The notes under the pieces are model-generated. The model saw nothing but the letters and a program-made list of their open reading frames with translations. It ran no database searches and had not been told where the DNA came from. Source: Thiomicrospira sp. XS5 (GTDB taxonomy: Bacteria; Pseudomonadota; Gammaproteobacteria; Thiomicrospirales; Thiomicrospiraceae). From it: 64,000 nt of DNA. Positions 1 through 64,000 of the stretch are shown in pieces (the stretch's first letter is position 1; the number at the start of each line of letters is the position of its first letter). The position numbers and the translations under genes were made by a program. Location of the stretch: assembly GCF_001507555.1 (NCBI RefSeq), contig NZ_LQBO01000001.1, forward strand, positions 744,001 to 808,000, read 5' to 3'.

Positions 1-551
1 TGATGCCAGTAGAAGACATCTTCTCCATCCAAGGTCGTGGTACGGTTGCAACCGGTCGTGTTGAAACAGGTGTTGTAAAAGTGGGTGAAGAAATCGAAAT
101 CGTCGGTATTCGCCCAACAACGACTACAACGGTTACCGGTGTAGAAATGTTCCGTAAGCTTCTGGATCAAGGTGAAGCGGGTGACAACGTTGGTATCCTG
201 TTGCGTGGTACTAAGCGTGAAGACATCGAACGTGGTCAAGTACTGGCACATAAAGGCACAGTAACACCACACACCAAGTTCGAAGCCGAAGTGTATGTAC
301 TGTCCAAAGATGAAGGTGGTCGTCACACACCATTCTTCCAAGGTTACCGTCCACAGTTCTACTTCCGTACAACGGACGTAACAGGTGCATGTGAATTGCC
401 AGCTGGAACTGAAATGGTTATGCCTGGTGATAACGTACAAATGACTGTTGAGTTGATTGCGCCAATCGCAATGAACGAAGGTCTACGTTTCGCGATTCGT
501 GAAGGTGGACGTACAGTTGGTGCAGGTGTTGTAGCTAAAATTATTGAATAA
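1..551 (+). CDS. tuf: Elongation factor Tu, C-terminal part (gene runs off the left edge)
   Basis: EF-Tu delivers aminoacyl-tRNA to the ribosome as a GTP complex. Only the last 182 or so residues are inside the window: the end of the linker, then beta-barrel domains 2 and 3. The sequence [17 protein letters not shown] is the hallmark of domain 2, and [20 protein letters not shown] marks domain 3. The GTPase domain lies outside. The reading frame enters at base 3, and the Met there is internal rather than a start. The location just upstream of rpsJ matches the str-S10 arrangement of gammaproteobacteria (rpsL-rpsG-fusA-tuf), but those genes cannot be seen here. Confidence 0.98.
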
Positions 552-563
552 TAAAATTTAACT

Positions 564-585
564 CAAGCAATTGAATAATTGCTTG
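564..585 (+). other. Hairpin just downstream of tuf
   Basis: CAAGCAATT (564-572) and AATTGCTTG (577-585) form a perfect nine-pair stem with loop GAAT. It starts 12 bases after the tuf stop. No run of T follows, so it is not a typical intrinsic terminator. It may protect the tuf mRNA 3' end. Its right arm overlaps the -35 box of the rpsJ promoter. Confidence 0.55.
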
Positions 586-611
586 ATATTAAATTGGATT
601 ATTGTTACAAT
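583..611 (+). promoter_or_regulatory. Sigma-70-type promoter of the S10 operon
   Basis: TTGATA at 583-588 and TACAAT at 606-611 are separated by 17 bases, close to the sigma-70 consensus. Transcription would start near base 618, about 70 bases upstream of rpsJ. The S10 operon usually has its own promoter in this place, and no other good candidate was seen in the tuf-rpsJ gap. Confidence 0.75.
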
Positions 612-625
612 CCGCATCCTTAGTG

Positions 626-665
626 AGCAGTGGTCTGTTAATCACACCACTGCTTTTCTTTTTTT
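626..665 (+). terminator. Terminator-like hairpin in the rpsJ leader
   Basis: AGCAGTGG (626-633) pairs perfectly with CCACTGCT (647-654), and the tail is TTTCTTTTTTT. It has the form of a rho-independent terminator. It lies downstream of the predicted S10 promoter, so it could end tuf transcripts and also act as an attenuator on the S10 operon's own transcript. Confidence 0.7.
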
Positions 666-686
666 GTAATATGAGAAAAAGATGTT

Positions 687-998
687 ATGGCGACTCAAAA
701 TATTCGAATTCGCTTGAAGGCATTTGATCATCGTTTAATCGATCAGTCTGCTCGTGAGATCACAGAGACGGCTAAAAGAACCGGTGCTCAAGTTAAGGGG
801 CCTATCCCTATGCCTACTCGAAAAGAGCGTTTTACAGTACTGATTTCTCCGCATGTTAATAAAGATGCTAGAGATCAATATGAAATTCGTACGCACAAAC
901 GTTTGCTAGATATTGTTGACCCAACGGATAAAACCGTTGATGCGTTGATGAAATTGGATTTGGCAGCGGGTGTTGACGTACAGCTGGAGCTGAGATAA
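687..998 (+). CDS. rpsJ: 30S ribosomal protein S10
   Basis: S10 is a protein of the 30S head and also acts as NusE in transcription antitermination. At 103 aa it has the standard length. [19 protein letters not shown] at the start and [17 protein letters not shown] in the middle are characteristic. It is the first gene of the S10 operon (rpsJ-rplC-rplD-rplW-rplB-rpsS-rplV-rpsC-rplP-rpmC-rpsQ), in the same order as E. coli. Its ribosome binding site is poor (GAGAAAAAG). The leader carries a terminator-like hairpin, so expression may be controlled by attenuation, as L4 does in E. coli. Confidence 0.98.
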
Positions 999-1067
999 TA
1001 AATTATCTTAGTTGGCATTAACCATCAATCGTAATGGTTAGTGAGTAAATAATAATGAGGTAACGAT

Positions 1068-1706
1068 ATGGGTATTGGTGTTGTAGGTACCAAAATTGGT
1101 ATGACTCGTATTTTTAACGAGGATGGTGTATCGACTCCAGTGACGGTTGTTGAGGTAACTCCAAACCGTGTTACACAGATTAAAAACGATTTGTCGGATG
1201 GTTATGATGCTGTTCAGGTAACGTTTGGCTCCAAGCACGCCGGTCGTGTGACTAAGCCAGCAGCAGGGCATTTCGCAAAAGCCGGTGTTGAAGCTGGCTT
1301 GGGTCTGTGGGAGTTTAGATTGGAAGATGTTTCAGAAGTTGAGGGCTTGGAACCTGGTTCTGAAATTACAGTAGAGAAATTTTCAGAAGTCACTTTGGTG
1401 GACGTTACCGGTACAACTAAAGGTAAAGGTTTCCAAGGTGGTGTGAAGCGTCATAATTTCAAAATGCAAGACGCAACTCACGGTAACTCTATTTCTCACC
1501 GTGCTCCTGGTTCGATCGGTCAAAACCAGACTCCTGGGCGAGTCTTTAAAGGTAAAAAGATGGCTGGTCACATGGGTAGCGTCAAGCAAACCACTCAAAA
1601 CCTTGAGTTGGTTAAGGTTGATGTTGAAAATTCATTGCTAATGATTAAAGGTGCTTTGCCTGGAGCGAAAGGCAGCACTGTAATTGTTCGCAAGGCAATT
1701 AAGTAA
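1068..1706 (+). CDS. rplC: 50S ribosomal protein L3
   Basis: L3 is an early-assembly 50S protein whose long loop reaches toward the peptidyl transferase centre. The protein has 212 aa, a normal bacterial length. The loop segment with [20 protein letters not shown], followed by GQNQTPG and KKMAGHMG, is intact and includes the Gln methylated by PrmB in E. coli. The start ATG has the binding site GAGG in TAATGAGGTAACG a few bases upstream. It sits between rpsJ and rplD in the S10 operon. Confidence 0.98.
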
Positions 1707-1716
1707 GGTGGGCACG

Positions 1717-2337
1717 ATGGATTTGAAATTAATAGAGCTAGCCAGCGGGAAAGAAGCAGGAGCAGTTAATGTTTCTGATGATGTTTTCGGTGTTGAATTT
1801 AATGAATCTCTTGTTCACCAGGTAGTTAATGCTTATATGGCAGGCGCACGTTCTGGTACGAAAGGCCAGAAAAATCGTTCTGCTGTAAGCGGTGGCGGTG
1901 CAAAGCCATGGGCTCAAAAAGGCTCTGGTCGCGCTCGTGCAGGTACGACCCGTAGCCCGGTTTGGGTTGGTGGTGGTCGTGCCTTCCCTGGTCACAATCG
2001 TGATTTTTCACAGAAAGTGAACAAGAAAATGTATCGCGGTGCCATGAAATCAATTTTTTCTGAATTGGTGCGTACCGATCGATTGGTTGTTGTGGATGAC
2101 TTTAAGGTTGAAGCCCCAAAGACAAAAGAATTTGTTGCAAAGTTAGCAGCGCTTGATTTGAAAGACGCTTTGGTTATCACAGAAGGGTTTGACGAGTATC
2201 TGTACCTTTCAGCACGCAATTTATATCATGCGGATGTTTGTGATGTTGCTTCCATTGATCCAGTCAGCTTGGTTGGGTTTAAGTCGATTGTCGTAACGCA
2301 AGGTGCGGTTAAGCAGCTTGAGGAGAAGTTAGGATGA
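1717..2337 (+). CDS. rplD: 50S ribosomal protein L4
   Basis: L4 has a globular domain on the 50S surface and an extended loop lining the exit tunnel. In E. coli it also represses its own S10 operon. The start was set at the ATG of [15 protein letters not shown], preceded by AAGGTGGGCACG. An upstream in-frame start would lie inside rplC. The length is 206 aa (201 in E. coli). The tunnel loop [20 protein letters not shown], then [12 protein letters not shown], is present. The stop overlaps the rplW start as ATGA, implying coupled translation. Confidence 0.97.
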
Positions 2338-2630
2338 GTAAGGAACGTTTGCTAAAGGTATTATTGGCTCCTCATGTTTCGGAAAAATCAGCTTTGATGG
2401 CGGATTCATCCGAGCAATATGTGTTTAAAGTCATGCCAGGTGCGACAAAGCCTGAAGTCAAACAAGCTGTAGAAGAATTGTTTGATGTGAAGGTACAGTC
2501 GGTCAATATGATCAATATTAAAGGCAAGACAAAAGTCTTTCGAGGCCGGGTTGGAAAGCGTAATGGTTTGAGAAAAGCCATTGTTCGTTTAGTGCCGGGT
2601 CAAGAAATTGACTTTGTTGGCGCAGAATAA
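2334..2630 (+). CDS. rplW: 50S ribosomal protein L23
   Basis: L23 sits at the tunnel exit and docks trigger factor and SRP. It has 98 aa (100 in E. coli), starting [19 protein letters not shown], with the typical [25 protein letters not shown] region. It overlaps rplD by four bases and precedes rplB by 11 bases. Confidence 0.98.
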
Positions 2631-2641
2631 GAGAGGTTGTC

Positions 2642-3469
2642 ATGGCAATTATTAAGAAATCAAAACCTACTTCGCCTGGCCGTCGTTTTGTTGTAAGTGT
2701 TGTTGAGCCGGATTTACATAAAGGTAAACCGCATGCAGCCCTGCTTGAAAAGAAATCAAAATCAGGTGGTCGAAACTCGAACGGACGCATTACTGTTAGA
2801 CACCAAGGTGGTGGTCACAAGCAGCATTATCGCCAAGTAGATTTTAAGCGTAACAAAGATGGCGTTACTGCCGTTGTAGAGCGTTTGGAATATGATCCAA
2901 ACCGTACGGCACACATTGCTTTGTTGAAATATTCAGACGGTGAAAGACGTTATATCTTGGCACCTAGACATGTTAAAGCCGGTGATCCAATTGAGTCAGG
3001 TGAGCATGTTTCGATTAAAGCGGGTAATGCACTACCATTACGAAATATCCCGGTTGGTACCATTGTTCACGCACTTGAAATGAGACCTGGTAAAGGTGCT
3101 CAAATTGCACGTAGTGCAGGCGCTTATGCGCAGATTGCGGGGCGTGATGGTGCCTACGTTTTGGTTAAGCTACGTTCCGGTGAAATGCGTAAAATTTTGG
3201 CCGATTGTCGCGCGACAATTGGTGAAGTTGGCAATCCTGAGCATTCATTGAGAAAGCTAGGTAAGGCCGGTGCTAAACGTTGGAAAGGTGTTAGACCGAC
3301 GGTTCGTGGTGTGGCTATGAACCCTGTGGATCACCCGCATGGTGGTGGTGAAGGTCGTACTTCTGGTGGTCGTAACCCTGTTACGCCATGGGGTGTTCCG
3401 ACGAAAGGTAAGAAAACTCGTAGTAATAAGCGTACAGAAAAAATGATTGTACGTCGTAGAAACAAATAA
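2642..3469 (+). CDS. rplB: 50S ribosomal protein L2
   Basis: L2 is one of the most conserved 50S proteins, needed for subunit association and peptidyl transferase centre assembly. It has 275 aa. The invariant C-terminal segment [19 protein letters not shown] is intact, including the His equivalent to E. coli His229. The N-terminal SH3/OB-like part and basic tail ([19 protein letters not shown]) are complete. The binding site is GAGAGG upstream of ATG. Confidence 0.98.
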
Positions 3470-3480
3470 GGAAGGACCCT

Positions 3481-3753
3481 ATGCCACGTTCAGTTAAAAA
3501 AGGACCTTTTGTAGATCATCACTTGTTGAAAAAAGTGATGGAGGCACAAGAATCTGGTAATAAACGTCCAATAAAAACATGGTCAAGAAGATCAATGATT
3601 CTTCCTGATATGATTGGTTTGACGATTGCAGTACATAACGGTAAAGAGCATATCCCTGTCTATGTTTCAGAAAACATGGTCGGGCATAAGCTTGGTGAAT
3701 TTTCGATGACTCGTACTTATCGTGGTCACGCAGCAGACAAGAAGTCTAGATAA
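3481..3753 (+). CDS. rpsS: 30S ribosomal protein S19
   Basis: S19 binds the top of the 30S head near the A-site finger, in complex with S13. It is 90 aa, starting [19 protein letters not shown], with the conserved [14 protein letters not shown] and [16 protein letters not shown] segments. A strong AAGGA binding site precedes the ATG. It is the sixth gene of the S10 operon. Confidence 0.98.
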
Positions 3754-3764
3754 GGAGAAAAATT

Positions 3765-4097
3765 ATGCAAGTTAGTGCTACTCATAGATTTGCCCGCATT
3801 TCTCCTCAGAAAGCGCGTCTGGTTGCAGATCTGATTCGCGGTAAGGATGTGGAAACCGCTGTAAACATTTTGGCTTTCAGCGACAAAAAAGCTTCTCAAT
3901 TGATTGGGAAGGTTTTGAACTCGGCGATTGCAAATGCTGAAAATAATGAAGGTGCGGACATTGATGAGCTAAAGGTAACAGCCGCTTACGTCAATGAAGG
4001 CCCGATTATGAAGCGTATGCGCGCAAGAGCGAAAGGTCGTGGAAATCGAATCTTAAAACGCATCAGCCATATTACTGTGACTGTTGGCGATAAGTAA
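3765..4097 (+). CDS. rplV: 50S ribosomal protein L22
   Basis: L22 lines the exit tunnel with a beta-hairpin that contributes to macrolide sensitivity. At 110 aa it equals the E. coli length. The hairpin tip region [21 protein letters not shown] is complete. It starts [22 protein letters not shown] and is preceded by AAGGAG. It is flanked by rpsS and rpsC with spacers of 11 bases on each side. Confidence 0.98.
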
Positions 4098-4108
4098 GGA
4101 GAGTCAGA

Positions 4109-4795
4109 ATGGGACAAAAAGTTCATCCGGTTGGAATCCGTTTAGGGATTACAAAAGATTGGAATGCACGCTGGTACGCAGATAGCAAAAACTACTCTGA
4201 CTTCTTGATCAGTGATGTAGAAATTCGTAAAGAATTGCATGAAAAATTGAAGCATGCTTCAGTTAGCCAAATCAATATCGAACGTGTTGCCAATGGTGTG
4301 CGTGTTACAGTGCATACGGCCAGACCTGGTGTTGTTATTGGTAAGAAAGGTGAAGATATTGAAAAGTTGAAGCAATCCTTGATTGCTAAAACCGGTCTTC
4401 CGGTCAATATCAATATTGAAGAAATCAAGAAGCCTGAATTGGATGCAAAACTGGTTGCGGAAAATATTTCCCAACAGTTGGAAAAGCGTATTCAGTTTAG
4501 ACGTGCTATGAAGCGTGCGGTCAGCAATGCTATGCGTTTAGGTGCTGAAGGTATCAAAGTTCATGTTTCTGGACGTTTGAATGGTGCTGAGATTGCGCGC
4601 GCCGAATGGTATCGTGAAGGCCGTGTGCCATTGCACACTCTGCGTGCGGATATCGACTATGCCACTTTCGAAGCTGACACCACTTACGGGAAAATTGGGG
4701 TTAAAGTTTGGATCTTTAAAGGTGAAAAACTGGAAAAAATCTCAATGGTAAATGATGATAAAAAGCAGTCGAAAGGCAAGAAAGGCCGTAAATAA
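4109..4795 (+). CDS. rpsC: 30S ribosomal protein S3
   Basis: S3 lies at the mRNA entry channel and contributes to helicase activity of the ribosome. It has 228 aa (233 in E. coli). The KH domain motif [16 protein letters not shown] is seen around residue 75. [14 protein letters not shown] is the classic N-terminus, and the tail is Lys-rich ([12 protein letters not shown]). AAGGAG precedes the ATG. Confidence 0.98.
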
Positions 4796-4809
4796 GGGGA
4801 ATAGTTGTT

Positions 4810-5223
4810 ATGTTAATGCCAAAACGTACAAAATTCAGAAAAGTACATAAAGGACGTAACCGCGGTCTTGCAAATGTCGGTAACAAAATTAGCTTTGGTG
4901 AGTTCGGCTTGAAAGCGATGGAACGTGGTCGTATGACGTCACGTCAGATCGAAGCCGCTCGTCGAGTGATGACGCGTAAAGTAAAACGTGGTGCGAAAAT
5001 TTGGATTCGTGTCTTCCCTGATAAGCCAATTACCAATAAGCCTCTAGAAGTGCGTATGGGTAAAGGTAAAGGGAGCGTTGAATATTGGGTTGCACAGGTG
5101 CAACCAGGACGTGTCCTTTATGAGATGCAAGGTGTGGATGAAGCTGTAGCGCGCGAAGCCTTTGAGTTGGCGGCCGCAAAGCTTCCGTTTAAAACACAAT
5201 TTGTTACAAGAACGGTGATGTGA
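4810..5223 (+). CDS. rplP: 50S ribosomal protein L16
   Basis: L16 organises the A-site tRNA region of the 50S subunit. It has 137 aa, starting [19 protein letters not shown], where E. coli has [11 protein letters not shown], so the first ATG is taken as the start. The conserved [19 protein letters not shown] contains the Arg hydroxylated by RoxA in E. coli (YcfD). Its stop overlaps the region just upstream of rpmC. Confidence 0.98.
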
Positions 5224-5225
5224 TT

Positions 5226-5414
5226 ATGACTGCAGAATTGAAAGAAAAATCTGTAGAAGATTTGAGAAAAGATTTGTTGGATCTTCTGCAAGAACAGTTT
5301 AACTTGAGAATGCAACATGCGACAGGCCAGCTGTCTAACACAGCTCAGCTTCGTACTGTTCGTCGTTCCGTTGCTCGAGTTAAAACCATCATTCGTCAAA
5401 AAGTGAGTAAATAA
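5226..5414 (+). CDS. rpmC: 50S ribosomal protein L29
   Basis: L29 is a small two-helix protein beside L23 at the tunnel exit. The ATG at 5226 gives [18 protein letters not shown] (62 aa), matching the family N-terminus, with GGTGAT upstream. A GTG at 5220 overlapping the rplP stop would add two residues (Met-Ile) and has a poorer binding site. The choice between these two starts is not certain. Confidence 0.95.
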
Positions 5415-5416
5415 GA

Positions 5417-5680
5417 ATGGCTGGTATGGAAAAGAAAGCTCGTACAATGCAAGGTGTTGTTGTCAGTAACGGTATGGATAAGTCAATTGTTGTTATGACT
5501 AACCGTTATATCAAGCATCCTAAGTATAAAAAATTCGTGAGAAAGTCCACTAAGGTTATGGCGCATGATGCGGATAATGCTTGTGGTGTTGGTGATAGAG
5601 TGACTATTTCAGAGTGTACTCCGATCTCCAAAAGAAAGTCTTGGTCTCTCGTATCGGTTGACGAAAAAGCTGCACTATAA
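5417..5680 (+). CDS. rpsQ: 30S ribosomal protein S17
   Basis: S17 is an OB-fold primary 16S-binding protein. It has 87 aa, with [16 protein letters not shown] near the start and [19 protein letters not shown] in the middle. It ends the S10 operon in E. coli order. A 135-base gap containing a promoter follows before rplN, so the S10/spc boundary is preserved here. Only two bases separate it from the rpmC stop, and its own binding site is weak, suggesting coupling. Confidence 0.97.
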
Positions 5681-5688
5681 ATTAGTGA

Positions 5689-5716
5689 TAGACTTTTGAG
5701 TTTTATCTGATATAAT
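5689..5716 (+). promoter_or_regulatory. Extended -10 promoter of the spc operon
   Basis: TATAAT at 5711-5716 is preceded by TGA, giving the extended -10 form TGnTATAAT. TAGACT at 5689-5694 is a plausible -35 with a 16-base spacer. The position between rpsQ and rplN is where the E. coli spc promoter lies. The start of transcription would be near 5723. Confidence 0.7.
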
Positions 5717-5730
5717 TGCCCAAATTTTTT

Positions 5731-5782
5731 ACCGTCTTAACAACCAAGCCTATTGAAGGGACTAGTTGTTTTGGCGGTTTTT
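5731..5782 (+). terminator. Attenuator-like hairpin in the rplN leader
   Basis: ACCGT (5731-5735) pairs with GCGGT (5774-5778) with one G-U pair. Inside it, AACAAC (5739-5744) pairs with GTTGTT (5765-5770). Five T residues follow (5778-5782). It lies downstream of the predicted spc promoter and 30 bases upstream of rplN, so it might attenuate the spc operon. The stem is interrupted and less convincing than the rpsJ leader hairpin. Confidence 0.4.
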
Positions 5783-5815
5783 GTGTTATTTAAATTTTAT
5801 GGATGGAGTTCCATC

Positions 5816-6184
5816 ATGATTCAAATGCAAACTGTGCTTGATGTTGCTGACAACAGTGGCGCGCGAAAAGTTCAATGTATCAAAGTGTTGGGCGGTTCTA
5901 AGCGTCGTTACGCAAGTGTTGGTGATGTTATTAAGGTAGCTGTTAAAGAAGCGGCTCCGCGTGGAAAGGTCAAGAAAGGTGACGTTTTTGACGCGGTTGT
6001 AGTGCGTACGGCGCAAGGTGTAAGACGTCCAGATGGTTCTAAGATCAAGTTTGACGGGAATGCGGCAGTAATCCTGAGCTCAAAGCTTGAACCGATCGGT
6101 ACGCGTATTTTTGGCCCAGTAACACGTGAGCTTCGTAACGATAAATTTATGAAAATCGTTTCGTTGGCTCCAGAAGTTTTATAA
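5816..6184 (+). CDS. rplN: 50S ribosomal protein L14
   Basis: L14 forms an intersubunit bridge with 16S rRNA helix 14 and is the RsfS binding site. The ATG at 5816 gives the standard 122 aa, starting [19 protein letters not shown], with GGAG seven bases upstream. A longer in-frame start would lie in the leader and has no family support. It is the first gene of the spc operon. Confidence 0.98.
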
Positions 6185-6194
6185 GGAACGGATA

Positions 6195-6509
6195 ATGAAT
6201 CGTCTAAAAAAAGGTGATGAGGTTATCGTTATTGCTGGAAAAGACAAGGGCAAACGAGGCTCCGTTTCCCTAGTTATGCAAAATGGTAAGCTAATAGTAG
6301 ATGGGATTAATTTGGCAAAGAAACACGTGAAGGCAAACCCTATGACGGGCGAGCAGGGCGGAATTGTTTCGAAAGAAATGCCAATTGATGCTTCTAATGT
6401 TGCTTTATACAATCCTGAAACAAAGAAAGCTGACCGAGTTGGTGTTCGTGACGAAGATGGCGTTAAAAAACGTTTCTTTAAGTCTAACGGCAATTTGGTA
6501 GACGCTTAA
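6195..6509 (+). CDS. rplX: 50S ribosomal protein L24
   Basis: L24 initiates 50S assembly at the 5' end of 23S rRNA. It has 104 aa with an N-terminal KOW motif ([20 protein letters not shown]). The start is MNRLKKGDE, with AAGGAA upstream. It lies 10 bases after rplN and 12 before rplE. Confidence 0.98.
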
Positions 6510-6521
6510 GTAGGTTGAGAT

Positions 6522-7061
6522 ATGGCAAGATTACAAAAAATTTATAACGACCAAATCGTATCTTCATTGGTAGAGAAATTTGGTTATAAGTCTGTAATGC
6601 AGGCTCCTAAGTTGACAAAAATTACTGTCAATATGGGTGTTGGTGAAGCGATTGCTGATAAAAAGGTGTTGGATAATGCCGTATCAGACATGGAAGCCAT
6701 TACTGGTCAGAAAGCTGTTCGTACATTGGCAAGACGTTCCGTTGCAAGCTTTAAAGTGCGTGATGGTTATCCGTTAGGCTGCAAAGTGACTTTGCGCGGT
6801 GCCAGAATGTATGAGTTTTTAGATCGGCTGATTAATGTTGCTTTACCTCGAGTAAGAGACTTTCAAGGTGTTAAAGCGAATGCCTTTGACGGTCGTGGTA
6901 ACTACAATCTAGGTATCAAAGAGCAAATCATTTTTCCAGAGATTGAGTTTGAGAAGGTTGATAAAATCCGCGGGATGGATATCAGCTTTGCGACGACTGC
7001 TTCGACAAATGATGAAGCAAAAGCTCTTTTAGAAGCCTTTAATTTTCCATTTAAGAAGTAA
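6522..7061 (+). CDS. rplE: 50S ribosomal protein L5
   Basis: L5 binds 5S rRNA and bridges to S13. It has 179 aa, equal to E. coli, with the conserved [20 protein letters not shown] and the C-terminal [20 protein letters not shown]. In E. coli the S8 repressor target for spc control lies at the start of this gene. No structure was assessed here. Confidence 0.98.
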
Positions 7062-7075
7062 GGTAGAGGTTTCCC

Positions 7076-7381
7076 ATGGCAAAGCAATCAATGATTGAAA
7101 GAGAAAAGAAAAGAGCAAAGACTGTTGCAAAGTATGCAGCGAAAAGAGCTGAGTTGAAAAAAGCCTCAGTGGATATGTCTTTGAGCTTTGAAGAGCGTAT
7201 GGATGCAATGGAAAAGTTGGCCAAGTTGCCACGCAATGCATCTCCTGTAAGGCAACAGAATCGTTGTCGTTTGACAGGGCGCCCTCATGGTGTTTATAGA
7301 AAGTTTGGATTGTCACGTAACATGCTAAGAGAATTAGCCATGAAAGGTGATGTACCTGGTTTAAGAAAAGCAAGTTGGTAA
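7076..7381 (+). CDS. rpsN: 30S ribosomal protein S14 (zinc-free form)
   Basis: S14 is a 30S head protein. It is the 101-aa long form typical of gammaproteobacteria. The C-terminal part [20 protein letters not shown] has a single Cys and lacks the two CxxC pairs of the zinc-binding form. It starts [17 protein letters not shown], preceded by AGGTAGAGG. Its spc position between rplE and rpsH is as in E. coli. Confidence 0.98.
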
Positions 7382-7393
7382 GGATAAATATTT

Positions 7394-7789
7394 ATGAGTA
7401 TGTCTGATCCAATAGCTGATATGCTAACCCGTATTCGCAATGGCCAAATCGCTGGTCATGCAAATGTAGTTATGCCTTCTTCCAAAGTTAAGGTTGCAGT
7501 CGCAAAGGTTTTGGCTGGTGAAGGGTATGTTAGCGCATACAGCGTAAGTGATAAGAACGGTAAGTCAGAACTGTCGGTTGATTTGAAGTATTTCGAAGGA
7601 AAGCCGGTCATTGAAATGTTGAAACGTGTAAGTCGTCCAGGTTTGCGTGTTTATAAAAACAAAAATGAATTGCCGAAAGTAATTGGTGGTTTAGGGGTTG
7701 CCGTAGTGTCGACTTCTAAAGGAATTATGTCTGATCGTGATGCCCGCACAGCTGGTATCGGCGGTGAGATTATTTGTTACGTAGCATAA
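7394..7789 (+). CDS. rpsH: 30S ribosomal protein S8
   Basis: S8 is a primary 16S-binding protein and, in E. coli, the translational repressor of the spc operon. It is 131 aa, starting [18 protein letters not shown] (E. coli [16 protein letters not shown]). The C-terminal [20 protein letters not shown] is the conserved RNA-binding loop. The binding site AAGGATAAA precedes the ATG. Confidence 0.98.
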
Positions 7790-7801
7790 GGGGAGATCAC
7801 A

Positions 7802-8335
7802 ATGTCTAGAATTGCAAAGTCTCCTATCACTCTACCATCTGGTGTTGAAGTGTCTGTAAAAGGGTCCGATGTGTCGGTCAAAGGTTCGAAAGGAGCGCTT
7901 TCGAATTCTTTTAACCCTGTTGTGACGATTTCACTGGAAGATGGTGTGGTGACCGTAGCGCCAAAGAGCGATAGTAAAAATGCATGGGCTCAAGCCGGAA
8001 CGGTTAGATCCATTATCAACAACATGGTTGTTGGTGTTTCTGAAGGTTTTGAGAAAAAGCTTCAGCTAGTGGGTGTTGGTTACCGTGCACAAGCTCAAGG
8101 AAAAGTTTTAAACCTAACGCTTGGTTTTTCTCACCCTGTCAACCATGAGTTGCCAGAAGGCATTACTGTTGAGACGCCAAGCCAAACTGAAATCGTAGTG
8201 AAAGGTGCAGATAAGCAAGTTGTTGGACAAGTTGCTGCCGAGATTCGTGGCTACCGCCCACCAGAGCCTTATAAAGGCAAGGGTGTGAAATATGCGGATG
8301 AATATATCTTGCGCAAAGAAGCTAAGAAGAAATAA
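7802..8335 (+). CDS. rplF: 50S ribosomal protein L6
   Basis: L6 sits near the GTPase-associated centre. It has 177 aa (E. coli 177), with the two related half-domains. The C-terminal segment [21 protein letters not shown] is diagnostic. GGGGAGATCACA precedes the ATG. It is followed after 15 bases by rplR. Confidence 0.98.
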
Positions 8336-8350
8336 AGGTTGGGATTATAA

Positions 8351-8704
8351 ATGGATAAGAAAGCTACCCGACTTCGTAGAGCGAAAAAAACGCGAGCAAA
8401 ATTGGCTTCACAGGATAGAGCACGCCTTTGTGTGCACAGAACTCCTAAGCACATTTATGCTCAGATTATTTCATCAGATGGTTCATCTGTTGTTGCGTCA
8501 AGCTCTACAGTCCAAGCAGAAATTAAAAAGCAAGTTGCCTTTGGTGGAAACAAAGACGCAGCGAAGCTTGTTGGTAAGTCAATAGCGGAAAAAGCTAAGG
8601 CTGCGGGCATTGAGTCTGTTGCATTTGACCGTTCTGGTTTTAAATATCATGGTCGTGTTCAAGTTCTAGCAGATTCTGCTCGAGAAAACGGTCTTCAGTT
8701 TTAA
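8351..8704 (+). CDS. rplR: 50S ribosomal protein L18
   Basis: L18 binds 5S rRNA together with L5 and L25. It has 117 aa, matching E. coli, with the basic N-terminus [19 protein letters not shown] and the conserved [23 protein letters not shown]-type ending. The upstream site is AAAGGTTGGG. Confidence 0.98.
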
Positions 8705-8718
8705 AAGAAGGGATAACA

Positions 8719-9228
8719 ATGTCTTCAAAAGAATTACAAGAAGGTCAAGACGGACTTATTGAGAAATTGGTTTCAGTTCGCCGAGTTGCAAAAGTTGTAA
8801 AAGGTGGGCGTGTCTTCGGTTTTTCAGCGCTAACAGTTGTTGGTGATGGTGAAGGTCGTGTTGGCTACGGAAGTGGTAAGGCAAACGAGGTTCCAGTTGC
8901 AATTAAGAAGGCAATGGAAAAAGCGCGCCGTAACATGAAAGATGTCCACCTAAATGGCGGTACATTGCAGTATCCGATCAACTTCAAGCAAGGTGCGGCG
9001 AACATCGTATTGTTGCCAGCATCTGACGGTACCGGGATCATCGCCGGCGGTGCAATGCGTGCCGTATTGGAAGCGGCTGGTGTGAAAGACGTATTGGCAA
9101 AATGCGTTGGAACGACACGACCAGTTAACGTTGTGCGTTCGACCGTTAATGCTTTGACTGGAATGAGTAGCCCGGAATCAATTGCGGCCAAGCGCGGTAA
9201 GTCCGTCGAAGAAATTTTAGGTGAATAA
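8719..9228 (+). CDS. rpsE: 30S ribosomal protein S5
   Basis: S5 lies at the 30S decoding-side mRNA channel and influences accuracy and spectinomycin sensitivity. It has 169 aa. The double-stranded-RNA-binding-like domain includes [19 protein letters not shown] and [17 protein letters not shown]. The C-terminal [16 protein letters not shown] is typical. Its stop is one base upstream of the rpmD start. Confidence 0.98.
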
Positions 9229-9229
9229 A

Positions 9230-9418
9230 ATGTCAGATAAGAAATTAGTCAATGTTACTTTGGTTAAAAGCACAATCGGACGTCTGCCTGCGCATAAAGC
9301 TTGTGTAGCGGGATTAGGGTTACGAAAAATGCACCAAACTGTAGCGGTTGTTGATACCCCTGAAAACAGAGGGATGATCAATAAAGTTTCCTATTTGCTT
9401 AAAGTAGAGGAAGCATAA
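9230..9418 (+). CDS. rpmD: 50S ribosomal protein L30
   Basis: L30 is a small 50S protein of about 60 aa. The start chosen is the ATG of [18 protein letters not shown] (62 aa), with AGGTGA five bases upstream inside the rpsE end. A GTG at 9221 would add three residues without family support. [19 protein letters not shown] and the [20 protein letters not shown] ending match E. coli L30. Confidence 0.96.
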
Positions 9419-9419
9419 T

Positions 9420-9854
9420 ATGCATTTAAATACTTTAAAGCCAGCTGAAGGCGAAAAGAAACTTGCTAAGCGTAAAGGTCGTGGTCAAGGTTCCGGAAAC
9501 GGTAAAATGGCTGGGCGCGGACATAAAGGTCAAAAATCACGCTCCGGTGGTATGCCGAAGATTGGTTTCGAAGGTGGTCAAATGCCTTTGCAGCGTCGTT
9601 TGCCAAAAGTCGGCTTTACCTCTAGACAAGCGGCTTTTACAGCTGAGATTCGTTTGGATACACTGTCTTCAGTGGATTCGGATGTAATTGATTTGCAAGC
9701 ATTAAAAGCGGCAGATTTGGTTTCTGAAAAGATCAAGTCGGTAAAAGTGATTAATAGCGGTGAATTGACTAAAGCTGTTAAACTTTCAGGTTTGAAAGTC
9801 ACGGCTGGCGCAAAAGCGGCTATTGAAGCTGCTGGCGGATCAGTAGAAGCTTGA
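9420..9854 (+). CDS. rplO: 50S ribosomal protein L15
   Basis: L15 is a late-assembly 50S protein. It has 144 aa, like E. coli. The Gly/Arg/Lys-rich N-terminal extension ([20 protein letters not shown], then GQKSRSGG) winds into 23S rRNA. The start ATG follows the rpmD stop by one base. The secY start overlaps or immediately follows its stop. Confidence 0.98.
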
Positions 9855-9856
9855 TT

Positions 9857-11170
9857 ATGAAAAGTCAGTCAATTGAAAATTCAGGTGCAAGCGGTCTAAG
9901 TCAAAAAATCTTTTTTGTCTTGGGAGCCCTTATCGTATATCGTTTGGGGACTCATATTCCGGTTCCTTTGATTGATCCAGTTGCGCTGGCTGCGATGTTT
10001 GAGCAGCAGAAGGGCACAATCCTGGACATGTTTAACATGTTCTCGGGTGGGGCTTTAGAGCGACTGTCCATTCTGGCTCTCGGAATCATGCCTTATATCT
10101 CGGCCTCGATCATTATGCAGTTGCTGACCGTTGTTTCTCCAACGCTGGAGCAGTTGAAAAAAGACGGTGAAGCAGGGCGACGTAAAATCACACAATACAC
10201 TCGTTATGGAACCGTTGTATTAGCAACCTTCCAAGCGTTGGGTGTTGCGATTGCATTGGAGTCCCAAAACATCAATGGGATGTCTGTTGTGGTTGAGCCG
10301 GGCTTTTTGTTTAAAGTTATTGCGGTCACGACTCTGGTCAGCGGTACTATATTTTTAATGTGGTTGGGTGAACAAATCACTGAACGCGGCATTGGGAATG
10401 GTATTTCGTTGATTATCTTTGCCGGTATCGTTGCCGGATTGCCTTCCGCTTTGGGTGGAACCTTTGAGCAAGTGAATACAGGTGCGATGCATGCCATCAC
10501 TGCCTTTATTCTGTTGGCCTTGGTATTCTTGGTGATTGCGTTTGTTGTCTTCGTTGAAAGAGGGCAAAGACGCATCCCAATTCATTATGCTCAGCGAATG
10601 AGAGGCCGCAAAATGTACGGTGGACAAGAAGGACACCTGCCATTGAAGTTGAATATGGCGGGCGTGATTCCACCCATCTTTGCATCAAGTATTATTCTGT
10701 TTCCTGCAACCCTTGGGGGTTGGTTTGGAACAGCAGAGAACATGGGCTGGCTAAAAGACATCGCAACGACAATGTCTCCAGGTCAGCCTCTGTACATCCT
10801 GTTCTATGCCATGGCGATTATTTTCTTCTGTTTTTTCTATACCGCGATCGTTTTTAACCCGAACGAAACCGCTGATAATCTGAGAAAGTCAGGGGCCTAT
10901 ATCCCAGGAATCAGACCGGGTCAACAAACAGCTCGTCGTATTGATACGATTATGAGTCGACTGACACTGGCAGGTGCTATTTACATCACGCTGGTTTGTT
11001 TGTTGCCTGAATTTTTAATTTTGTATTGGAATGTTCCTTTTTATTTTGGTGGAACATCATTGCTGATTATTGTAATTGTGGTTATGGATTTCATGACGAA
11101 TATTCAAGCGCATATGCAATCAGGTCAATACGAAAGTATGATGAGAAAAGCTAACTTAAAAGGGCGGTAA
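9857..11170 (+). CDS. secY: Protein translocase subunit SecY
   Basis: SecY is the channel of the Sec translocon in the inner membrane, with SecE and SecG. The ATG at 9857 gives 437 aa with ten hydrophobic segments. A TTG at 9851 overlapping the rplO stop would add two residues. The conserved cytosolic loop [22 protein letters not shown] and the [22 protein letters not shown] segment are present. It is the last gene of the spc operon here, because rpmJ does not follow it. Confidence 0.97.
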
Positions 11171-11223
11171 TTTTAATTGGCTAAAAATTAAGATTACTAC
11201 TAGTAATTAATCCTGGAAATGAG

Positions 11224-11229
11224 TATAAT
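11224..11229 (+). promoter_or_regulatory. -10 element upstream of the alpha operon
   Basis: TATAAT lies 40 bases upstream of the rpsM ATG, in the 98-base gap after secY. No good -35 sits 16-18 bases upstream (TAGTAA is the best match), so the promoter may be weak or activator-assisted. Its position matches the E. coli alpha operon promoter. Confidence 0.5.
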
Positions 11230-11268
11230 CGCTCGTTTTTCGGTAGATGGATAGTTAAGGAGCGCAAA

Positions 11269-11625
11269 ATGGCTCGTATTGCCGGCGTAAACATTCCAGT
11301 TAACAAACATGTCGTTATTGGATTGAGATCGATCTACGGTGTTGGACAGACAACAGCGCAAACTATTTGTGCGAGCACGAAAATTGATCCAACAACGAAA
11401 GTTCGTGAACTAACTGAAGAACAGTTAGAAGCACTTCGTTCCGAAGTGACTAAGTACAAAATTGAAGGTGATCTTCGTCGTGATGTAACCATGAACATCA
11501 AACGTTTGATGGATATGGGTTGCTATAGAGGAATTCGTCACCGTAGAAGTCTTCCTTTGCGAGGACAACGTACCAAAAATAATGCTCGCACTCGTAAAGG
11601 GCCTAAAAAGCCTATTAAGCGTTAA
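11269..11625 (+). CDS. rpsM: 30S ribosomal protein S13
   Basis: S13 forms bridges from the 30S head to the 50S subunit and contacts the P-site tRNA. It has 118 aa, starting [19 protein letters not shown]. The C-terminal [20 protein letters not shown] and basic tail are conserved. AAGGAGCGCAAA is a strong binding site. It is the first gene of the alpha operon (rpsM-rpsK-rpsD-rpoA-rplQ). Confidence 0.98.
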
Positions 11626-11646
11626 GCATAAATTTAGAGATTAGAT

Positions 11647-12036
11647 ATGGCAAAAGCAAATTCACGTGTTAAGAAGAAAGCAAAACAAGTTGTAACGGAC
11701 GCCGTTGCGCATGTTCACGCTACTTTTAATAACACCATCGTGACGATTACGGATCGCCAAGGTAATGCACTTTGCTGGGCAACTTCCGGCGGAAGTGGTT
11801 TCCGTGGTTCACGTAAAAGTACACCTTTTGCAGCTCAGGTAGCCGCAGAACGTGCTGGCCAAATGGCTACGGAATATGGTGTTAAAAATATGGATGTTAT
11901 GGTTAAAGGTCCTGGACCCGGCCGTGATTCAGCTGTTAGAGGATTGAACAGTGTTGGTTTTAAAATTACATCGATTGCCGATGTGACACCAATCCCGCAT
12001 AACGGTTGCCGTCCGCCTAAAAAACGTCGCGTTTAA
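11647..12036 (+). CDS. rpsK: 30S ribosomal protein S11
   Basis: S11 is a platform protein near the mRNA exit and Shine-Dalgarno region. It has 129 aa, as in E. coli. [19 protein letters not shown] and [18 protein letters not shown] are signature segments. The C-terminal [18 protein letters not shown] is nearly invariant. It lies 21 bases after rpsM. Confidence 0.98.
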
Positions 12037-12052
12037 TATTCAGAGGTAGAAG

Positions 12053-12673
12053 ATGGCTAGATATATTGGTCCAAAATGTAAACTATCACGTCGTGAAGGA
12101 ACTGATCTATTTTTGAAAAGCGGTGTTCGTAGCATCGAATCAAAATGTAAAATCGATCAGTTACCAGGTCAGCATGGTGCCGGCCGTAAGCGTGTGACGG
12201 AATATGGTTTACAGTTAAGAGAAAAACAAAAAGTTCGTCGTATTTACGGAGTTCTAGAGAAGAAATTCCGTTTGTACTATAAAGAAGCCGACCGTCGTAA
12301 AGGGTCAACCGGTGTAAACCTTCTGCAATTGCTAGAAAGCAGATTGGATAACGTCGTTTACCGTATGGGGTTTGCTTCGACTCGTGCAGAAGCAAGACAA
12401 TTGGTTTCGCATAAAGCGATTCAAGTAAACGGGCAAGCAGTTAATATTCCTTCTTACGAAGTGTCTGCTGGTGACGTTATTAGCATTAGAGAAAAGTCTC
12501 GTAACCAATCTCGTATTGCAACTGCACTTGAGTTGAGCAATCAAGCTGGCAATGTAAGCTGGGTAGAAGTTGATACTTCCAAATTCGAAGGTGTATTCAA
12601 GTCTGTACCGGATCGTTCCGATTTATCTGCGGATATTTCAGAAAACCTAATTGTCGAGCTTTACTCTAAGTAA
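12053..12673 (+). CDS. rpsD: 30S ribosomal protein S4
   Basis: S4 is a primary 16S-binding protein and the E. coli alpha-operon repressor. It has 206 aa, starting [19 protein letters not shown]. The S4 RNA-binding domain around residues 94-155 has [20 protein letters not shown] and [18 protein letters not shown]. It occupies the usual slot between rpsK and rpoA. Confidence 0.98.
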
Positions 12674-12698
12674 CCCTTTGAAACGGAGATAACTTCTA

Positions 12699-13688
12699 AT
12701 GCAAGAGATGTTAGAGCAGCTACTAACTCCACGTTTAGTAGATATTAAAACAGTTAGCGGTTTTAATAGCCGTGTAACTCTTGAGCCTCTAGAGCGTGGT
12801 TTTGGGCATACTCTAGGGAATGCTTTAAGAAGAATCTTATTATCTTCAATGCCGGGTGCGGCGATTGTTGAAGCTCAGATTGACGGTGTACTACACGAGT
12901 ATTCGGCTATCGAAGGGGTTCGCGAAGATGTTTTGGAAATCTTGCTGAACCTGAAAGAAGTTGCCATTAAGTTAAATGAAACTTCTGAAGCCGAGTTGAC
13001 CTTGTCGAAAAAAGGTCCAGCAGTGGTGACGGCCGGAGATATTCAACTGAACCACGACACTGAAATCATGAACCCTGACCTAATCATCGCTCACTTGAGC
13101 GAAGGTGCAGAACTTTCAATGAAATTGAAAGTGGAAAAAGGCATTGGTTATCGTGCAGCGGTTCAAGCAGATGATTCTGAATCGGCTAACATTGGTGTTT
13201 TAAAACTGGACGCAAGTTTCAGTCCGGTCAAAACCGTTAGTTATGAAGTTCAAAATGCGCGTGTTGAACAGCGTACTGACTTGGATAAGCTGATTTTGAA
13301 TGTGGTGACTGATGGTACTTTAGATCCAGAAGACGCGATTAAGCAAGCCGCTACGGTTCTGCATTATCAGTTGATCGCCTTTGTTGATTTGAAGCACAAA
13401 GAAATTGTCGTACAGGAAGAAGAAGAAAATGAGTTTGATCCGATCTTCTTGCAACCAGTAGATGATTTGGAATTGACGGTTCGTTCAGCGAACTGTTTGA
13501 AAGCCGAGCAAATCTACTACATTGGTGATTTGGTTCAGCGTGCCGAGTCCAGCTTGTTGAAAACACCAAACTTGGGTAAAAAATCGTTACAAGAAATCAA
13601 AGACGTTCTTGCACAAAGAGGTCTTGGTTTGGGTACAAAACTTGAAAACTGGCCGCCATCAAGCCTGGTGAGTAAAGAGTCAGCATAA
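12699..13688 (+). CDS. rpoA: RNA polymerase alpha subunit
   Basis: Alpha initiates RNA polymerase assembly through its N-terminal domain and contacts UP elements and activators through the C-terminal domain. It is 329 aa, equal to E. coli. The NTD has [20 protein letters not shown]. The CTD after about residue 245 has the helix-hairpin-helix [20 protein letters not shown] and ends near [22 protein letters not shown] precedes the ATG. Confidence 0.98.
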
Positions 13689-13705
13689 TTTAAAGGAAAG
13701 CTACC

Positions 13706-14095
13706 ATGCGTCATCGTAAAAGTGGTCGTAAATTAAATCGTAATAGCTCGCATCGTAAAGCGATGTTCAGAAACATGTCTGCGTCTTTGATCGAACATGA
13801 AGTGATCAAAACGACAGTGGCTAAAGCGAAAGAATTGCGTGGTGTTGCTGAGCCGTTAATCACATTGGCCAAGCAAGACAGCGTTCATAACCGTCGCGTT
13901 GCTTTTTCACGTTTGCGTGATAAAGCTGCCGTAGGCAAACTTTTTTCAGAATTGGGTCCTCGCTATGAGTCTCGTCCTGGTGGGTATATTCGCATTTTGA
14001 AATGCGGTTTCCGCCCTGGCGATAACGCGCCGATGGCCTATGTAGAATTGGTTGACCGCCCTGAAGGGGCTGAAGCCGAATCTTCTGAAGACTAA
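13706..14095 (+). CDS. rplQ: 50S ribosomal protein L17
   Basis: L17 is a 50S protein near the tunnel exit. It has 129 aa, starting [20 protein letters not shown]. The C-terminal [20 protein letters not shown] and acidic tail are typical. It closes the alpha operon and is followed at once by a strong terminator. Confidence 0.98.
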
Positions 14096-14100
14096 GTCGT

Positions 14101-14124
14101 AAGCCAGCGTAAGCTGGCTTTTTT
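14101..14124 (+). terminator. Intrinsic terminator of the alpha operon
   Basis: AAGCCAGC (14101-14108) pairs with GCTGGCTT (14113-14120) over loop GTAA, followed by T residues to 14124. It is the end point of the S10-spc-alpha cluster. The ATG of the next gene begins at the first base after the T run. Confidence 0.9.
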
Positions 14125-14916
14125 ATGTCCTGCTTTTTTGATACACACTGTCATCTTGCAGATGATTTTTTTACAGACGACTTGCTAACGAGTAGCTTGT
14201 TGCCTGATTCATTATCACATCCTACGCTCGCGCATTATTTTCTCAGTGTCGCCACATCGTCTTCTGATTATCTCAAAACCGTCGATCTCAGCGTTAAGTA
14301 CCCTCAAATTCTATCAGCCGTTGGCTTACACCCATGGTTTATTAAGCCGGATTATAAACAGCAACTTTTAGAGTTAGAGACCTTTTTAAAACGATATCAT
14401 GGTGATTTGTCGGCTATTGGCGAGATCGGTCTGGATAAAGGAAAAGGGCGAGTGGAGATGACTTGGCAGGAAGCGGTCTTTGAACATCAGCTTAGCCTCG
14501 CCGAAACTTATCAACTGCCGGTTTCAATTCATTGTACGAAAGCCTTTAACCCAATGTTGATTCACTTGCGTTCATCAAAAGTACCTGGCGTCATGCATGG
14601 CTTTTCCGGTGGGGCGCAAATGGCTGAAGAGTTTGTCGAGGCCGGTCAGTTGATTGGTGTGAATTCTGTTTTGTTAAATGACAATGCGCGTCGTTACCAC
14701 GAAATGGTACAAGCGATTGGCCTGAAGTTTTTGGTCTTGGAGTCCGATGCCCCTTTTGGAATGAATTTGCCGCAGGGCAATCCTTTGTCTGGGCTTGGGG
14801 CTTTATCTATTAAAATAGCGGACTTATTGCAGGTTTCACCGGAAGAGGTGATTGCAAAAAACTGTGAAAATGCAAAGAGATTATTTTTAAGGGATACCGA
14901 TGGACGCCTTGTTTGA
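14125..14916 (+). CDS. TatD-family metal-dependent hydrolase
   Basis: TatD-family enzymes are TIM-barrel metal-dependent DNases or hydrolases. Metal ligands can be seen in order: HxH (His8, His10), Glu100 in AIGEIGLD, His136 in SIHCTKA, His158 and Asp208 in LESDAPF. The 263-aa length is normal. It resembles the YjjV/TatD subgroup, but the exact ortholog was not assigned. The start directly abuts the rplQ terminator T run and has no visible ribosome binding site. An alternative start is not obvious, because FFDTHCHL must be close to the N-terminus. It overlaps tcdA by 17 bases. Confidence 0.88.
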   Translation: MSCFFDTHCHLADDFFTDDLLTSSLLPDSLSHPTLAHYFLSVATSSSDYLKTVDLSVKYPQILSAVGLHPWFIKPDYKQQLLELETFLKRYHGDLSAIGEIGLDKGKGRVEMTWQEAVFEHQLSLAETYQLPVSIHCTKAFNPMLIHLRSSKVPGVMHGFSGGAQMAEEFVEAGQLIGVNSVLLNDNARRYHEMVQAIGLKFLVLESDAPFGMNLPQGNPLSGLGALSIKIADLLQVSPEEVIAKNCENAKRLFLRDTDGRLV

Positions 14917-15613
14917 AAGAAGCCGATTAGTTTTTGATGATGCTGGAATTGAACGCTTAAAGCAAAGCCATGTTTTGGTGGCTGGCGTAGGCGGGGTGGG
15001 CGGCTTTGTCGTTGAAGCCTTGGCAAGGGCCGGAATCGGCCGTTTGACGATTGTCGATCATGACCAGGTCTCACCGTCAAATCTGAATCGCCAAATTATA
15101 GCTTTGCGATCCACTCAGGGGCAGAATAAAGCCATGGCAATGAAAGCTCGGATTCAAGACATCAATCCGAACTGCGAAGTCACGGTTGTTGAGCAGTTCT
15201 TGAAGCCAGAAGACATGGATTCACTGCTTGAAAACGACTTTGATTACGTCGTGGATGCCATTGACAGTTTGAATTGTAAGGTGGCCTTAGTGGCCACCGC
15301 TTTTCAAAAAGATTTCAAAGTGGTCTCAAGCATGGGAGCCGGACGCCGTATTGATCCGTCCAAAATTCAGATTACCGATTTGTCGAAAACACACACTTGT
15401 GGGCTGGCGCGTAATATGCGGCAACGCTTAAAGAAACAGCGCATTCATAAGGGTGTTAAGGTGGTGTTTTCAACCGAACTGCCAAAAGACCCAGGGCCAA
15501 TGGAAGAAATTGAGGGTGCACGGGGTCGGGTTGTGAACGGCACCGCGAGCTACATGCCGGGCATTTTCGGTTTGATGTTGGCCAGTTTGGTTATTCAGGA
15601 TTTGGCGGCTTAG
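14900..15613 (+). CDS. tcdA: tRNA threonylcarbamoyladenosine dehydratase (TcdA/CsdL)
   Basis: TcdA is an E1-like enzyme that uses ATP to cyclise t6A37 in tRNA to ct6A. The 237-aa protein has the nucleotide-binding GVGGVG at residues 29-34, the acidic VDHDQV at 52-57 and the NLNRQ motif at 61-65. These features separate it from MoeB/ThiF proteins, together with its lack of zinc CxxC pairs and its TcdA-type LARNMRQRLKK segment. It overlaps the TatD-family gene, so the two are probably co-expressed. Its stop overlaps the convergent DUF2927-like gene by four bases. Confidence 0.92.
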   Translation: MDALFERSRLVFDDAGIERLKQSHVLVAGVGGVGGFVVEALARAGIGRLTIVDHDQVSPSNLNRQIIALRSTQGQNKAMAMKARIQDINPNCEVTVVEQFLKPEDMDSLLENDFDYVVDAIDSLNCKVALVATAFQKDFKVVSSMGAGRRIDPSKIQITDLSKTHTCGLARNMRQRLKKQRIHKGVKVVFSTELPKDPGPMEEIEGARGRVVNGTASYMPGIFGLMLASLVIQDLAA

Positions 15614-16398
15614 TTTAAAAGCGGGTAGAGCCCACCTTTGTTGACTAAATGGCTGGCTTTGCGAATGATGCCGTTCCGCTGGTAAAGTTGCAACTTTCGA
15701 TGAATAATGGGTTGAATATCATTTTGATTCATTCCGGCTTTAATTTCAGGTGAATACAGTAATTTGAGTAATATATAATCCAACCCGGTTAGTAGGTCAA
15801 TGCGACTTTTGTCATTGGCAATGCTGGGATTAACCCAGTCGGAATCGTTTGGAAGCCCCATGACTTGAGTGGTTTCTTCTACAATGCAGGCGGGCAGTAG
15901 GCCGCGGCTCATGGCATGATCAAGAGGGATAATAACGGTTGCCCGTGTGATTTCATTTCGCTGATTGGTTTGATAGCGCCCCATACAATGACTGTCTTTG
16001 GAAAGGTTTTTGACTTGGCTGGGTGCGAAATCATTAATCGCTTCTTGATATGAACTGTCTTTGGTGAAAATGATGAAAAAATTGGCTGGGTGCTGTGCAT
16101 GACTAGGAAGGATGCTATGACCGGTAATTTCTCTCAGTTGGTGAAGGTGGGCTTCAGAGAGCGTTTTAACGAGTTGATTTTCCGGTAATTTGAAAAAATG
16201 GTACTTATAGTAAATAGGTTCATGCCACTTGATGATTCGGTTATTGGTTTTTTTGTATTCGTTTTTAAGGGCGATTTCGTTAAACGCTTTTTTAATATAA
16301 GCCGGATTCTGCCAATCTGTCGATAACTCAAAGCCGAAGGCATTGGTTAGTAAACTGATACTTAGTGCGAAAGTGAGAATATGCATTGAGGATTTCAT
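15610..16398 (-). CDS. Secreted protein resembling DUF2927
   Basis: A 262-aa protein with an N-terminal signal peptide (MKSSMHILTFALSISLLTNA) predicted to be cleaved near residue 22, so a periplasmic or exported location is likely. The region around CIVEETTQVMGLPNDSDW and the following SRIDLLTGLDYILLKLLYSP look like the DUF2927 family as remembered. Function is unknown, and this match needs a profile search. Codons and base composition are more AT-rich than in neighbouring uvrA. It follows uvrA on the minus strand, but the palindromic terminator lies between them. Confidence 0.75.
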   Translation of the reverse strand: MKSSMHILTFALSISLLTNAFGFELSTDWQNPAYIKKAFNEIALKNEYKKTNNRIIKWHEPIYYKYHFFKLPENQLVKTLSEAHLHQLREITGHSILPSHAQHPANFFIIFTKDSSYQEAINDFAPSQVKNLSKDSHCMGRYQTNQRNEITRATVIIPLDHAMSRGLLPACIVEETTQVMGLPNDSDWVNPSIANDKSRIDLLTGLDYILLKLLYSPEIKAGMNQNDIQPIIHRKLQLYQRNGIIRKASHLVNKGGLYPLLN

Positions 16399-16419
16399 TT
16401 CGGCTACCTTTCCTTAAAG

Positions 16420-16441
16420 AAACCACCAGGCCTGGTGGTTT
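16420..16441 (-). terminator. CCAGGCCTGG palindrome, probable uvrA terminator
   Basis: A perfect 22-base palindrome with arms AAACCACCAGG and CCTGGTGGTTT. Read on the minus strand it overlaps the last base of the uvrA stop codon and is followed by T-rich sequence (TTTCTTT), as in an intrinsic terminator. It contains one of the 14 CCAGGCCTGG copies of this window. Confidence 0.75.
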
Positions 16442-19272
16442 TAGCCGCTTTTACGCCGGCCGGCGTCGAGAATTTTGTTCAAGTAATGGCCGGTGTAGGA
16501 GTGTTTGTTTTTCGCCACGTCTTCCGGTGTTCCGATGGCGATGATTTCGCCGCCGCCGGATCCGCCTTCGGGTCCGAGGTCGACAATCCAGTCTGCTGTT
16601 TTAATCACGTCCAAGTTGTGTTCGATGATGACAATGGTGTTGCCTTGGTCGCGTAAATTCCGGATGACTTTTAATAATAGCTCAATGTCGTGGAAATGCA
16701 AACCGGTTGTTGGTTCGTCCAAAATGTAGAGCGTATTGCCGGTGTCGCGCTTCGACAGTTCTTTCGCCAGCTTGACGCGTTGGGCCTCACCGCCGGACAG
16801 AGTGGTGGCACTTTGTCCGAGCTTGATGTACCCCAGCCCAACTTCCATCAGCATTTGCAGTTTACGGGCAATGACCGGAATGGCATCGAAAAACGCCCGA
16901 GCATCTTCCACCGTCATTTCCAAAATTTCGTGAATATTTTTACCTTTGTAGTCCACCTGTAAGGTTTCACGATTATAGCGTGCACCTTGGCAGACATCGC
17001 AGGCGACGTAGACGTCCGGTAAAAAGTGCATTTCCACTTTCAGAACGCCGTCGCCCTGGCAGGCTTCACAGCGGCCGCCTTTGACATTAAAGCTGAAGCG
17101 CCCGGGCGTGTAGCCGCGCGTTCGTGCTTCCGGCGTGGCAGCCAGCAGTTCGCGGATCGGTGTAAACAATCCGGTGTAAGTCGCCGGGTTGGAACGAGGG
17201 GTGCGGCCAATCGGGCTTTGATCAATGTTGACCACCTTGTCAAAATGTTCCAACCCGGAAACCTTTTCATAGGTGGCCGGTTCCAGCGATGCTTTATTCA
17301 GTTGATTGGCGGTGATTTTGTAGAGCGTTTCATTGATCAACGTCGACTTGCCGGAACCCGATACCCCGGTGATGCAGGTCAATAAGCCGGCTGGAATTTC
17401 CAGGTCCACGTTTTTCAAATTATTGCCGGATGCGCCCTGAATTTTCAGGGTTTTGCTTTTGGTGCGCGGCAGGCGTTTTTCCGGAGTGTGAATGGCGCGT
17501 TCGCCGGTGAGGTATTGGCCGGTCAGCGAGGCTTTGGTTGCCATGATGTCGTCGGGCGTGCCTTGCGCCATGACCCGACCGCCGTGTACTCCGGCGCCGG
17601 GGCCGATGTCCAAAACGTAATCGGCGGCGCGGATGGCATCTTCATCGTGTTCAACCACGATAACGGTATTGCCCAAGTCTCGAAGGTGGTTCAGGGTATT
17701 CAATAGGCGGTCGTTGTCACGCTGGTGTAACCCGATGGACGGTTCGTCCAGAACATACATCACGCCGACCAGGCCGGCGCCGATTTGACTGGCGAGACGG
17801 ATGCGCTGGGCTTCGCCGCCGGATAAGGTATCGGCACTTCGGTTCAGGGTCAGATAGTTGAGGCCGACGTTGACCAAAAAGGACAAGCGGTCATGCACTT
17901 CTTTGATGATTTTTTCGGCGATCTGGCCTTTGGTGCCGTCCAGTTTGAGGTCGGTGAAAAAGGTGTGGAGTTCGCCAATGGGCTGTTCGGTCAATTCCGG
18001 CAGTGTTTTTTCCGCGACGAATACATTCCGGGCCGCCTCGTTGAGACGTGCCCCATGGCAGCTGCTGCACAAGTGCGATACGCGGAAGCGTTCCAGTTCG
18101 TCGCGCACCGCCTTACTGTCGGTTTCGGCGTAACGGCGTTCCATGTTTGGAATCACGCCTTCAAAACGACGTGTGTCCGAATAGCGGCCGTGCGGTAGCG
18201 GCAGTTTTTCTTTACCGGAACCGTAAAGGATGATGTCCTGGTGTTTTTTATCCAGTTCGGTCCAGGGGGTTTCCACATCAAAGGCATAGTGGTCGGCGAC
18301 GGCTTTGAGGATGTCGTAGTAATATTTGTGACGGCGATCCCAGCCGCGAATTGCACCGCCTGCCAGGCTTAAGTCCGGATGCATAATGACGCGCGCTGGG
18401 TCAAACGTTTGTTTGACACCCAAGCCGTCACAGGTCGGGCAGGCACCGTGCGGATTGTTGAATGAGAAGATGCGTGGTTCCAGTTCCGGCACCGAGTAGC
18501 CGCAGTGCGGGCAGGAGAAGCGTTCCGAAAACAACAGGTGGAAATCGTCGTCTTCATCCATGGGGAGCACTTGGGCAATGCCATCGGCTAGGTGCAAAGC
18601 GGTTTCAAAGGATTCGGCCAGGCGCTGTTTGATGTCCGGGCGGATTTTGAAACGGTCGACCACCACTTCGATGTCGTGTTTGAATTTTTTATCCAACTCG
18701 ATGCCGCCGCCCAGCTCCATAAGTTTGCCGTCGATACGGGCGCGGACATAACCTTGCGCTTGCAGCTCGTCCAACAGGTTTTGGTGGGAGCCTTTTTTAC
18801 CGCGCACCACCGGCGCAACCAGCAGACACTTACTGCCTTCGGGTAATTCCAGTGTGTGGTCAACCATTTGACTGACGGTTTGCGCCACCAAATCACAATG
18901 GTGTGTTGGGCAGCGCGGCGTGCCGGCACGAGCATACAGCAGACGCAGGTAGTCGTAGATTTCGGTGACGGTGCCGACGGTGGAGCGAGGGTTGTGCGAC
19001 GTGGACTTTTGTTCGATGGAAATGGCGGGTGACAGACCTTCAATGTGGTCAATGTCCGGTTTTTCCATCACCGACAAAAATTGGCGGGCATAGGCGGACA
19101 AAGATTCCACATAACGGCGTTGCCCTTCGGCGTAAATGGTGTCGAAGGCTAGAGACGATTTCCCGGAACCGGACAGGCCGGTGATGACAATCAGTTTGTC
19201 TCTGGGGAGCGCAATGTCGATGTTTTTTAAATTGTGCGTGCGTGCGCCACGAACGATAATCTCTTCTAGCAT
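16441..19272 (-). CDS. uvrA: Excinuclease ABC subunit A
   Basis: UvrA recognises bulky DNA lesions and loads UvrB in nucleotide excision repair. The 943-aa protein has two ABC ATPase modules. The first P-loop GLSGSGKSS is at residues 32-40, and a second [10 protein letters not shown] follows in the C-terminal half. The zinc sites are CxxC...CxxC (Cys254, 257, 278, 281) and CEACQGDG...CDVCQG near residue 750. Two LSGGEAQR signatures are intact. No LexA-type CTG-N10-CAG box was recognised in the upstream region. Confidence 0.98.
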
Positions 19273-19310
19273 GTAAAATCCGCCTGCCGTTGAATCAAAG
19301 CAAAGGGATT

Positions 19311-19319
19311 ATTATAGCA
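19311..19319 (-). promoter_or_regulatory. Extended -10 promoter of uvrA
   Basis: On the minus strand the sequence reads TGCTATAAT, an exact extended -10 element, about 40 bases upstream of the uvrA ATG. No recognisable -35 was found at the usual distance, which extended -10 promoters do not strictly need. Confidence 0.55.
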
Positions 19320-19363
19320 AATTTCACATGCCGACACCCCTTTGTGGGGTTGGAAAACCCTTT

Positions 19364-20074
19364 TTAAAACGTATCGTTACGAATCGTGACCACACCGGTA
19401 ATGGTCAGGCGGATGTCACTTTCGCCAGCTTCCATGACCGGTGCGGATTCGGCTTTCATCGCGGTCATGGCCAGAGCACGCGGTTGGCGGTAAAGGCCCG
19501 GCGGCATGGTGTTCTCGATGCGGGTTTCGGTGATGTTGAAGGCTTCTTTGCCGAAAGCACGGGCAATTTGTTTGGCTGTGTCGCGGTAGGCCTGGATGCC
19601 GCGTTTCAACAACTGGCTCATGACGCGTTCTTTTTGTTGGCGAGATACCGAAAATTGCATGCCGTTGTAGTTCAGTAGGCTTTGCAAGTCTGCCAGGATT
19701 TCAGCCAGGCCTGGTGTGTTTTGGGTTTCGATGCTTAAGGATTGTTGGCCGCGCCAGCTTTGGATTTTCCGGTTTTTGTCATAGATCGGATGAATTTGGT
19801 AACCGCCGGTTTGAATCCGAAGGCCGGAAGTGCGATCCAGGAGCCGTTTGGCTTGTTGCATTTGCTGGTTAATTTCTCGGGCGACGGTGTCGGGGTCATC
19901 GTCTTGTGCTCGGGCCAGAAAGTGGACGGTGACTTGGTCGTTGTTGACCGTTTCGGTGACGGTTTCGGCAAAGCTGATTCGGTTAAATCGGTTGGCATCT
20001 TCGTCGGCCCAGGCCTGGCTGAAAACGAATTGGGAAAGGGTGACGGCGACCAGAATCGAAAGTATTGAATTCAT
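19364..20074 (-). CDS. Periplasmic SIMPL-domain (DUF541) protein
   Basis: A 236-aa exported protein. The start was set at the ATG of MNSILSILVAVTLSQFVFSQAWADE because it opens a clear signal peptide with an Ala-x-Ala-like cleavage site and has AGGAG upstream on the minus strand. The longer frame to 20260 has no such support. The mature part (TVNNDQVTVHFLARAQDDDP, EINQQMQQAKRLLDR, the SIE-type strand near the middle) fits the SIMPL/DUF541 fold, seen in YggE-like proteins of uncertain role. It carries two CCAGGCCTGG copies, read as PGL and QAW. Confidence 0.78.
   Translation of the reverse strand: MNSILSILVAVTLSQFVFSQAWADEDANRFNRISFAETVTETVNNDQVTVHFLARAQDDDPDTVAREINQQMQQAKRLLDRTSGLRIQTGGYQIHPIYDKNRKIQSWRGQQSLSIETQNTPGLAEILADLQSLLNYNGMQFSVSRQQKERVMSQLLKRGIQAYRDTAKQIARAFGKEAFNITETRIENTMPPGLYRQPRALAMTAMKAESAPVMEAGESDIRLTITGVVTIRNDTF
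19705..19714. repeat. CCAGGCCTGG motif copy (coding, SIMPL protein)
   Basis: Exact 10-base copy inside the SIMPL-domain gene. In the gene's frame it encodes Pro-Gly-Leu (TPGLAE). Confidence 0.9.
20009..20018. repeat. CCAGGCCTGG motif copy (coding, SIMPL signal peptide)
   Basis: Exact copy 304 bases from the previous one, at the signal-peptide end of the same gene, read as Gln-Ala-Trp (SQAWADE). Confidence 0.9.
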
Positions 20075-20106
20075 GTTGAGGCTCCTTTTTCCGTTAAGTG
20101 GAACAG

Positions 20107-20115
20107 TGCTATAAT
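20107..20115 (+). promoter_or_regulatory. Extended -10 promoter of the YajR-like gene
   Basis: TGCTATAAT matches the extended -10 consensus exactly, 71 bases upstream of the transporter start, in the divergent gap with the SIMPL gene. The -35 region is weak. Confidence 0.5.
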
Positions 20116-20186
20116 GCGAACTATTTTTTGAAATCCAGGAACGGTCGGGATGGCCGCACCGAAACAACAATGACAGGATACCATAA

Positions 20187-21575
20187 ATGTCTGAAATGAG
20201 CCGTCGCATGAGCCCGACGGAAAGGCGTGCCGCTTTTTCCGTTGCCGGAATCTTCTCCACCCGGATGCTGGGTCTGTTTATGATTTTCCCCGTGTTCGCC
20301 CTGTTTGCGCACGAGGAGTTTGAAGGTGTGACCGCGACACAAATCGGGATTGCGATGGGGATTTACGGTTTAACACAGGCACTGCTGCAAATTCCATATG
20401 GTATGTTGTCGGATCGTTTCGGTCGTAAGCCACTCATTATTCTCGGCATGTTGGTGTTCATGGTCGGCTCGATGGTGTGTGCCTTGGCGGATTCCATTGA
20501 AATGATGATTGTCGGGCGAGCGCTACAGGGGATGGGCGCCGTGGCGGCGGTTCTGATGGCGACGGTGGCCGATTTGGTGTCGGAACAGTTCCGGTTGCGT
20601 GCCATGTCGATTGTCGGCATGACCATCGGTTTATCGTTTACGGTATCACTGGTCGCCGGCCCGATGTTGGGTGAATTGTTTGGTGTGCGGGGCATTTTTT
20701 GGGTGATTGCAGGCCTGGCGGTTATTGGAGTTTTGCTGGTCATTTTTATGGTGCCGAAGATTTCCAACCAAACCTTTCAACGTGAAGCTGAAGCCGACCC
20801 GAGCCAGTTCAAAGATGTGATTAAAAACCCACAATTGCTGCGTTTGGACATCGGGGTGTTTGTTCTGCATGCCATGCTGACGGCGATGTTCATCGCCGTG
20901 CCGTTCTTGATTCGCGATACCGCCGGTTTGGATTCGCTGCACCATTGGGAATTGTATTTGCCGGTGATGTTGCTGTCGTTTGCTTTGATGGTGCCGTTCA
21001 TTATTCAGGCGGAATCCAAAGGGCGGATGAAGCCGATTTTTGTGGGTGCGGTCCTGACCGTGAGTGTGATGCAATTGGCATTGTTGTATGGGGCCGAAGG
21101 CTTCTGGTCAATGTTCGTGATTCTGCTGGTGTTTTTCACGGCGTTTAACTTACTGGAAGCGAGTCTGCCATCTTTGGTGGTGAAATTGTCACCGGCGGAC
21201 AAGAAAGGCACCGCCAGTGGCGTTTATTCCAGCAGTCAGTTTTTAGGGGCGGCCTGCGGTGGCGCCTTAGGCGGCTGGTTCTACCAGTTGTATGGAATGG
21301 ACGGCCTGTTTTTGTTTACCGCCGGAATGGGATTGGTTTGGTTTGCCGTGGCGGCGACCATGGTAAAACCGTTGCCGTTGAGTATTGCATCGGTGCCCTT
21401 TTCTGGGGTGTTGAGCGAGGCGGATCGCGAGGCTTATACCGCCAAGCTGCTGTCTTATGACGGTGTGCATGAAGTGGTGTTTTTGCCGGATGAGCAGCGA
21501 GTGTATTTTAAAGTTGATCGGACGCAAGTGAATGAAGCGGGGTTGATTGACTACCTGGAAAAAGGCCTTGCGTAA
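20187..21575 (+). CDS. yajR: MFS transporter with C-terminal YAM domain (YajR-like)
   Basis: A 462-aa major facilitator with 12 predicted membrane segments. The MFS motif A after helix 2 (GMLSDRFGRKP, about residues 72-82) marks a proton-coupled drug-antiporter-like protein. After the last helix a soluble tail of about 70 residues (DREAYTAKLLSYDGVHEVVF, then LPDEQRVYFKVDRT) resembles the ferredoxin-like YAM domain of E. coli YajR, whose length is similar (454 aa). The substrate is unknown. It lies upstream of ssb, a common gammaproteobacterial order (uvrA, MFS, ssb). Confidence 0.85.
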   Translation: MSEMSRRMSPTERRAAFSVAGIFSTRMLGLFMIFPVFALFAHEEFEGVTATQIGIAMGIYGLTQALLQIPYGMLSDRFGRKPLIILGMLVFMVGSMVCALADSIEMMIVGRALQGMGAVAAVLMATVADLVSEQFRLRAMSIVGMTIGLSFTVSLVAGPMLGELFGVRGIFWVIAGLAVIGVLLVIFMVPKISNQTFQREAEADPSQFKDVIKNPQLLRLDIGVFVLHAMLTAMFIAVPFLIRDTAGLDSLHHWELYLPVMLLSFALMVPFIIQAESKGRMKPIFVGAVLTVSVMQLALLYGAEGFWSMFVILLVFFTAFNLLEASLPSLVVKLSPADKKGTASGVYSSSQFLGAACGGALGGWFYQLYGMDGLFLFTAGMGLVWFAVAATMVKPLPLSIASVPFSGVLSEADREAYTAKLLSYDGVHEVVFLPDEQRVYFKVDRTQVNEAGLIDYLEKGLA

Positions 21576-21646
21576 GTTATATCTTTTTTACGTCAAACAG
21601 GGTATGATTTCCTGATTAAAAATGAAAGAATTTTTGGAGTATAAGT

Positions 21647-22246
21647 ATGGCGCGTGGAGTAAATAAAGTCATTTTGGTTGGTACCCTGGGGCGTGACCCT
21701 GAGGTGAAGTATGCCGCAAACGGTAATGCGATTGCCAATCTGAATGTCGCTACTTCCGAACAATGGACAGATAAAGCGTCCGGACAAAAGCAGGAAAAAA
21801 CCGAATGGCACCGTGTGGTGATTTTCGGTAAGTTGGCGGAAATTGCCGGGCAGTATTTGACCAAAGGTTCTCAGGTGTATTTGGAAGGGAAGTTGCAAAC
21901 GCGCAAGTGGCAAGACCAAAACACCGGCCAAGACCGTTACTCCACGGAAGTCGTTATTGACTTTAATGGTCAGATGCAAATGTTAGGTGGCGGTAACCGA
22001 CAGTCGGACGCCCCTTACGATAACGGTTTTGGCGCGCAAGCGGCCCCACAAGTCACACAACCAAACCCGATGGGTGGCAACCCAATGGGCGGTGCGCCGC
22101 AACAACAAGCGGCTCAACCGAACTTTGGTCAGCAAGCGCCGCAACAAGGCTTTGGTGGTGGGCAACAGCCGAATAATCCGGCTCCAGCCCAACAGGTTCC
22201 GGCTTATACCGCCAATGACTTTGACGATGACGATGTGCCGTTCTAG
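21647..22246 (+). CDS. ssb: Single-stranded DNA-binding protein
   Basis: SSB coats single-stranded DNA in replication and repair and recruits partners through its C-terminal tip. The 199-aa protein has an OB fold over residues 1-110 ([39 protein letters not shown]). A Gln/Pro/Gly/Asn-rich linker follows, then the acidic tip DFDDDDVPF, which is the canonical partner-binding peptide. TTGGAG lies upstream of the ATG. A strong terminator follows. Confidence 0.98.
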
Positions 22247-22278
22247 GGCATACCTAAATATTTCAAACGTATTTGTTT

Positions 22279-22309
22279 AGGCCTGCTTGATGCAGGCCTT
22301 TCTTTTTTT
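22279..22309 (+). terminator. Intrinsic terminator of ssb
   Basis: AGGCCTGC (22279-22286) pairs with GCAGGCCT (22292-22299), followed by TTCTTTTTTT. It is a typical strong terminator 33 bases after the ssb stop. The arm includes AGGCCT but not the full CCAGGCCTGG motif. Confidence 0.9.
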
Positions 22310-22410
22310 AAGGTGTTGGAATGGTGTCTAGCATGGAATCCGTTTTTAACGGTTGGGCCAAAAGCGATTTGGTCTCATTCTGATGCCGGGAGTGGAAAGG
22401 GAGATGTTTT

Positions 22411-23082
22411 ATGCCGTTATCGGTGACGGAAGCGATTCGCAAGCGCCACTCGACGCGCGCTTTTCTTCAACAGCCAGTCGAAAAAGCCGTGATTGAACAG
22501 TTGCTTGAGACCGCTCGATTTGCACCTTCTGGTGTGAATACACAACCTTGGCAAGTTGCCGTGGTGGCCGGCCAGGCCAAGCAAAATTTGCAGGCCGCTT
22601 TTCTAGCGGAGTTTGAATCCGGTCGTCGTGGCAATATGGACTATGGTTATTACCCCGATCAATGGCGTCCGCCATACAAGCAGCGCCGAGTTGCAACGGG
22701 AAAGCAATTATACGGTGCTTTAAAAATAGAGCGAGGAGATAAGGAAGGCCAAAAAGCGCAATGGGCCGCGAATTATCGAGCGTTTGATGCACCGGTGATG
22801 TTGATTTTCTTAATGGATGACTTACTCAATACAGGCTCTTTTTTGGATTACGGCATGTTCTTGCAGAACTTGATGTTGCTCGCGGAAGAAGCCGGCCTGG
22901 CCACTTGTCCACAAGGAGCCTTGGGGGAATACCCGAATATCATTCGCCAGCAATTGGGATATGATGATAGTCACATAGTGCTGGGCGGCATGGCGTTGGG
23001 GTATGAAGATAACGCGCATCCAGTGAATCAATATCGCACTGAGCGGGAAGAGGTTGAGCGCTTTAGCCGTTTCTTTGATTAG
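22411..23082 (+). CDS. Nitroreductase-family flavoprotein
   Basis: A 223-aa FMN-dependent NAD(P)H oxidoreductase of the nitroreductase superfamily. The N-terminal FMN-binding stretch RKRHSTRAFLQQPVEK, the SGVNTQPWQVAVV segment around residue 38, and the C-terminal GMALGYEDNAHPVNQYRTER are family landmarks. The natural substrate cannot be told from sequence. It appears to be a single-gene unit between the ssb terminator and its own terminator. A GGGAG binding site is seen just before the ATG. Confidence 0.9.
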   Translation: MPLSVTEAIRKRHSTRAFLQQPVEKAVIEQLLETARFAPSGVNTQPWQVAVVAGQAKQNLQAAFLAEFESGRRGNMDYGYYPDQWRPPYKQRRVATGKQLYGALKIERGDKEGQKAQWAANYRAFDAPVMLIFLMDDLLNTGSFLDYGMFLQNLMLLAEEAGLATCPQGALGEYPNIIRQQLGYDDSHIVLGGMALGYEDNAHPVNQYRTEREEVERFSRFFD

Positions 23083-23151
23083 AATCACACCTTAAGCAAA
23101 GTGATGCTTAAATGATTTTAAGCGGTGTTGTTTGTCTAACGTGTTGTTATA

Positions 23152-23175
23152 AAAGGGCCTTTAAAGGCCCTTTTT
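23152..23175 (+). terminator. Intrinsic terminator after the nitroreductase gene
   Basis: AAAGGGCCTTT and AAAGGCCCTTT form a near-continuous palindrome ending in TTTTT, about 70 bases after the nitroreductase stop. Confidence 0.8.
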
Positions 23176-23248
23176 GGTTTTTGGGTTTTTATCGCACTTT
23201 TTGTTTAATGGTTTGCCGGATTGGCCGATACCTACTATAGAGGTGTCT

Positions 23249-23875
23249 ATGATGAATAAGATGGAAATTACACCAGCCTTAAGGTATTTCTTTAAGAAGC
23301 TGGAGCGCAAATCGGAAGCGTTACGCCAGGCTGAAATTCTGGAAAAAGACCTGAAGAAAACGGTTCCGTTTGATGAGGTGGAGCGCTTTGCTCGATCGAT
23401 CATGACTCAAAATATTTTCATTTATACCGTTGGGGTCAATGGTAAGCGGGAGTCCACCATCCTGACGAAAGCCATGTTCAGTATCAATAAAGTGGTGCGA
23501 ATTTATTACAGCACGAGTTTTGATGAAGATCAGCAGGGCTTTTTACGGCTTCGTCCGGATATCGATCAGCAGTTGATTCTCGTCGAGCGTTTACATGGTT
23601 TTCGGCCCAAGCCAGAGTTGTTGTATGCCAGTAAGGACGAATGCCATGTGATTCGCTTTTTCATCAATTGGCTGATGCGTCGCGTGGACTGGGAAAAAAC
23701 CAAAATCGATAACTTGGATTTGTATAAACGATTTGTGGATGTTGAGCGTAAAGAGCTGGAAGAAGCCATTGCGGCGGAAGAGGCGGAGCGTGAACATCAT
23801 GAGTTGCAGCGTACGCTGGATAAGCACTTCGGTCAGCGCGAAAAACGCAAAATGCCGTCGCGCCTACACCACTGA
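23249..23875 (+). CDS. Unrecognised hydrophilic protein
   Basis: A 208-aa protein not recognised from any family. It has no signal peptide or membrane segment, so a cytosolic location is likely. The first 120 residues are mixed alpha/beta (MEITPALRYFFKKLERKSEA, NIFIYTVGVNGKRESTILTK). The C-terminal third is highly charged and probably a coiled coil (ERKELEEAIAAEEAEREHHE). The start was placed at the Met-Met pair 23249/23252 behind AGAGG. An ATG at 23174 lies in the previous gene's terminator and was discarded. It converges on ispB, with both stops inside one 18-base palindrome. Confidence 0.75.
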   Translation: MMNKMEITPALRYFFKKLERKSEALRQAEILEKDLKKTVPFDEVERFARSIMTQNIFIYTVGVNGKRESTILTKAMFSINKVVRIYYSTSFDEDQQGFLRLRPDIDQQLILVERLHGFRPKPELLYASKDECHVIRFFINWLMRRVDWEKTKIDNLDLYKRFVDVERKELEEAIAAEEAEREHHELQRTLDKHFGQREKRKMPSRLHH

Positions 23876-23885
23876 TATCAGTGGT
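23868..23885. repeat. Perfect 18-base palindrome over two convergent stop codons
   Basis: ACCACTGAT followed by ATCAGTGGT. It spans the TGA of the unrecognised gene (23873-23875) and the ispB stop (23878-23880 on the minus strand). It could form a short hairpin in both transcripts, but no T run flanks it on either side. Confidence 0.7.
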
Positions 23886-24843
23886 TGCGCTGGACGGCAA
23901 GGTCGGCCAGTGATAATAACGCTGTTTTCAGTGGCGAATCGGCCAGATCCGACAGAGCCGCTTTCGCTTTATCCGCTTCGGATTGGGCGACCTGTTGCGT
24001 GAAGGCGAGTGCGCCTGAGTTTTGGATAATGCTGGTGACTTCTTGCAATAGTGCGATGCCGTCGGTTTCAATGGCTCGGCGCACCAAATCTTTTTCGGCT
24101 TCAGAACCGTTTTCCAGAATGAATATCAACGGCAATGTCGGTTTACCTTCCGCCAAATCATCTCCGAGATTTTTCCCCAACTCGTCGGCATCCGCCATGT
24201 AATCCAGCGCATCATCGATTAATTGGAAAGCGGCCCCTAAGTGACGTCCGTAAGCCGCAAAGCCGTTTTCCAACTCCGGTTTATTTGCTAAAACCGGACC
24301 GAGCAAAGTGGCCGCTTCAAAGAGTTTGGCCGTTTTGCGATGAATGACTTCCATGTAGCGCTCGGTGGTGGTGTCGGCGTCATGGCAGTTCAGCAATTGC
24401 AATACCTCGCCTTCGGCGATGACGTTGGTGGTTTCCGACATAATTTCCATGACGCGCATCAAGCCGGGTTCCACCATCATTTCGAACGAGCGGGAGTAAA
24501 GGAAGTCGCCCACCAGTACGCTGGCGGCATTGCCCCAGACTTCATTGGCGGTTTTGTTGCCGCGGCGGGTTTCGGACTCGTCCACCACGTCGTCGTGTAG
24601 CAGGGTTGAGGTGTGGATAAACTCAATAACGGCGGCCAGGGTCAGGTGGTCTTGCCCGTCGTAATCACAAGCGCGAGCGGACAGTAAAACCAGTAATGGT
24701 CTTAAGCGCTTTCCGCCGCTGTTAACAATGTAATGGCCGATTTGGTTGATCAGCACGACGTCCGAAGCCAGTCGAGATAAAATTAATTGGTCGGTGGCTT
24801 GGATGTCGGACTGGATGAGTTGTCGGATTTCAGAAAGCGTCAT
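23878..24843 (-). CDS. ispB: Octaprenyl diphosphate synthase
   Basis: IspB makes the side chain of ubiquinone or menaquinone by adding isopentenyl units to an allylic diphosphate. The 321-aa protein has the two Asp-rich magnesium-binding motifs of trans-prenyl synthases: DDVVD at residues 84-88 and DDALD near residue 213. GGKRLRPLLVLL at about 43-54 binds diphosphate. The location divergent from rplU-rpmA-obgE is standard for gammaproteobacteria. The product chain length (C40) is inferred from context only. Confidence 0.95.
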   Translation of the reverse strand: MTLSEIRQLIQSDIQATDQLILSRLASDVVLINQIGHYIVNSGGKRLRPLLVLLSARACDYDGQDHLTLAAVIEFIHTSTLLHDDVVDESETRRGNKTANEVWGNAASVLVGDFLYSRSFEMMVEPGLMRVMEIMSETTNVIAEGEVLQLLNCHDADTTTERYMEVIHRKTAKLFEAATLLGPVLANKPELENGFAAYGRHLGAAFQLIDDALDYMADADELGKNLGDDLAEGKPTLPLIFILENGSEAEKDLVRRAIETDGIALLQEVTSIIQNSGALAFTQQVAQSEADKAKAALSDLADSPLKTALLSLADLAVQRNH

Positions 24844-25017
24844 GTATTTTATTGTAGTGCGTTACTTGTTAGTCTCAGAAAGGCAAAGTTTAGTATGAAA
24901 CGCACGGGAAGCAAAGTTATAAATCGGTTTTTTCGGCAATCTGACACCAAGTCGTGGCCAAGTCGGATTTTTAAAAAGTGTTTGAAATTATTTTATAAAT
25001 TATTTCCGACATGGGGT

Positions 25018-25046
25018 TTGACCTCTAATATAAAAGGTTATATAAT
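25018..25046 (+). promoter_or_regulatory. Sigma-70 promoter of rplU-rpmA
   Basis: TTGACC at 25018-25023 and TATAAT at 25041-25046, with a 17-base spacer, form a near-consensus promoter 70 bases upstream of rplU. Confidence 0.85.
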
Positions 25047-25055
25047 CCCGCCTTT

Positions 25056-25070
25056 GCCGTTACTGACGGC
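25056..25070 (+). promoter_or_regulatory. Small hairpin at the rplU mRNA 5' end
   Basis: GCCGT (25056-25060) and ACGGC (25066-25070) pair around loop TACTG, close to the predicted transcription start. It may stabilise the mRNA or be a leader element for the ribosomal protein. No specific leader family was recognised. Confidence 0.35.
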
Positions 25071-25116
25071 GTGAAATAACAGAATAAATGAATATTTGAA
25101 ACCGGGAGTTTCCAAG

Positions 25117-25431
25117 ATGTATGCGGTAATTAAAACCGGTGGTAAGCAATATCGTGTTCGTGAAGGTCAAGTTCTGCGTGTTGAATCCCTAAATGCAAAC
25201 GAAGGGGATAAAGTAGAATTCGATCAGGTCATGATGGTTGGTGAAGGTGCAGACGTTAAAGTAGGTGCACCTCTTGTTGAAGGTGCCAAAGTTGCGGCAA
25301 CCGTTACAGAAAACGGTCGTGGTAAAAAAGTGACAATCATCAAGTTCCGTCGTCGTAAGAACAGATCACGTTCTAAGCAAGGCCATCGTCAAAATTATAC
25401 GGAAGTTGAAATCACAGGAATTTCAGCGTAA
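25117..25431 (+). CDS. rplU: 50S ribosomal protein L21
   Basis: L21 binds 23S rRNA together with L20. The start at [18 protein letters not shown] gives 104 aa (E. coli 103), with GGGAG upstream. An in-frame ATG-like start 21 bases earlier lacks family support. The C-terminal [20 protein letters not shown] is typical. It is cotranscribed with rpmA. Confidence 0.98.
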
Positions 25432-25521
25432 TTTCGAACTGATTCAATCAGTTTTGAATTGATTAATACAATCTGAGTTGTTTCTGAGTAGGGAGCAGAC
25501 AGGTTAACAGGAGATGTCACC

Positions 25522-25779
25522 ATGGCTCATAAAAAGGCTGCAGGTAGTACTAAAAACGGTCGCGACTCTAATGCTCAGCGATTAGGCGTTAAGCGTTTTG
25601 GTGGTGAGCAAGTTCTAGCGGGAAGCATTATCGTTCGTCAACGTGGAACTAAATTCCACGCCGGTGATAATGTTGGTCGTGGTAAGGATGACACTTTGTT
25701 TGCAAAAGCGACTGGTGAAGTGGCTTTCGTTACCAAAGGTAAGCCTCAACGTACTTACGTAACAATTAAAGCCGACTGA
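25522..25779 (+). CDS. rpmA: 50S ribosomal protein L27
   Basis: L27 extends its N-terminal tail into the peptidyl transferase centre. It has 85 aa, starting [20 protein letters not shown] directly, without the cleavable extension seen in Firmicutes. The [20 protein letters not shown] core is conserved. It is 90 bases downstream of rplU and ends with a terminator, so obgE has a separate start or relies on read-through. Confidence 0.98.
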
Positions 25780-25806
25780 TTTCAGTCAGCCATAATTGCT
25801 TACAGA

Positions 25807-25831
25807 AAGCCCCGCGAGTCGGGGCTTTTTT
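25807..25831 (+). terminator. Intrinsic terminator after rpmA
   Basis: AGCCCCG and CGGGGCT pair over a short loop and are followed by a T run ending near 25831. Confidence 0.9.
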
Positions 25832-25894
25832 ATTTCTAGGCGAAGGGAAAACGCTGAGCTAAAATAATCGTATTCTTTGCTCAATGACCCTTAA

Positions 25895-26959
<1,065 letters not shown>

Positions 26960-26962
26960 AAA

Positions 26963-28093
26963 ATGGTCACACGTTCAAACATTCACACAAAATCACGCCG
27001 CTGGGTGGTGAAAATCGGCAGCGCTTTACTGACGAATGATGGTAAAGGGCTGAATCGAGCCGCGCTGGCAGACTGGGTGTCGCAGATGGTTCAGCTGAAG
27101 CAGCAAGGCATTGAGCTGGTGATTGTTTCCTCTGGATCGGTTGCGGAAGGGATGCAACGATTGGGCTGGACGCAACGTCCCTCGGAAATCAATGAGCTGC
27201 AAGCGGCTGCTGCGGTGGGCCAGATGGGGTTGGTGCAGGCTTATGAGTCCGAATTCGCCAAAAACGGTCTACGCACCGCGCAAATTTTGATGACACACGA
27301 CGACTTGTCGAATCGGGCTCGCTACCTCAATGCCTCCAATACCATTCAAACTTTGTTGGAGCACAATGTGGTGCCGATTATCAATGAAAACGATACCGTC
27401 GTGACCGATGAAATTCGTTTTGGCGATAACGATACGCTGGCCGCCTTGACCGCGAACCTGGTGTCGGCGGATGTGTTGGTGATTCTGACCGATCAAAACG
27501 GGTTGTATAACGACAACCCGCGGACCAACCCGCAAGCCACGCTGATTTCGGAAGCGGAAGTGAGCCGTAAAGATATTGAAGCCATGGCCAGTCCGGAAGG
27601 TGGAAGTCTCGGCAAAGGCGGGATGTACACCAAAGTGATGGCCGCAAAACGTGCGGCGCGGTCGGGGACAGCCACGTTTATTGCATCCGGCCGGGCGGAA
27701 AATATCTTGCCGCGGTTACACGCGGGTGAAAATCTGGGGACGTTATTGATTCCCGACTTGGAACCTTTAACCGCGCGTAAGCGCTGGTTGGCCGGGCATC
27801 TTCAGGCCAAAGGGCAGTTGGTGTTGGACGACGGCGCGGTAAAAGCGTTGCAATCCTCCGGCCGAAGCTTGTTGCCGATCGGTGTCAAAGCGATTGACGG
27901 CGAATTTCAGCGCGGTGAGATGGTGATTTGCGTCAATGAAAAAAACCAGGAAGTCGCGCGTGGCTTGGTCAACTACCCTTATCACGAGGCCGAGAAAATC
28001 ATCGGTCATCCCTCCTCGGACATTGCCGACTTGCTCGGCTATTCGGAAGGCGAGTTTTTGATTCATTGCGATAATCTGGTTCTGGTGGATTAA
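26963..28093 (+). CDS. proB: Glutamate 5-kinase
   Basis: ProB phosphorylates glutamate in the first step of proline synthesis and is feedback-inhibited by proline. The 376-aa protein has an amino-acid kinase domain ([46 protein letters not shown]). A C-terminal PUA domain runs from about residue 280. It is directly downstream of obgE, a common neighbour order. ProA is not in this window. A palindromic terminator follows. Confidence 0.97.
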
Positions 28094-28130
28094 GTCGCCA
28101 TTCACATTTGTCTGAAATAGCACTTCCCAT

Positions 28131-28156
28131 AAAACGCCCAGGCCTGGGCGTTTTTT
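28131..28156 (+). terminator. CCAGGCCTGG palindrome, terminator of proB
   Basis: A perfect 24-base palindrome with arms AAAACGCCCAGG and CCTGGGCGTTTT, running into TTTTTT. It makes a 12-pair stem with a T tail. Its core is copy 28138-28147 of the dispersed motif. The near-identical palindrome at 29004 lies on the far side of the following gene. Confidence 0.85.
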
Positions 28157-28253
28157 ATTAATAACTATTCTCATTAGTTGGCGTTGTTTTTGCTTGTTAT
28201 ATTTACGTATAGACGCGTCATGCTCAAATCGTAATAATTCAAGGTGGTGATAC

Positions 28254-28967
28254 ATGAGTATTTCAAGTGTACAAGCGGCAGTAAGCGGTATTACCAGTGC
28301 CGTTAATTCTAATGCTCAATCGGCAACAGGTGCCGGTTTGGAATCGACTTCCAATGTAAGTAAAGATATTGTTGATTCTGTTGTTATTTCAAATAAAGCA
28401 CAACAACTGGATCGGCAAGAGCAGTATAAGATGAAAGATGCTGTTGATTTATTTAATGACTGGTTAGACTCCGGTAGGGAATATGCAGGGCTTGTTTTCT
28501 ACAGGGAAGATGGAACTGAAGACGAGCTTTTACCTGAGAACAAGGCATTGTTTGATGAGTTAAGCACTAAGGTTGGGAATACTCATGATCCCGAACAGCG
28601 AACCATCCTTAAAAATAAAGTTGATTCCTTGTTGGGTTGGGGGAATCAGGAAATTTTTAACAGTGAGTCGGACTTGGATAAGAGGTTTGGCGCGGTGAAC
28701 GACAGCTATCGTTTGCAACAGGCATATTTTACTGAGAAATACGGTGAACCACATGGTAAGTTGCCTTCTGAATTTTTAGCGACAGTTGAGTGGTTGAGAG
28801 AAAATAAGGCGGTATTAGGTTCTCTGCCACGCTTGTCGTCAATGGACGGTTATGTTGCCCCGGATGTTACGCAATCACTGGAAACGCAGTTTCGCCCCCA
28901 AGGTACTCCGCTTAGCCATTTTGAAAACAGAGATTTTCTTGAAAAGCTGCTGGCCAAAATGACGTAA
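28254..28967 (+). CDS. Unrecognised orphan protein between twin palindromes
   Basis: A 237-aa protein with no family recognised. The N-terminal 40 residues are rich in Ser, Ala and Asn (MSISSVQAAVSGITSAVNSN), lack a classical signal peptide and resemble the start of flagellar or surface-appendage proteins, which may be coincidence. The remainder is hydrophilic and mostly helical. No Cys is present. The coding sequence is more AT-rich in its third positions than proB and groEL on either side. AAGGTGGTGATAC precedes the ATG. It stands alone, bounded by two copies of the same GCCCAGGCCTGGGC palindrome, and may be a recent lineage-specific insertion. Confidence 0.7.
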   Translation: MSISSVQAAVSGITSAVNSNAQSATGAGLESTSNVSKDIVDSVVISNKAQQLDRQEQYKMKDAVDLFNDWLDSGREYAGLVFYREDGTEDELLPENKALFDELSTKVGNTHDPEQRTILKNKVDSLLGWGNQEIFNSESDLDKRFGAVNDSYRLQQAYFTEKYGEPHGKLPSEFLATVEWLRENKAVLGSLPRLSSMDGYVAPDVTQSLETQFRPQGTPLSHFENRDFLEKLLAKMT

Positions 28968-29003
28968 TACCAGAATTTAGTTAAGTTTATCTCGAGACTA
29001 TGC

Positions 29004-29027
29004 AAACGCCCAGGCCTGGGCGTTTTT
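29004..29027 (+). terminator. CCAGGCCTGG palindrome, terminator of the orphan gene
   Basis: A perfect 22-base palindrome with arms AAACGCCCAGG and CCTGGGCGTTT, followed by a T run. It sits 36 bases after the orphan stop and has the same core and flanks as the proB terminator. Confidence 0.8.
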
Positions 29028-29057
29028 GGTTTTTTACGGAAATTTTCCGCACCATTC

Positions 29058-29085
29058 CTTGAAAAAAAAATAACTGCCCCCATAA
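29058..29085 (+). promoter_or_regulatory. Sigma-32-type heat-shock promoter of groESL
   Basis: CTTGAAA at 29058-29064 is an exact sigma-32 -35 element. Thirteen bases later CCCCATAA (29078-29085) matches the CCCCATnT -10 consensus except at the last base. Confidence 0.7.
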
Positions 29086-29088
29086 GGC

Positions 29089-29116
29089 TTGACAGTGACT
29101 AATCGATTTATAAAAT
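29089..29116 (+). promoter_or_regulatory. Sigma-70-type promoter of groESL
   Basis: TTGACA at 29089-29094 and TAAAAT at 29111-29116 are separated by 16 bases. The -10 ends three bases upstream of the CIRCE operator, so repressor bound there would block it. Confidence 0.8.
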
Positions 29117-29118
29117 AA

Positions 29119-29145
29119 TTAGCACTCTATGTGGTAGAGTGCTAA
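29119..29145 (+). promoter_or_regulatory. CIRCE operator (HrcA binding site)
   Basis: TTAGCACTC, nine bases, GAGTGCTAA: an exact match to the CIRCE consensus recognised by the HrcA repressor. It lies between the sigma-70 promoter and groES, in the transcribed leader. Confidence 0.95.
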
Positions 29146-29201
29146 TTATTGAAAATTTAGTAATCTAGTACCCTCATTTATCAAATGTTTAGGAGAATCC
29201 T

Positions 29202-29492
29202 ATGAAAATTAAACCGTTGCATGACCGTGTGGTCGTTCGTCAAGTTGAAGAGCAAAAAGAAAGCGCCGGTGGCATTTTGCTGCCTGGTTCCGCTCAAGAA
29301 AAAGAAAACATGGGCGAAGTGGTCGCTGTTGGGCCTGGTAAAGCGGCCGATAATGGTTCCATTATCGCGATGACGGTCAAAGTCGGTGACAAAGTCATGT
29401 TCGGTCAGTATTCCGGTCAGGAAGTCAAAGACGAAGACGGACAAGCTTTGAAAGTAATGCGTGAAGACGACATTATTGCAATTGTCGAATAA
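29202..29492 (+). CDS. groES: Co-chaperonin GroES
   Basis: GroES caps the GroEL folding chamber. It has 96 aa, starting [20 protein letters not shown]. The mobile loop [19 protein letters not shown] and the C-terminal DIIAIVE are typical. AGGAG is placed well before the ATG. It is the first gene of the groESL operon, with layered heat-shock control upstream. Confidence 0.98.
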
Positions 29493-29521
29493 TCAACATT
29501 ATTGAAAATTTTTAAATATAA

Positions 29522-31180
<1,659 letters not shown>

Positions 31181-31322
31181 TTTTTCGCCTAGGGCGTTCA
31201 AATTTCAGCGATAACCGCGTTGGATTTGAACTTCCAGTGCTCATGGACTTAAATGTCCACGGCGCGTTGGTTTCAAATCCGCCTTGTTCTCATCTAAAAT
31301 TTGTACCGCCTAGGCTGAAAAA
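31181..31322. repeat. Nested inverted-repeat element downstream of groEL
   Basis: The ends are inverted repeats: TTTTTCGCCTAGG (31181-31193) against CCTAGGCTGAAAAA (31309-31322), with one unpaired base. Inside are CAAATTT (31199-31205) against AAATTTG (31297-31303), GGATTTGAA (31222-31230) against TTCAAATCC (31272-31280), and TGGAC (31244-31248) against GTCCA (31255-31259). The four arm pairs are nested in order, so the 142-base unit could fold as one long interrupted hairpin. It begins at the first base after the groEL stop. It could be a small non-autonomous mobile element or a structured 3' UTR. No open frame of interest was seen in it. Confidence 0.6.
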
Positions 31323-31341
31323 TCATTTCAGCTCATTCTCA

Positions 31342-31369
31342 AAGGCCAGCTTATGCTGGCCTTTTTTAT
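31342..31369 (+). terminator. Intrinsic terminator of groESL
   Basis: AAGGCCAGC (31342-31350) pairs with GCTGGCCTT (31355-31363) over loop TTAT, followed by TTTTATT. Confidence 0.9.
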
Positions 31370-31432
31370 TGGGGCGCGCGCATCGATAAGTCGTTTAGGT
31401 GCGTTTCATCCCCAAGATTTGCTAAAAAATTT

Positions 31433-31459
31433 AAAAGCCCGCTTTGTGCGGGCTTTTTT
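31433..31459 (+). terminator. Second terminator downstream of groEL
   Basis: AAAAGCCCGC (31433-31442) pairs with GCGGGCTTTT (31448-31457) over loop TTTGT, with a T tail. It is a strong terminator with no protein-coding gene between it and the preceding terminator. Confidence 0.85.
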
Positions 31460-31494
31460 GTGTCTGACGTTTAGGCGGGGTTATCAGAGAATTG

Positions 31495-31506
31495 GCCAGG
31501 CCTGGC
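31495..31506. repeat. CCAGGCCTGG motif copy (intergenic, before argC)
   Basis: GCCAGGCCTGGC, a 12-base palindrome. No T run follows directly, so it does not look like a terminator here. Confidence 0.85.
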
Positions 31507-31611
31507 GGTTTTGTTTGAAAGGGCGTTATGCTTTGAAAGCGAAAATGCTAAAATATTTACCTTGTCATTTTGTAACGAAATAAACCGGCGCTAGGGCCGA
31601 ATGGTTGGAAT

Positions 31612-32661
31612 ATGGAAAACGCAACAGTCAAAATAGGAATCGTTGGAGGAACCGGTTATACGGGGGTGGAATTACTGCGCTTGCTGGCCAGTCACCCGAA
31701 TGCGGATGTCGTCGCCATCACTTCTCGAAGCGAAGCGGGCATGCCGGTCGCGGAATTGTTCCCGAACCTACGCGGTCATTATGATTTGGCGTTTTCCGAG
31801 CCGTCGCCGGCGGTTTTGAAAGGCTGTGATGTTGTATTCTTTGCCACGCCGCACGGTGTCGCCATGAGTATGGCCAAAGAACTGATGGCGGCTGGCGTAA
31901 AAATCATCGACTTGGCAGCGGACTTCCGGATTGAAGACATGCAGGCCTGGTCAAAATGGTATGGCATGGAACATGCCTGCCCGGATGTGATGCCACAGGT
32001 CGCTTACGGTTTACCGGAGCTGTTCCGGGAAGACATCCAGCAAGCGCAAGTGATCGCTAATCCGGGCTGCTACCCAACCAGTATTTTGTTGGGGGCGGTA
32101 CCGTTTTTGAAAGCCGGTCTGGTCAAAACGGACGGCATTATTGCCGACGGTAAATCCGGTGTCAGCGGTGCCGGTCGTGGGGCAAAAGTCGCCATGCTGG
32201 GCGCGGAGATGAGCGAAAGCTTTAAGGCTTATGGCGCGGCCGGGCATCGTCATCTACCGGAAATGTTGGAAAAGCTGCAGCAGCAAGCCGGTGCGCCGGT
32301 GGATTTGACCTTTGTGCCGCATTTGGTACCGATGGTGCGCGGCATGGAGTCCAGCATTTACATGACCTTGACGCAAGACGTTTCCCAAGCCGAATTGCAA
32401 TCGGTGCTGGAAGCGGCTTACGCTGACGAACCGTTTGTGGATGTGATGCCGGCGGGCAGTTTGCCGGAAACGCGGATGGTGAAAGGTTCCAATATGTGTC
32501 GTTTGGCGGTGTATCGTCCGGAAGGCGGCAATAAAGTGGTGGTGTCATCCGTGATCGATAACCTGGTGAAAGGCGCGGCCGGGCAAGCGGTTCAGAATAT
32601 GAACGTCTTGAGCGGTTTACCGGAAGACACCGGGCTGAAACAAGTGGCGTTGATGCCGTAA
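31612..32661 (+). CDS. argC: N-acetyl-gamma-glutamyl-phosphate reductase
   Basis: ArgC reduces N-acetylglutamyl phosphate with NADPH in arginine synthesis. The 349-aa protein has the Rossmann motif [17 protein letters not shown] at the N-terminus, the catalytic Cys153 in NPGCYPTS and a His-containing PHLVPMVRG segment. No other arg gene is adjacent. GCAGGCCTGG, one base off the dispersed motif, is read as Gln-Ala-Trp at residues 111-113. Confidence 0.97.
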
Positions 32662-32684
32662 TGCCGTCCTTCGGTTATGAATTA

Positions 32685-32713
32685 CTGACGATGCCGCGGG
32701 CTTTTGTTACAAT
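32685..32713 (+). promoter_or_regulatory. Sigma-70 promoter of erpA
   Basis: CTGACG at 32685-32690 and TACAAT at 32708-32713 with a 17-base spacer, 30 bases upstream of the erpA ATG. Confidence 0.65.
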
Positions 32714-32742
32714 TAAACTTTGCGATAAAGTAGGAGGCGATC

Positions 32743-33084
32743 ATGTCTGAAATGCCTACCCCGGTTAACTTCACCGAAGCCGCGGCTTCCAAAGTCAGTG
32801 GCCTGATTGAAGATGAAGGTAACCCAGATTTGAAATTACGAGTTTACATCACCGGTGGCGGTTGCTCCGGTTTCCAGTACGGTTTTACGTTTGATGAATC
32901 TCAAGCGGAAGACGACACGGTCGTTGAGAAAGAAGGTGTCAAGCTGATGATTGACCCAATGAGCTTTCAGTACCTTGTCGGTGCGAAAATCGACTATCTT
33001 GAAGATCTACAAGGCGCACGCTTTGTCATTGAGAACCCCAATGCGACAACAACCTGTGGCTGCGGTTCATCGTTCAGTGTTTAA
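32743..33084 (+). CDS. erpA: Iron-sulfur cluster insertion protein ErpA
   Basis: ErpA is an A-type carrier that delivers Fe-S clusters to targets such as isoprenoid-pathway enzymes. The 113-aa protein has the three cluster-binding Cys: Cys41 in GGGCSGFQY, and Cys105 and Cys107 in [10 protein letters not shown]. Length and the [20 protein letters not shown] segment favour ErpA over IscA. AGGAGG is placed ideally before the ATG. It appears to be a single-gene unit with its own promoter. Confidence 0.96.
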
Positions 33085-33173
33085 AATTCGATAAACACTT
33101 TATTTAACGGCACTGTCATTACCCGGTCATCCCGGTTTGTTACAGTGTTCGAAATCATTTTCTAGGGTAAATT

Positions 33174-34358
33174 ATGGAATACATTCCTGGTCTGGCGGGC
33201 GTGCCTGCAACAGAGTCTGAAATTTCTTACATCGATGGTCAAAAGGGTATTCTGACCTACCGTGGTTACAATATCATGGAGTTGGCCGAGTACTCTTCCT
33301 TCGAGGAAACCACGCTTTTGTTGCTGTTTGGCAACCTGCCGACGGCCAGTGAATTGGCGGATTTCGAGAACCAGCTCCGCAATGCGCGTCGCGTGAAATA
33401 CAACCTGCGCGAGATTATGAAGAACCTGCCGGCCACCACGCACCCAATGCACATGCTGCAAGTCGCGGTGGCCAGTTTGGCCAGCTTTTACCCAAGCACC
33501 GAGTACATGAAGGGCGGGACGGAAAACCAGGCTTATATCAATGAAGTAACGGTGAACATCATTTCTCACATGGGCACCCTGGTGGCGATGTGGGAACACA
33601 TGCGCAACGGTTATGACCCCATCGAACCGCGCAAGGATTTGACCTATGCGGAAAACTTTTTGTACATGGTGACGGGGGAAGAGCCGGATAAGGATTGGGC
33701 GCGGTTGTTGGATGCTTGTTTGATTTTGCATGCCGAGCACACCATCAATGCCTCGACCTTTACCACCATGGTCACAGGGTCAACTTTGGCAAACCCATGC
33801 TCGGTCATTTCTTCGGCGATTGCGTCCTTGTCCGGCCCGTTACACGGCGGGGCCAACCAGAAAGTCATCGAAATGCTGGATGAAATTGGTTCGCCGGAAA
33901 ATGCGCGTCCTTACATTGAAAAACGTCTGGCGGAAAAGAAAGTGATTTGGGGCATGGGGCACCGTGAGTACAAAACCAAAGACCCGCGTGCCACGATTCT
34001 GCAGAAATTGTCTTCGGAATTATTGCAAAAGAAAAGCGATGCCGGTTCTCTGAGTCAGGCGTTTGCCACGGCGATGGAAGTGGAAAAAGTCTGCGAAGAG
34101 TTATTAAGCCATAAAGGTGTTTACCCGAACGTCGATTTTTATTCCGGTATTTTGTATAAAGAAATGGGCTTCGACGCCGGTTTGTTCACGCCGATTTTTG
34201 CAGTGGCACGTTCCGCGGGCTGGATGGCGCACTGGCGTGAGCAGTTGCAGAACAACAAAATCTTCCGTCCGACGCAAATTTACACGGGGGCGGGCAACTC
34301 TTGTTACCTGCCGATGGAAAAGCGCGGCGAATCGCATGAGCGAGAAGCTGCCGAGTGA
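33174..34358 (+). CDS. gltA: Citrate synthase
   Basis: Citrate synthase condenses oxaloacetate and acetyl-CoA. The 394-aa protein has the catalytic residues His224 in GPLHGGANQ, His263 in GMGHREYK and Asp321 in NVDFYSG. It lacks the N-terminal extension of the 427-aa hexameric E. coli enzyme and so resembles the short dimeric form of Gram-positives, archaea and some chemolithotrophs. A 2-methylcitrate synthase role cannot be excluded from sequence alone, but no prp genes are nearby. It appears to be a single gene with its own terminator. Confidence 0.93.
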   Translation: MEYIPGLAGVPATESEISYIDGQKGILTYRGYNIMELAEYSSFEETTLLLLFGNLPTASELADFENQLRNARRVKYNLREIMKNLPATTHPMHMLQVAVASLASFYPSTEYMKGGTENQAYINEVTVNIISHMGTLVAMWEHMRNGYDPIEPRKDLTYAENFLYMVTGEEPDKDWARLLDACLILHAEHTINASTFTTMVTGSTLANPCSVISSAIASLSGPLHGGANQKVIEMLDEIGSPENARPYIEKRLAEKKVIWGMGHREYKTKDPRATILQKLSSELLQKKSDAGSLSQAFATAMEVEKVCEELLSHKGVYPNVDFYSGILYKEMGFDAGLFTPIFAVARSAGWMAHWREQLQNNKIFRPTQIYTGAGNSCYLPMEKRGESHEREAAE

Positions 34359-34382
34359 TGTGAAGATTATTTCCGTTTCAGA

Positions 34383-34409
34383 AAAGCCGCCAATTGAGCG
34401 GCTTTTTTA
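34383..34409 (+). terminator. Intrinsic terminator of the citrate synthase gene
   Basis: AAAGCCGC (34383-34390) pairs with GCGGCTTT (34398-34405), followed by TTTAT. Confidence 0.88.
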
Positions 34410-34419
34410 TTGGCTGAAA

Positions 34420-34437
34420 ATCACCAGGCCTGGTGAT
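34420..34437 (-). terminator. CCAGGCCTGG palindrome, probable anmK terminator
   Basis: An 18-base perfect palindrome with arms ATCACCAGG and CCTGGTGAT. Read on the minus strand it is followed by TTTTCAG and lies 20 bases past the anmK stop, between the convergent gltA and anmK genes. Confidence 0.65.
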
Positions 34438-34456
34438 CTTTAGCAATTCATTCGTG

Positions 34457-35575
34457 TTAAGCGTGCCAGATGCCGCCCAATATCGAATCACGTTCGGCCC
34501 CGGTAATGTTGGCCAATGAAATAGGCTGGTTTAACAGGCGTTGTTGAGCGAGCCAGGCACACATCATTGCTTCCATGGCGTGGGGGTGAATGCCATAATC
34601 GGCGGTGGTTTTGACTGGATAGTTCAGCTTGGCTTGCAGGCGGTTCAGTAAGGTTTGGTTTTCGGCACCGCCGCCGCAAATCAGCACTTCTGTCGGGGGC
34701 TCGGGCAAGGTTTTCAGCCCTTGAATCAGTGTCTCGACGGTGAGTTGGTTGAGTGTCGATAACAGGGCTTTCGGGGTCGGTTGTTCGGAACTGAAATAGG
34801 CCAATTGCCGATTCAACCAGGCCTGGTTGAAGTAGTCCTTTCCGGTGGTTTTTGGAGCCGGTTGGGCAAAGTAGTCGTCCGCTAAAAGTTGCGCTAATAA
34901 CTCGCTGTCCGGTTCAGTCTGTGCCGCCAGTTGTCCATTGGCATCGTAGTCGCATCCAAAGTGCTGGCGACAGATGTCATCCATTAAGCCATTGCCCGGC
35001 CCGGTGTCGAAGCCAAGGGTGTCGCTTGGCGACAGGTAGCTGATATTGGCGATGCCGCCGATATTGATCACCGCCAAATGTTCAGCGTGCGAGAAAAGTG
35101 TGCGATGGAAGGCTGGCGCCAGTGGGGCACCTTGGCCGCCGTTGGCCAGGTCGTCGATGCGAAAGTCGGCCACCGTCGTCAAGGCCATTTGTTTGGCGAT
35201 AAAGGCCGGGTGCCCGATTTGCAAGCTCATCGGAATGTCCGGCGCATGGAAAACGGTTTGGCCGTGGCTGCCGATGGCGGTCACAGCGTCACGCGGTGTG
35301 CCGGTCTGTTCAAGTAACGTCTGACTGGCTTGTATAAACTGCATGGCCACCTCGTGTTCGAGTTGGCACAGGTTTTTTAAACTGGCTTGCGGTTGTTCAT
35401 TGAGTTGGTTGAGAGCGCTCTGTAAATCGCTTGGGTAAGGATGGGTGAAAAAGCCTTCGAGGTTCGGTGCGGTTTGCGAGAGATCCACCAAGGCGGCATC
35501 GACGCCGTCCAGGCTGGTGCCGGACATGAGTCCGATGTAGAGATCTTTGCCTGGACCGTTTCCGGCTTTATTCAA
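34457..35575 (-). CDS. anmK: Anhydro-N-acetylmuramic acid kinase
   Basis: AnmK converts 1,6-anhydro-MurNAc released from peptidoglycan into MurNAc-6-phosphate for recycling. The 372-aa protein has the phosphate-binding motif LMSGTSLDGVDAALVD near residue 16, INIGGIANISYL and FDTGPGNGLMD. Its start overlaps the end of the upstream M23 peptidase gene by 8 bases, so wall hydrolysis and recycling appear coupled. It contains a 20-base palindrome around CCAGGCCTGG, read as Phe-Asn-Gln-Ala-Trp-Leu-Asn. Confidence 0.96.
   Translation of the reverse strand: MNKAGNGPGKDLYIGLMSGTSLDGVDAALVDLSQTAPNLEGFFTHPYPSDLQSALNQLNEQPQASLKNLCQLEHEVAMQFIQASQTLLEQTGTPRDAVTAIGSHGQTVFHAPDIPMSLQIGHPAFIAKQMALTTVADFRIDDLANGGQGAPLAPAFHRTLFSHAEHLAVINIGGIANISYLSPSDTLGFDTGPGNGLMDDICRQHFGCDYDANGQLAAQTEPDSELLAQLLADDYFAQPAPKTTGKDYFNQAWLNRQLAYFSSEQPTPKALLSTLNQLTVETLIQGLKTLPEPPTEVLICGGGAENQTLLNRLQAKLNYPVKTTADYGIHPHAMEAMMCAWLAQQRLLNQPISLANITGAERDSILGGIWHA
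34812..34831. repeat. 20-base palindrome with CCAGGCCTGG core (coding, anmK)
   Basis: Arms TTCAACCAGG and CCTGGTTGAA, perfectly symmetric, inside anmK. The core is 34817-34826 and is read as Gln-Ala-Trp on the minus strand. Confidence 0.9.
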
Positions 35576-36842
35576 AGTTAGACACCAATTGGGTGTGCGG
35601 ATTGAGGCGGTCCATTTGGGCCGTCATCAAACCGGCATATTGCTTGAAACGGGCGCGGTACTGTTTCGGTACCGGGCCGGCGTCGGGGAATTTGACTTTC
35701 AATGGGTCCACGTGACGGCCGTTTTTGCGGAATTCATAGTGCAAATGCGGGCCGGAAGCCAAACCGGTTTGGCCGATGTAGCCAATGGTATCGCCTTGTC
35801 TGACCCAGGCACCTTTTTTGTACTTGCCGAATTTGGACATGTGGGCATAAACGGTGGTGTATTTTCCGGCATGTTTGACGAAAATCACACGACCATAGCT
35901 GCGGCTCCAAGCACGTTTGACGATTTGGCCGTCACCAGTGACATGAATCGGGGTACCGGTTGGTCCGCCATAATCCACACCGCGGTGGGCGCGCCATTTT
36001 TTCAAGACGGGGTGAAAACGTTTGGGTTTGTAACGGGAAGTGATGCGAACATAGTCCACCGGATTACGTAAAAAAGCTTTACGTAAATTGCGACGGTTTT
36101 CGTCGTAATAGCCCACTTTCTCATCGTTGGCGTCCCGCAATAAAAAGGCGGTGTGACGCTCGTTACCGGCGGTGCTGATTTCGGCGGCGAGAATGTCGCC
36201 GTCGCCGATATATTGACCGTTGATAAAGTGTTTTTCATAAATGACTTTGAACGGATCACCTGGGCGTAGCTGACGGATGAAATCGATTTCCCATGAAAAA
36301 ATGTCGGCTAAATTCATAATGGTTTTTGCGCTGAGTCCGGCTTCGGTGCCGCTCAGGTAAAACGAATGTTGGATGGTGCCGGCGGCTGTTTCCACCTTGG
36401 TTTCCACGGGATGTTCGATTTTTTGAATCAAAAAGTCATCGTTATCCTGACGTACTAACTGATAGTGGGTGGCATCGTATTTTGGGTAGAGAATTTTTTG
36501 CAGTTGGTTGCTCTGGTCGGTCCAAATGTCCAAGGCATCACCGACGCGCAATTGCGTTAACCATTCACCGTTTTGAGTGGAAGCAATTTTAAAGGTGGTG
36601 CCGGCGGGAATGCCAAGCGAATCCAGCGCTTGCGATAGGCTGCCATTTCTTTGAATGGTGACGTGGTGTTTGTGCCAATTGTTTTCAGGCTGTTTGGTCG
36701 TCAGGTTGGTGGCGTCCATGAGCGGAGGGAGAGGGAGTCGTTCCTTCTCCGCCGGTTGAGAGGCGGTGGCGAACTGAACGACAAACAGGAAAATCAGTGT
36801 CAGTAACAGTATAAAATGTAAGCTTGCTTTTAACTGGTTCAC
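35568..36842 (-). CDS. M23 (LytM-type) peptidoglycan endopeptidase, MepM/Csd3-like
   Basis: A zinc metallopeptidase that cuts peptide cross-links in the cell wall. The 424-aa protein has an N-terminal signal/anchor helix (residues 7-27), an OapA/LysM-like region (60-130), a middle domain and the catalytic LytM domain. The zinc ligands His286 and Asp290 (HRGVDYG) and His368 (HLHYE) are intact, with His334 in YAHMS, so the enzyme should be active. It overlaps anmK. A closer match to E. coli MepM than to other M23 enzymes is inferred from the domain order. Confidence 0.9.
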   Translation of the reverse strand: MNQLKASLHFILLLTLIFLFVVQFATASQPAEKERLPLPPLMDATNLTTKQPENNWHKHHVTIQRNGSLSQALDSLGIPAGTTFKIASTQNGEWLTQLRVGDALDIWTDQSNQLQKILYPKYDATHYQLVRQDNDDFLIQKIEHPVETKVETAAGTIQHSFYLSGTEAGLSAKTIMNLADIFSWEIDFIRQLRPGDPFKVIYEKHFINGQYIGDGDILAAEISTAGNERHTAFLLRDANDEKVGYYDENRRNLRKAFLRNPVDYVRITSRYKPKRFHPVLKKWRAHRGVDYGGPTGTPIHVTGDGQIVKRAWSRSYGRVIFVKHAGKYTTVYAHMSKFGKYKKGAWVRQGDTIGYIGQTGLASGPHLHYEFRKNGRHVDPLKVKFPDAGPVPKQYRARFKQYAGLMTAQMDRLNPHTQLVSNFE

Positions 36843-37003
36843 TAGTCTTTTCTAAGTGCTTTGTAAACCGGCGGAAGGCCGATTTAGTACCTGCTCTAAA
36901 ATTACGTTAAGCTCGATTATACCTGAACAAAAACCGTAAATACTAGCCTTAATCATGAAGAAACCTTTCCGGTTCAGTTTTTTTAAACCATTTTAAGCTT
37001 AAT

Positions 37004-37243
37004 TTAGCCGACTTCGACCTCTATTTCGCAGCCATAATCCGTTGGGGTCGCGCCAATGAACGGGTGCTTGTTCACGTTACACCAGCTACGGATGTCCTTT
37101 TCGGCGCCCGGGTCGGTGCATTCGATAATCAGGTGTTCGCCGGATGACGACTGGCGAACGCGTTGCTGCAATTTAATCACCGGCATTGGGCATTTCAGTC
37201 CTTTTGCGTCAATCCGCTGTGCTTCGGGCATTTTTTTATCCAA
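37004..37243 (-). CDS. TusA-family sulfurtransferase
   Basis: A 79-aa sulfur carrier with the signature LKCPMPVIKLQQRVR. Cys18 would hold the persulfide. TusA proteins pass sulfur to tRNA thiolation or, in sulfur oxidisers, to the rDsr/sHdr pathways. No tusBCDE, dsr or hdr gene is adjacent, so its role here is open. It is divergent from glyQ. The start ATG overlaps the region just upstream of the glyQ promoter, so the two may influence each other. Confidence 0.88.
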   Translation of the reverse strand: MDKKMPEAQRIDAKGLKCPMPVIKLQQRVRQSSSGEHLIIECTDPGAEKDIRSWCNVNKHPFIGATPTDYGCEIEVEVG

Positions 37244-37248
37244 TAAGT

Positions 37249-37257
37249 TGTTATAAT
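37249..37257 (+). promoter_or_regulatory. Extended -10 promoter of glyQS
   Basis: TGTTATAAT fits the extended -10 consensus, 132 bases upstream of the glyQ GTG and only a few bases from the tusA start codon on the other strand. The -35 region is T-rich and weak. Confidence 0.5.
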
Positions 37258-37388
37258 TAGCGGTATTTTACGTCAGAAAGGCCGGGGTTTTGCGCAAATT
37301 GTGATGAAGTGGCTTGGCGCTACGGAACACAGTTGTGGCCTCGGTGATTCAAACCCATTACACAGTATCAAACAGACAGGGAAACAAA

Positions 37389-38306
37389 GTGTCTAACAAC
37401 GCGGCAACGGATATTTCAACTTTTCAAGGGTTGATCCAAACCCTACAAGCCTTCTGGGCAGAACAAGGTTGCGTCATTATGCAACCGTACGACAACGAAA
37501 TGGGAGCGGGAACCTTCCATCCATCCACCTTTCTAAAAGCCGTCGGCCCGGAGCCATGGCGTGCGGCCTATGTTCAGCCATGCCGCCGTCCAACCGACGG
37601 TCGCTACGGTGAAAACCCGAACCGACTGCAGCATTATTATCAGTTCCAAGTCATGTTGAAGCCGTCGCCGGATAACATTCAGGAATTGTATCTGGAATCG
37701 TTGAAAACCCTTGGTATCGATCCTCTGGAACATGATATCCGCTTTGTGGAAGACAATTGGGAATCGCCAACCTTGGGTGCCTGGGGCTTGGGCTGGGAAG
37801 TTTGGATGAACGGAATGGAAGTGACCCAGTTCACCTATTTCCAACAAGTCGGCGGCTTGGAATGCCGTCCGGTGACCGGTGAAATCACTTACGGTCTGGA
37901 GCGCATCGCCATGTACCTGCAAGGCGTCAACAGTGTGTACGACCTGACTTGGGTGAACGGGCCGGAAGGCAAAGTCACTTATGGGGATGTGTTCCATCAA
38001 AACGAAGTGGAAATGTCGACCTATAACTTCGAAAAAGCCGATACCGAAATTTTGTTCCGTACCTTTGACGAATGCGAGACCGTGTTCGGAAAGCTGGTGG
38101 CGGACAAGCTGCCGTTGCCGGCTTACGAGCAGGTATTGAAAGCGTCGCACGCCTTTAACCTATTGGATGCGCGTCATGCCATCAGTGTGACGGAGCGCGC
38201 CCGCTTTATCGGGCGAGTGCGTAACATGGCGAAACAAATCGCCGAAGCCTATTATGAAGGACGAGAAGCGCTTGGCTTCCCTCTGGTCAAAGAGGGAGGG
38301 CAATAA
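37389..38306 (+). CDS. glyQ: Glycyl-tRNA synthetase alpha subunit
   Basis: GlyQ is the catalytic class II subunit of the alpha2beta2 glycyl-tRNA synthetase. A GTG start at 37389 gives 305 aa (E. coli 303), beginning [20 protein letters not shown], with GGGAA upstream. The in-frame ATG 75 bases earlier adds a tail not found in the family. [21 protein letters not shown]-type and [18 protein letters not shown] segments are nearly invariant. It is followed directly by glyS. Confidence 0.95.
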
Positions 38307-38307
38307 G

Positions 38308-40386
38308 ATGACCATGAATATGAATACAGCAGATTTTTTAGTTGAAATTGGTACCGAAGAACTGCCACCGAAGGCCTTGAAAACCCTTTCCAAAGCGTTT
38401 ATGGAGGGTGTTAAAGCCGGGCTGGATGAAGCCGAACTGAATTATGACGTCGCGCAAGCTTATGCCTCGCCTCGCCGCTTGGCCGTGCGGGTGGAAGGTT
38501 TGCAAACCCGCCAAGAAGATAAAACGGTTGAACGCAAAGGGCCGGCCAAAAAAGCGGCCTTTGATGCGGACGGAAATCCGACCAAGGCGTTGCAAGGTTT
38601 CGCGCGTGGCTGTGGTGCCGACGTCAGCGACCTGTCGGAACTGGAAACCGATAAAGGCATTTGGATGGTGTATTACCTGGAGCAAAAAGGCCAAGCGGCC
38701 GCCGATTTGTTGCCAGAGATTGTGAATCAAGCCTTGGCGAAATTGCCGATTCCGAAGCGCATGCGCTGGGGCAGCTCCGATGTGGAATTCGTCCGTCCGG
38801 TCCACTGGGCGTTGATGTTGCTGGATGACGCGGTGGTGCCGGCCACAGTGTTGGGGCATGAAACCTCGAACGTGACGCACGGCCACCGTTTTCATGCGCC
38901 GCAAGCGATTAAAATCGCCAGGCCTGGTGATTACTTGACCGTGTTGCGTGAGCAAGGCTATGTCGAGGCCGATTTCGACGCGCGCCAGGAACGCATTCGT
39001 CAACAAGTCATCGTTGCGGCCGAGTCGGTCAATGGCGTAGCGGAAATTGATGAAAGCCTGTTGGAAGAAGTCGCGGCCTTGAATGAATGGCCGACTGCGG
39101 TGGTGGGCGACTTCGACGAAAGCTTCTTGAATGTACCGTCGGAAGCCTTGATTTCGGCGATGAAAGGCCACCAAAAATATTTCCATATTCTCGATGCAAA
39201 CGGTCGTTTGATGGCGAAATTCATTACCTTGTCGAACATCGAAAGTTCCAACCCGGAGTCGGTGAAAAAAGGCAACGAGCGCGTGATTCGTCCGCGTCTG
39301 TCGGACGCCAAATTCTTCTGGGATCAAGACCGCAAGCAGCCGTTGGATGACTTTTTACCGCGTTTGAAAACCGTGGTGTTCCAACAAAAATTGGGCACCT
39401 TGTACGACAAGGTCGAGCGATTGGAAACGCTGGCGGTGAAAATCGGCAAGCCGTTGGGTGAAGAAGCGCAGATTTTGGAACGCGCCGCGCGTTTGTCGAA
39501 ATGCGACTTGATGAGCGAAATGGTGGGCGAATTCCCGGACTTGCAAGGGGTGATGGGGCGTTATTACGCTCAGGCGCAAAACGAAAACGCTCAGGTCGCC
39601 GAAGCGATTGATGGCCAGTATCAGCCGCGTTTTGCCGGGGATGACTTGCCGGCATCGGCGGTCTCGCAAGCCTTGGCGATTGCCGATAAACTGGATACGA
39701 TTACCGGTATTTACGGCATCGGTCAGGTGCCGACCGGGGATAAAGACCCATTCGCCTTGCGTCGTTCCGCCTTGGGCTTGATGCGTATTATCATCGAAAA
39801 AGAACTCGATTTGGATTTGCGTTTGTTGATTCAATTCAGTTTGGATTTGCATTCCGAAATCACCGCTTCCGAGACGTTGGTGGATGAAATTTACGATTTC
39901 ATCGTCAGCCGTCTGAAAGCCTATTACGCGGCCAAAGGTGTGTCCGCCGAACAGTTTGAAGCGGTGCGCGTCTGTGCGCCGGCGCATCCGTTGGATTTCG
40001 GCAAGCGCATTGATGCGGTGTGTCAGTTTAGCGATATGGACGGTTCGGAGAGTTTAAGTGCCGCGAATAAACGGATTGCCAATATCCTGAAGAAATACGA
40101 CGGTGATTTGCCGGAAGAAGTCGACACCGCGCTGTTTGAAGAAGCGGCTGAAAAGGAATTGTTCGAGGCGTTGGATGCGTTGCGCGAAACGGTCAGCAGT
40201 CAAATTGCCGGGCGCGATTATGCGGCGGCCATGGCGTTGTTGGCGACCATTCGTCAGCCGGTGGATGCGTTCTTTGATCAGGTCATGGTGATGGCCGATT
40301 CGGAAGCCGTTAAACAGAACCGTTTGGCGCTGTTGAATCAAATTTATCAACTGTTCTTACAGGTGGCGGATATCTCGCGTCTGTAA
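38308..40386 (+). CDS. glyS: Glycyl-tRNA synthetase beta subunit
   Basis: GlyS is the tRNA-binding subunit. The start at MTMNMNTADFLVEIGTEELPP gives 692 aa (E. coli 689), with GGGAGGG upstream in the glyQ end. The conserved FLVEIGTEELPPKALKTL opening, GHQKYFH and the C-terminal DALR anticodon-binding region (about residues 575-690) are present. It carries one exact CCAGGCCTGG copy, read as Ala-Arg-Pro-Gly. Confidence 0.97.
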   Translation: MTMNMNTADFLVEIGTEELPPKALKTLSKAFMEGVKAGLDEAELNYDVAQAYASPRRLAVRVEGLQTRQEDKTVERKGPAKKAAFDADGNPTKALQGFARGCGADVSDLSELETDKGIWMVYYLEQKGQAAADLLPEIVNQALAKLPIPKRMRWGSSDVEFVRPVHWALMLLDDAVVPATVLGHETSNVTHGHRFHAPQAIKIARPGDYLTVLREQGYVEADFDARQERIRQQVIVAAESVNGVAEIDESLLEEVAALNEWPTAVVGDFDESFLNVPSEALISAMKGHQKYFHILDANGRLMAKFITLSNIESSNPESVKKGNERVIRPRLSDAKFFWDQDRKQPLDDFLPRLKTVVFQQKLGTLYDKVERLETLAVKIGKPLGEEAQILERAARLSKCDLMSEMVGEFPDLQGVMGRYYAQAQNENAQVAEAIDGQYQPRFAGDDLPASAVSQALAIADKLDTITGIYGIGQVPTGDKDPFALRRSALGLMRIIIEKELDLDLRLLIQFSLDLHSEITASETLVDEIYDFIVSRLKAYYAAKGVSAEQFEAVRVCAPAHPLDFGKRIDAVCQFSDMDGSESLSAANKRIANILKKYDGDLPEEVDTALFEEAAEKELFEALDALRETVSSQIAGRDYAAAMALLATIRQPVDAFFDQVMVMADSEAVKQNRLALLNQIYQLFLQVADISRL
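38918..38927. repeat. CCAGGCCTGG motif copy (coding, glyS)
   Basis: Exact copy within glyS. The flanks AATC and GATT continue the symmetry after one mismatched pair. Confidence 0.9.
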
Positions 40387-40403
40387 GTTCTTGTGTGTAT
40401 TGA

Positions 40404-40446
40404 AAAACGGGCTCGCAGTCTTTGGCTGTCGGGTCCGTTTTGTTTT
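40404..40446 (+). terminator. Terminator of glyQS
   Basis: AAAACGG (40404-40410) pairs with CCGTTTT (40435-40441), and the inner GCTCG and CGGGT extend the stem with two G-U pairs. It ends in TTTTGTTTT. Confidence 0.75.
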
Positions 40447-40474
40447 AAGACGTCTGAAAAGACGAATGAAAATA

Positions 40475-40486
40475 ACCAGGCCTGGT
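40475..40486. repeat. CCAGGCCTGG motif copy (intergenic, before gmhB)
   Basis: ACCAGGCCTGGT, a 12-base palindrome 35 bases upstream of gmhB and followed by CGCTTTT. It might be a weak terminator or a protein binding site. Confidence 0.8.
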
Positions 40487-40521
40487 CGCTTTTAGGATTG
40501 GGCGTTTGTTAGGAAAATCGC

Positions 40522-41055
40522 ATGAAATTGATTGTATTGGATCGCGATGGCGTGGTGAATGAGGATTCAGATGCCTACATCAAGCATCCGGATGAATGGC
40601 ATCCGGTGCCGGGCAGTTTGGAGGCCATCGCAAAACTGAAACAAGCCGGGTGGACGGTGGCGGTGGCCACCAACCAGTCCGGGATTCGGCGCGGTTATTA
40701 TTCGCGCGAGACGCTTCACGCCATGCACATGAAGTTTGTGGCGTTGCTGGCAGAGCAGGGCGCGCAAGTGGACTGGATCAGCTATTCGCCTTATGTCGCG
40801 GAAGACGACTCGCCGTGCCGTAAACCGGGAACGGGCATGTTGCAGGCCATTGAAAACCGTTTTGGCGTGTCCTTGGCGGGGCAACCGATGGTGGGCGATA
40901 CCTTGGCAGATATTGCCGTGGCGAAGGCCAAAGGCATGACGCCTTATCTGGTGAAAACCGGAAAAGGCCCGCGAACCATAGCGACGCAAGACCCTTTGTT
41001 GTCGGGCGTTCCAGTTTACGACAATTTATTGACGGTGGTGGAGGCTTTACGATGA
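40522..41055 (+). CDS. gmhB: D-glycero-D-manno-heptose-1,7-bisphosphate 7-phosphatase
   Basis: GmhB removes a phosphate in the ADP-heptose pathway for LPS core. The 177-aa HAD-superfamily protein has the nucleophile motif LDRDGVVNED (Asp7, Asp9), ATNQSGIRRGYYS, and GDTLADIAVAKAKG with metal-binding Asp. The CxH...CxC zinc site of many GmhB proteins is not complete (a Cys occurs in DDSPCRKPGTGM). It overlaps plsC by four bases and often occurs beside glyQS and plsC in gammaproteobacteria. Confidence 0.92.
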   Translation: MKLIVLDRDGVVNEDSDAYIKHPDEWHPVPGSLEAIAKLKQAGWTVAVATNQSGIRRGYYSRETLHAMHMKFVALLAEQGAQVDWISYSPYVAEDDSPCRKPGTGMLQAIENRFGVSLAGQPMVGDTLADIAVAKAKGMTPYLVKTGKGPRTIATQDPLLSGVPVYDNLLTVVEALR

Positions 41056-41822
41056 GCGCGTTGAAAAAAGGATTCTACGGGTTTCGCTCGATTTTATTCT
41101 CGGTCGGGCAAGTGGTGTCGGTCATTCTGTTTTCGTTGGTCGGTCAGCTGTTTCGACCCTTCTCGAGTCGCGCCCGTTACCAGTTTATCCACTACTGGGC
41201 TCGATTCTGTATTTGGTGGTTGAAGGTGACTTGTGGTGTCTCCTATCGACTGCACGGTCGCGAGCATCTGGACTTCTCAAAAACTGGTTTAGTTCTTGCT
41301 AGACATGAGTCGACATGGGAAACCTTGGCTTTTCAGGAAATTTTCCCACGGCAAACATTCGTATTGAAAAAAGAACTGCTACGGATTCCGTTCTTTGGGT
41401 GGGGACTGGCCTTGCTGGACCCGATTTCGATTGACCGGAATGCCGGAAGACAGGCGATCAAACAAGTGGTGAGCGATGGTGTGGCGCGCCTCCACAATGA
41501 TGTTTGGGTGGTAATTTTTCCGGAAGGGACCCGTATGACATCCGGTCAGCCCGGCAAGATCAAGCCGGGCGGCGCTTTATTGGCGCAGAAGGCCGATGCG
41601 CCGGTGTATTTGGTGGCGCATAATGCGGGGCGCTTTTGGCCGAAGAACAGCTTTGTCAAATATCCCGGTATTGTGGATATTCATATCAGCCCGCCGTTGG
41701 AGACTGCAGATCTGACGGTGGCCGAAATCAACCAGAAAATAGAGGAATGGTTTTTAGCGCACTCTGACATTCAGCACGACAACTCAACCGATAAGAAGAG
41801 TGATAAGAGTGAGGTGCGCTGA
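41052..41822 (+). CDS. 1-acyl-sn-glycerol-3-phosphate acyltransferase family (PlsC-like)
   Basis: A 256-aa inner-membrane acyltransferase of phospholipid synthesis. The N-terminal 60 residues contain one or two hydrophobic segments. The catalytic motif is ARHESTWETL, with His85 and Glu90 rather than the usual H-x4-D. The second motif is FPEGTRMTSG near residue 160. The Glu variant is known in some proteobacterial members. It overlaps gmhB and lies 13 bases upstream of a MotA-like gene, so the five genes from gmhB onward may form one transcript. Confidence 0.88.
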   Translation: MSALKKGFYGFRSILFSVGQVVSVILFSLVGQLFRPFSSRARYQFIHYWARFCIWWLKVTCGVSYRLHGREHLDFSKTGLVLARHESTWETLAFQEIFPRQTFVLKKELLRIPFFGWGLALLDPISIDRNAGRQAIKQVVSDGVARLHNDVWVVIFPEGTRMTSGQPGKIKPGGALLAQKADAPVYLVAHNAGRFWPKNSFVKYPGIVDIHISPPLETADLTVAEINQKIEEWFLAHSDIQHDNSTDKKSDKSEVR

Positions 41823-41835
41823 AACGAAACGATAA

Positions 41836-42663
41836 ATGAGTAAACTGGCAACCTTCATTGGCGTCTTTTTCGGAAGTCTGATTGTACTTCTGAGCATGGT
41901 CGATTTTGAAAAAGGCCAGTTGCTGTCTGCCTTCTTCAATTTTCAAGGGTTGCTGGTCGTTCTGGGCGGCACCTTTGCCGCCACGCTCATCAATTATCCC
42001 CTCTCTCAAATGGGCTGCTTCTTCCGAGGCATCGGTAAGGTGTTTGCATCCGAGCCGGAGTCGGAAAACGAAGCCATCGAACAAATCGTTTACCTCAGTC
42101 ACATTGCACAAAGCAAAGGTGTGTTGGCGCTGGAAAAGGAAATTGAATTGATCTCGGATTCATTTCTGCGTTTTGCGCTGTCGGAAATGATGGTCTATCG
42201 GGATAAAGAACACCTCGCCACCAGTTTGGAAAACCACTTGAACGCCATGCGGCTGCGACACCTCAATTGTCAGGATGTGTTCAATAATATGGCGTCTTAT
42301 GCACCCGCCTTCGGGATGATGGGAACGGTGATGGGGCTGATTATGATGATGACCTCGCAAGTGGGCGGCGATGCTGGCACCTACACGCCCGGGCAGTCCG
42401 ACGACATGTTGAATAACTTGTTGCAAGGCATGGGTTTGGCGCTGGTGACAACCTTCTACGGCGTTTTGTTCGCCAATTTTGTATTTATTCCGATTGCCGG
42501 TAAGTTGAAAGTACTGTCGGACGCGGAGGCGCTGAAAAATGAAATTTTGATGTACGGTGTGCTGGGGCTGAAAAGCGAACAGCCGCCGCTGCTGTTACGT
42601 GAAAGTCTGACCGCGTTTGTCAACGAGAAAAACAAAGAGCGGTTGGAACTGACGCTCAGGTAA
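41836..42663 (+). CDS. MotA/PomA-family stator protein (set 1)
   Basis: A 275-aa inner-membrane protein with four predicted membrane segments: two near the N-terminus (about 5-25 and 35-52) and two in the C-terminal half. Between them is a cytoplasmic domain (SENEAIEQIVYLSHIAQSKG). The APAFGMMGTVMGLIMMM helix and ALVTTFYGVLFANFVFIPIA helix contain the two conserved prolines of MotA/PomA. It resembles the sodium-type PomA more than E. coli MotA in these helices, by eye. It is followed by two MotB-like genes in tight linkage. It may power flagellar rotation or another torque-driven process. Confidence 0.85.
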   Translation: MSKLATFIGVFFGSLIVLLSMVDFEKGQLLSAFFNFQGLLVVLGGTFAATLINYPLSQMGCFFRGIGKVFASEPESENEAIEQIVYLSHIAQSKGVLALEKEIELISDSFLRFALSEMMVYRDKEHLATSLENHLNAMRLRHLNCQDVFNNMASYAPAFGMMGTVMGLIMMMTSQVGGDAGTYTPGQSDDMLNNLLQGMGLALVTTFYGVLFANFVFIPIAGKLKVLSDAEALKNEILMYGVLGLKSEQPPLLLRESLTAFVNEKNKERLELTLR

Positions 42664-42675
42664 CGGAGGCGTGTC

Positions 42676-43401
42676 ATGAAGTCGGAAACCATCGTTCAAG
42701 CGGAGGAAGTACGTGCCACTCAGCGCATGAAACGCAATCAGGCCTGGCAAATTGTGTTTATTGCGCTGTTTACCTCCCTGCTGGCGTTTTTTGTGTTGAT
42801 TATTTCCATGGTGGAGTTGGAAGGCTCCAAACCCAAACGTGATTATCAACGCCTGGTCAATAATCTCTATCAGGATTCCGTGCATTTGAAAGAACAATTG
42901 GGCCTGGAGTGGCTGAACGTTGAAAATACCCTGTCGAAAGGCGTTCGCTTCACGTTAGATGAATCGGATTTAGCTAGGCAAGACCTATTCGCGCCCGCTC
43001 GGGCCAGAGTGAATCCGCGCTACCTGCCTTATATTAACCGCTTTGTCCAATTTTTGGACGAATTGGACTTGCCAACCTATGGCGCCCGTCACCAAAAACT
43101 GGTCAACAGCATTTTACGACCGGATGAAAAATTCCAAGTCACCATTCGAGTAGAGGGGCATACCGATGCCAGCCCCTTGGCGAAAACCGCTTTGTATCGC
43201 AGCAACTTCGAGCTGAGCACGTTTCGGGCTTATGCCATTATGAGTTTGCTGAAACTCTATACCGGTTTGCCCGACCATTTTTTCGCCATTGCCGGTTACG
43301 GCAGTTTTCGGCCGGTGACGGAAAATCCGTTGGAACCGGAAAATCGCCGGGTGGAAATTTATTTGGTGCCACAACTGGTGCCGATTGAGGAGGGGCCATG
43401 A
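42676..43401 (+). CDS. MotB/OmpA-type protein lacking the proton-binding Asp (set 1, B1)
   Basis: A 241-aa protein with one N-terminal membrane helix and a C-terminal OmpA-like peptidoglycan-binding domain (GHTD 161-164, Arg184, PENRRVEIYL). The helix AWQIVFIALFTSLLAFFVLI aligns without gaps to MotB AWKIAYADFMTAMMAFFLVM. The position of the essential Asp (six residues after the Trp) is Ala30 here, so it should not carry ions alone. It starts 12 bases after the MotA-like gene and overlaps the next MotB-like gene by four bases. Confidence 0.85.
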   Translation: MKSETIVQAEEVRATQRMKRNQAWQIVFIALFTSLLAFFVLIISMVELEGSKPKRDYQRLVNNLYQDSVHLKEQLGLEWLNVENTLSKGVRFTLDESDLARQDLFAPARARVNPRYLPYINRFVQFLDELDLPTYGARHQKLVNSILRPDEKFQVTIRVEGHTDASPLAKTALYRSNFELSTFRAYAIMSLLKLYTGLPDHFFAIAGYGSFRPVTENPLEPENRRVEIYLVPQLVPIEEGP

Positions 43402-44081
43402 GTGCGCAGGCCTTGAAAGCACGCAGCTCCTGGCTGTTTTCGTTTGGGGATGTGATCACGTTGCTGATTACGTTTTTCATTATGATGATTGTCCTGAATA
43501 AAGGCGAAATCACGCGAGTGCAAAAATGGACCGAGATGCAACTGGACTTGGCTTATGTCGATTTGAAGGAACAGATGGCTGGTGCACAGGGCATTTCGTT
43601 GGCGCGCAAAACCAATGGCATCCTGATCAATATCGATCAGGATGGCGCTTATGTCAAAGGTGGCTTTGAACCGTCCGAGTCCTTGAAAGATGAGCTGATA
43701 CGTTTAGGGCAAGCCCTTGGCGGTTTGCAACTGTTTAAACTCAGTCTCGCGGATATGCCGAAAAAGGTAGTGGAATACGCTGAGGCGGACCACATGAAAT
43801 GGCGCGCCGAAATTTCGGTGGAAGGACATTCCGATAACGACAAGATTGATCCGAATTCGGCCTTGCGCAATAACTGGTTCCTCAGCACCATGCGGGCGCA
43901 GAATGTGATGCGCTTGTTGTATGAGAACAGTGATTTATCACCACGGTTGTTCGGTATTGCCGGTTATGGCGAGTTCCGCCCCATTGCCTCCAACGACACG
44001 CCGGCAGGCAAGGCCTTGAATCGTCGAGTGCAGATTTTGGTAACCGCCAATTTTGAGAAGGATAATTGGTCGAGCGAATAA
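43398..44081 (+). CDS. MotB/OmpA-type protein with the proton-binding Asp (set 1, B2)
   Basis: A 227-aa protein with the N-terminal helix SSWLFSFGDVITLLITFFIM and a C-terminal OmpA-like domain (GHSD 143-146, Arg166, NRRVQILV). Asp18 lies six residues after Trp12, exactly where the ion-binding Asp of MotB sits. It therefore looks like a functional stator B subunit. It overlaps the preceding, Asp-less MotB-like gene by four bases, which suggests translation in equal amounts and possible pairing. Confidence 0.87.
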   Translation: MSAQALKARSSWLFSFGDVITLLITFFIMMIVLNKGEITRVQKWTEMQLDLAYVDLKEQMAGAQGISLARKTNGILINIDQDGAYVKGGFEPSESLKDELIRLGQALGGLQLFKLSLADMPKKVVEYAEADHMKWRAEISVEGHSDNDKIDPNSALRNNWFLSTMRAQNVMRLLYENSDLSPRLFGIAGYGEFRPIASNDTPAGKALNRRVQILVTANFEKDNWSSE

Positions 44082-44100
44082 GTCGTTGACAGGTATTTTG

Positions 44101-44793
44101 TCAGTTTACCGGCAGTTGCCAATCAATGGGGACTTGCTGGTGCTGAGCCAGGTAATGGTTGGCTTGAGAAAACGGTTTGCTGCCGAAAAAACCGCGATAG
44201 GCGGAGAGCGGTGATGGATGGGGGCTTTTTAAAATCAAATGGCGCTGCGGGTCAATGAAGCGCCCTTTCTTTTGCGCGTAAGCGCCCCACAAGATAAACA
44301 CCAAATGTTCGCGTTGCGTCGCCAGGGCATGGATAATGGCATCGGTAAATTGTTCCCAGCCGTGGTTCTGGTGGGCGTTGGGTTGGCCGGCCTCCACGGT
44401 GAGGACGGCGTTGAGCAGTAAGACGCCCTGGTCGGCCCAGGGTTGTAAATAGCCGCAATGCTGATTGTTGACATTGAGGTCGTCTTGCAACTCTTTATTA
44501 ATGTTCAGCAGTGATTTTGGCAAAGGCTTAACGTCCGGCAGGACCGAAAAGCTCAAGCCGTGGGCGTGACCAATAGTCGGGTAAGGGTCTTGGCCGAGAA
44601 TCACGACTTTGACCTTATCAAACGGCGTGCTGTTCAGGGCATTGAACCACAGACTGCCTTTCGGAAGAATACGCTTTCCCCGGGCCTTTTCGGCGGTTAA
44701 AAACGCCTTTAAATCTTGCATATAGGGTTGGTCGAATTCCTGTCCGACCACGGCCAGCCAAGACGGATCCAATTGGATGTTGGGTTGAGGCAT
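44101..44793 (-). CDS. ung: Uracil-DNA glycosylase
   Basis: Ung removes uracil from DNA to start base excision repair. The 230-aa family 1 enzyme has the water-activating loop GQDPYPTIGHAHGLSFS (catalytic Asp69), the Leu-intercalation loop HPSPLSAYRG near residue 196 and the uracil-binding LLLNAVLTVE. It converges on the stator trio, with only 19 bases between stops. Confidence 0.97.
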   Translation of the reverse strand: MPQPNIQLDPSWLAVVGQEFDQPYMQDLKAFLTAEKARGKRILPKGSLWFNALNSTPFDKVKVVILGQDPYPTIGHAHGLSFSVLPDVKPLPKSLLNINKELQDDLNVNNQHCGYLQPWADQGVLLLNAVLTVEAGQPNAHQNHGWEQFTDAIIHALATQREHLVFILWGAYAQKKGRFIDPQRHLILKSPHPSPLSAYRGFFGSKPFSQANHYLAQHQQVPIDWQLPVN

Positions 44794-44851
44794 TGAGTTT
44801 CTCTGGTTTAAAACGGGTTAATCAAATGGGGGCAACGGCCTGAACCGTAGG

Positions 44852-45502
44852 CTAAGGCGATAACCGGGCAATATGCCAGGCCTGGTCGTTTTCGTCGAAA
44901 TGCGCAAAGCGGAAGCGATCGTGCAAACGATTCGGGCGACCTTGCCAGAATTCGAAATAGGTGGGCATCAAACGATAGCCGCCCCAGTGCTCGGGGCAGG
45001 GGATCTCGCCTAAATGTTCTTCGGCGGCGATTTCCATATTCTGTTCCAGCGTTTTTCGGCCCGGTACTTCGGCACTTTGTTGCGAAATCAGTGCGGCCAA
45101 TTGGCTGTCCCGCGGGCGGGACTTGAAATAAGCTTCCGAATCGTCACGGGAAATCTTTTCCAGCGTGCCTTCAATACGGACCTGGCGATCCAGTTCCGGC
45201 CAGAAAAACAGCAGGGCGCCTTTCGGATTGTCGGCGATTTGCTGGCCTTTGGCGCTTTCGTAATGGGTGTAAAAAACCAAGCCTTCACGCCCAAACGTTT
45301 TCAGCAGGACGATACGGCTGTGCGGTTGGCCGGCCTCATCCACCGTGGACAGGCTCATGGCGGTGGGGTCTTGTGCCATACGTTCGTAGGCGAAGTCCAT
45401 CCATTCGGAGAACTGTTGGAAAGGGTCGAGATGCAAATCGGCGTGATTGAGTGTGGCAAACTCGTATTGACGGCGTTCGTCGTGATAGTCTCGATTGGGC
45501 AT
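44852..45502 (-). CDS. pdxH: Pyridoxine/pyridoxamine 5'-phosphate oxidase
   Basis: PdxH is an FMN oxidase that makes pyridoxal 5'-phosphate. The start at MPNRDYHDERRQYEFATL gives 216 aa (E. coli 218). A longer frame to 45583 adds a tail absent from the family. The FMN-binding RIVLLKTFGREGLVFYTHYE and C-terminal WGGYRLMPTYFEFWQGRPNR, then LHDR, are intact. It carries one CCAGGCCTGG copy near its 3' end, read as Gln-Ala-Trp. Confidence 0.95.
   Translation of the reverse strand: MPNRDYHDERRQYEFATLNHADLHLDPFQQFSEWMDFAYERMAQDPTAMSLSTVDEAGQPHSRIVLLKTFGREGLVFYTHYESAKGQQIADNPKGALLFFWPELDRQVRIEGTLEKISRDDSEAYFKSRPRDSQLAALISQQSAEVPGRKTLEQNMEIAAEEHLGEIPCPEHWGGYRLMPTYFEFWQGRPNRLHDRFRFAHFDENDQAWHIARLSP
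44876..44885. repeat. CCAGGCCTGG motif copy (coding, pdxH)
   Basis: Exact copy near the 3' end of pdxH, read as Gln-Ala-Trp (NDQAWHI). Confidence 0.9.
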
Positions 45503-45587
45503 TGGTTCGGTTCTCGTTTGAATCCATAGAATATTAGGGTTAATATAACTCAACTGAAAAATACTTACCACATGACTTACCACTTAG

Positions 45588-47483
<1,896 letters not shown>

Positions 47484-47486
<3 letters not shown>

Positions 47487-47517
47487 TTTCCCTGTATTCG
47501 ACAGGTAAATTATTTTT
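47484..47517 (+). terminator. Intrinsic terminator overlapping the parE stop codon
   Basis: TAATTTCCCTGT pairs with ACAGGTAAATTA over loop ATTCG, with one mismatch and eleven pairs, followed by TTTTT. The first three bases are the parE stop codon. Confidence 0.7.
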
Positions 47518-47577
47518 ACATTCGAAAAGCTTTTTAATATCATGGAGCTTACACAATAATAAGGTGGTAAGCATTCT

Positions 47578-49197
47578 GTGAAAACGCCGATTCAGTCATC
47601 CCTGGTGCATCGCTTGTTCGCGGAGCTGGAAAAACTCTTCTCATCGAACGGTGTTATTCTAGTCTTGGTGATCTTGCTGACCATTACCATGAATGTTGTC
47701 AGTTTTGTGAGCATTAAATGGTTGCAGGCTGAGTGGGCCAATGAGTACAGCCTGTACGAAACCAAAGATAAACTGTACTTTAACCTATACAAAGCGTCGG
47801 GCTACGGCGGCTTCATTCACCACTTCAAAAATACCGTCCTGCGCAACGATTCCGATACACTTCAACACCTTTCCGACAATTATCAAACCATTACACAGAA
47901 CCTCACCACACTTCAAAAAATGGCCACCTCGCCGGCCGAAAAGCGTCTGATTCGGCAAATCGAAGACACGTTTCAGGAGTATTGGAGCATGGTGCCTACC
48001 CTGAAACAGGCAATTCAGGAAGGGTGGTCGCCGGAACGAACCGACGCCTTGGTGAAGGTGAGTGACCGTGCTGCATTGAATGCCCTGGACGAATTGGTGA
48101 GAGTGAACCAGCGGTTATTCAATGAATCGTTCAGTAAAAATCAGGACTTAATTGATAATGTGCGTTTTTATCAAACACTCTCTTTGACGGTGTTGCTGCT
48201 GCTGAGTTTATTGTTGTTGCTGTTCCTGAAGCGCAAGGCAGGCCTGGTCAAAAAAGTGCAATCCTTGCAAAAAGAAATTCTCTGCTATGAAAATCTGTAC
48301 GAAGGCACTTTGGACAGCATGGTGGATGCCTGCATTATCACGGATGCGACTGGTACCATCGAGAATTTCAATGAAATCACGCTGCAAACCTTTGGGTATG
48401 CGTCCCACGAGTTGATGGGGCAGCGAATTGAGCTTCTGATTCCGGAAGGCGAGCATAAACAGCACCATGCCGATTATATGAAGTCGGCTTCGATGCGTAA
48501 GAAGGTGCTGTTTAAGGGCCGGGAGTTAAAAGCTCTCAAAAAAGATGGTTCGGAAATTTCGGTTGAGATTACGGTGACGCCACTGAGTGTGAGCGGACAA
48601 TTAAAGTTTGTCGGTATTATTCACGACATCACTGATCGCGTGAAATTGATGGAACAGTTGGGCGCCGTGTTGCTGCAATTGCGTAATGAAGCCACTAAAG
48701 ATTACCTGACGGGGTTGATGAATCGCAAAGCATTTTTCGAGCATGCCGAAAAAGTTTGGAGTCTGGCCAAACGGAACCATGAGCCTTTGTGTATGTTGAT
48801 GCTGGACATCGATTTATTCAAGGAAATCAACGATACCTATGGACATAATTCCGGTGATCGTGTGTTGAAAGGCTTGGCCAAGTTGTTCGAACATGAGTGT
48901 CGCAAGGAAGATTTGATTTGTCGTTACGGTGGCGAAGAGTTTTTGATTTTGCTGGAAAGCCAGCCGGCGAAAGGCGCGATGGAATTCGCTAATCGGATTC
49001 GCCAAGCGGTGGAAGAAGCGGAAATGGATATTGGAGAAGACGTTAAGATTCAAATTACGGTCAGCATCGGTTTGGTAGCGGTGGAACGTGACGAGATTCC
49101 TTCCATGGAAGAAATGATTTCTTTGGCGGATAAAGTGTTGTACCAAGCCAAAACCAACGGTCGTAACCAAGTGGCCGAAAATATCTTGCGCAACTGA
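47578..49197 (+). CDS. Membrane diguanylate cyclase with PAS and GGDEF domains
   Basis: Makes cyclic-di-GMP from two GTP. The 539-aa protein starts with GTG behind AAGGTGG. Membrane segments at about 24-46 and 200-217 bracket a helical periplasmic sensor of about 150 residues. A PAS domain (about 240-355) and a GGDEF domain (about 370-530) follow. The active site is GGEEF (451-455). The inhibitory RxxD site (RKED, 442-445) lies exactly five residues upstream, so product inhibition is expected. No EAL domain is present. It is followed by a mechanosensitive channel gene and, on the other strand, two PilZ genes. Confidence 0.93.
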   Translation: MKTPIQSSLVHRLFAELEKLFSSNGVILVLVILLTITMNVVSFVSIKWLQAEWANEYSLYETKDKLYFNLYKASGYGGFIHHFKNTVLRNDSDTLQHLSDNYQTITQNLTTLQKMATSPAEKRLIRQIEDTFQEYWSMVPTLKQAIQEGWSPERTDALVKVSDRAALNALDELVRVNQRLFNESFSKNQDLIDNVRFYQTLSLTVLLLLSLLLLLFLKRKAGLVKKVQSLQKEILCYENLYEGTLDSMVDACIITDATGTIENFNEITLQTFGYASHELMGQRIELLIPEGEHKQHHADYMKSASMRKKVLFKGRELKALKKDGSEISVEITVTPLSVSGQLKFVGIIHDITDRVKLMEQLGAVLLQLRNEATKDYLTGLMNRKAFFEHAEKVWSLAKRNHEPLCMLMLDIDLFKEINDTYGHNSGDRVLKGLAKLFEHECRKEDLICRYGGEEFLILLESQPAKGAMEFANRIRQAVEEAEMDIGEDVKIQITVSIGLVAVERDEIPSMEEMISLADKVLYQAKTNGRNQVAENILRN

Positions 49198-49261
49198 TTG
49201 TCTTTTTTATCAGAAGCCGCCAAAATAAAATTTCCTGTAATCGATTCATTGTCGTAGGCTT

Positions 49262-49834
49262 ATGTCGAATTTACTGTCTTATTCCCCCATCTCATTAACA
49301 CCGTTGATTTTAACGGGGTTAATTCTGCTGAGCTATTTTGTCCTGAACTGGCTTTTGAAACGGGTGATCACATCGCTGGGGCACTTAAAGAATGTGCCGG
49401 CCGCGCGGCATGCACAAGTGTATAAATATTTCCGGGTGGTGCTGATTATCCTGACGGTGGTGGTGATGTTGTTGGCTTGGGGGATTGACTACCGTGGCTT
49501 GGTGGTGGTGGCCTCGTCGATTTTGGCGATGTTGGCGGTTGCATTGGTCGCGCAATGGTCGATTTTGAGCAACATTACTGCGGGTGTGTTGATTTTCTTT
49601 AGTTTTCCGGTGCGTATCGGCGATAGGATGGAAATTATCGACGGCGCTTCAAGTGTTATCGGTGAGATAGTGGAGATCAATTTGTTTCAAATCATTTTGC
49701 GTGACGATGACGGCAAGATGGTGTCCTACCCGAATAATCTGTTACTGCAAAAAGCGGTGCGTAAGCTTCAAAAAGACGATGTGCCGCCCGGCGCCAAGCC
49801 GGTACGAATGAAAGAGCGTTTGAAATCAAAATGA
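49262..49834 (+). CDS. Small MscS-family membrane protein
   Basis: A 190-aa protein with three predicted membrane helices and a short beta-domain: the pore helix and beta region (LAMLAVALVAQWSILSNITA, FFSFPVRIGDRMEI, NLFQIILRDDDGKMVSYPNN) match MscS. The C-terminal alpha/beta cage of E. coli MscS (286 aa) is missing, so this is a minimal form. It would act as a mechanosensitive or ion-conducting channel in the inner membrane. It lies 64 bases after the diguanylate cyclase on the same strand. Confidence 0.88.
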   Translation: MSNLLSYSPISLTPLILTGLILLSYFVLNWLLKRVITSLGHLKNVPAARHAQVYKYFRVVLIILTVVVMLLAWGIDYRGLVVVASSILAMLAVALVAQWSILSNITAGVLIFFSFPVRIGDRMEIIDGASSVIGEIVEINLFQIILRDDDGKMVSYPNNLLLQKAVRKLQKDDVPPGAKPVRMKERLKSK

Positions 49835-49852
49835 AGAATGCTGAGGCGAGGG

Positions 49853-50215
49853 CTAACTGTTGGCTTTGCGGTGCAGTTGTCGACCGAGTTCTTTCAGGCG
49901 TTCTTTATAAGCAAGGAAGTCTTCGATGATGTCGTAATCTCGTTTGGCTAATTCTTCAAACTCAATCGTTAAAAAATAGCCGTTAGCGGTGTTATGGCTG
50001 CTGCGAACGTGTCCAAATAGCGTCATTTGGTTGAAACGCTCCAATGCCGGCAGTTCAAAAATCACTTCCAAGCGCGTACCGACGGAGGCGTTTTTGGACG
50101 ATTCGACCGCCACGCCTTTAATGGATATTTCCTTTAAGCGCCCTTGAACGGTTACTGTATGCCCTTTGATGGTGGCATTGCGGTCCGCCGAAGCGGACAG
50201 CGAATTAAATAGCAT
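49853..50215 (-). CDS. PilZ-like protein with degenerate c-di-GMP site
   Basis: A 120-aa protein with the beta-barrel layout of PilZ domains (TVTVQGRLKEISIKGVAVES). The second motif reads E-x-S-x-x-G (29-34) instead of D/N-x-S-x-x-G, and no RxxxR precedes it, so direct binding of cyclic-di-GMP is doubtful. A C-terminal helix (RDYDIIEDFLAYKERLKELG) follows. It lies 15 bases downstream of a canonical PilZ gene on the same strand. Confidence 0.7.
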   Translation of the reverse strand: MLFNSLSASADRNATIKGHTVTVQGRLKEISIKGVAVESSKNASVGTRLEVIFELPALERFNQMTLFGHVRSSHNTANGYFLTIEFEELAKRDYDIIEDFLAYKERLKELGRQLHRKANS

Positions 50216-50230
50216 TTGGTTTGTGTCTCC

Positions 50231-50572
50231 CTAATCCAAACGGTGATGATAATGAATGTATTCGGCAATGACCGACTGCATGTAATTGGAAATCTCGGTG
50301 AACTCAACACCGATTAAATATTGCTGGCCTCGAATGTGGGTGCTGTGAGCGGTAACACCTTCCAGTTTGATTTCGGAGCGTCCGATGCTCGGCAGTTGGA
50401 ATCGGATGGAAACCTTATCACCTTCGTTTAGCTCTTCATCGGACAGGATGCCGACGCCTAAAATGGATAAATCCAGCATTTTCGCATCCGAGCTTCCGGA
50501 CTCGGTGGTTAATTTGACAGGTCTTTCCGTCGAGATGCGTTCAGCTCTTCGTTGTTCAGCAGTATACAGCAT
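50231..50572 (-). CDS. PilZ-domain c-di-GMP receptor
   Basis: A 113-aa single-domain PilZ protein. Both binding motifs are intact: RRAER (Arg8 and Arg12, RxxxR) and DLSILG (34-39, D-x-S-x-x-G). It should bind cyclic-di-GMP. Single-domain PilZ proteins often act on flagellar stators, pili or polysaccharide machines. Here it is first of a two-gene unit with the degenerate PilZ-like gene and lies 3 kb from motAB. Confidence 0.88.
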   Translation of the reverse strand: MLYTAEQRRAERISTERPVKLTTESGSSDAKMLDLSILGVGILSDEELNEGDKVSIRFQLPSIGRSEIKLEGVTAHSTHIRGQQYLIGVEFTEISNYMQSVIAEYIHYHHRLD

Positions 50573-50673
50573 TGCGTTCCATCAGGGTTTCGGGTTGGTT
50601 TTAGTTTTATTCAGTATATTAACTATGATAAATTAACTTGTCTTGAATGGAAAACTTAAAATGTGGAGCGGAT

Positions 50674-50955
50674 ATGCTTTTTTCTGTGGAAGTTGAAAAC
50701 ATTAAATGTGGTGGTTGTGCCAATTCCATCGAATCCAAACTGTCCGAATTGGATGGCGTTTCTCAGGTAACCGTAGAGGTTGAAGCAGGTCTGGTCACTT
50801 TTGAGTCGGAAAAGGATACGCCGGTGGAAAAGGTTAAAGCCAAGTTGGCCAGTCTGGGGTATCCGGAAAAAGGGGCCTTGGACGGTGTGGGCGCCGTCGG
50901 TGCCAAAGCCAAATCCTATGTTTCCTGCGCCATTGGCAAAATGACTCAAGATTGA
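50674..50955 (+). CDS. Heavy-metal-associated (HMA) domain protein, CopZ-like
   Basis: A 93-aa protein. The start at MLFSVEVENIKCGGCANSIE was chosen because GGAG lies five bases upstream and the frame before it is not family-like. The metal-binding CxxC (CGGC) lies in the first loop of a ferredoxin-like HMA fold. It probably binds copper or another soft metal. A tail of about 25 residues after the domain (GVGAVGAKAKSYVSCAIGKM) contains one more Cys. No copper ATPase gene is adjacent. It lies just upstream of parC. Confidence 0.85.
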   Translation: MLFSVEVENIKCGGCANSIESKLSELDGVSQVTVEVEAGLVTFESEKDTPVEKVKAKLASLGYPEKGALDGVGAVGAKAKSYVSCAIGKMTQD

Positions 50956-51032
50956 AAAAACGCTTTCTCTCCCAGCATGAATTCAGTGAACACCCAAACA
51001 CCAGCAAGCAAAACCAATAAAAAGAGGCATGG

Positions 51033-53261
51033 ATGAGCCAACAGATGATTAATTATGAAGGCATCGAGCAGCAGTCGGTTGCTCAGTTTACGGAAAAAGC
51101 GTATCTGGATTACGCCATGTATGTCATTCTGGACAGAGCGTTACCGCATATTGGGGATGGCTTAAAGCCAGTGCAAAGACGAATCATCTACGCCATGTCG
51201 GAGTTGGGCTTGAAAGCCAGCGCCAAATACAAAAAATCGGCGAGAACGGTCGGGGATGTGTTGGGTAAATTCCACCCGCATGGTGACTCGGCCTGCTATG
51301 AAGCCATGGTGCTGATGGCGCAGGACTTTTCTTTCCGTTACCCCTTAGTGGATGGTCAGGGGAATTGGGGGTCGGTGGACGATCCGAAATCCTTTGCCGC
51401 CATGCGTTATACCGAAGCCAAATTGTCGAAATTCAGCCAACTGTTGCTGGAAGAAGCCGGGCAAGGCACGGTTGACTGGGTGCCTAACTTTGACGGCAGT
51501 CTGGACGAACCGAGTGTGTTACCGTCCCGCGTGCCGCATGTTCTGTTGAACGGAACTTCCGGGATCGCGGTGGGGATGGCCACCGATATTCCACCGCACA
51601 ATTTGCGCGAAGTCGTGAATGCGTGCATCGCTTTGTTGGACGATAAAAACATTTCTCACGAAGATTTGTGCGAGATTTTGCCAGGGCCGGATTACCCCAA
51701 TCGAGCGTTGATTATCACGCCAAAAACCGAACGACAGCGCTTGTATGAAACCGGCAGCGGTTCGATTCGTCAACGGGCGCATTATGACGTTGAGGACGGA
51801 GTTAATGTGGTCGTGGATGCCTTGCCATTCCAGGTTTCCGGCGCAAAGGTGTTGGAGCAGATTGCCTCGCAGATGCGTGCCAAAAAATTGCCGATGGTGG
51901 TGGATTTACGGGATGAATCGGATCACGAAAACCCGATTCGCCTGGTGATTGAATTGCGCTCCAAACGCATTGACGTTGAAGCGGCCATGTTGCACCTGTT
52001 TGCGACCACCGACTTGGAAAGAAGTTATCGGGTGAACTTGAATGTCATTGGGTTGAACGGACGTCCACAGGTCAAGAGTTTGAAAAGTATCTTGTCGGAA
52101 TGGTTGGTGTTCCGAACGGAAACGGTTCGTCGGCGGTTACAGTATCGCCTGGATAAGGTATTGGCTCGATTGCATATTTTGGACGGCCTGCTGGTCGCGT
52201 TTTTGAATATCGATGAAGTCATCGCCATTATCCGTGAAGAAGACAAACCTAAACCCGTGTTAATGGAACGCTTCGGACTGACGGACACGCAAGCGGAAGC
52301 GGTATTGGAGCTGAAGTTACGTCACTTGGCACGCCTGGAAGAAATGAAGATTCGCGGTGAACAGGAAGAGTTGGAAGCCGAACGACAAAAAATTGAAAAA
52401 ATCCTGGGCAGTGCGGCGCGTATGAAAACCCTGGTCAAAAAGGAATTACAGGCCGATGCCGATACTTATGGTGACGACCGTCGCTCTCCGTTGGTGGAAG
52501 CGTCTCAGGCACAAGCCATGAGCGAACAGGACTTGTTGCCGTCCGAAGCCATTACGGTGGTGTTGTCGGAAAACGGTTGGGTGCGCGCGGCGAAAGGGCA
52601 TGACGTGGAAGGCGAATCGCTGGGGTATAAATCCGGCGATGGCTTTTGTGGTCAAGCCAGTGGCCAAAGTCGTCAAATGGCGGTGTTTATGGATAACACC
52701 GGCCGGGCTTACAGTCTTCCGGCGCACAGTTTGCCGTCGGCCAGAAGTCATGGCGAGCCGTTAACCGGCCGTCTGAACCCCGCTGCTGGTGCCAGTTTTA
52801 AACAGGTGTTGCTTGGTCAACCGAAGGAACAGTATATTTTGGCGAGTTCGGCCGGTTATGGCTTTATTACCGAGTTGGAGAATCTGTACTCGAAAAATAA
52901 AGCCGGTAAAACGGCGATCAGCTTGCCGAAAGGCAGTCAGCTTTTGAAACCGGCGAAGGTGTCGGAAGCCGACTGGGTGGTGGTTGTGACCGACGAGCCA
53001 CGGATGTTGGTGTTTGAAATGGCTGAACTGCCGGTTTTGGCAAAAGGAAAAGGCAATAAACTGATTCAAATGCCGAAAGGCACGTCGGTGCAGGCGGTTT
53101 TTGCCTTCCAGGCCGGGCAAAAAATTGAAATTGTTGCCGGTAAGTATGCGAAAGAGTTTGGGCCGACAGCGATTGAAGAAGCCTTTTCAAACCGTGCGAA
53201 GCGCGGTGTGACGCTCCCTCGAACCTTGAAAAAGGTCACCGGTATCCGATTGGCGGAATAG
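51033..53261 (+). CDS. parC: DNA topoisomerase IV subunit A
   Basis: ParC cuts and rejoins DNA in topoisomerase IV. The 742-aa protein has the active-site Tyr126 in [11 protein letters not shown]. The quinolone region HGDSACYEA has Ser86 and Glu90 in the sensitive-type state. The C-terminal part holds the beta-pinwheel repeats, without the GyrA box of GyrA. It is separated from parE by the cyclase, channel, PilZ and metallochaperone genes. Confidence 0.97.
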
Positions 53262-53335
53262 ATTTGACGGTTTTTGGTATCCTTGTTGCTTAAACGAGGT
53301 TAGATAAATTTAAGACTGTCAAAAAAGTAGCCATT

Positions 53336-54172
53336 ATGATTTCAAAACCTTTTTCAATACTTGTCATTCTCGGGAGCATGGTCGGGGGCTTCCTGATGGC
53401 GGGTGGTTCGCTTATTTCGCTGTGGCACCCGGCGGAATTGGTCATTATTCTCGGCTTGGGGCTAGGGGTCTTTTTAGGTTCCACGCCCGTGTACGTCTGG
53501 TTGAAGACGTTGACGTATATCGGTCGCTACTTTGGGGGCGGGCGCGTCAACAAAAAAATCTATATTGAAGTGCTGGGGCTTTTAGACGAACTGTCACGTT
53601 TGGCACGTTCGCAGGGGTTGTTGGCCTTGGAAAATCATGTTGTCTCCCCGGAAAACAGTTCAATTTTCGCCAAATATCCGTTGGTGTTGAAGCATAAAGA
53701 GCTGAAAAAGTTTGTCGTCGATAACTTCAGTTATTTGCTGCTCAATCCACCCCAGTCATTGAACTTTGAAAACTATCTGCACGACCAAATTGAAGACATT
53801 ATGCAGTCGATGATAGAAGTGCCGAAAGCCACCGGTAAAATTGCTAATTTGATGCCGGGCTTCGGGATTATTGCCGCCGTCATGGGGGTCATTTTGACGA
53901 TGAACTTATTGGGAGGCGACATGGATGTGGCCGCGATCGGTAACTCCATCGGGGCGGCCTTGGTCGGAACCTTGACGGGGATTTTCGTGGCATTTGCCGC
54001 CATCGCGCCGTTTACCCACTCTGTCGAGGTGATGATTCGTCAGGATAAGGCGATCTTTATCGTCGTGGCCTCGTATTTAACGGCCTTTGCGCATGGTGTT
54101 TCACCGAGTATGGCGATGGAGATCGGTCGTCAACGCGTGCCGCCGGAATTTGAAGTACCGCGTGAAGGGTAA
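53336..54172 (+). CDS. motA: Flagellar motor stator protein MotA-type (set 2)
   Basis: A 278-aa protein with four predicted membrane segments and a large cytoplasmic domain (LARSQGLLALENHVVSPENS, SIFAKYPLVLKHKELKKFVV). The conserved PGFGIIAAVMGVILTM helix and GAALVGTLTGIFVAFAAIAP helix match E. coli-like MotA, including both prolines. It is paired with a canonical MotB five bases downstream. No other flagellar gene is in the window. Confidence 0.92.
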   Translation: MISKPFSILVILGSMVGGFLMAGGSLISLWHPAELVIILGLGLGVFLGSTPVYVWLKTLTYIGRYFGGGRVNKKIYIEVLGLLDELSRLARSQGLLALENHVVSPENSSIFAKYPLVLKHKELKKFVVDNFSYLLLNPPQSLNFENYLHDQIEDIMQSMIEVPKATGKIANLMPGFGIIAAVMGVILTMNLLGGDMDVAAIGNSIGAALVGTLTGIFVAFAAIAPFTHSVEVMIRQDKAIFIVVASYLTAFAHGVSPSMAMEIGRQRVPPEFEVPREG

Positions 54173-54177
54173 GTTCG

Positions 54178-54915
54178 ATGTCTAAGCGTAAACGTCACGA
54201 AGAATGTCCGGAAGAAGGCGGGGCTTGGGAAATCGCCCTCGCGGATTTGATGACCACCCTGATGGTTTTCTTCTTGGTGATGTGGTTGACGTCGATTGTC
54301 GATCCAAACAAGCGTAAAGCATTTGTGGACGCTCTGATTGGTGAAGGGGCGGGCGGGGAAAACATTTCCGCCGAAGAAACCAATTTGCAAAGTGTGACGC
54401 CGATTGAAAGCCTGAAGCCGCCGATTACCACTCAGGAAGTCGAAGAAGCTATGTCCAAGGTCGACCCAAAAGACATTGATATTGAAGACACACCGGAATA
54501 CACCAAGATTACCTTGCGTTCGGACAGCTTCTTCGAGAGTGGGCGGGCGACCATTAACGATAAAACGCGTGAGCAGTTGGAAAAGCTAGGGGAAACCTTG
54601 GCGGGTCGGGGGCAAAAGTTGAGCATTACCGGTTACACCGACAGCATTCCCATTTCAAACCTGCAATTCCCATCCAACTGGGAACTTTCTGCCGCCCGTG
54701 CGGCGACGGTTGCCAGAACCTTTATCTATATGGGCGTCGATCCGTCGTTGATTACCATTGAAGGTAAGGCTGAAAACGAACCGGTGGCGCCGAATTCAAC
54801 GCCTTATGGCCGTTCCTTGAATCGTCGCGTGATTATTCTGGTCGACAAAAAAGCCGAGAAAAGAGCTGCCCCGGCGGCCAATAAACCGGCGTTTGATTTA
54901 CAAAACCGTCCGTAA
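54178..54915 (+). CDS. motB: Flagellar motor stator protein MotB-type (set 2)
   Basis: A 245-aa protein with one N-terminal membrane helix (AWEIALADLMTTLMVFFLVM) containing the proton-binding Asp23, six residues after Trp17. The C-terminal OmpA-like peptidoglycan-binding domain (ITGYTDSIPISNLQFPSNWE, AARAATVARTFIYMG, LNRRVIILV) is complete. With the preceding motA it forms a normal stator unit, in contrast to the 42-44 kb trio. Confidence 0.93.
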   Translation: MSKRKRHEECPEEGGAWEIALADLMTTLMVFFLVMWLTSIVDPNKRKAFVDALIGEGAGGENISAEETNLQSVTPIESLKPPITTQEVEEAMSKVDPKDIDIEDTPEYTKITLRSDSFFESGRATINDKTREQLEKLGETLAGRGQKLSITGYTDSIPISNLQFPSNWELSAARAATVARTFIYMGVDPSLITIEGKAENEPVAPNSTPYGRSLNRRVIILVDKKAEKRAAPAANKPAFDLQNRP

Positions 54916-54922
54916 CGATCCT

Positions 54923-55684
54923 TTAATGGCGGCAGGTTTTGCAGTCCGGATCTTTAGGTAGATTAAGGGTTCGGAACTGCATGGTGTGTGCGTCCATAAT
55001 CATCAGTTTGCCCATTAAGGTGGGTAATGTCAGCAGTACCTTAATCGCTTCAATGGCTTGCATGGAGCCCACCATTCCAACCACGGGCGCCAAGACGCCG
55101 TTCTGACTGCAGGTCAATTCCTGACCTTGCTCTTCCTTATATAAACATTGATAACAGGGTGTTTCCGCTTGGCGGAAATCGTAGGTGGTGAGTTGACCTT
55201 CCCAACGGATGGCCGCGCCGGATACCAACGGCACGCCGTGGCGCCGGCATTGACGATTCAAGGCGAAACGGCTTTCAAAATTGTCGGTGCAATCGAGCAC
55301 TACATCCGCCGTTGCGACCAAATCGGCCAATTCGGTTTCCGTGAGTTTGGTGGCAACGGTCGAAATTTCAATGTGGTGATTCAGCGCTTGAAGGTTGGCT
55401 TTGGCCGACGCCACCTTGTCCTGGCCGATATTGGCTTCACGATGAATCACCTGACGTTGCAGGTTGGAGTCATCGACTTGATCGAAATCCACAAGTGTCA
55501 GTTTTCCGACGCCGGCGGAAGCCAAATAAAGAGCCGCCGGCGAACCTAAACCGCCTAGGCCGAAAATGACGGCATGCGATTGGGTCAGGGTCAGTTGCCC
55601 GTCGTAATCGACATCCGATAACAAAATCTGACGGCTGTATCGGGACAATTCCGCATCGTTGAGTTCGGTTTTATCGGAGGTCAT
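54923..55684 (-). CDS. HesA/MoeB/ThiF-family adenylyltransferase
   Basis: An E1-like enzyme that adenylates the C-terminal Gly of a ubiquitin-like sulfur carrier (MoaD or ThiS). The 253-aa protein has GLGGLGSPAALYLASAGVGK, the DFDQVDDSNLQRQ motif and DCTDNFESRFALN. The two zinc CxxC pairs are CYQC and CKTC. MoeB is the most likely role, from length and lack of extra domains. It is the last gene of a minus-strand group hemA-prfA-prmC. Confidence 0.9.
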   Translation of the reverse strand: MTSDKTELNDAELSRYSRQILLSDVDYDGQLTLTQSHAVIFGLGGLGSPAALYLASAGVGKLTLVDFDQVDDSNLQRQVIHREANIGQDKVASAKANLQALNHHIEISTVATKLTETELADLVATADVVLDCTDNFESRFALNRQCRRHGVPLVSGAAIRWEGQLTTYDFRQAETPCYQCLYKEEQGQELTCSQNGVLAPVVGMVGSMQAIEAIKVLLTLPTLMGKLMIMDAHTMQFRTLNLPKDPDCKTCRH

Positions 55685-55716
55685 AGTCGTGCTTCCTGTT
55701 TCGATTTCGGTTTATT

Positions 55717-56601
55717 TTAACAAGTTTCGTTGGCGGTTGTTTTCGGCCATTGACCCAATGTCACGCGCGGTTGGCCGCCGTAGTCGCGACGGGTTTTGAT
55801 GGATTCAAAACCATGTTGTCGGAATAAGGCCTGTACTGTGTCGGCTTGGTCGTAACCGTGTTCAAACATGAGCCAGCCGTTCGGCTTCAGGTGCTGGCCC
55901 GCCTGTTGCAGAATCTGGGCGATGTCGTCCAGTCCGGTCTCCCCGGAGGTGAGCGCCGTCAAGGGTTCGAAACGCACATCGCCTTGGGAAAGATGCGGGT
56001 CGTCCTCACGAATGTAAGGCGGGTTGGAAACGATCAGTTCAAAGCGTTCCCCGGCCAGAGGTTCGAACCAGCTGCCTGAGCAAAAACGAATGTCGAGGTC
56101 GAGACGTTGAGCATTTTCTTTGGCGACGGCCAAGGCCTGGGGGCTGAATTCAACGGCGGTGACGCGACAATTCGTGCCGCTGGAAGCCAGGGCGCAGGCG
56201 ATTGCGCCGGAACCGGTGCCTAAATCCAAAACCGACCAGGCCTGGTCGGTTTCCGGGTTCCCTGCCGTTAATTTTTCCAAAGCGGTTTCGACCAGTATCT
56301 CGGTGTCGGGGCGGGGAATTAAGGTGGCTTCGGTGACTTTGAAAGGCAGTCCCCAGAACTCGCGGGTTTGCAGAATGTGGGCGACTGGCGTGCCCGCTTG
56401 ACGTTGGGTCACGTCGTCGAAAAATTGTTGGCTTTGAGCCTCGGTCAGAAGCGCTTCCGGCCAGGTGTACAGGTAGGTTCGGTTACGGCCGATGGCATTC
56501 GCCAGCAGCAGTTCCGCGTCCAGGTCGATGGAGTCGGAACCGCTGGTGCTGAGCATTTGTTTGGCGTTTGACAGGGCTTGTGCAATGGTCAGGGCCGTCA
56601 T
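55717..56601 (-). CDS. prmC: Release factor glutamine methyltransferase
   Basis: PrmC methylates the Gln of the GGQ motif of release factors. The 294-aa protein has an N-terminal helical domain, then a SAM-binding fold with VLDLGTGSGAIACALA and the catalytic IVSNPPYIRED. It follows prfA, its substrate gene, on the same strand. It contains a perfect 24-base palindrome around CCAGGCCTGG, just before the SAM-binding motif, read as Asp-Gln-Ala-Trp. Confidence 0.96.
   Translation of the reverse strand: MTALTIAQALSNAKQMLSTSGSDSIDLDAELLLANAIGRNRTYLYTWPEALLTEAQSQQFFDDVTQRQAGTPVAHILQTREFWGLPFKVTEATLIPRPDTEILVETALEKLTAGNPETDQAWSVLDLGTGSGAIACALASSGTNCRVTAVEFSPQALAVAKENAQRLDLDIRFCSGSWFEPLAGERFELIVSNPPYIREDDPHLSQGDVRFEPLTALTSGETGLDDIAQILQQAGQHLKPNGWLMFEHGYDQADTVQALFRQHGFESIKTRRDYGGQPRVTLGQWPKTTANETC
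56229..56252. repeat. 24-base palindrome with CCAGGCCTGG core (coding, prmC)
   Basis: Arms AAACCGACCAGG and CCTGGTCGGTTT, perfectly symmetric, inside prmC. The core is 56236-56245. It is as long as the terminator-type palindromes but lies within a conserved gene. Confidence 0.92.
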
Positions 56602-56619
56602 TCCGAATCCTTTTCGCGG

Positions 56620-57708
56620 TTAGGCGTCGTCGCTGAGCGCGGCCAGCTGCTCGGCCTGGTATTCGTTGATGAGCGGGTCGATGACTTGCTCCAAACCGCC
56701 TTGCATGATTTCGTCCAGTTTATACAGCGTCAGGTTGATGCGATGATCCGTCACCCGGCCTTGCGGATAGTTGTAGGTGCGAATACGCTCCGAACGGTCG
56801 CCGCTGCCGACCAGACTTTTACGTTCCTGGGCGATTTCCTTATCATGAGCGCGTTGGCGTTCGTCCATGATGCGCGCGGCCAGTAACGACATGGCTCGGG
56901 CGCGGTTTTTATGTTGTGAACGTTCGTCCTGGCACTCCACCACTGTGCCGGTGGGCAAGTGGGTGATGCGGATGGCGGAGTCGGTTTTATTGACGTGCTG
57001 ACCACCTGCGCCGGAGGCGCGGAAGGTATCCACTTTCAAGTCGGCCGGGTTCAGTTCGATTTGTTCCACGTCCGGTGCTTCGGCCATGATCACCACGGTG
57101 GCGGCGGAGGTGTGGACGCGCCCCTGGGTTTCGGTCGCGGGTACCCGTTGCACGCGGTGCGCGCCGGACTCGAACTTCAGGCGCGAATAGGCGCCGTCGC
57201 CGATGATGCGGGCGATGATTTCCTTATAACCGCCGTGCTCGCCTTCCTGGGCATTGATGATTTCCACTTGCCAGCGCATGTTTTCGGCATAACGGCTGTA
57301 CATCCGAAAGAGATCACCGGCGAAAATCGCCGCTTCGTCACCGCCGGTGCCGGCTCGGATTTCCAAAAAGATATTGGCGTCGTCGTTCGGATCCTTCGGC
57401 AGCAGCATTTTTTGCAGTTCGGTTTCCAGGGTTTCCTGAGTTTTCTCCAGGCCTGGCAGTTCTTCCTGTCCCATTTCTTTCAGGTCGGGATCGCCGGACT
57501 TGATCATGTCTTTGGCTTCTTGCAGGTCGGCATCGTTTTCGATGAACCGATTGAAGGTTTCGACCACGGGAGTGAGTTGGGAATGTTCTTTGGTCAGCTG
57601 GCGGAACTTATCCTGGTTGCCGATGATTTCCGGGTCGGACAACAGGTGGTTGACTTCGTCGAGGCGTTCAACCAGGTTTTCGAGTTTGCTGCGTATGGAA
57701 TCTTTCAT
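56620..57708 (-). CDS. prfA: Peptide chain release factor 1
   Basis: RF1 reads UAA and UAG. The 362-aa protein has the anticodon-like PAT at residues 190-192 ([15 protein letters not shown]) and the catalytic GGQ at 235-237 ([17 protein letters not shown]). The conserved [20 protein letters not shown] is present. It lies between hemA and prmC in the classic order. One CCAGGCCTGG copy is read as Pro-Gly-Leu at residues 85-87. Confidence 0.98.
57447..57456. repeat. CCAGGCCTGG motif copy (coding, prfA)
   Basis: Exact copy in prfA, read as Pro-Gly-Leu. The flanking bases are not symmetric. Confidence 0.9.
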
Positions 57709-57764
57709 GGGTTCGAGTGTCTCGTTTGCAATTTGAAAAGGGTTGTCGAATCGAGCGGGCGACG

Positions 57765-59051
57765 CTAAGCGCGGGTGCTGGAGTTGGAATCGTCGGATTG
57801 TTCGGACAACAGGATTTGAGCCGCGGCGTCCACCACTTCTTTTTGGCCGTTCAGGCCGGCTTGGTGTAAGTTGCTGGTGGGCGTGTGCAGGATTTTGTTG
57901 GTCAATTGGTTGGCCAATTTGGTCATCAGTTCTTTCGGGTCGCCACCGTGTTCCAAGTGGTGCAGGGCTTCGGACAAGACTTGGTCTTTCAAGCCGTGGG
58001 CATGGTTGCGATAGGATTGGATAATCGGGCTGACCTGCTGGGTGGCCTGATATTGCATCATGAAGCTTTCGGCTTGCAGTTCGACGATTTCTTCCGCTTC
58101 CAGTGCGGCGTCCTTACGGGAACGTTTGTTCTCTTCGATGATTTCTTGCAGATCGTCGACTGTATACAGATAGGTGTCGCTGAAGTCGCCCACGGAAGGT
58201 TCGATGTCGCGTGGAACGGCAATGTCGACCATGAAAATCGGTTTGTTGCGGCGCTGTTTGAGGGCGGCACCGACCATGTCCTTCTTCAAAATCGGTTCCG
58301 GGCTGGCGGTGGAGGTGATGATCATGTCCGCTTCATGCAAGTGGTCGGTGATTTCCGACAGGCTGATGGCGTAACCGCCTAGGCTTTCGGTCAACTGATG
58401 CGCTTTGCTAAGCGTGCGGTTGGCGATGATCAGTTTGCCGATGCGGCTTTCCTTGAGGTGGCGCGCCACCAGTTCGGTGGTTTCACCGGCGCCGATCAAT
58501 AACGCGGTTTGCTGCGACAAGTCGCCGAAGAATTGTTTCGACAGTGCCACCGCGGAAAAGGCAATCGAGACCGGGCTGGAACCGATGGCGGTGTCGGTGC
58601 GCACTTGTTTGGCGGTTTTGAATACATACTGGAACAGACTGTCGAGTGTCTGATGCACGGTTTCGGATTTGTGCGCCAGATTATAGGCGTCTTTGATTTG
58701 GCCGAGAATCTGCGGCTCGCCGAGCACCAGCGAGTTCAGTCCGCTGGAAACTCGCATCATGTGTTTAATGGCATCCAGGTCGGCGTATTCGTAAAGGAAG
58801 TCGTCGATGCTTTGCGGCTCGAGCTGGAAGTAGTTGTGTAACCAGTCTCGCAGGCATTGAGGCGTGTCGGCTTTTAACGTGGTGTAGATCTCGGTGCGAT
58901 TGCAGGTCGAAAGAATCACGCTTTCATTGGCAAGACCCTCGGCTCTCAACTCAGCCAGTGCGTCCTGCACTTCGTCGGGTGAAAAAGAGACTTTTTCACG
59001 AATATCAACAGGCGCCGTTTCATGGTTCACGCCTAAGACTAATAGTTTCAT
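57765..59051 (-). CDS. hemA: Glutamyl-tRNA reductase
   Basis: HemA reduces glutamyl-tRNA to glutamate-1-semialdehyde, the first step of tetrapyrrole synthesis. The start at [20 protein letters not shown] gives 428 aa. A TTG 36 bases upstream would add a tail not seen in the family. Catalytic Cys50 lies in [11 protein letters not shown], and the NADPH domain has [15 protein letters not shown]. No good ribosome binding site was seen for this ATG. It opens the hemA-prfA-prmC-moeB-like group. Confidence 0.95.
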
Positions 59052-59262
59052 AGGGAGTCGATTTAGCCAACAGGGAAAATAATGCAATCAAAGAGGCGTA
59101 ATTTTGCTAAATTATGGGTCTAATTGCAAGTTTTGAAAGCGTTTTCCGCGATTAAGCCGAAAAGCCAGGCTCGTTTCATCGTTAAAACGGTGAGATTGTG
59201 TTATAAATAGAGCTTCCAATGCGTAGAAACGCGGTTCAATTTTCTTTTCAAACGGAGATCAG

Positions 59263-61098
59263 GTGCCAAGTTTGATTCATAAAACAATACGAAAAAGCTG
59301 GGTGTGGGGCGTGTGTTTGGCTGGGGTTTTCCAGTTGACGGCTTGCAGTCAGTTCCCGAAAGAAGAGGCGACGACGCCTGAGAGTACGCCGGTTGAGCAA
59401 TCCAAGGAAGAGTCGGCCAAGTCACCTGATGCTGAATCCAAGGCCGCTCCGGCGACCGTGCCGACCGCGGAAATGGAACCGGAGACCATGTATAAAATCA
59501 TGGTAGGGGAGATGCTGGTTCAGAAAGGGCAACGAGCGAGTGCCTTTGGTGTGTTGTATCCGGTAGCGATGAAAACCCGTGATCCAGGCCTGACGGAAAG
59601 AGTCTTTCAATTGTCGATGGCGACCTATGACTTGGATGCCATTCAGGAAGCCGCGAAACTCTGGCGAGAAGTGTCGCCGGAAAAAGCCATGGCTTGGAAG
59701 GCTTCTTACCTTATTTCGGTGCGAGAAGGTAAGGTCGGCGAGGCGTTGGAATATTGGGAGCATTACCGGACGTTATCCGATGTGACGCTGGAGCAGGATT
59801 TGATTGCGACCTCCATTCGCGTCACGCAAGCGGCTCAGCCGGAATACGGTTTGGAATTTCTCACCGGTTTAAAAGATTTGTATCCAAATGAAGCCGCCGC
59901 GGTATTTGGTCTGGGTACGGCCGCGGAAGGGTATCAGCAGTATGAAGTGGCGATTCCCAACTTGGAAGAAGCCAGTAAGCGCTACAAAAAACGTTGGAAA
60001 CAGAACGAAGACGATTTTACGGCGGAAAAGTTGTATCGTGAATCCAATCATCTGCTGGCGAATGCGTATTTGAAATCCAATCAGGCCTTATTGGGTTTAA
60101 AGCGCCTGTCTCCTTATATTGACGAAAATACCGATGATTGGCTGATGCAGGAACGTTTTGCGCGTTTGGAAGTCAAAGCCGGGTATTTTGATGAGGCGGA
60201 AAAGCGCTATTTGCGCATCGTTGAAAATGAACCGAAAGCCTATACGTCGAAACTGTCGGCGGCGCTGTTGCGGTTGGAGAGGAATGATTACGACGGGGCG
60301 GACAGCTTGCTGAAAGACTTGCAGGGGGTGCCTCAATACCGTTCGACGGCCAATTATTACCTCGGGTTGTCGGCCCAGGAACAAGGGCATCTTGAAGACG
60401 CCATTTCTTATTATAAGCGTATCAATACCTCTGACTACCTAGTAGACGCGAAACTGCACATTGCGGAAATCGAGTTTTCCAAAATCGGTTTGAATCGTAC
60501 CATTGAAAACTTGGAGGCTATTCAGTCCGACCAGCCGGAAGAGCAGGTCAAAATTCTGCGCGGCAAGGCGATTTTCTACAATATCGCGGGTGAAAAGCAA
60601 AAAGCGATTGATGAGTATCAGCAAGCCATTGATATTGACGATCAACGCGTGGATTTGTATTTGATGCAGTCGATGTTGTATTACGATCTCAAGCAGTTCG
60701 ATGCTTATGAAGAGAATTTGGAAAAAGCCTTGGCCATCAACCCAAATGACGTTGATGCCTTGAATGCGCTGGGCTATTTTTATGTGGAGCAGGGGCGTGA
60801 CTTGGATCGTGCGCAGCAATTGTTGGACAAGGCCTTGGCGCTGGCACCAAACCGCTTTTATGTGCTCGACAGCCGAGGCTGGCTGGCTTATCAGCAAGGG
60901 AATTATGAAGAAGCCGAGTCGTATTTAAAACAAGCCTTGGCCATCCAGATGGACGGTGAGGTGTTATTGCACTTGATCCAAGTCGAATGGACGCTTGGCA
61001 AAAAAGATGTTGCCACCGAGCTTTGGAACGAGCATCATCAGAGGTTTCCGGAGAACGAAGCTCTGCAGCAAATTCTGCAGAAACTGTCCTCCGAATAA
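59263..61098 (+). CDS. TPR-repeat outer-membrane lipoprotein
   Basis: A 611-aa protein starting with GTG behind GGAG. The signal peptide ends in the lipobox LTAC with Cys28 as the lipidated residue. A low-complexity Glu/Lys/Pro/Ala linker follows, then tetratricopeptide repeats through the remainder (for example NPNDVDALNALGYFYVEQGR and LDSRGWLAYQQGNYEEAESY). It corresponds by position to the TPR protein between hemA and lolB in Pseudomonas. The role is unknown, probably scaffolding in the periplasm. Confidence 0.88.
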   Translation: MPSLIHKTIRKSWVWGVCLAGVFQLTACSQFPKEEATTPESTPVEQSKEESAKSPDAESKAAPATVPTAEMEPETMYKIMVGEMLVQKGQRASAFGVLYPVAMKTRDPGLTERVFQLSMATYDLDAIQEAAKLWREVSPEKAMAWKASYLISVREGKVGEALEYWEHYRTLSDVTLEQDLIATSIRVTQAAQPEYGLEFLTGLKDLYPNEAAAVFGLGTAAEGYQQYEVAIPNLEEASKRYKKRWKQNEDDFTAEKLYRESNHLLANAYLKSNQALLGLKRLSPYIDENTDDWLMQERFARLEVKAGYFDEAEKRYLRIVENEPKAYTSKLSAALLRLERNDYDGADSLLKDLQGVPQYRSTANYYLGLSAQEQGHLEDAISYYKRINTSDYLVDAKLHIAEIEFSKIGLNRTIENLEAIQSDQPEEQVKILRGKAIFYNIAGEKQKAIDEYQQAIDIDDQRVDLYLMQSMLYYDLKQFDAYEENLEKALAINPNDVDALNALGYFYVEQGRDLDRAQQLLDKALALAPNRFYVLDSRGWLAYQQGNYEEAESYLKQALAIQMDGEVLLHLIQVEWTLGKKDVATELWNEHHQRFPENEALQQILQKLSSE

Positions 61099-61168
61099 CG
61101 GGGCGTGAATCGCGCTTCGTTCGGAAAAGGTCTTTTACGGTTTTGTGAAACTTTTTCTGAAAAAGAGC

Positions 61169-61196
61169 TTGATTTGCGGGAGGGAACATGGATAAT
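61169..61196 (+). promoter_or_regulatory. Promoter of tRNA-Gln
   Basis: TTGATT at 61169-61174 and GATAAT at 61191-61196 with a 16-base spacer, ending 33 bases upstream of the tRNA. Confidence 0.55.
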
Positions 61197-61229
61197 ACGC
61201 ACCTGTCTTTTATGACAGCGATAAACAGT

Positions 61230-61304
61230 TGGGCTATCGCCAAGCGGTAAGGCAACGGGTTTTGATCCCGTCATGCGCAGGTTCGAATCCTGCTAGCCCA
61301 GCCA
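61230..61304 (+). tRNA. tRNA-Gln (anticodon TTG)
   Basis: The acceptor stem TGGGCTA pairs with TAGCCCA, followed by discriminator G and an encoded CCA (75 bases in all). The anticodon arm is ACGGG-TTTTGAT-CCCGT with anticodon TTG at 61262-61264. The T arm GCAGG-TTCGAAT-CCTGC is canonical. The position upstream of prs is a conserved gammaproteobacterial arrangement. Confidence 0.97.
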
Positions 61305-61370
61305 TTATCCTATCCCGAATTCTTCAAATCATTTTTTTTCCTGGCCTTTCGCCATAGGAGTTGCCTTTCA

Positions 61371-62336
61371 ATGGCTTACAAAAATGTCCGATTATTTGCC
61401 GGAAACGCAAATGTTAGCCTGGCTGAGAATATCTCCTCCTCTATCGACATCCCCCTTGGAAAAGCAGACGTTGGCCGTTTCAGTGACGGTGAAATCATGG
61501 TTCAGATCAATGAATCTGTGCGTGGTAAAGACGTTTATGTCCTACAACCAACGTGTACACCGGAGCCAGCCGTCAATTTGATGGAGCTGCTGGTGATGAT
61601 TGATGCCTTAAAGCGCGCGTCGGCGAAACGTATTACGGCCGTGGTGCCGTATTACGGCTTTGCGCGTCAGGATCGTCGTCCGCATTCGGCGCGTGTGCCG
61701 ATTACCGCGCGTTTGGCCGCAGACATGATTACCGTGGCGGGCGCTGACCGTTTGATTACGGTGGACTTGCACGCTGACCAGATCCAAGGCTTTTTCGACA
61801 TTCCGGTGGACAATATTTACGGTTCGCCGACGCTGGTCGATGACATGCGTGCGTCCGGGCACATTGCGGCCGACAATATGATGGTGGTGTCGCCGGATAT
61901 GGGCGGCGTGGTTCGTGCGCGTGCTGTAGCGAAAGCGCTGGGGTGTGACATGGCGATTATCGACAAACGTCGTCCGAAAGCCAATGTGGCGCAAATCATG
62001 AATATCATCGGTGACGTCGAAGGGCGTGACTGTATTCTGGTGGACGACATGGTCGATACCGCCGGAACTCTGTGTAAAGCCGCTCAGGCTTTAAAAGACC
62101 ACGGTGCGAAGAGTGTAACGGCTTACGTGGTGCATGCTGTACTGTCCGGTCCAGCGGTCGAGAACATCAATAACTCCTGCCTGACCGAACTGGTGGTGAC
62201 GGATACCATTCCGTTGTCCGCTGACGGTATGGCGTCTGAAAAAGTCCGTCGTGTCAGCATCGCCCCGGTGCTGGGTGAGACCATCCGTCGCGTACACCAA
62301 GAAGAGTCGGTTTCCGAACTGATGCCGATTCGTTAG
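61371..62336 (+). CDS. prs: Ribose-phosphate pyrophosphokinase
   Basis: Prs makes PRPP from ribose-5-phosphate and ATP for nucleotide, His and Trp synthesis. The 321-aa protein has [20 protein letters not shown] in the first half, the [18 protein letters not shown] segment and the PRPP-binding [16 protein letters not shown]. The stop codon lies inside a 26-base palindrome that probably ends transcription. Confidence 0.98.
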
Positions 62337-62360
62337 AAACCACCAGGCCTGGTGGTTTCT
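62335..62360 (+). terminator. CCAGGCCTGG palindrome, terminator of prs
   Basis: A perfect 26-base palindrome with arms AGAAACCACCAGG and CCTGGTGGTTTCT. It is the longest of the motif-centred palindromes and includes the last two bases of the prs stop codon TAG. The downstream T content is modest. Confidence 0.75.
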
Positions 62361-62417
62361 TCATATCTAATACTTTGTTTTTTCTGACTTTCCGCTTTAA
62401 GTTTCAACAAAATTCAG

Positions 62418-62423
62418 TATAAT
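62418..62423 (+). promoter_or_regulatory. -10 element upstream of rplY
   Basis: TATAAT lies 102 bases before the rplY ATG. The best -35 (CTTTAA at 62395-62400) is weak. Confidence 0.5.
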
Positions 62424-62465
62424 ACCGCTCTTTGTTTCTGTGCTTGGTCGCGAGCATGGAGTGTT

Positions 62466-62505
62466 TGAGGATGTCATCCTCTTAATAACGGGCCTATATT
62501 GCCCG
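62466..62505 (+). promoter_or_regulatory. Two small hairpins in the rplY leader
   Basis: GAGGA/TCCTC (62466-62480) and CGGGC/GCCCG (62489-62493 and 62501-62505) lie between the predicted start of transcription and rplY. They might be a protein-binding leader for L25. No known family was recognised. Confidence 0.35.
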
Positions 62506-62525
62506 GGTTGAATGGAGTAATGAAA

Positions 62526-63104
62526 ATGAGTCAAGTATGGACTGCAGAACTTCGTACTGAAGAAGGGAAAGGTGCGAGCCGCCGCCTTCGTCATGCGGGG
62601 AAAGTACCGGCCATCATTTACGGTGGTGAACAGGAAGCAAAATCAATCGCGTTGGAAAGCCGCATCGTTGAGCAGGCATTGGCTGACGTTGATTTGTATA
62701 ACACGGTTTTGACCGTCGAAGGTGCTGGTGACGCTGAAACGTGTGTCATCAAAGATCTTCAACGTCACCCAGCCACTGGGTTTGTTTCTCACATCGACTT
62801 CCAACGTGCGTCGGATTCTTCACGCATTATTAAACGCGTACCGTTGAAATTTGTCGGTCAGGCGTCTGCACCGGGTGTGAAAATGGGTGGCTTGATGTCA
62901 TTCATGCAATCCAGCGTGGAAGTCTCTTGTTTGACTAAGAACCTTCCAACGGCGATTGAAGTTGACGTTTCTGGCTTGGAAGCGGGTACAAACCTACGTT
63001 TGTCCCAGTTGTCCTTGCCTGAAGGCGTGGAACTGACTGCTTTGGCACACGGTAATACTGACTATGACCAAGCGGTTGTTGGTATCGGTAAAATCAAGCG
63101 TTAA
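62526..63104 (+). CDS. rplY: 50S ribosomal protein L25 (long, CTC-type)
   Basis: L25 binds 5S rRNA. The start at MSQVWTAELRTEEGKGASRR gives 192 aa, with GGAG eight bases upstream. An ATG six bases earlier is too close to that site. This is the long form: an N-terminal L25 domain of about 90 residues plus the C-terminal TL5/CTC beta domain (after about residue 100), unlike the 94-aa E. coli protein. The prs-rplY-pth-ychF order is conserved. Confidence 0.95.
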   Translation: MSQVWTAELRTEEGKGASRRLRHAGKVPAIIYGGEQEAKSIALESRIVEQALADVDLYNTVLTVEGAGDAETCVIKDLQRHPATGFVSHIDFQRASDSSRIIKRVPLKFVGQASAPGVKMGGLMSFMQSSVEVSCLTKNLPTAIEVDVSGLEAGTNLRLSQLSLPEGVELTALAHGNTDYDQAVVGIGKIKR

Positions 63105-63135
63105 TTTTTAACGTTATTTGTTCGAAAGCCCGCAT

Positions 63136-63714
63136 ATGTCATCTGTAAAGCTCATTGTTGGTCTTGGAAATCCAGGACAGCAGTACGTACAGACCCGACA
63201 TAATGCGGGTTTTTGGTTTGTGGAGGACGTTGCTCGTCACTACGGTGTGCAATTTCGTCCAGAAACCAAATTTTTAGGTGAAGCGGCTCGTGTGCAATCG
63301 TCCGGGTTGGATGTTTGGTTGTTGAAACCAATGACTTACATGAATCGCAGCGGCCAATCCATTCAAGCGATGGCCAAGTTCTATAAAATCGCGCCGGAAG
63401 AGATTCTGGTGGTGCATGATGAACTCGATCTGGAGCCAGGCGTCGCGCGTTTGAAAAAAGGCGGCGGTCATGGCGGGCATAACGGTTTGCGCGACACCAT
63501 TGCCGCGCTGGGCACAAAAGACTTTCAGCGGTTGCGACTGGGGATCGGTCATCCCGGCAACAGTAAACAGGTTGTTGACTATGTGCTTAAGGCACCGTCG
63601 AAAACCGAGTTGGCCGCCATTGAAACCGCCATTGATGAAGCCGACCGGGTTTTGCCAGCCATTCTAGACGGCCAGATGGAAAAAGCCATGAATCAACTGC
63701 ACACGGCCACTTGA
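63136..63714 (+). CDS. pth: Peptidyl-tRNA hydrolase
   Basis: Pth recycles peptidyl-tRNAs dropped from ribosomes. The start at MSSVKLIVGLGNPGQQYVQT gives 192 aa. A TTG 18 bases upstream is less likely. The catalytic His22 is in TRHNAGFWFVE, and the KPMTYMNRSGQSI and GHGGHNGLRD segments are conserved. Its ribosome binding site is weak, and it may be coupled to rplY 31 bases upstream. Confidence 0.97.
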   Translation: MSSVKLIVGLGNPGQQYVQTRHNAGFWFVEDVARHYGVQFRPETKFLGEAARVQSSGLDVWLLKPMTYMNRSGQSIQAMAKFYKIAPEEILVVHDELDLEPGVARLKKGGGHGGHNGLRDTIAALGTKDFQRLRLGIGHPGNSKQVVDYVLKAPSKTELAAIETAIDEADRVLPAILDGQMEKAMNQLHTAT

Positions 63715-63775
63715 TTCAGCACGAAACACATTCAAATCATATTAATAACGTTAACTTTGGGTTCAGGAGACAAAC

Positions 63776-64000
63776 ATGGGAATTAAGTGCGGAATTGTTG
63801 GGTTACCGAATGTCGGGAAATCAACCTTATTTAATGCGCTGACCAATGCCGGTATTGAATCGGCCAACTATCCGTTCTGCACGATTGAACCCAATGTCGG
63901 TGTGGTACCGGTGCCGGATGAGCGTGAACAGGCACTGGCCGAAATCGTCAACCCGGAACGCGTTTTGTCCGCCACCGTCGACTTTATGGACATCGCCGGC
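63776..64000 (+). CDS. ychF: Redox-regulated ATPase YchF, N-terminal part (runs off the right edge)
   Basis: YchF/OLA1 is an Obg-related P-loop protein that prefers ATP and binds ribosomes. The first 75 residues are present: [20 protein letters not shown] with the P-loop, then [14 protein letters not shown] and the start of the DxxG motif (FMDIAG). AGGAG precedes the ATG. The rest of the gene (usually 363 aa) lies outside the window. Confidence 0.97.

Follow-up and report, generated by a model that had tools for sequence, protein, structure and literature searches.

A long hairpin directly behind groEL in Thiomicrospira belongs to a dispersed family of palindromic elements, probably MITE-like in origin

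Results

A single long hairpin adjoins the groEL stop codon

The window, the whole 64,000-nucleotide stretch of Thiomicrospira sp. XS5 DNA that was analysed, contains groEL followed by a palindromic element and a terminator-like site, with the features listed here.

29534-31180, + strand: groEL (chaperonin; Pfam Cpn60_TCP1, PF00118, E 1.4e-76), with the stop codon TAA at 31178-31180
31181-31322, + strand: palindromic element of 142 nt, a single imperfect hairpin (fold z -6.0; covariance models R1 and R2)
31219-31222, + strand: conserved GTTG of the 5' arm, opposite CCGCCTTG, with a near-fixed T.G wobble (alignment A2)
31231-31270, + strand: apical core CTTCCAGTGCTCATGGAC-TTAAAT-GTCCACGGCGCGTTGG (alignments A1 and A2)
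31279-31286, + strand: conserved CCGCCTTG of the 3' arm (alignment A2)
31341-31364, + strand: intrinsic-terminator-like site 3' of the hairpin (consensus scan and sequence)

The groEL stop codon directly adjoins the start of the palindrome (31180/31181), and the coordinates 31181-31322 given by an earlier, sequence-only reading of this DNA are correct. That reading described four tiers of nested repeats. The pairing is real, the longest inverted-repeat pair (31181-31208 and 31294-31321) being 79% complementary, but the tiers are not separate repeats: they are successive helices of one long imperfect hairpin in a single register. Its judgement that the arrangement is unlikely by chance was borne out, as the minimum free energy of 31181-31322 is -53 kcal/mol compared with -31.4 +/- 3.6 for shuffled sequences (z -6.04), with none of 200 shuffles equally stable. 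A chance palindrome is rejected on these grounds and by the covariation of the arms described below. The inverted ends are likewise present, but the weight once placed on their CCTAGG motif was not upheld: it occurs four times in the window against 4.4 expected, and CCTAGG ends were rejected as a family hallmark, the conserved part being the apical core. The family form of this core is CTTCCGRTGCTCAYNTAC..GTANRCTSCGCTTCGG, and the window copy deviates from the strict phylum-wide pattern.

The terminator-like site (31341-31364) lies downstream of 31322, in agreement with the order proposed earlier, and from this order the hairpin should be part of the 3' UTR of the groEL mRNA, ahead of the terminator. 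None of the 29 Rfam matches listed over 30900-31700 reaches the gathering threshold; the best sub-threshold matches, to the Trp and Leu leaders (31356-31461), fall on terminators downstream of the hairpin. A second terminator-like hairpin was found by consensus scan on both strands at 31433-31457, between groEL and the next gene.

Homologous hairpins occupy the groEL site in two genera

Comparison of groEL 3' regions, which the sequence-only reading had proposed, revealed a homologous hairpin at the groEL site in 21 of the 62 genomes of the window's family, as found by reading groEL ends and by model searches. The groEL frame stands directly upstream in 19 of these, to which G062 and G031 are added, the latter with its hairpin behind a reverse transcriptase stretch. 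In a search of 55 genomes, the groEL end of G002 was 98% identical and that of G031, which belongs to another genus, was 78% identical over exactly this element. Five genomes of another genus have a related hairpin at the groEL site, with 76-83% identity. Thus, the earlier suggestion of a miniature transposable element holds as far as a relation to a mobile element is concerned, but not as a fresh landing. No homologous hairpin follows groEL in G005, G006, G009, G010, G021 and G029, where the terminator is present; the groEL end of G009 has a shorter hairpin besides its terminator. In G031, the ~3 kb that separate groEL from its hairpin hold a reverse transcriptase/group II intron maturase/HNH frame (L004, 3-1406) and probably represent a group II intron located at the stop codon of groEL. 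A group II intron at groEL is also known from Azotobacter. Hairpin-forming inserts of ~50 bases were noted by eye in two groEL copies of the family (L061, L071) and in two copies from Nitrosomonadales (L177, L219), at comparable positions of the 3' arm beside the core.

Two hairpin lineages were assigned by eye from alignment A2: lineage I with the window's own genome (G000), G002, G031, G057, G060, G062 and G079, and lineage II with G001, G004, G033, G056 and others. Each spans both genera, whereas the GroEL tree, built without G031, G062 and G008, follows the genera. Between the lineages, hairpin identity is 52.1% for G000-G001 and 56.3% for G000-G033. Because two such unlike lineages cross genera, replacement or repeated insertion at the one groEL site is possible. 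Within lineage I, the groEL copy of the hairpin changes more slowly than four-fold sites: the hairpins of G000 and G002 are 97.9% identical compared with 65.3% at groEL four-fold sites, and those of G000 and G060 are 82.5% identical compared with 43.8%, with a 3' flank of 51.1% identity. Replacement or fast change of the groEL hairpin also happens, as in G033-G078 (hairpins 67.4% identical with 18 two-sided changes; four-fold identity 64.6%) and G056-G065 (73.6% identical with 11 two-sided changes).

Diverged copies lie behind other genes and in other bacteria

Whether the hairpin has further copies in its own genome, as the sequence-only reading had asked, depends on the method. A plain DNA search of this genome yielded no second copy. 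Covariance model R1, built from eight groEL hairpins, scored the window copy at 126.6 bits (this copy is itself in R1) and the opposite strand at 38 bits; with it, a second copy in the own genome came to light behind purH, and 38 of the 62 family genomes proved to carry copies, up to 11 each. Model R2 was built from 62 non-groEL matches found by R1, without any groEL row; as its rows were found and aligned with the groEL-derived R1, it is not wholly independent of the groEL copies. R2 matched the groEL copy at 98.7 bits (E 1.6e-18) and, in the own genome, six places in all: groEL and five others, of which three lie behind purH (identified by NCBIfam), RuBisCO cbbS and cbbQ, and two are weak matches (E 8.4e-5 and 4.8e-4) with a different apex. 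The weak matches lie at G000:C1:362709-362833 (L160) and 1119654-1119756 (L161); the apex reads AATAGCT..AGCTATT in L160 and is similar in L161, and L160 sits inside a longer inverted repeat starting AAGACCTGTGCACGAG. Copies in relatives stand behind the gene for the RuBisCO large chain, soxY, efp, thiC, lpd and trpB, and also behind queA, ilvC, a gene for glyceraldehyde-3-phosphate dehydrogenase, gcvT and the gene for S15. The covariance models replaced a narrow first pattern with fixed loop length, which found 5 of the 62 genomes and missed the own one.

The core of the family is strand-asymmetric (GCTCAYNTAC...GTANRCTSCGC) and widespread. R2 matches were found in 127 of 274 genomes of the same class (E <= 1e-4). 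Across the phylum, 92 of 398 genomes have the core pattern, one of them 166 times; a reversed-pattern control gave zero. A scan of named genomes for the core returned at least 118 stretches, with 80 loci among the matches listed. Pseudomonas, Halomonas, Methylophaga, Chromobacterium, Mesorhizobium, Agrobacterium and Sphingomonas are among these listed matches, as are Desulfovibrio, Alistipes and other Bacteroidota, and Oceanirhabdus. At E <= 0.01, R2 recovers 75 of the 80 listed loci, a partly circular score as the loci were picked by the core pattern. Single odd phyla among the matches may be contamination, because many of the records, Desulfovibrio and Alistipes included, are metagenome bins; the Oceanirhabdus records carry strain names. 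A plasmid collection queried with the window element gave no match. A Mesorhizobium copy matched plasmids partially, in 32 rhizobial and sphingomonad records, none covering more than 80% of the query.

Most family copies examined lie in sense orientation just after stop codons

Placement relative to genes was examined at 61 loci chosen from the R1 family matches plus two own copies, with groEL copies excluded. Fifty-one are sense copies: each starts no more than 30 nt from the stop codon of a gene on the same strand, and the upstream genes fall into 24 families; 16 of the 51 are purH orthologues. One of the 61, counted among the sense copies too, has the end of an antisense gene close by, and ten have neither, including two within recG-type frames and the twin loci L122 and L123, which are alike. 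For the orientation counts, genes were called as plain ORFs, chosen greedily so that none overlapped, and each copy was assigned to the strand that carries the core sequence; some near-palindromic copies also match the opposite strand at a lower score. Copies that start with A or G after TA remake the stop codon upon entering TA (e.g., L139 and L144). As for the recG-type frames, the copy in L088 (1-2301, G018) is antisense within an open recG frame that has ~105 extra residues where solved RecG continues from 416 to 419; the frame in L127 (G031) was judged recG-type from likeness only.

Seven few-copy genomes of the phylum gave 13 sense-only and no antisense-only copies, with two both (n = 20), and another phylum sample followed by trend with seven sense, one antisense and six both (n = 20). 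A same-class sample gave seven sense, five antisense and two both (n = 20); element ends were set by default in 7 of the 20 rows in each of the few-copy and same-class samples. With a stricter core pattern, which kept only 23 family copies, database loci were 24 sense and 6 antisense, three of these both (n = 60), and other same-class loci 15 sense and 10 antisense, three of these both (n = 42). Thus, there is little or no orientation bias in same-class samples from other families.

The arms covary without a G.U excess

Two-sided changes were present in 56 of 60 pairs, with a covariation score of 0.521 compared with 0.131 for shuffled and at most 0.124 for slid alignments. The sequence-only reading had held that a lack of both a second copy and arm covariation would refute it; copies exist, and the arms covary strongly. 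At paired columns, G.U and A.C stood at 23:31 in 19 groEL copies, 123:126 in 62 other family matches, 89:94 in 58 same-class copies and 89:98 in 50 others, with columns of more than 30% of either excluded, as well as seven antisense A2 rows and one A4 row. For 19 tRNAs from the same DNA the ratio was 25:0, a weak control since ARAGORN favours pairs. The G.U excess over A.C expected from selection on a sense RNA fold is therefore absent in all four copy sets. The near-fixed T.G wobble is present in 54 of the 60 A3 rows that have letters there, in 56 of 58 A4 rows and in 17 of 24 A5 rows.

Among the closest hairpin pairs (G000-G002, G060-G062, G057-G079 and G001-G004) there are no two-sided changes; one-sided pairing-keeping changes or losses number two in G000-G002 and one each in G057-G079 and G001-G004. 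G000-G031 shows nine two-sided and three kept one-sided changes with seven pairs lost, and G033-G078 has 18 two-sided and no kept one-sided changes with six pairs lost.

Because the covariation is strand-symmetric, it does not prove a structured RNA. Of the earlier proposal of a long structured 3' UTR, the hairpin fold and the covarying arms stand, but selection of the RNA fold does not follow with G.U and A.C about equal. The equality means that the arms are complementary as DNA, through insertion history, DNA-level selection or template switching, and arm complementarity seems to be maintained at the DNA level.

Near-identical copies point to mobility

The highest-scoring copies of several same-class genomes resemble MITEs, with a length of 141-145 bp and long inverted ends. 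G182 has ten further near-full-length copies, 94-99% identical to the query copy and in unrelated places. Dispersed, near-identical, gene-less copies as in a MITE are thus seen in relatives, and the own genome has only six diverged places. Among eight G182 copies inspected, TTAA or CTAG flanks both sides in four and CTAA in a fifth, and three have no matching pair of flanks. The window copy has inverted ends, and its right side has no clear TA duplication. In G229, one core with similar inner arms is joined to several different ends.

Convergent ends were searched in three genomes, using for each a single end sequence of 15-17 bases and allowing at most one mismatch, and paired by hand in G229 and G054. 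Of the 12 convergent pairs in G182, 11 span 139-141 bp, and the remaining one, with nested palindromes, spans 675 bp; the 18 pairs of G229 span 141-164 bp and the 16 of G054 span 140-158 bp. Apart from the 675-bp pair, none has the size of an insertion sequence. Unpaired end sites amounted to 5 of 29 in G182, 1 of 37 in G229 and 24 of 56 in G054. No autonomous insertion-sequence partner sharing these ends was found in G182, G229 or G054, and for this reason the element is called MITE-like and not a member of a MITE family. At one G182 locus (L366, 320-1000), reading by eye shows two other palindromes with differing ends that interrupt the apex of an element; the second of these inserts carries the variant core GCTCATGTAG..CTACATTTCGCTC.

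Discussion

Origin and possible function of the groEL hairpin

The results establish a dispersed element family that has amplified recently in one genome or more and that, in the window's family, is placed in sense just after stop codons. We consider it likely that the groEL hairpin is an old, fixed MITE-like insertion at the stop-codon TA, since retained. The element, approximately 120-150 bp with a conserved strand-asymmetric hairpin core and variable complementary arms, would descend from an ancestor that transposed by a TA-duplicating mechanism. Upon entering the TA of a stop codon, an element beginning with A or G would restore TAA or TAG, and because the stop is remade such insertions would be harmless and survive. 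The groEL copy would then have been kept by descent as a long 3' UTR hairpin before the terminator. Several observations fit this account poorly: no transposase could be tied to the element in G182, G229 and G054; there is no clear right-hand TA at the window copy, and three of eight G182 copies are without matching flanks; the differing ends on one core in G229 are unusual for a MITE; in the same-class samples taken from other families, orientation bias is slight or absent; and two unlike groEL hairpin lineages cross genera. That the element is placed only in sense suggests that its core acts strand-specifically; protection or processing of the mRNA 3' end is a tentative first guess for this effect and falls somewhat short of an even chance.

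A bona fide structured 3' UTR RNA, its sense fold selected as a 3' end stabiliser or an RNase or protein site and spread by duplication, is a less probable but serious alternative. It would account for the sense placement (51 of 61 copies behind 24 gene families; 13:0 with two both among the 20 in seven few-copy genomes), the slow change of the groEL copy with only one-sided pairing-keeping changes or losses in the closest pairs, the conserved sense-strand U.G wobble and the fold z of -6. Against it, G.U and A.C are about equal in all sets, no Rfam match over the hairpin reaches threshold, and a terminator-like hairpin is already present behind the groEL message.

It is unlikely that the covariation is mutational, with template switching within the quasi-palindrome copying changes from arm to arm so that an inert element mimics a conserved structure. 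At larger distances (G000-G031 and G033-G078), two-sided changes do exceed kept one-sided ones with no G.U excess, but none occurred in the four closest pairs compared, and template switching leaves the conserved core, the sense placement and a change rate below that of four-fold sites unexplained.

A broader proposal, which we regard as quite unlikely and speculative, is that the core is the recognition site of a mobility system acting on a folded single strand, which swaps terminal repeats and delivers sense hairpins behind stops, and that in several lineages the hairpin has been kept there as a standard module at the mRNA ends of central genes (groEL, RuBisCO, purH and trpB), the core being common to Pseudomonadota, Bacteroidota, Bacillota and Desulfovibrio records. 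More doubtful still is a folded single-strand DNA recombination site like the attC of integrons, with the core on one folded strand as recognition site, arms that would have to be complementary only as DNA, and strand-specific insertion. Strand-symmetric arm covariation combined with a strand-asymmetric conserved core, sense copies behind stops and one core with several end types in one genome all agree with such a site, whereas attC R boxes are absent by eye in A2, several G182 copies are flanked TA-type as in a DDE-type MITE, and the same-class sample has no clear orientation bias (7:5 of 20). A recent MITE landing at groEL in this strain, which the palindrome with inverted ends directly after the stop might suggest, has next to no probability and is refuted by the same-site hairpins in the nearest relative (98%) and in five genomes of another genus (76-83%), and the own genome is without a close DNA copy.

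One palindromic core spans records from rhizobia to Bacteroidota, yet no Rfam family covers the window copy. If the sense placement is functional, an overlooked mRNA module of mobile origin would be present in many central operons, both in the window's family, a family with RuBisCO and sox genes, and in other bacteria. If not, strong covariation without evident RNA selection serves as a warning for computational RNA discovery, and the G.U/A.C count helps to separate these two cases.

Comparison with known palindromic elements

A literature search for the core strings, repeats, MITEs, RIME and Bru-RS, with subscription literature poorly covered, gave no description of the core among the matches listed. 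The attC sites are hairpins behind stop codons with variable complementary arms, conserved unpaired bases and the boxes RYYYAAC ... GTTRRRY. Unlike these, the present element shows no R boxes by eye in A2, has GTTG in its 5' arm and CGCCT in its 3' arm, and lies behind housekeeping genes, not cassettes. ERIC and REP sequences are intergenic palindromes that often lie between operon genes. The element is also an intergenic palindrome, a likeness drawn by description only, and REPs are smaller, at 20-40 bp (PMC3733652). Bacterial MITEs are described as short, gene-less and dispersed with terminal inverted repeats (PMC10969869), and the element resembles them in being short, gene-less and dispersed, with long inverted ends. 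Coxiella QMITE2, 150-190 bp in length, has direct repeats of 7-11 bp as well as a GTAG palindrome, and some of its copies overlap the C-terminal ends of genes (PMC5896051). By comparison, the element is 140-145 bp (G182-type), with TA-type flanks in several copies, an asymmetric conserved core and ends that vary within a genome. The Rickettsia palindromic elements are palindromes of ~150 bp, some of them in frame within genes (PMC10969869). One copy of the element within the open recG frame resembles these by description, whereas most copies examined in the window's family lie behind stop codons.

The rhizobial RIME (Rhizobium-specific intergenic mosaic elements), on which Osteras reportedly published in 1995, are palindromic intergenic repeats of ~108 bp. 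Mesorhizobium, Agrobacterium and relatives carry the core of the element, which is likened to RIME by description only. RIME are named for rhizobia, whereas this core reaches far beyond them, and RIME may be the rhizobial branch of this element family.
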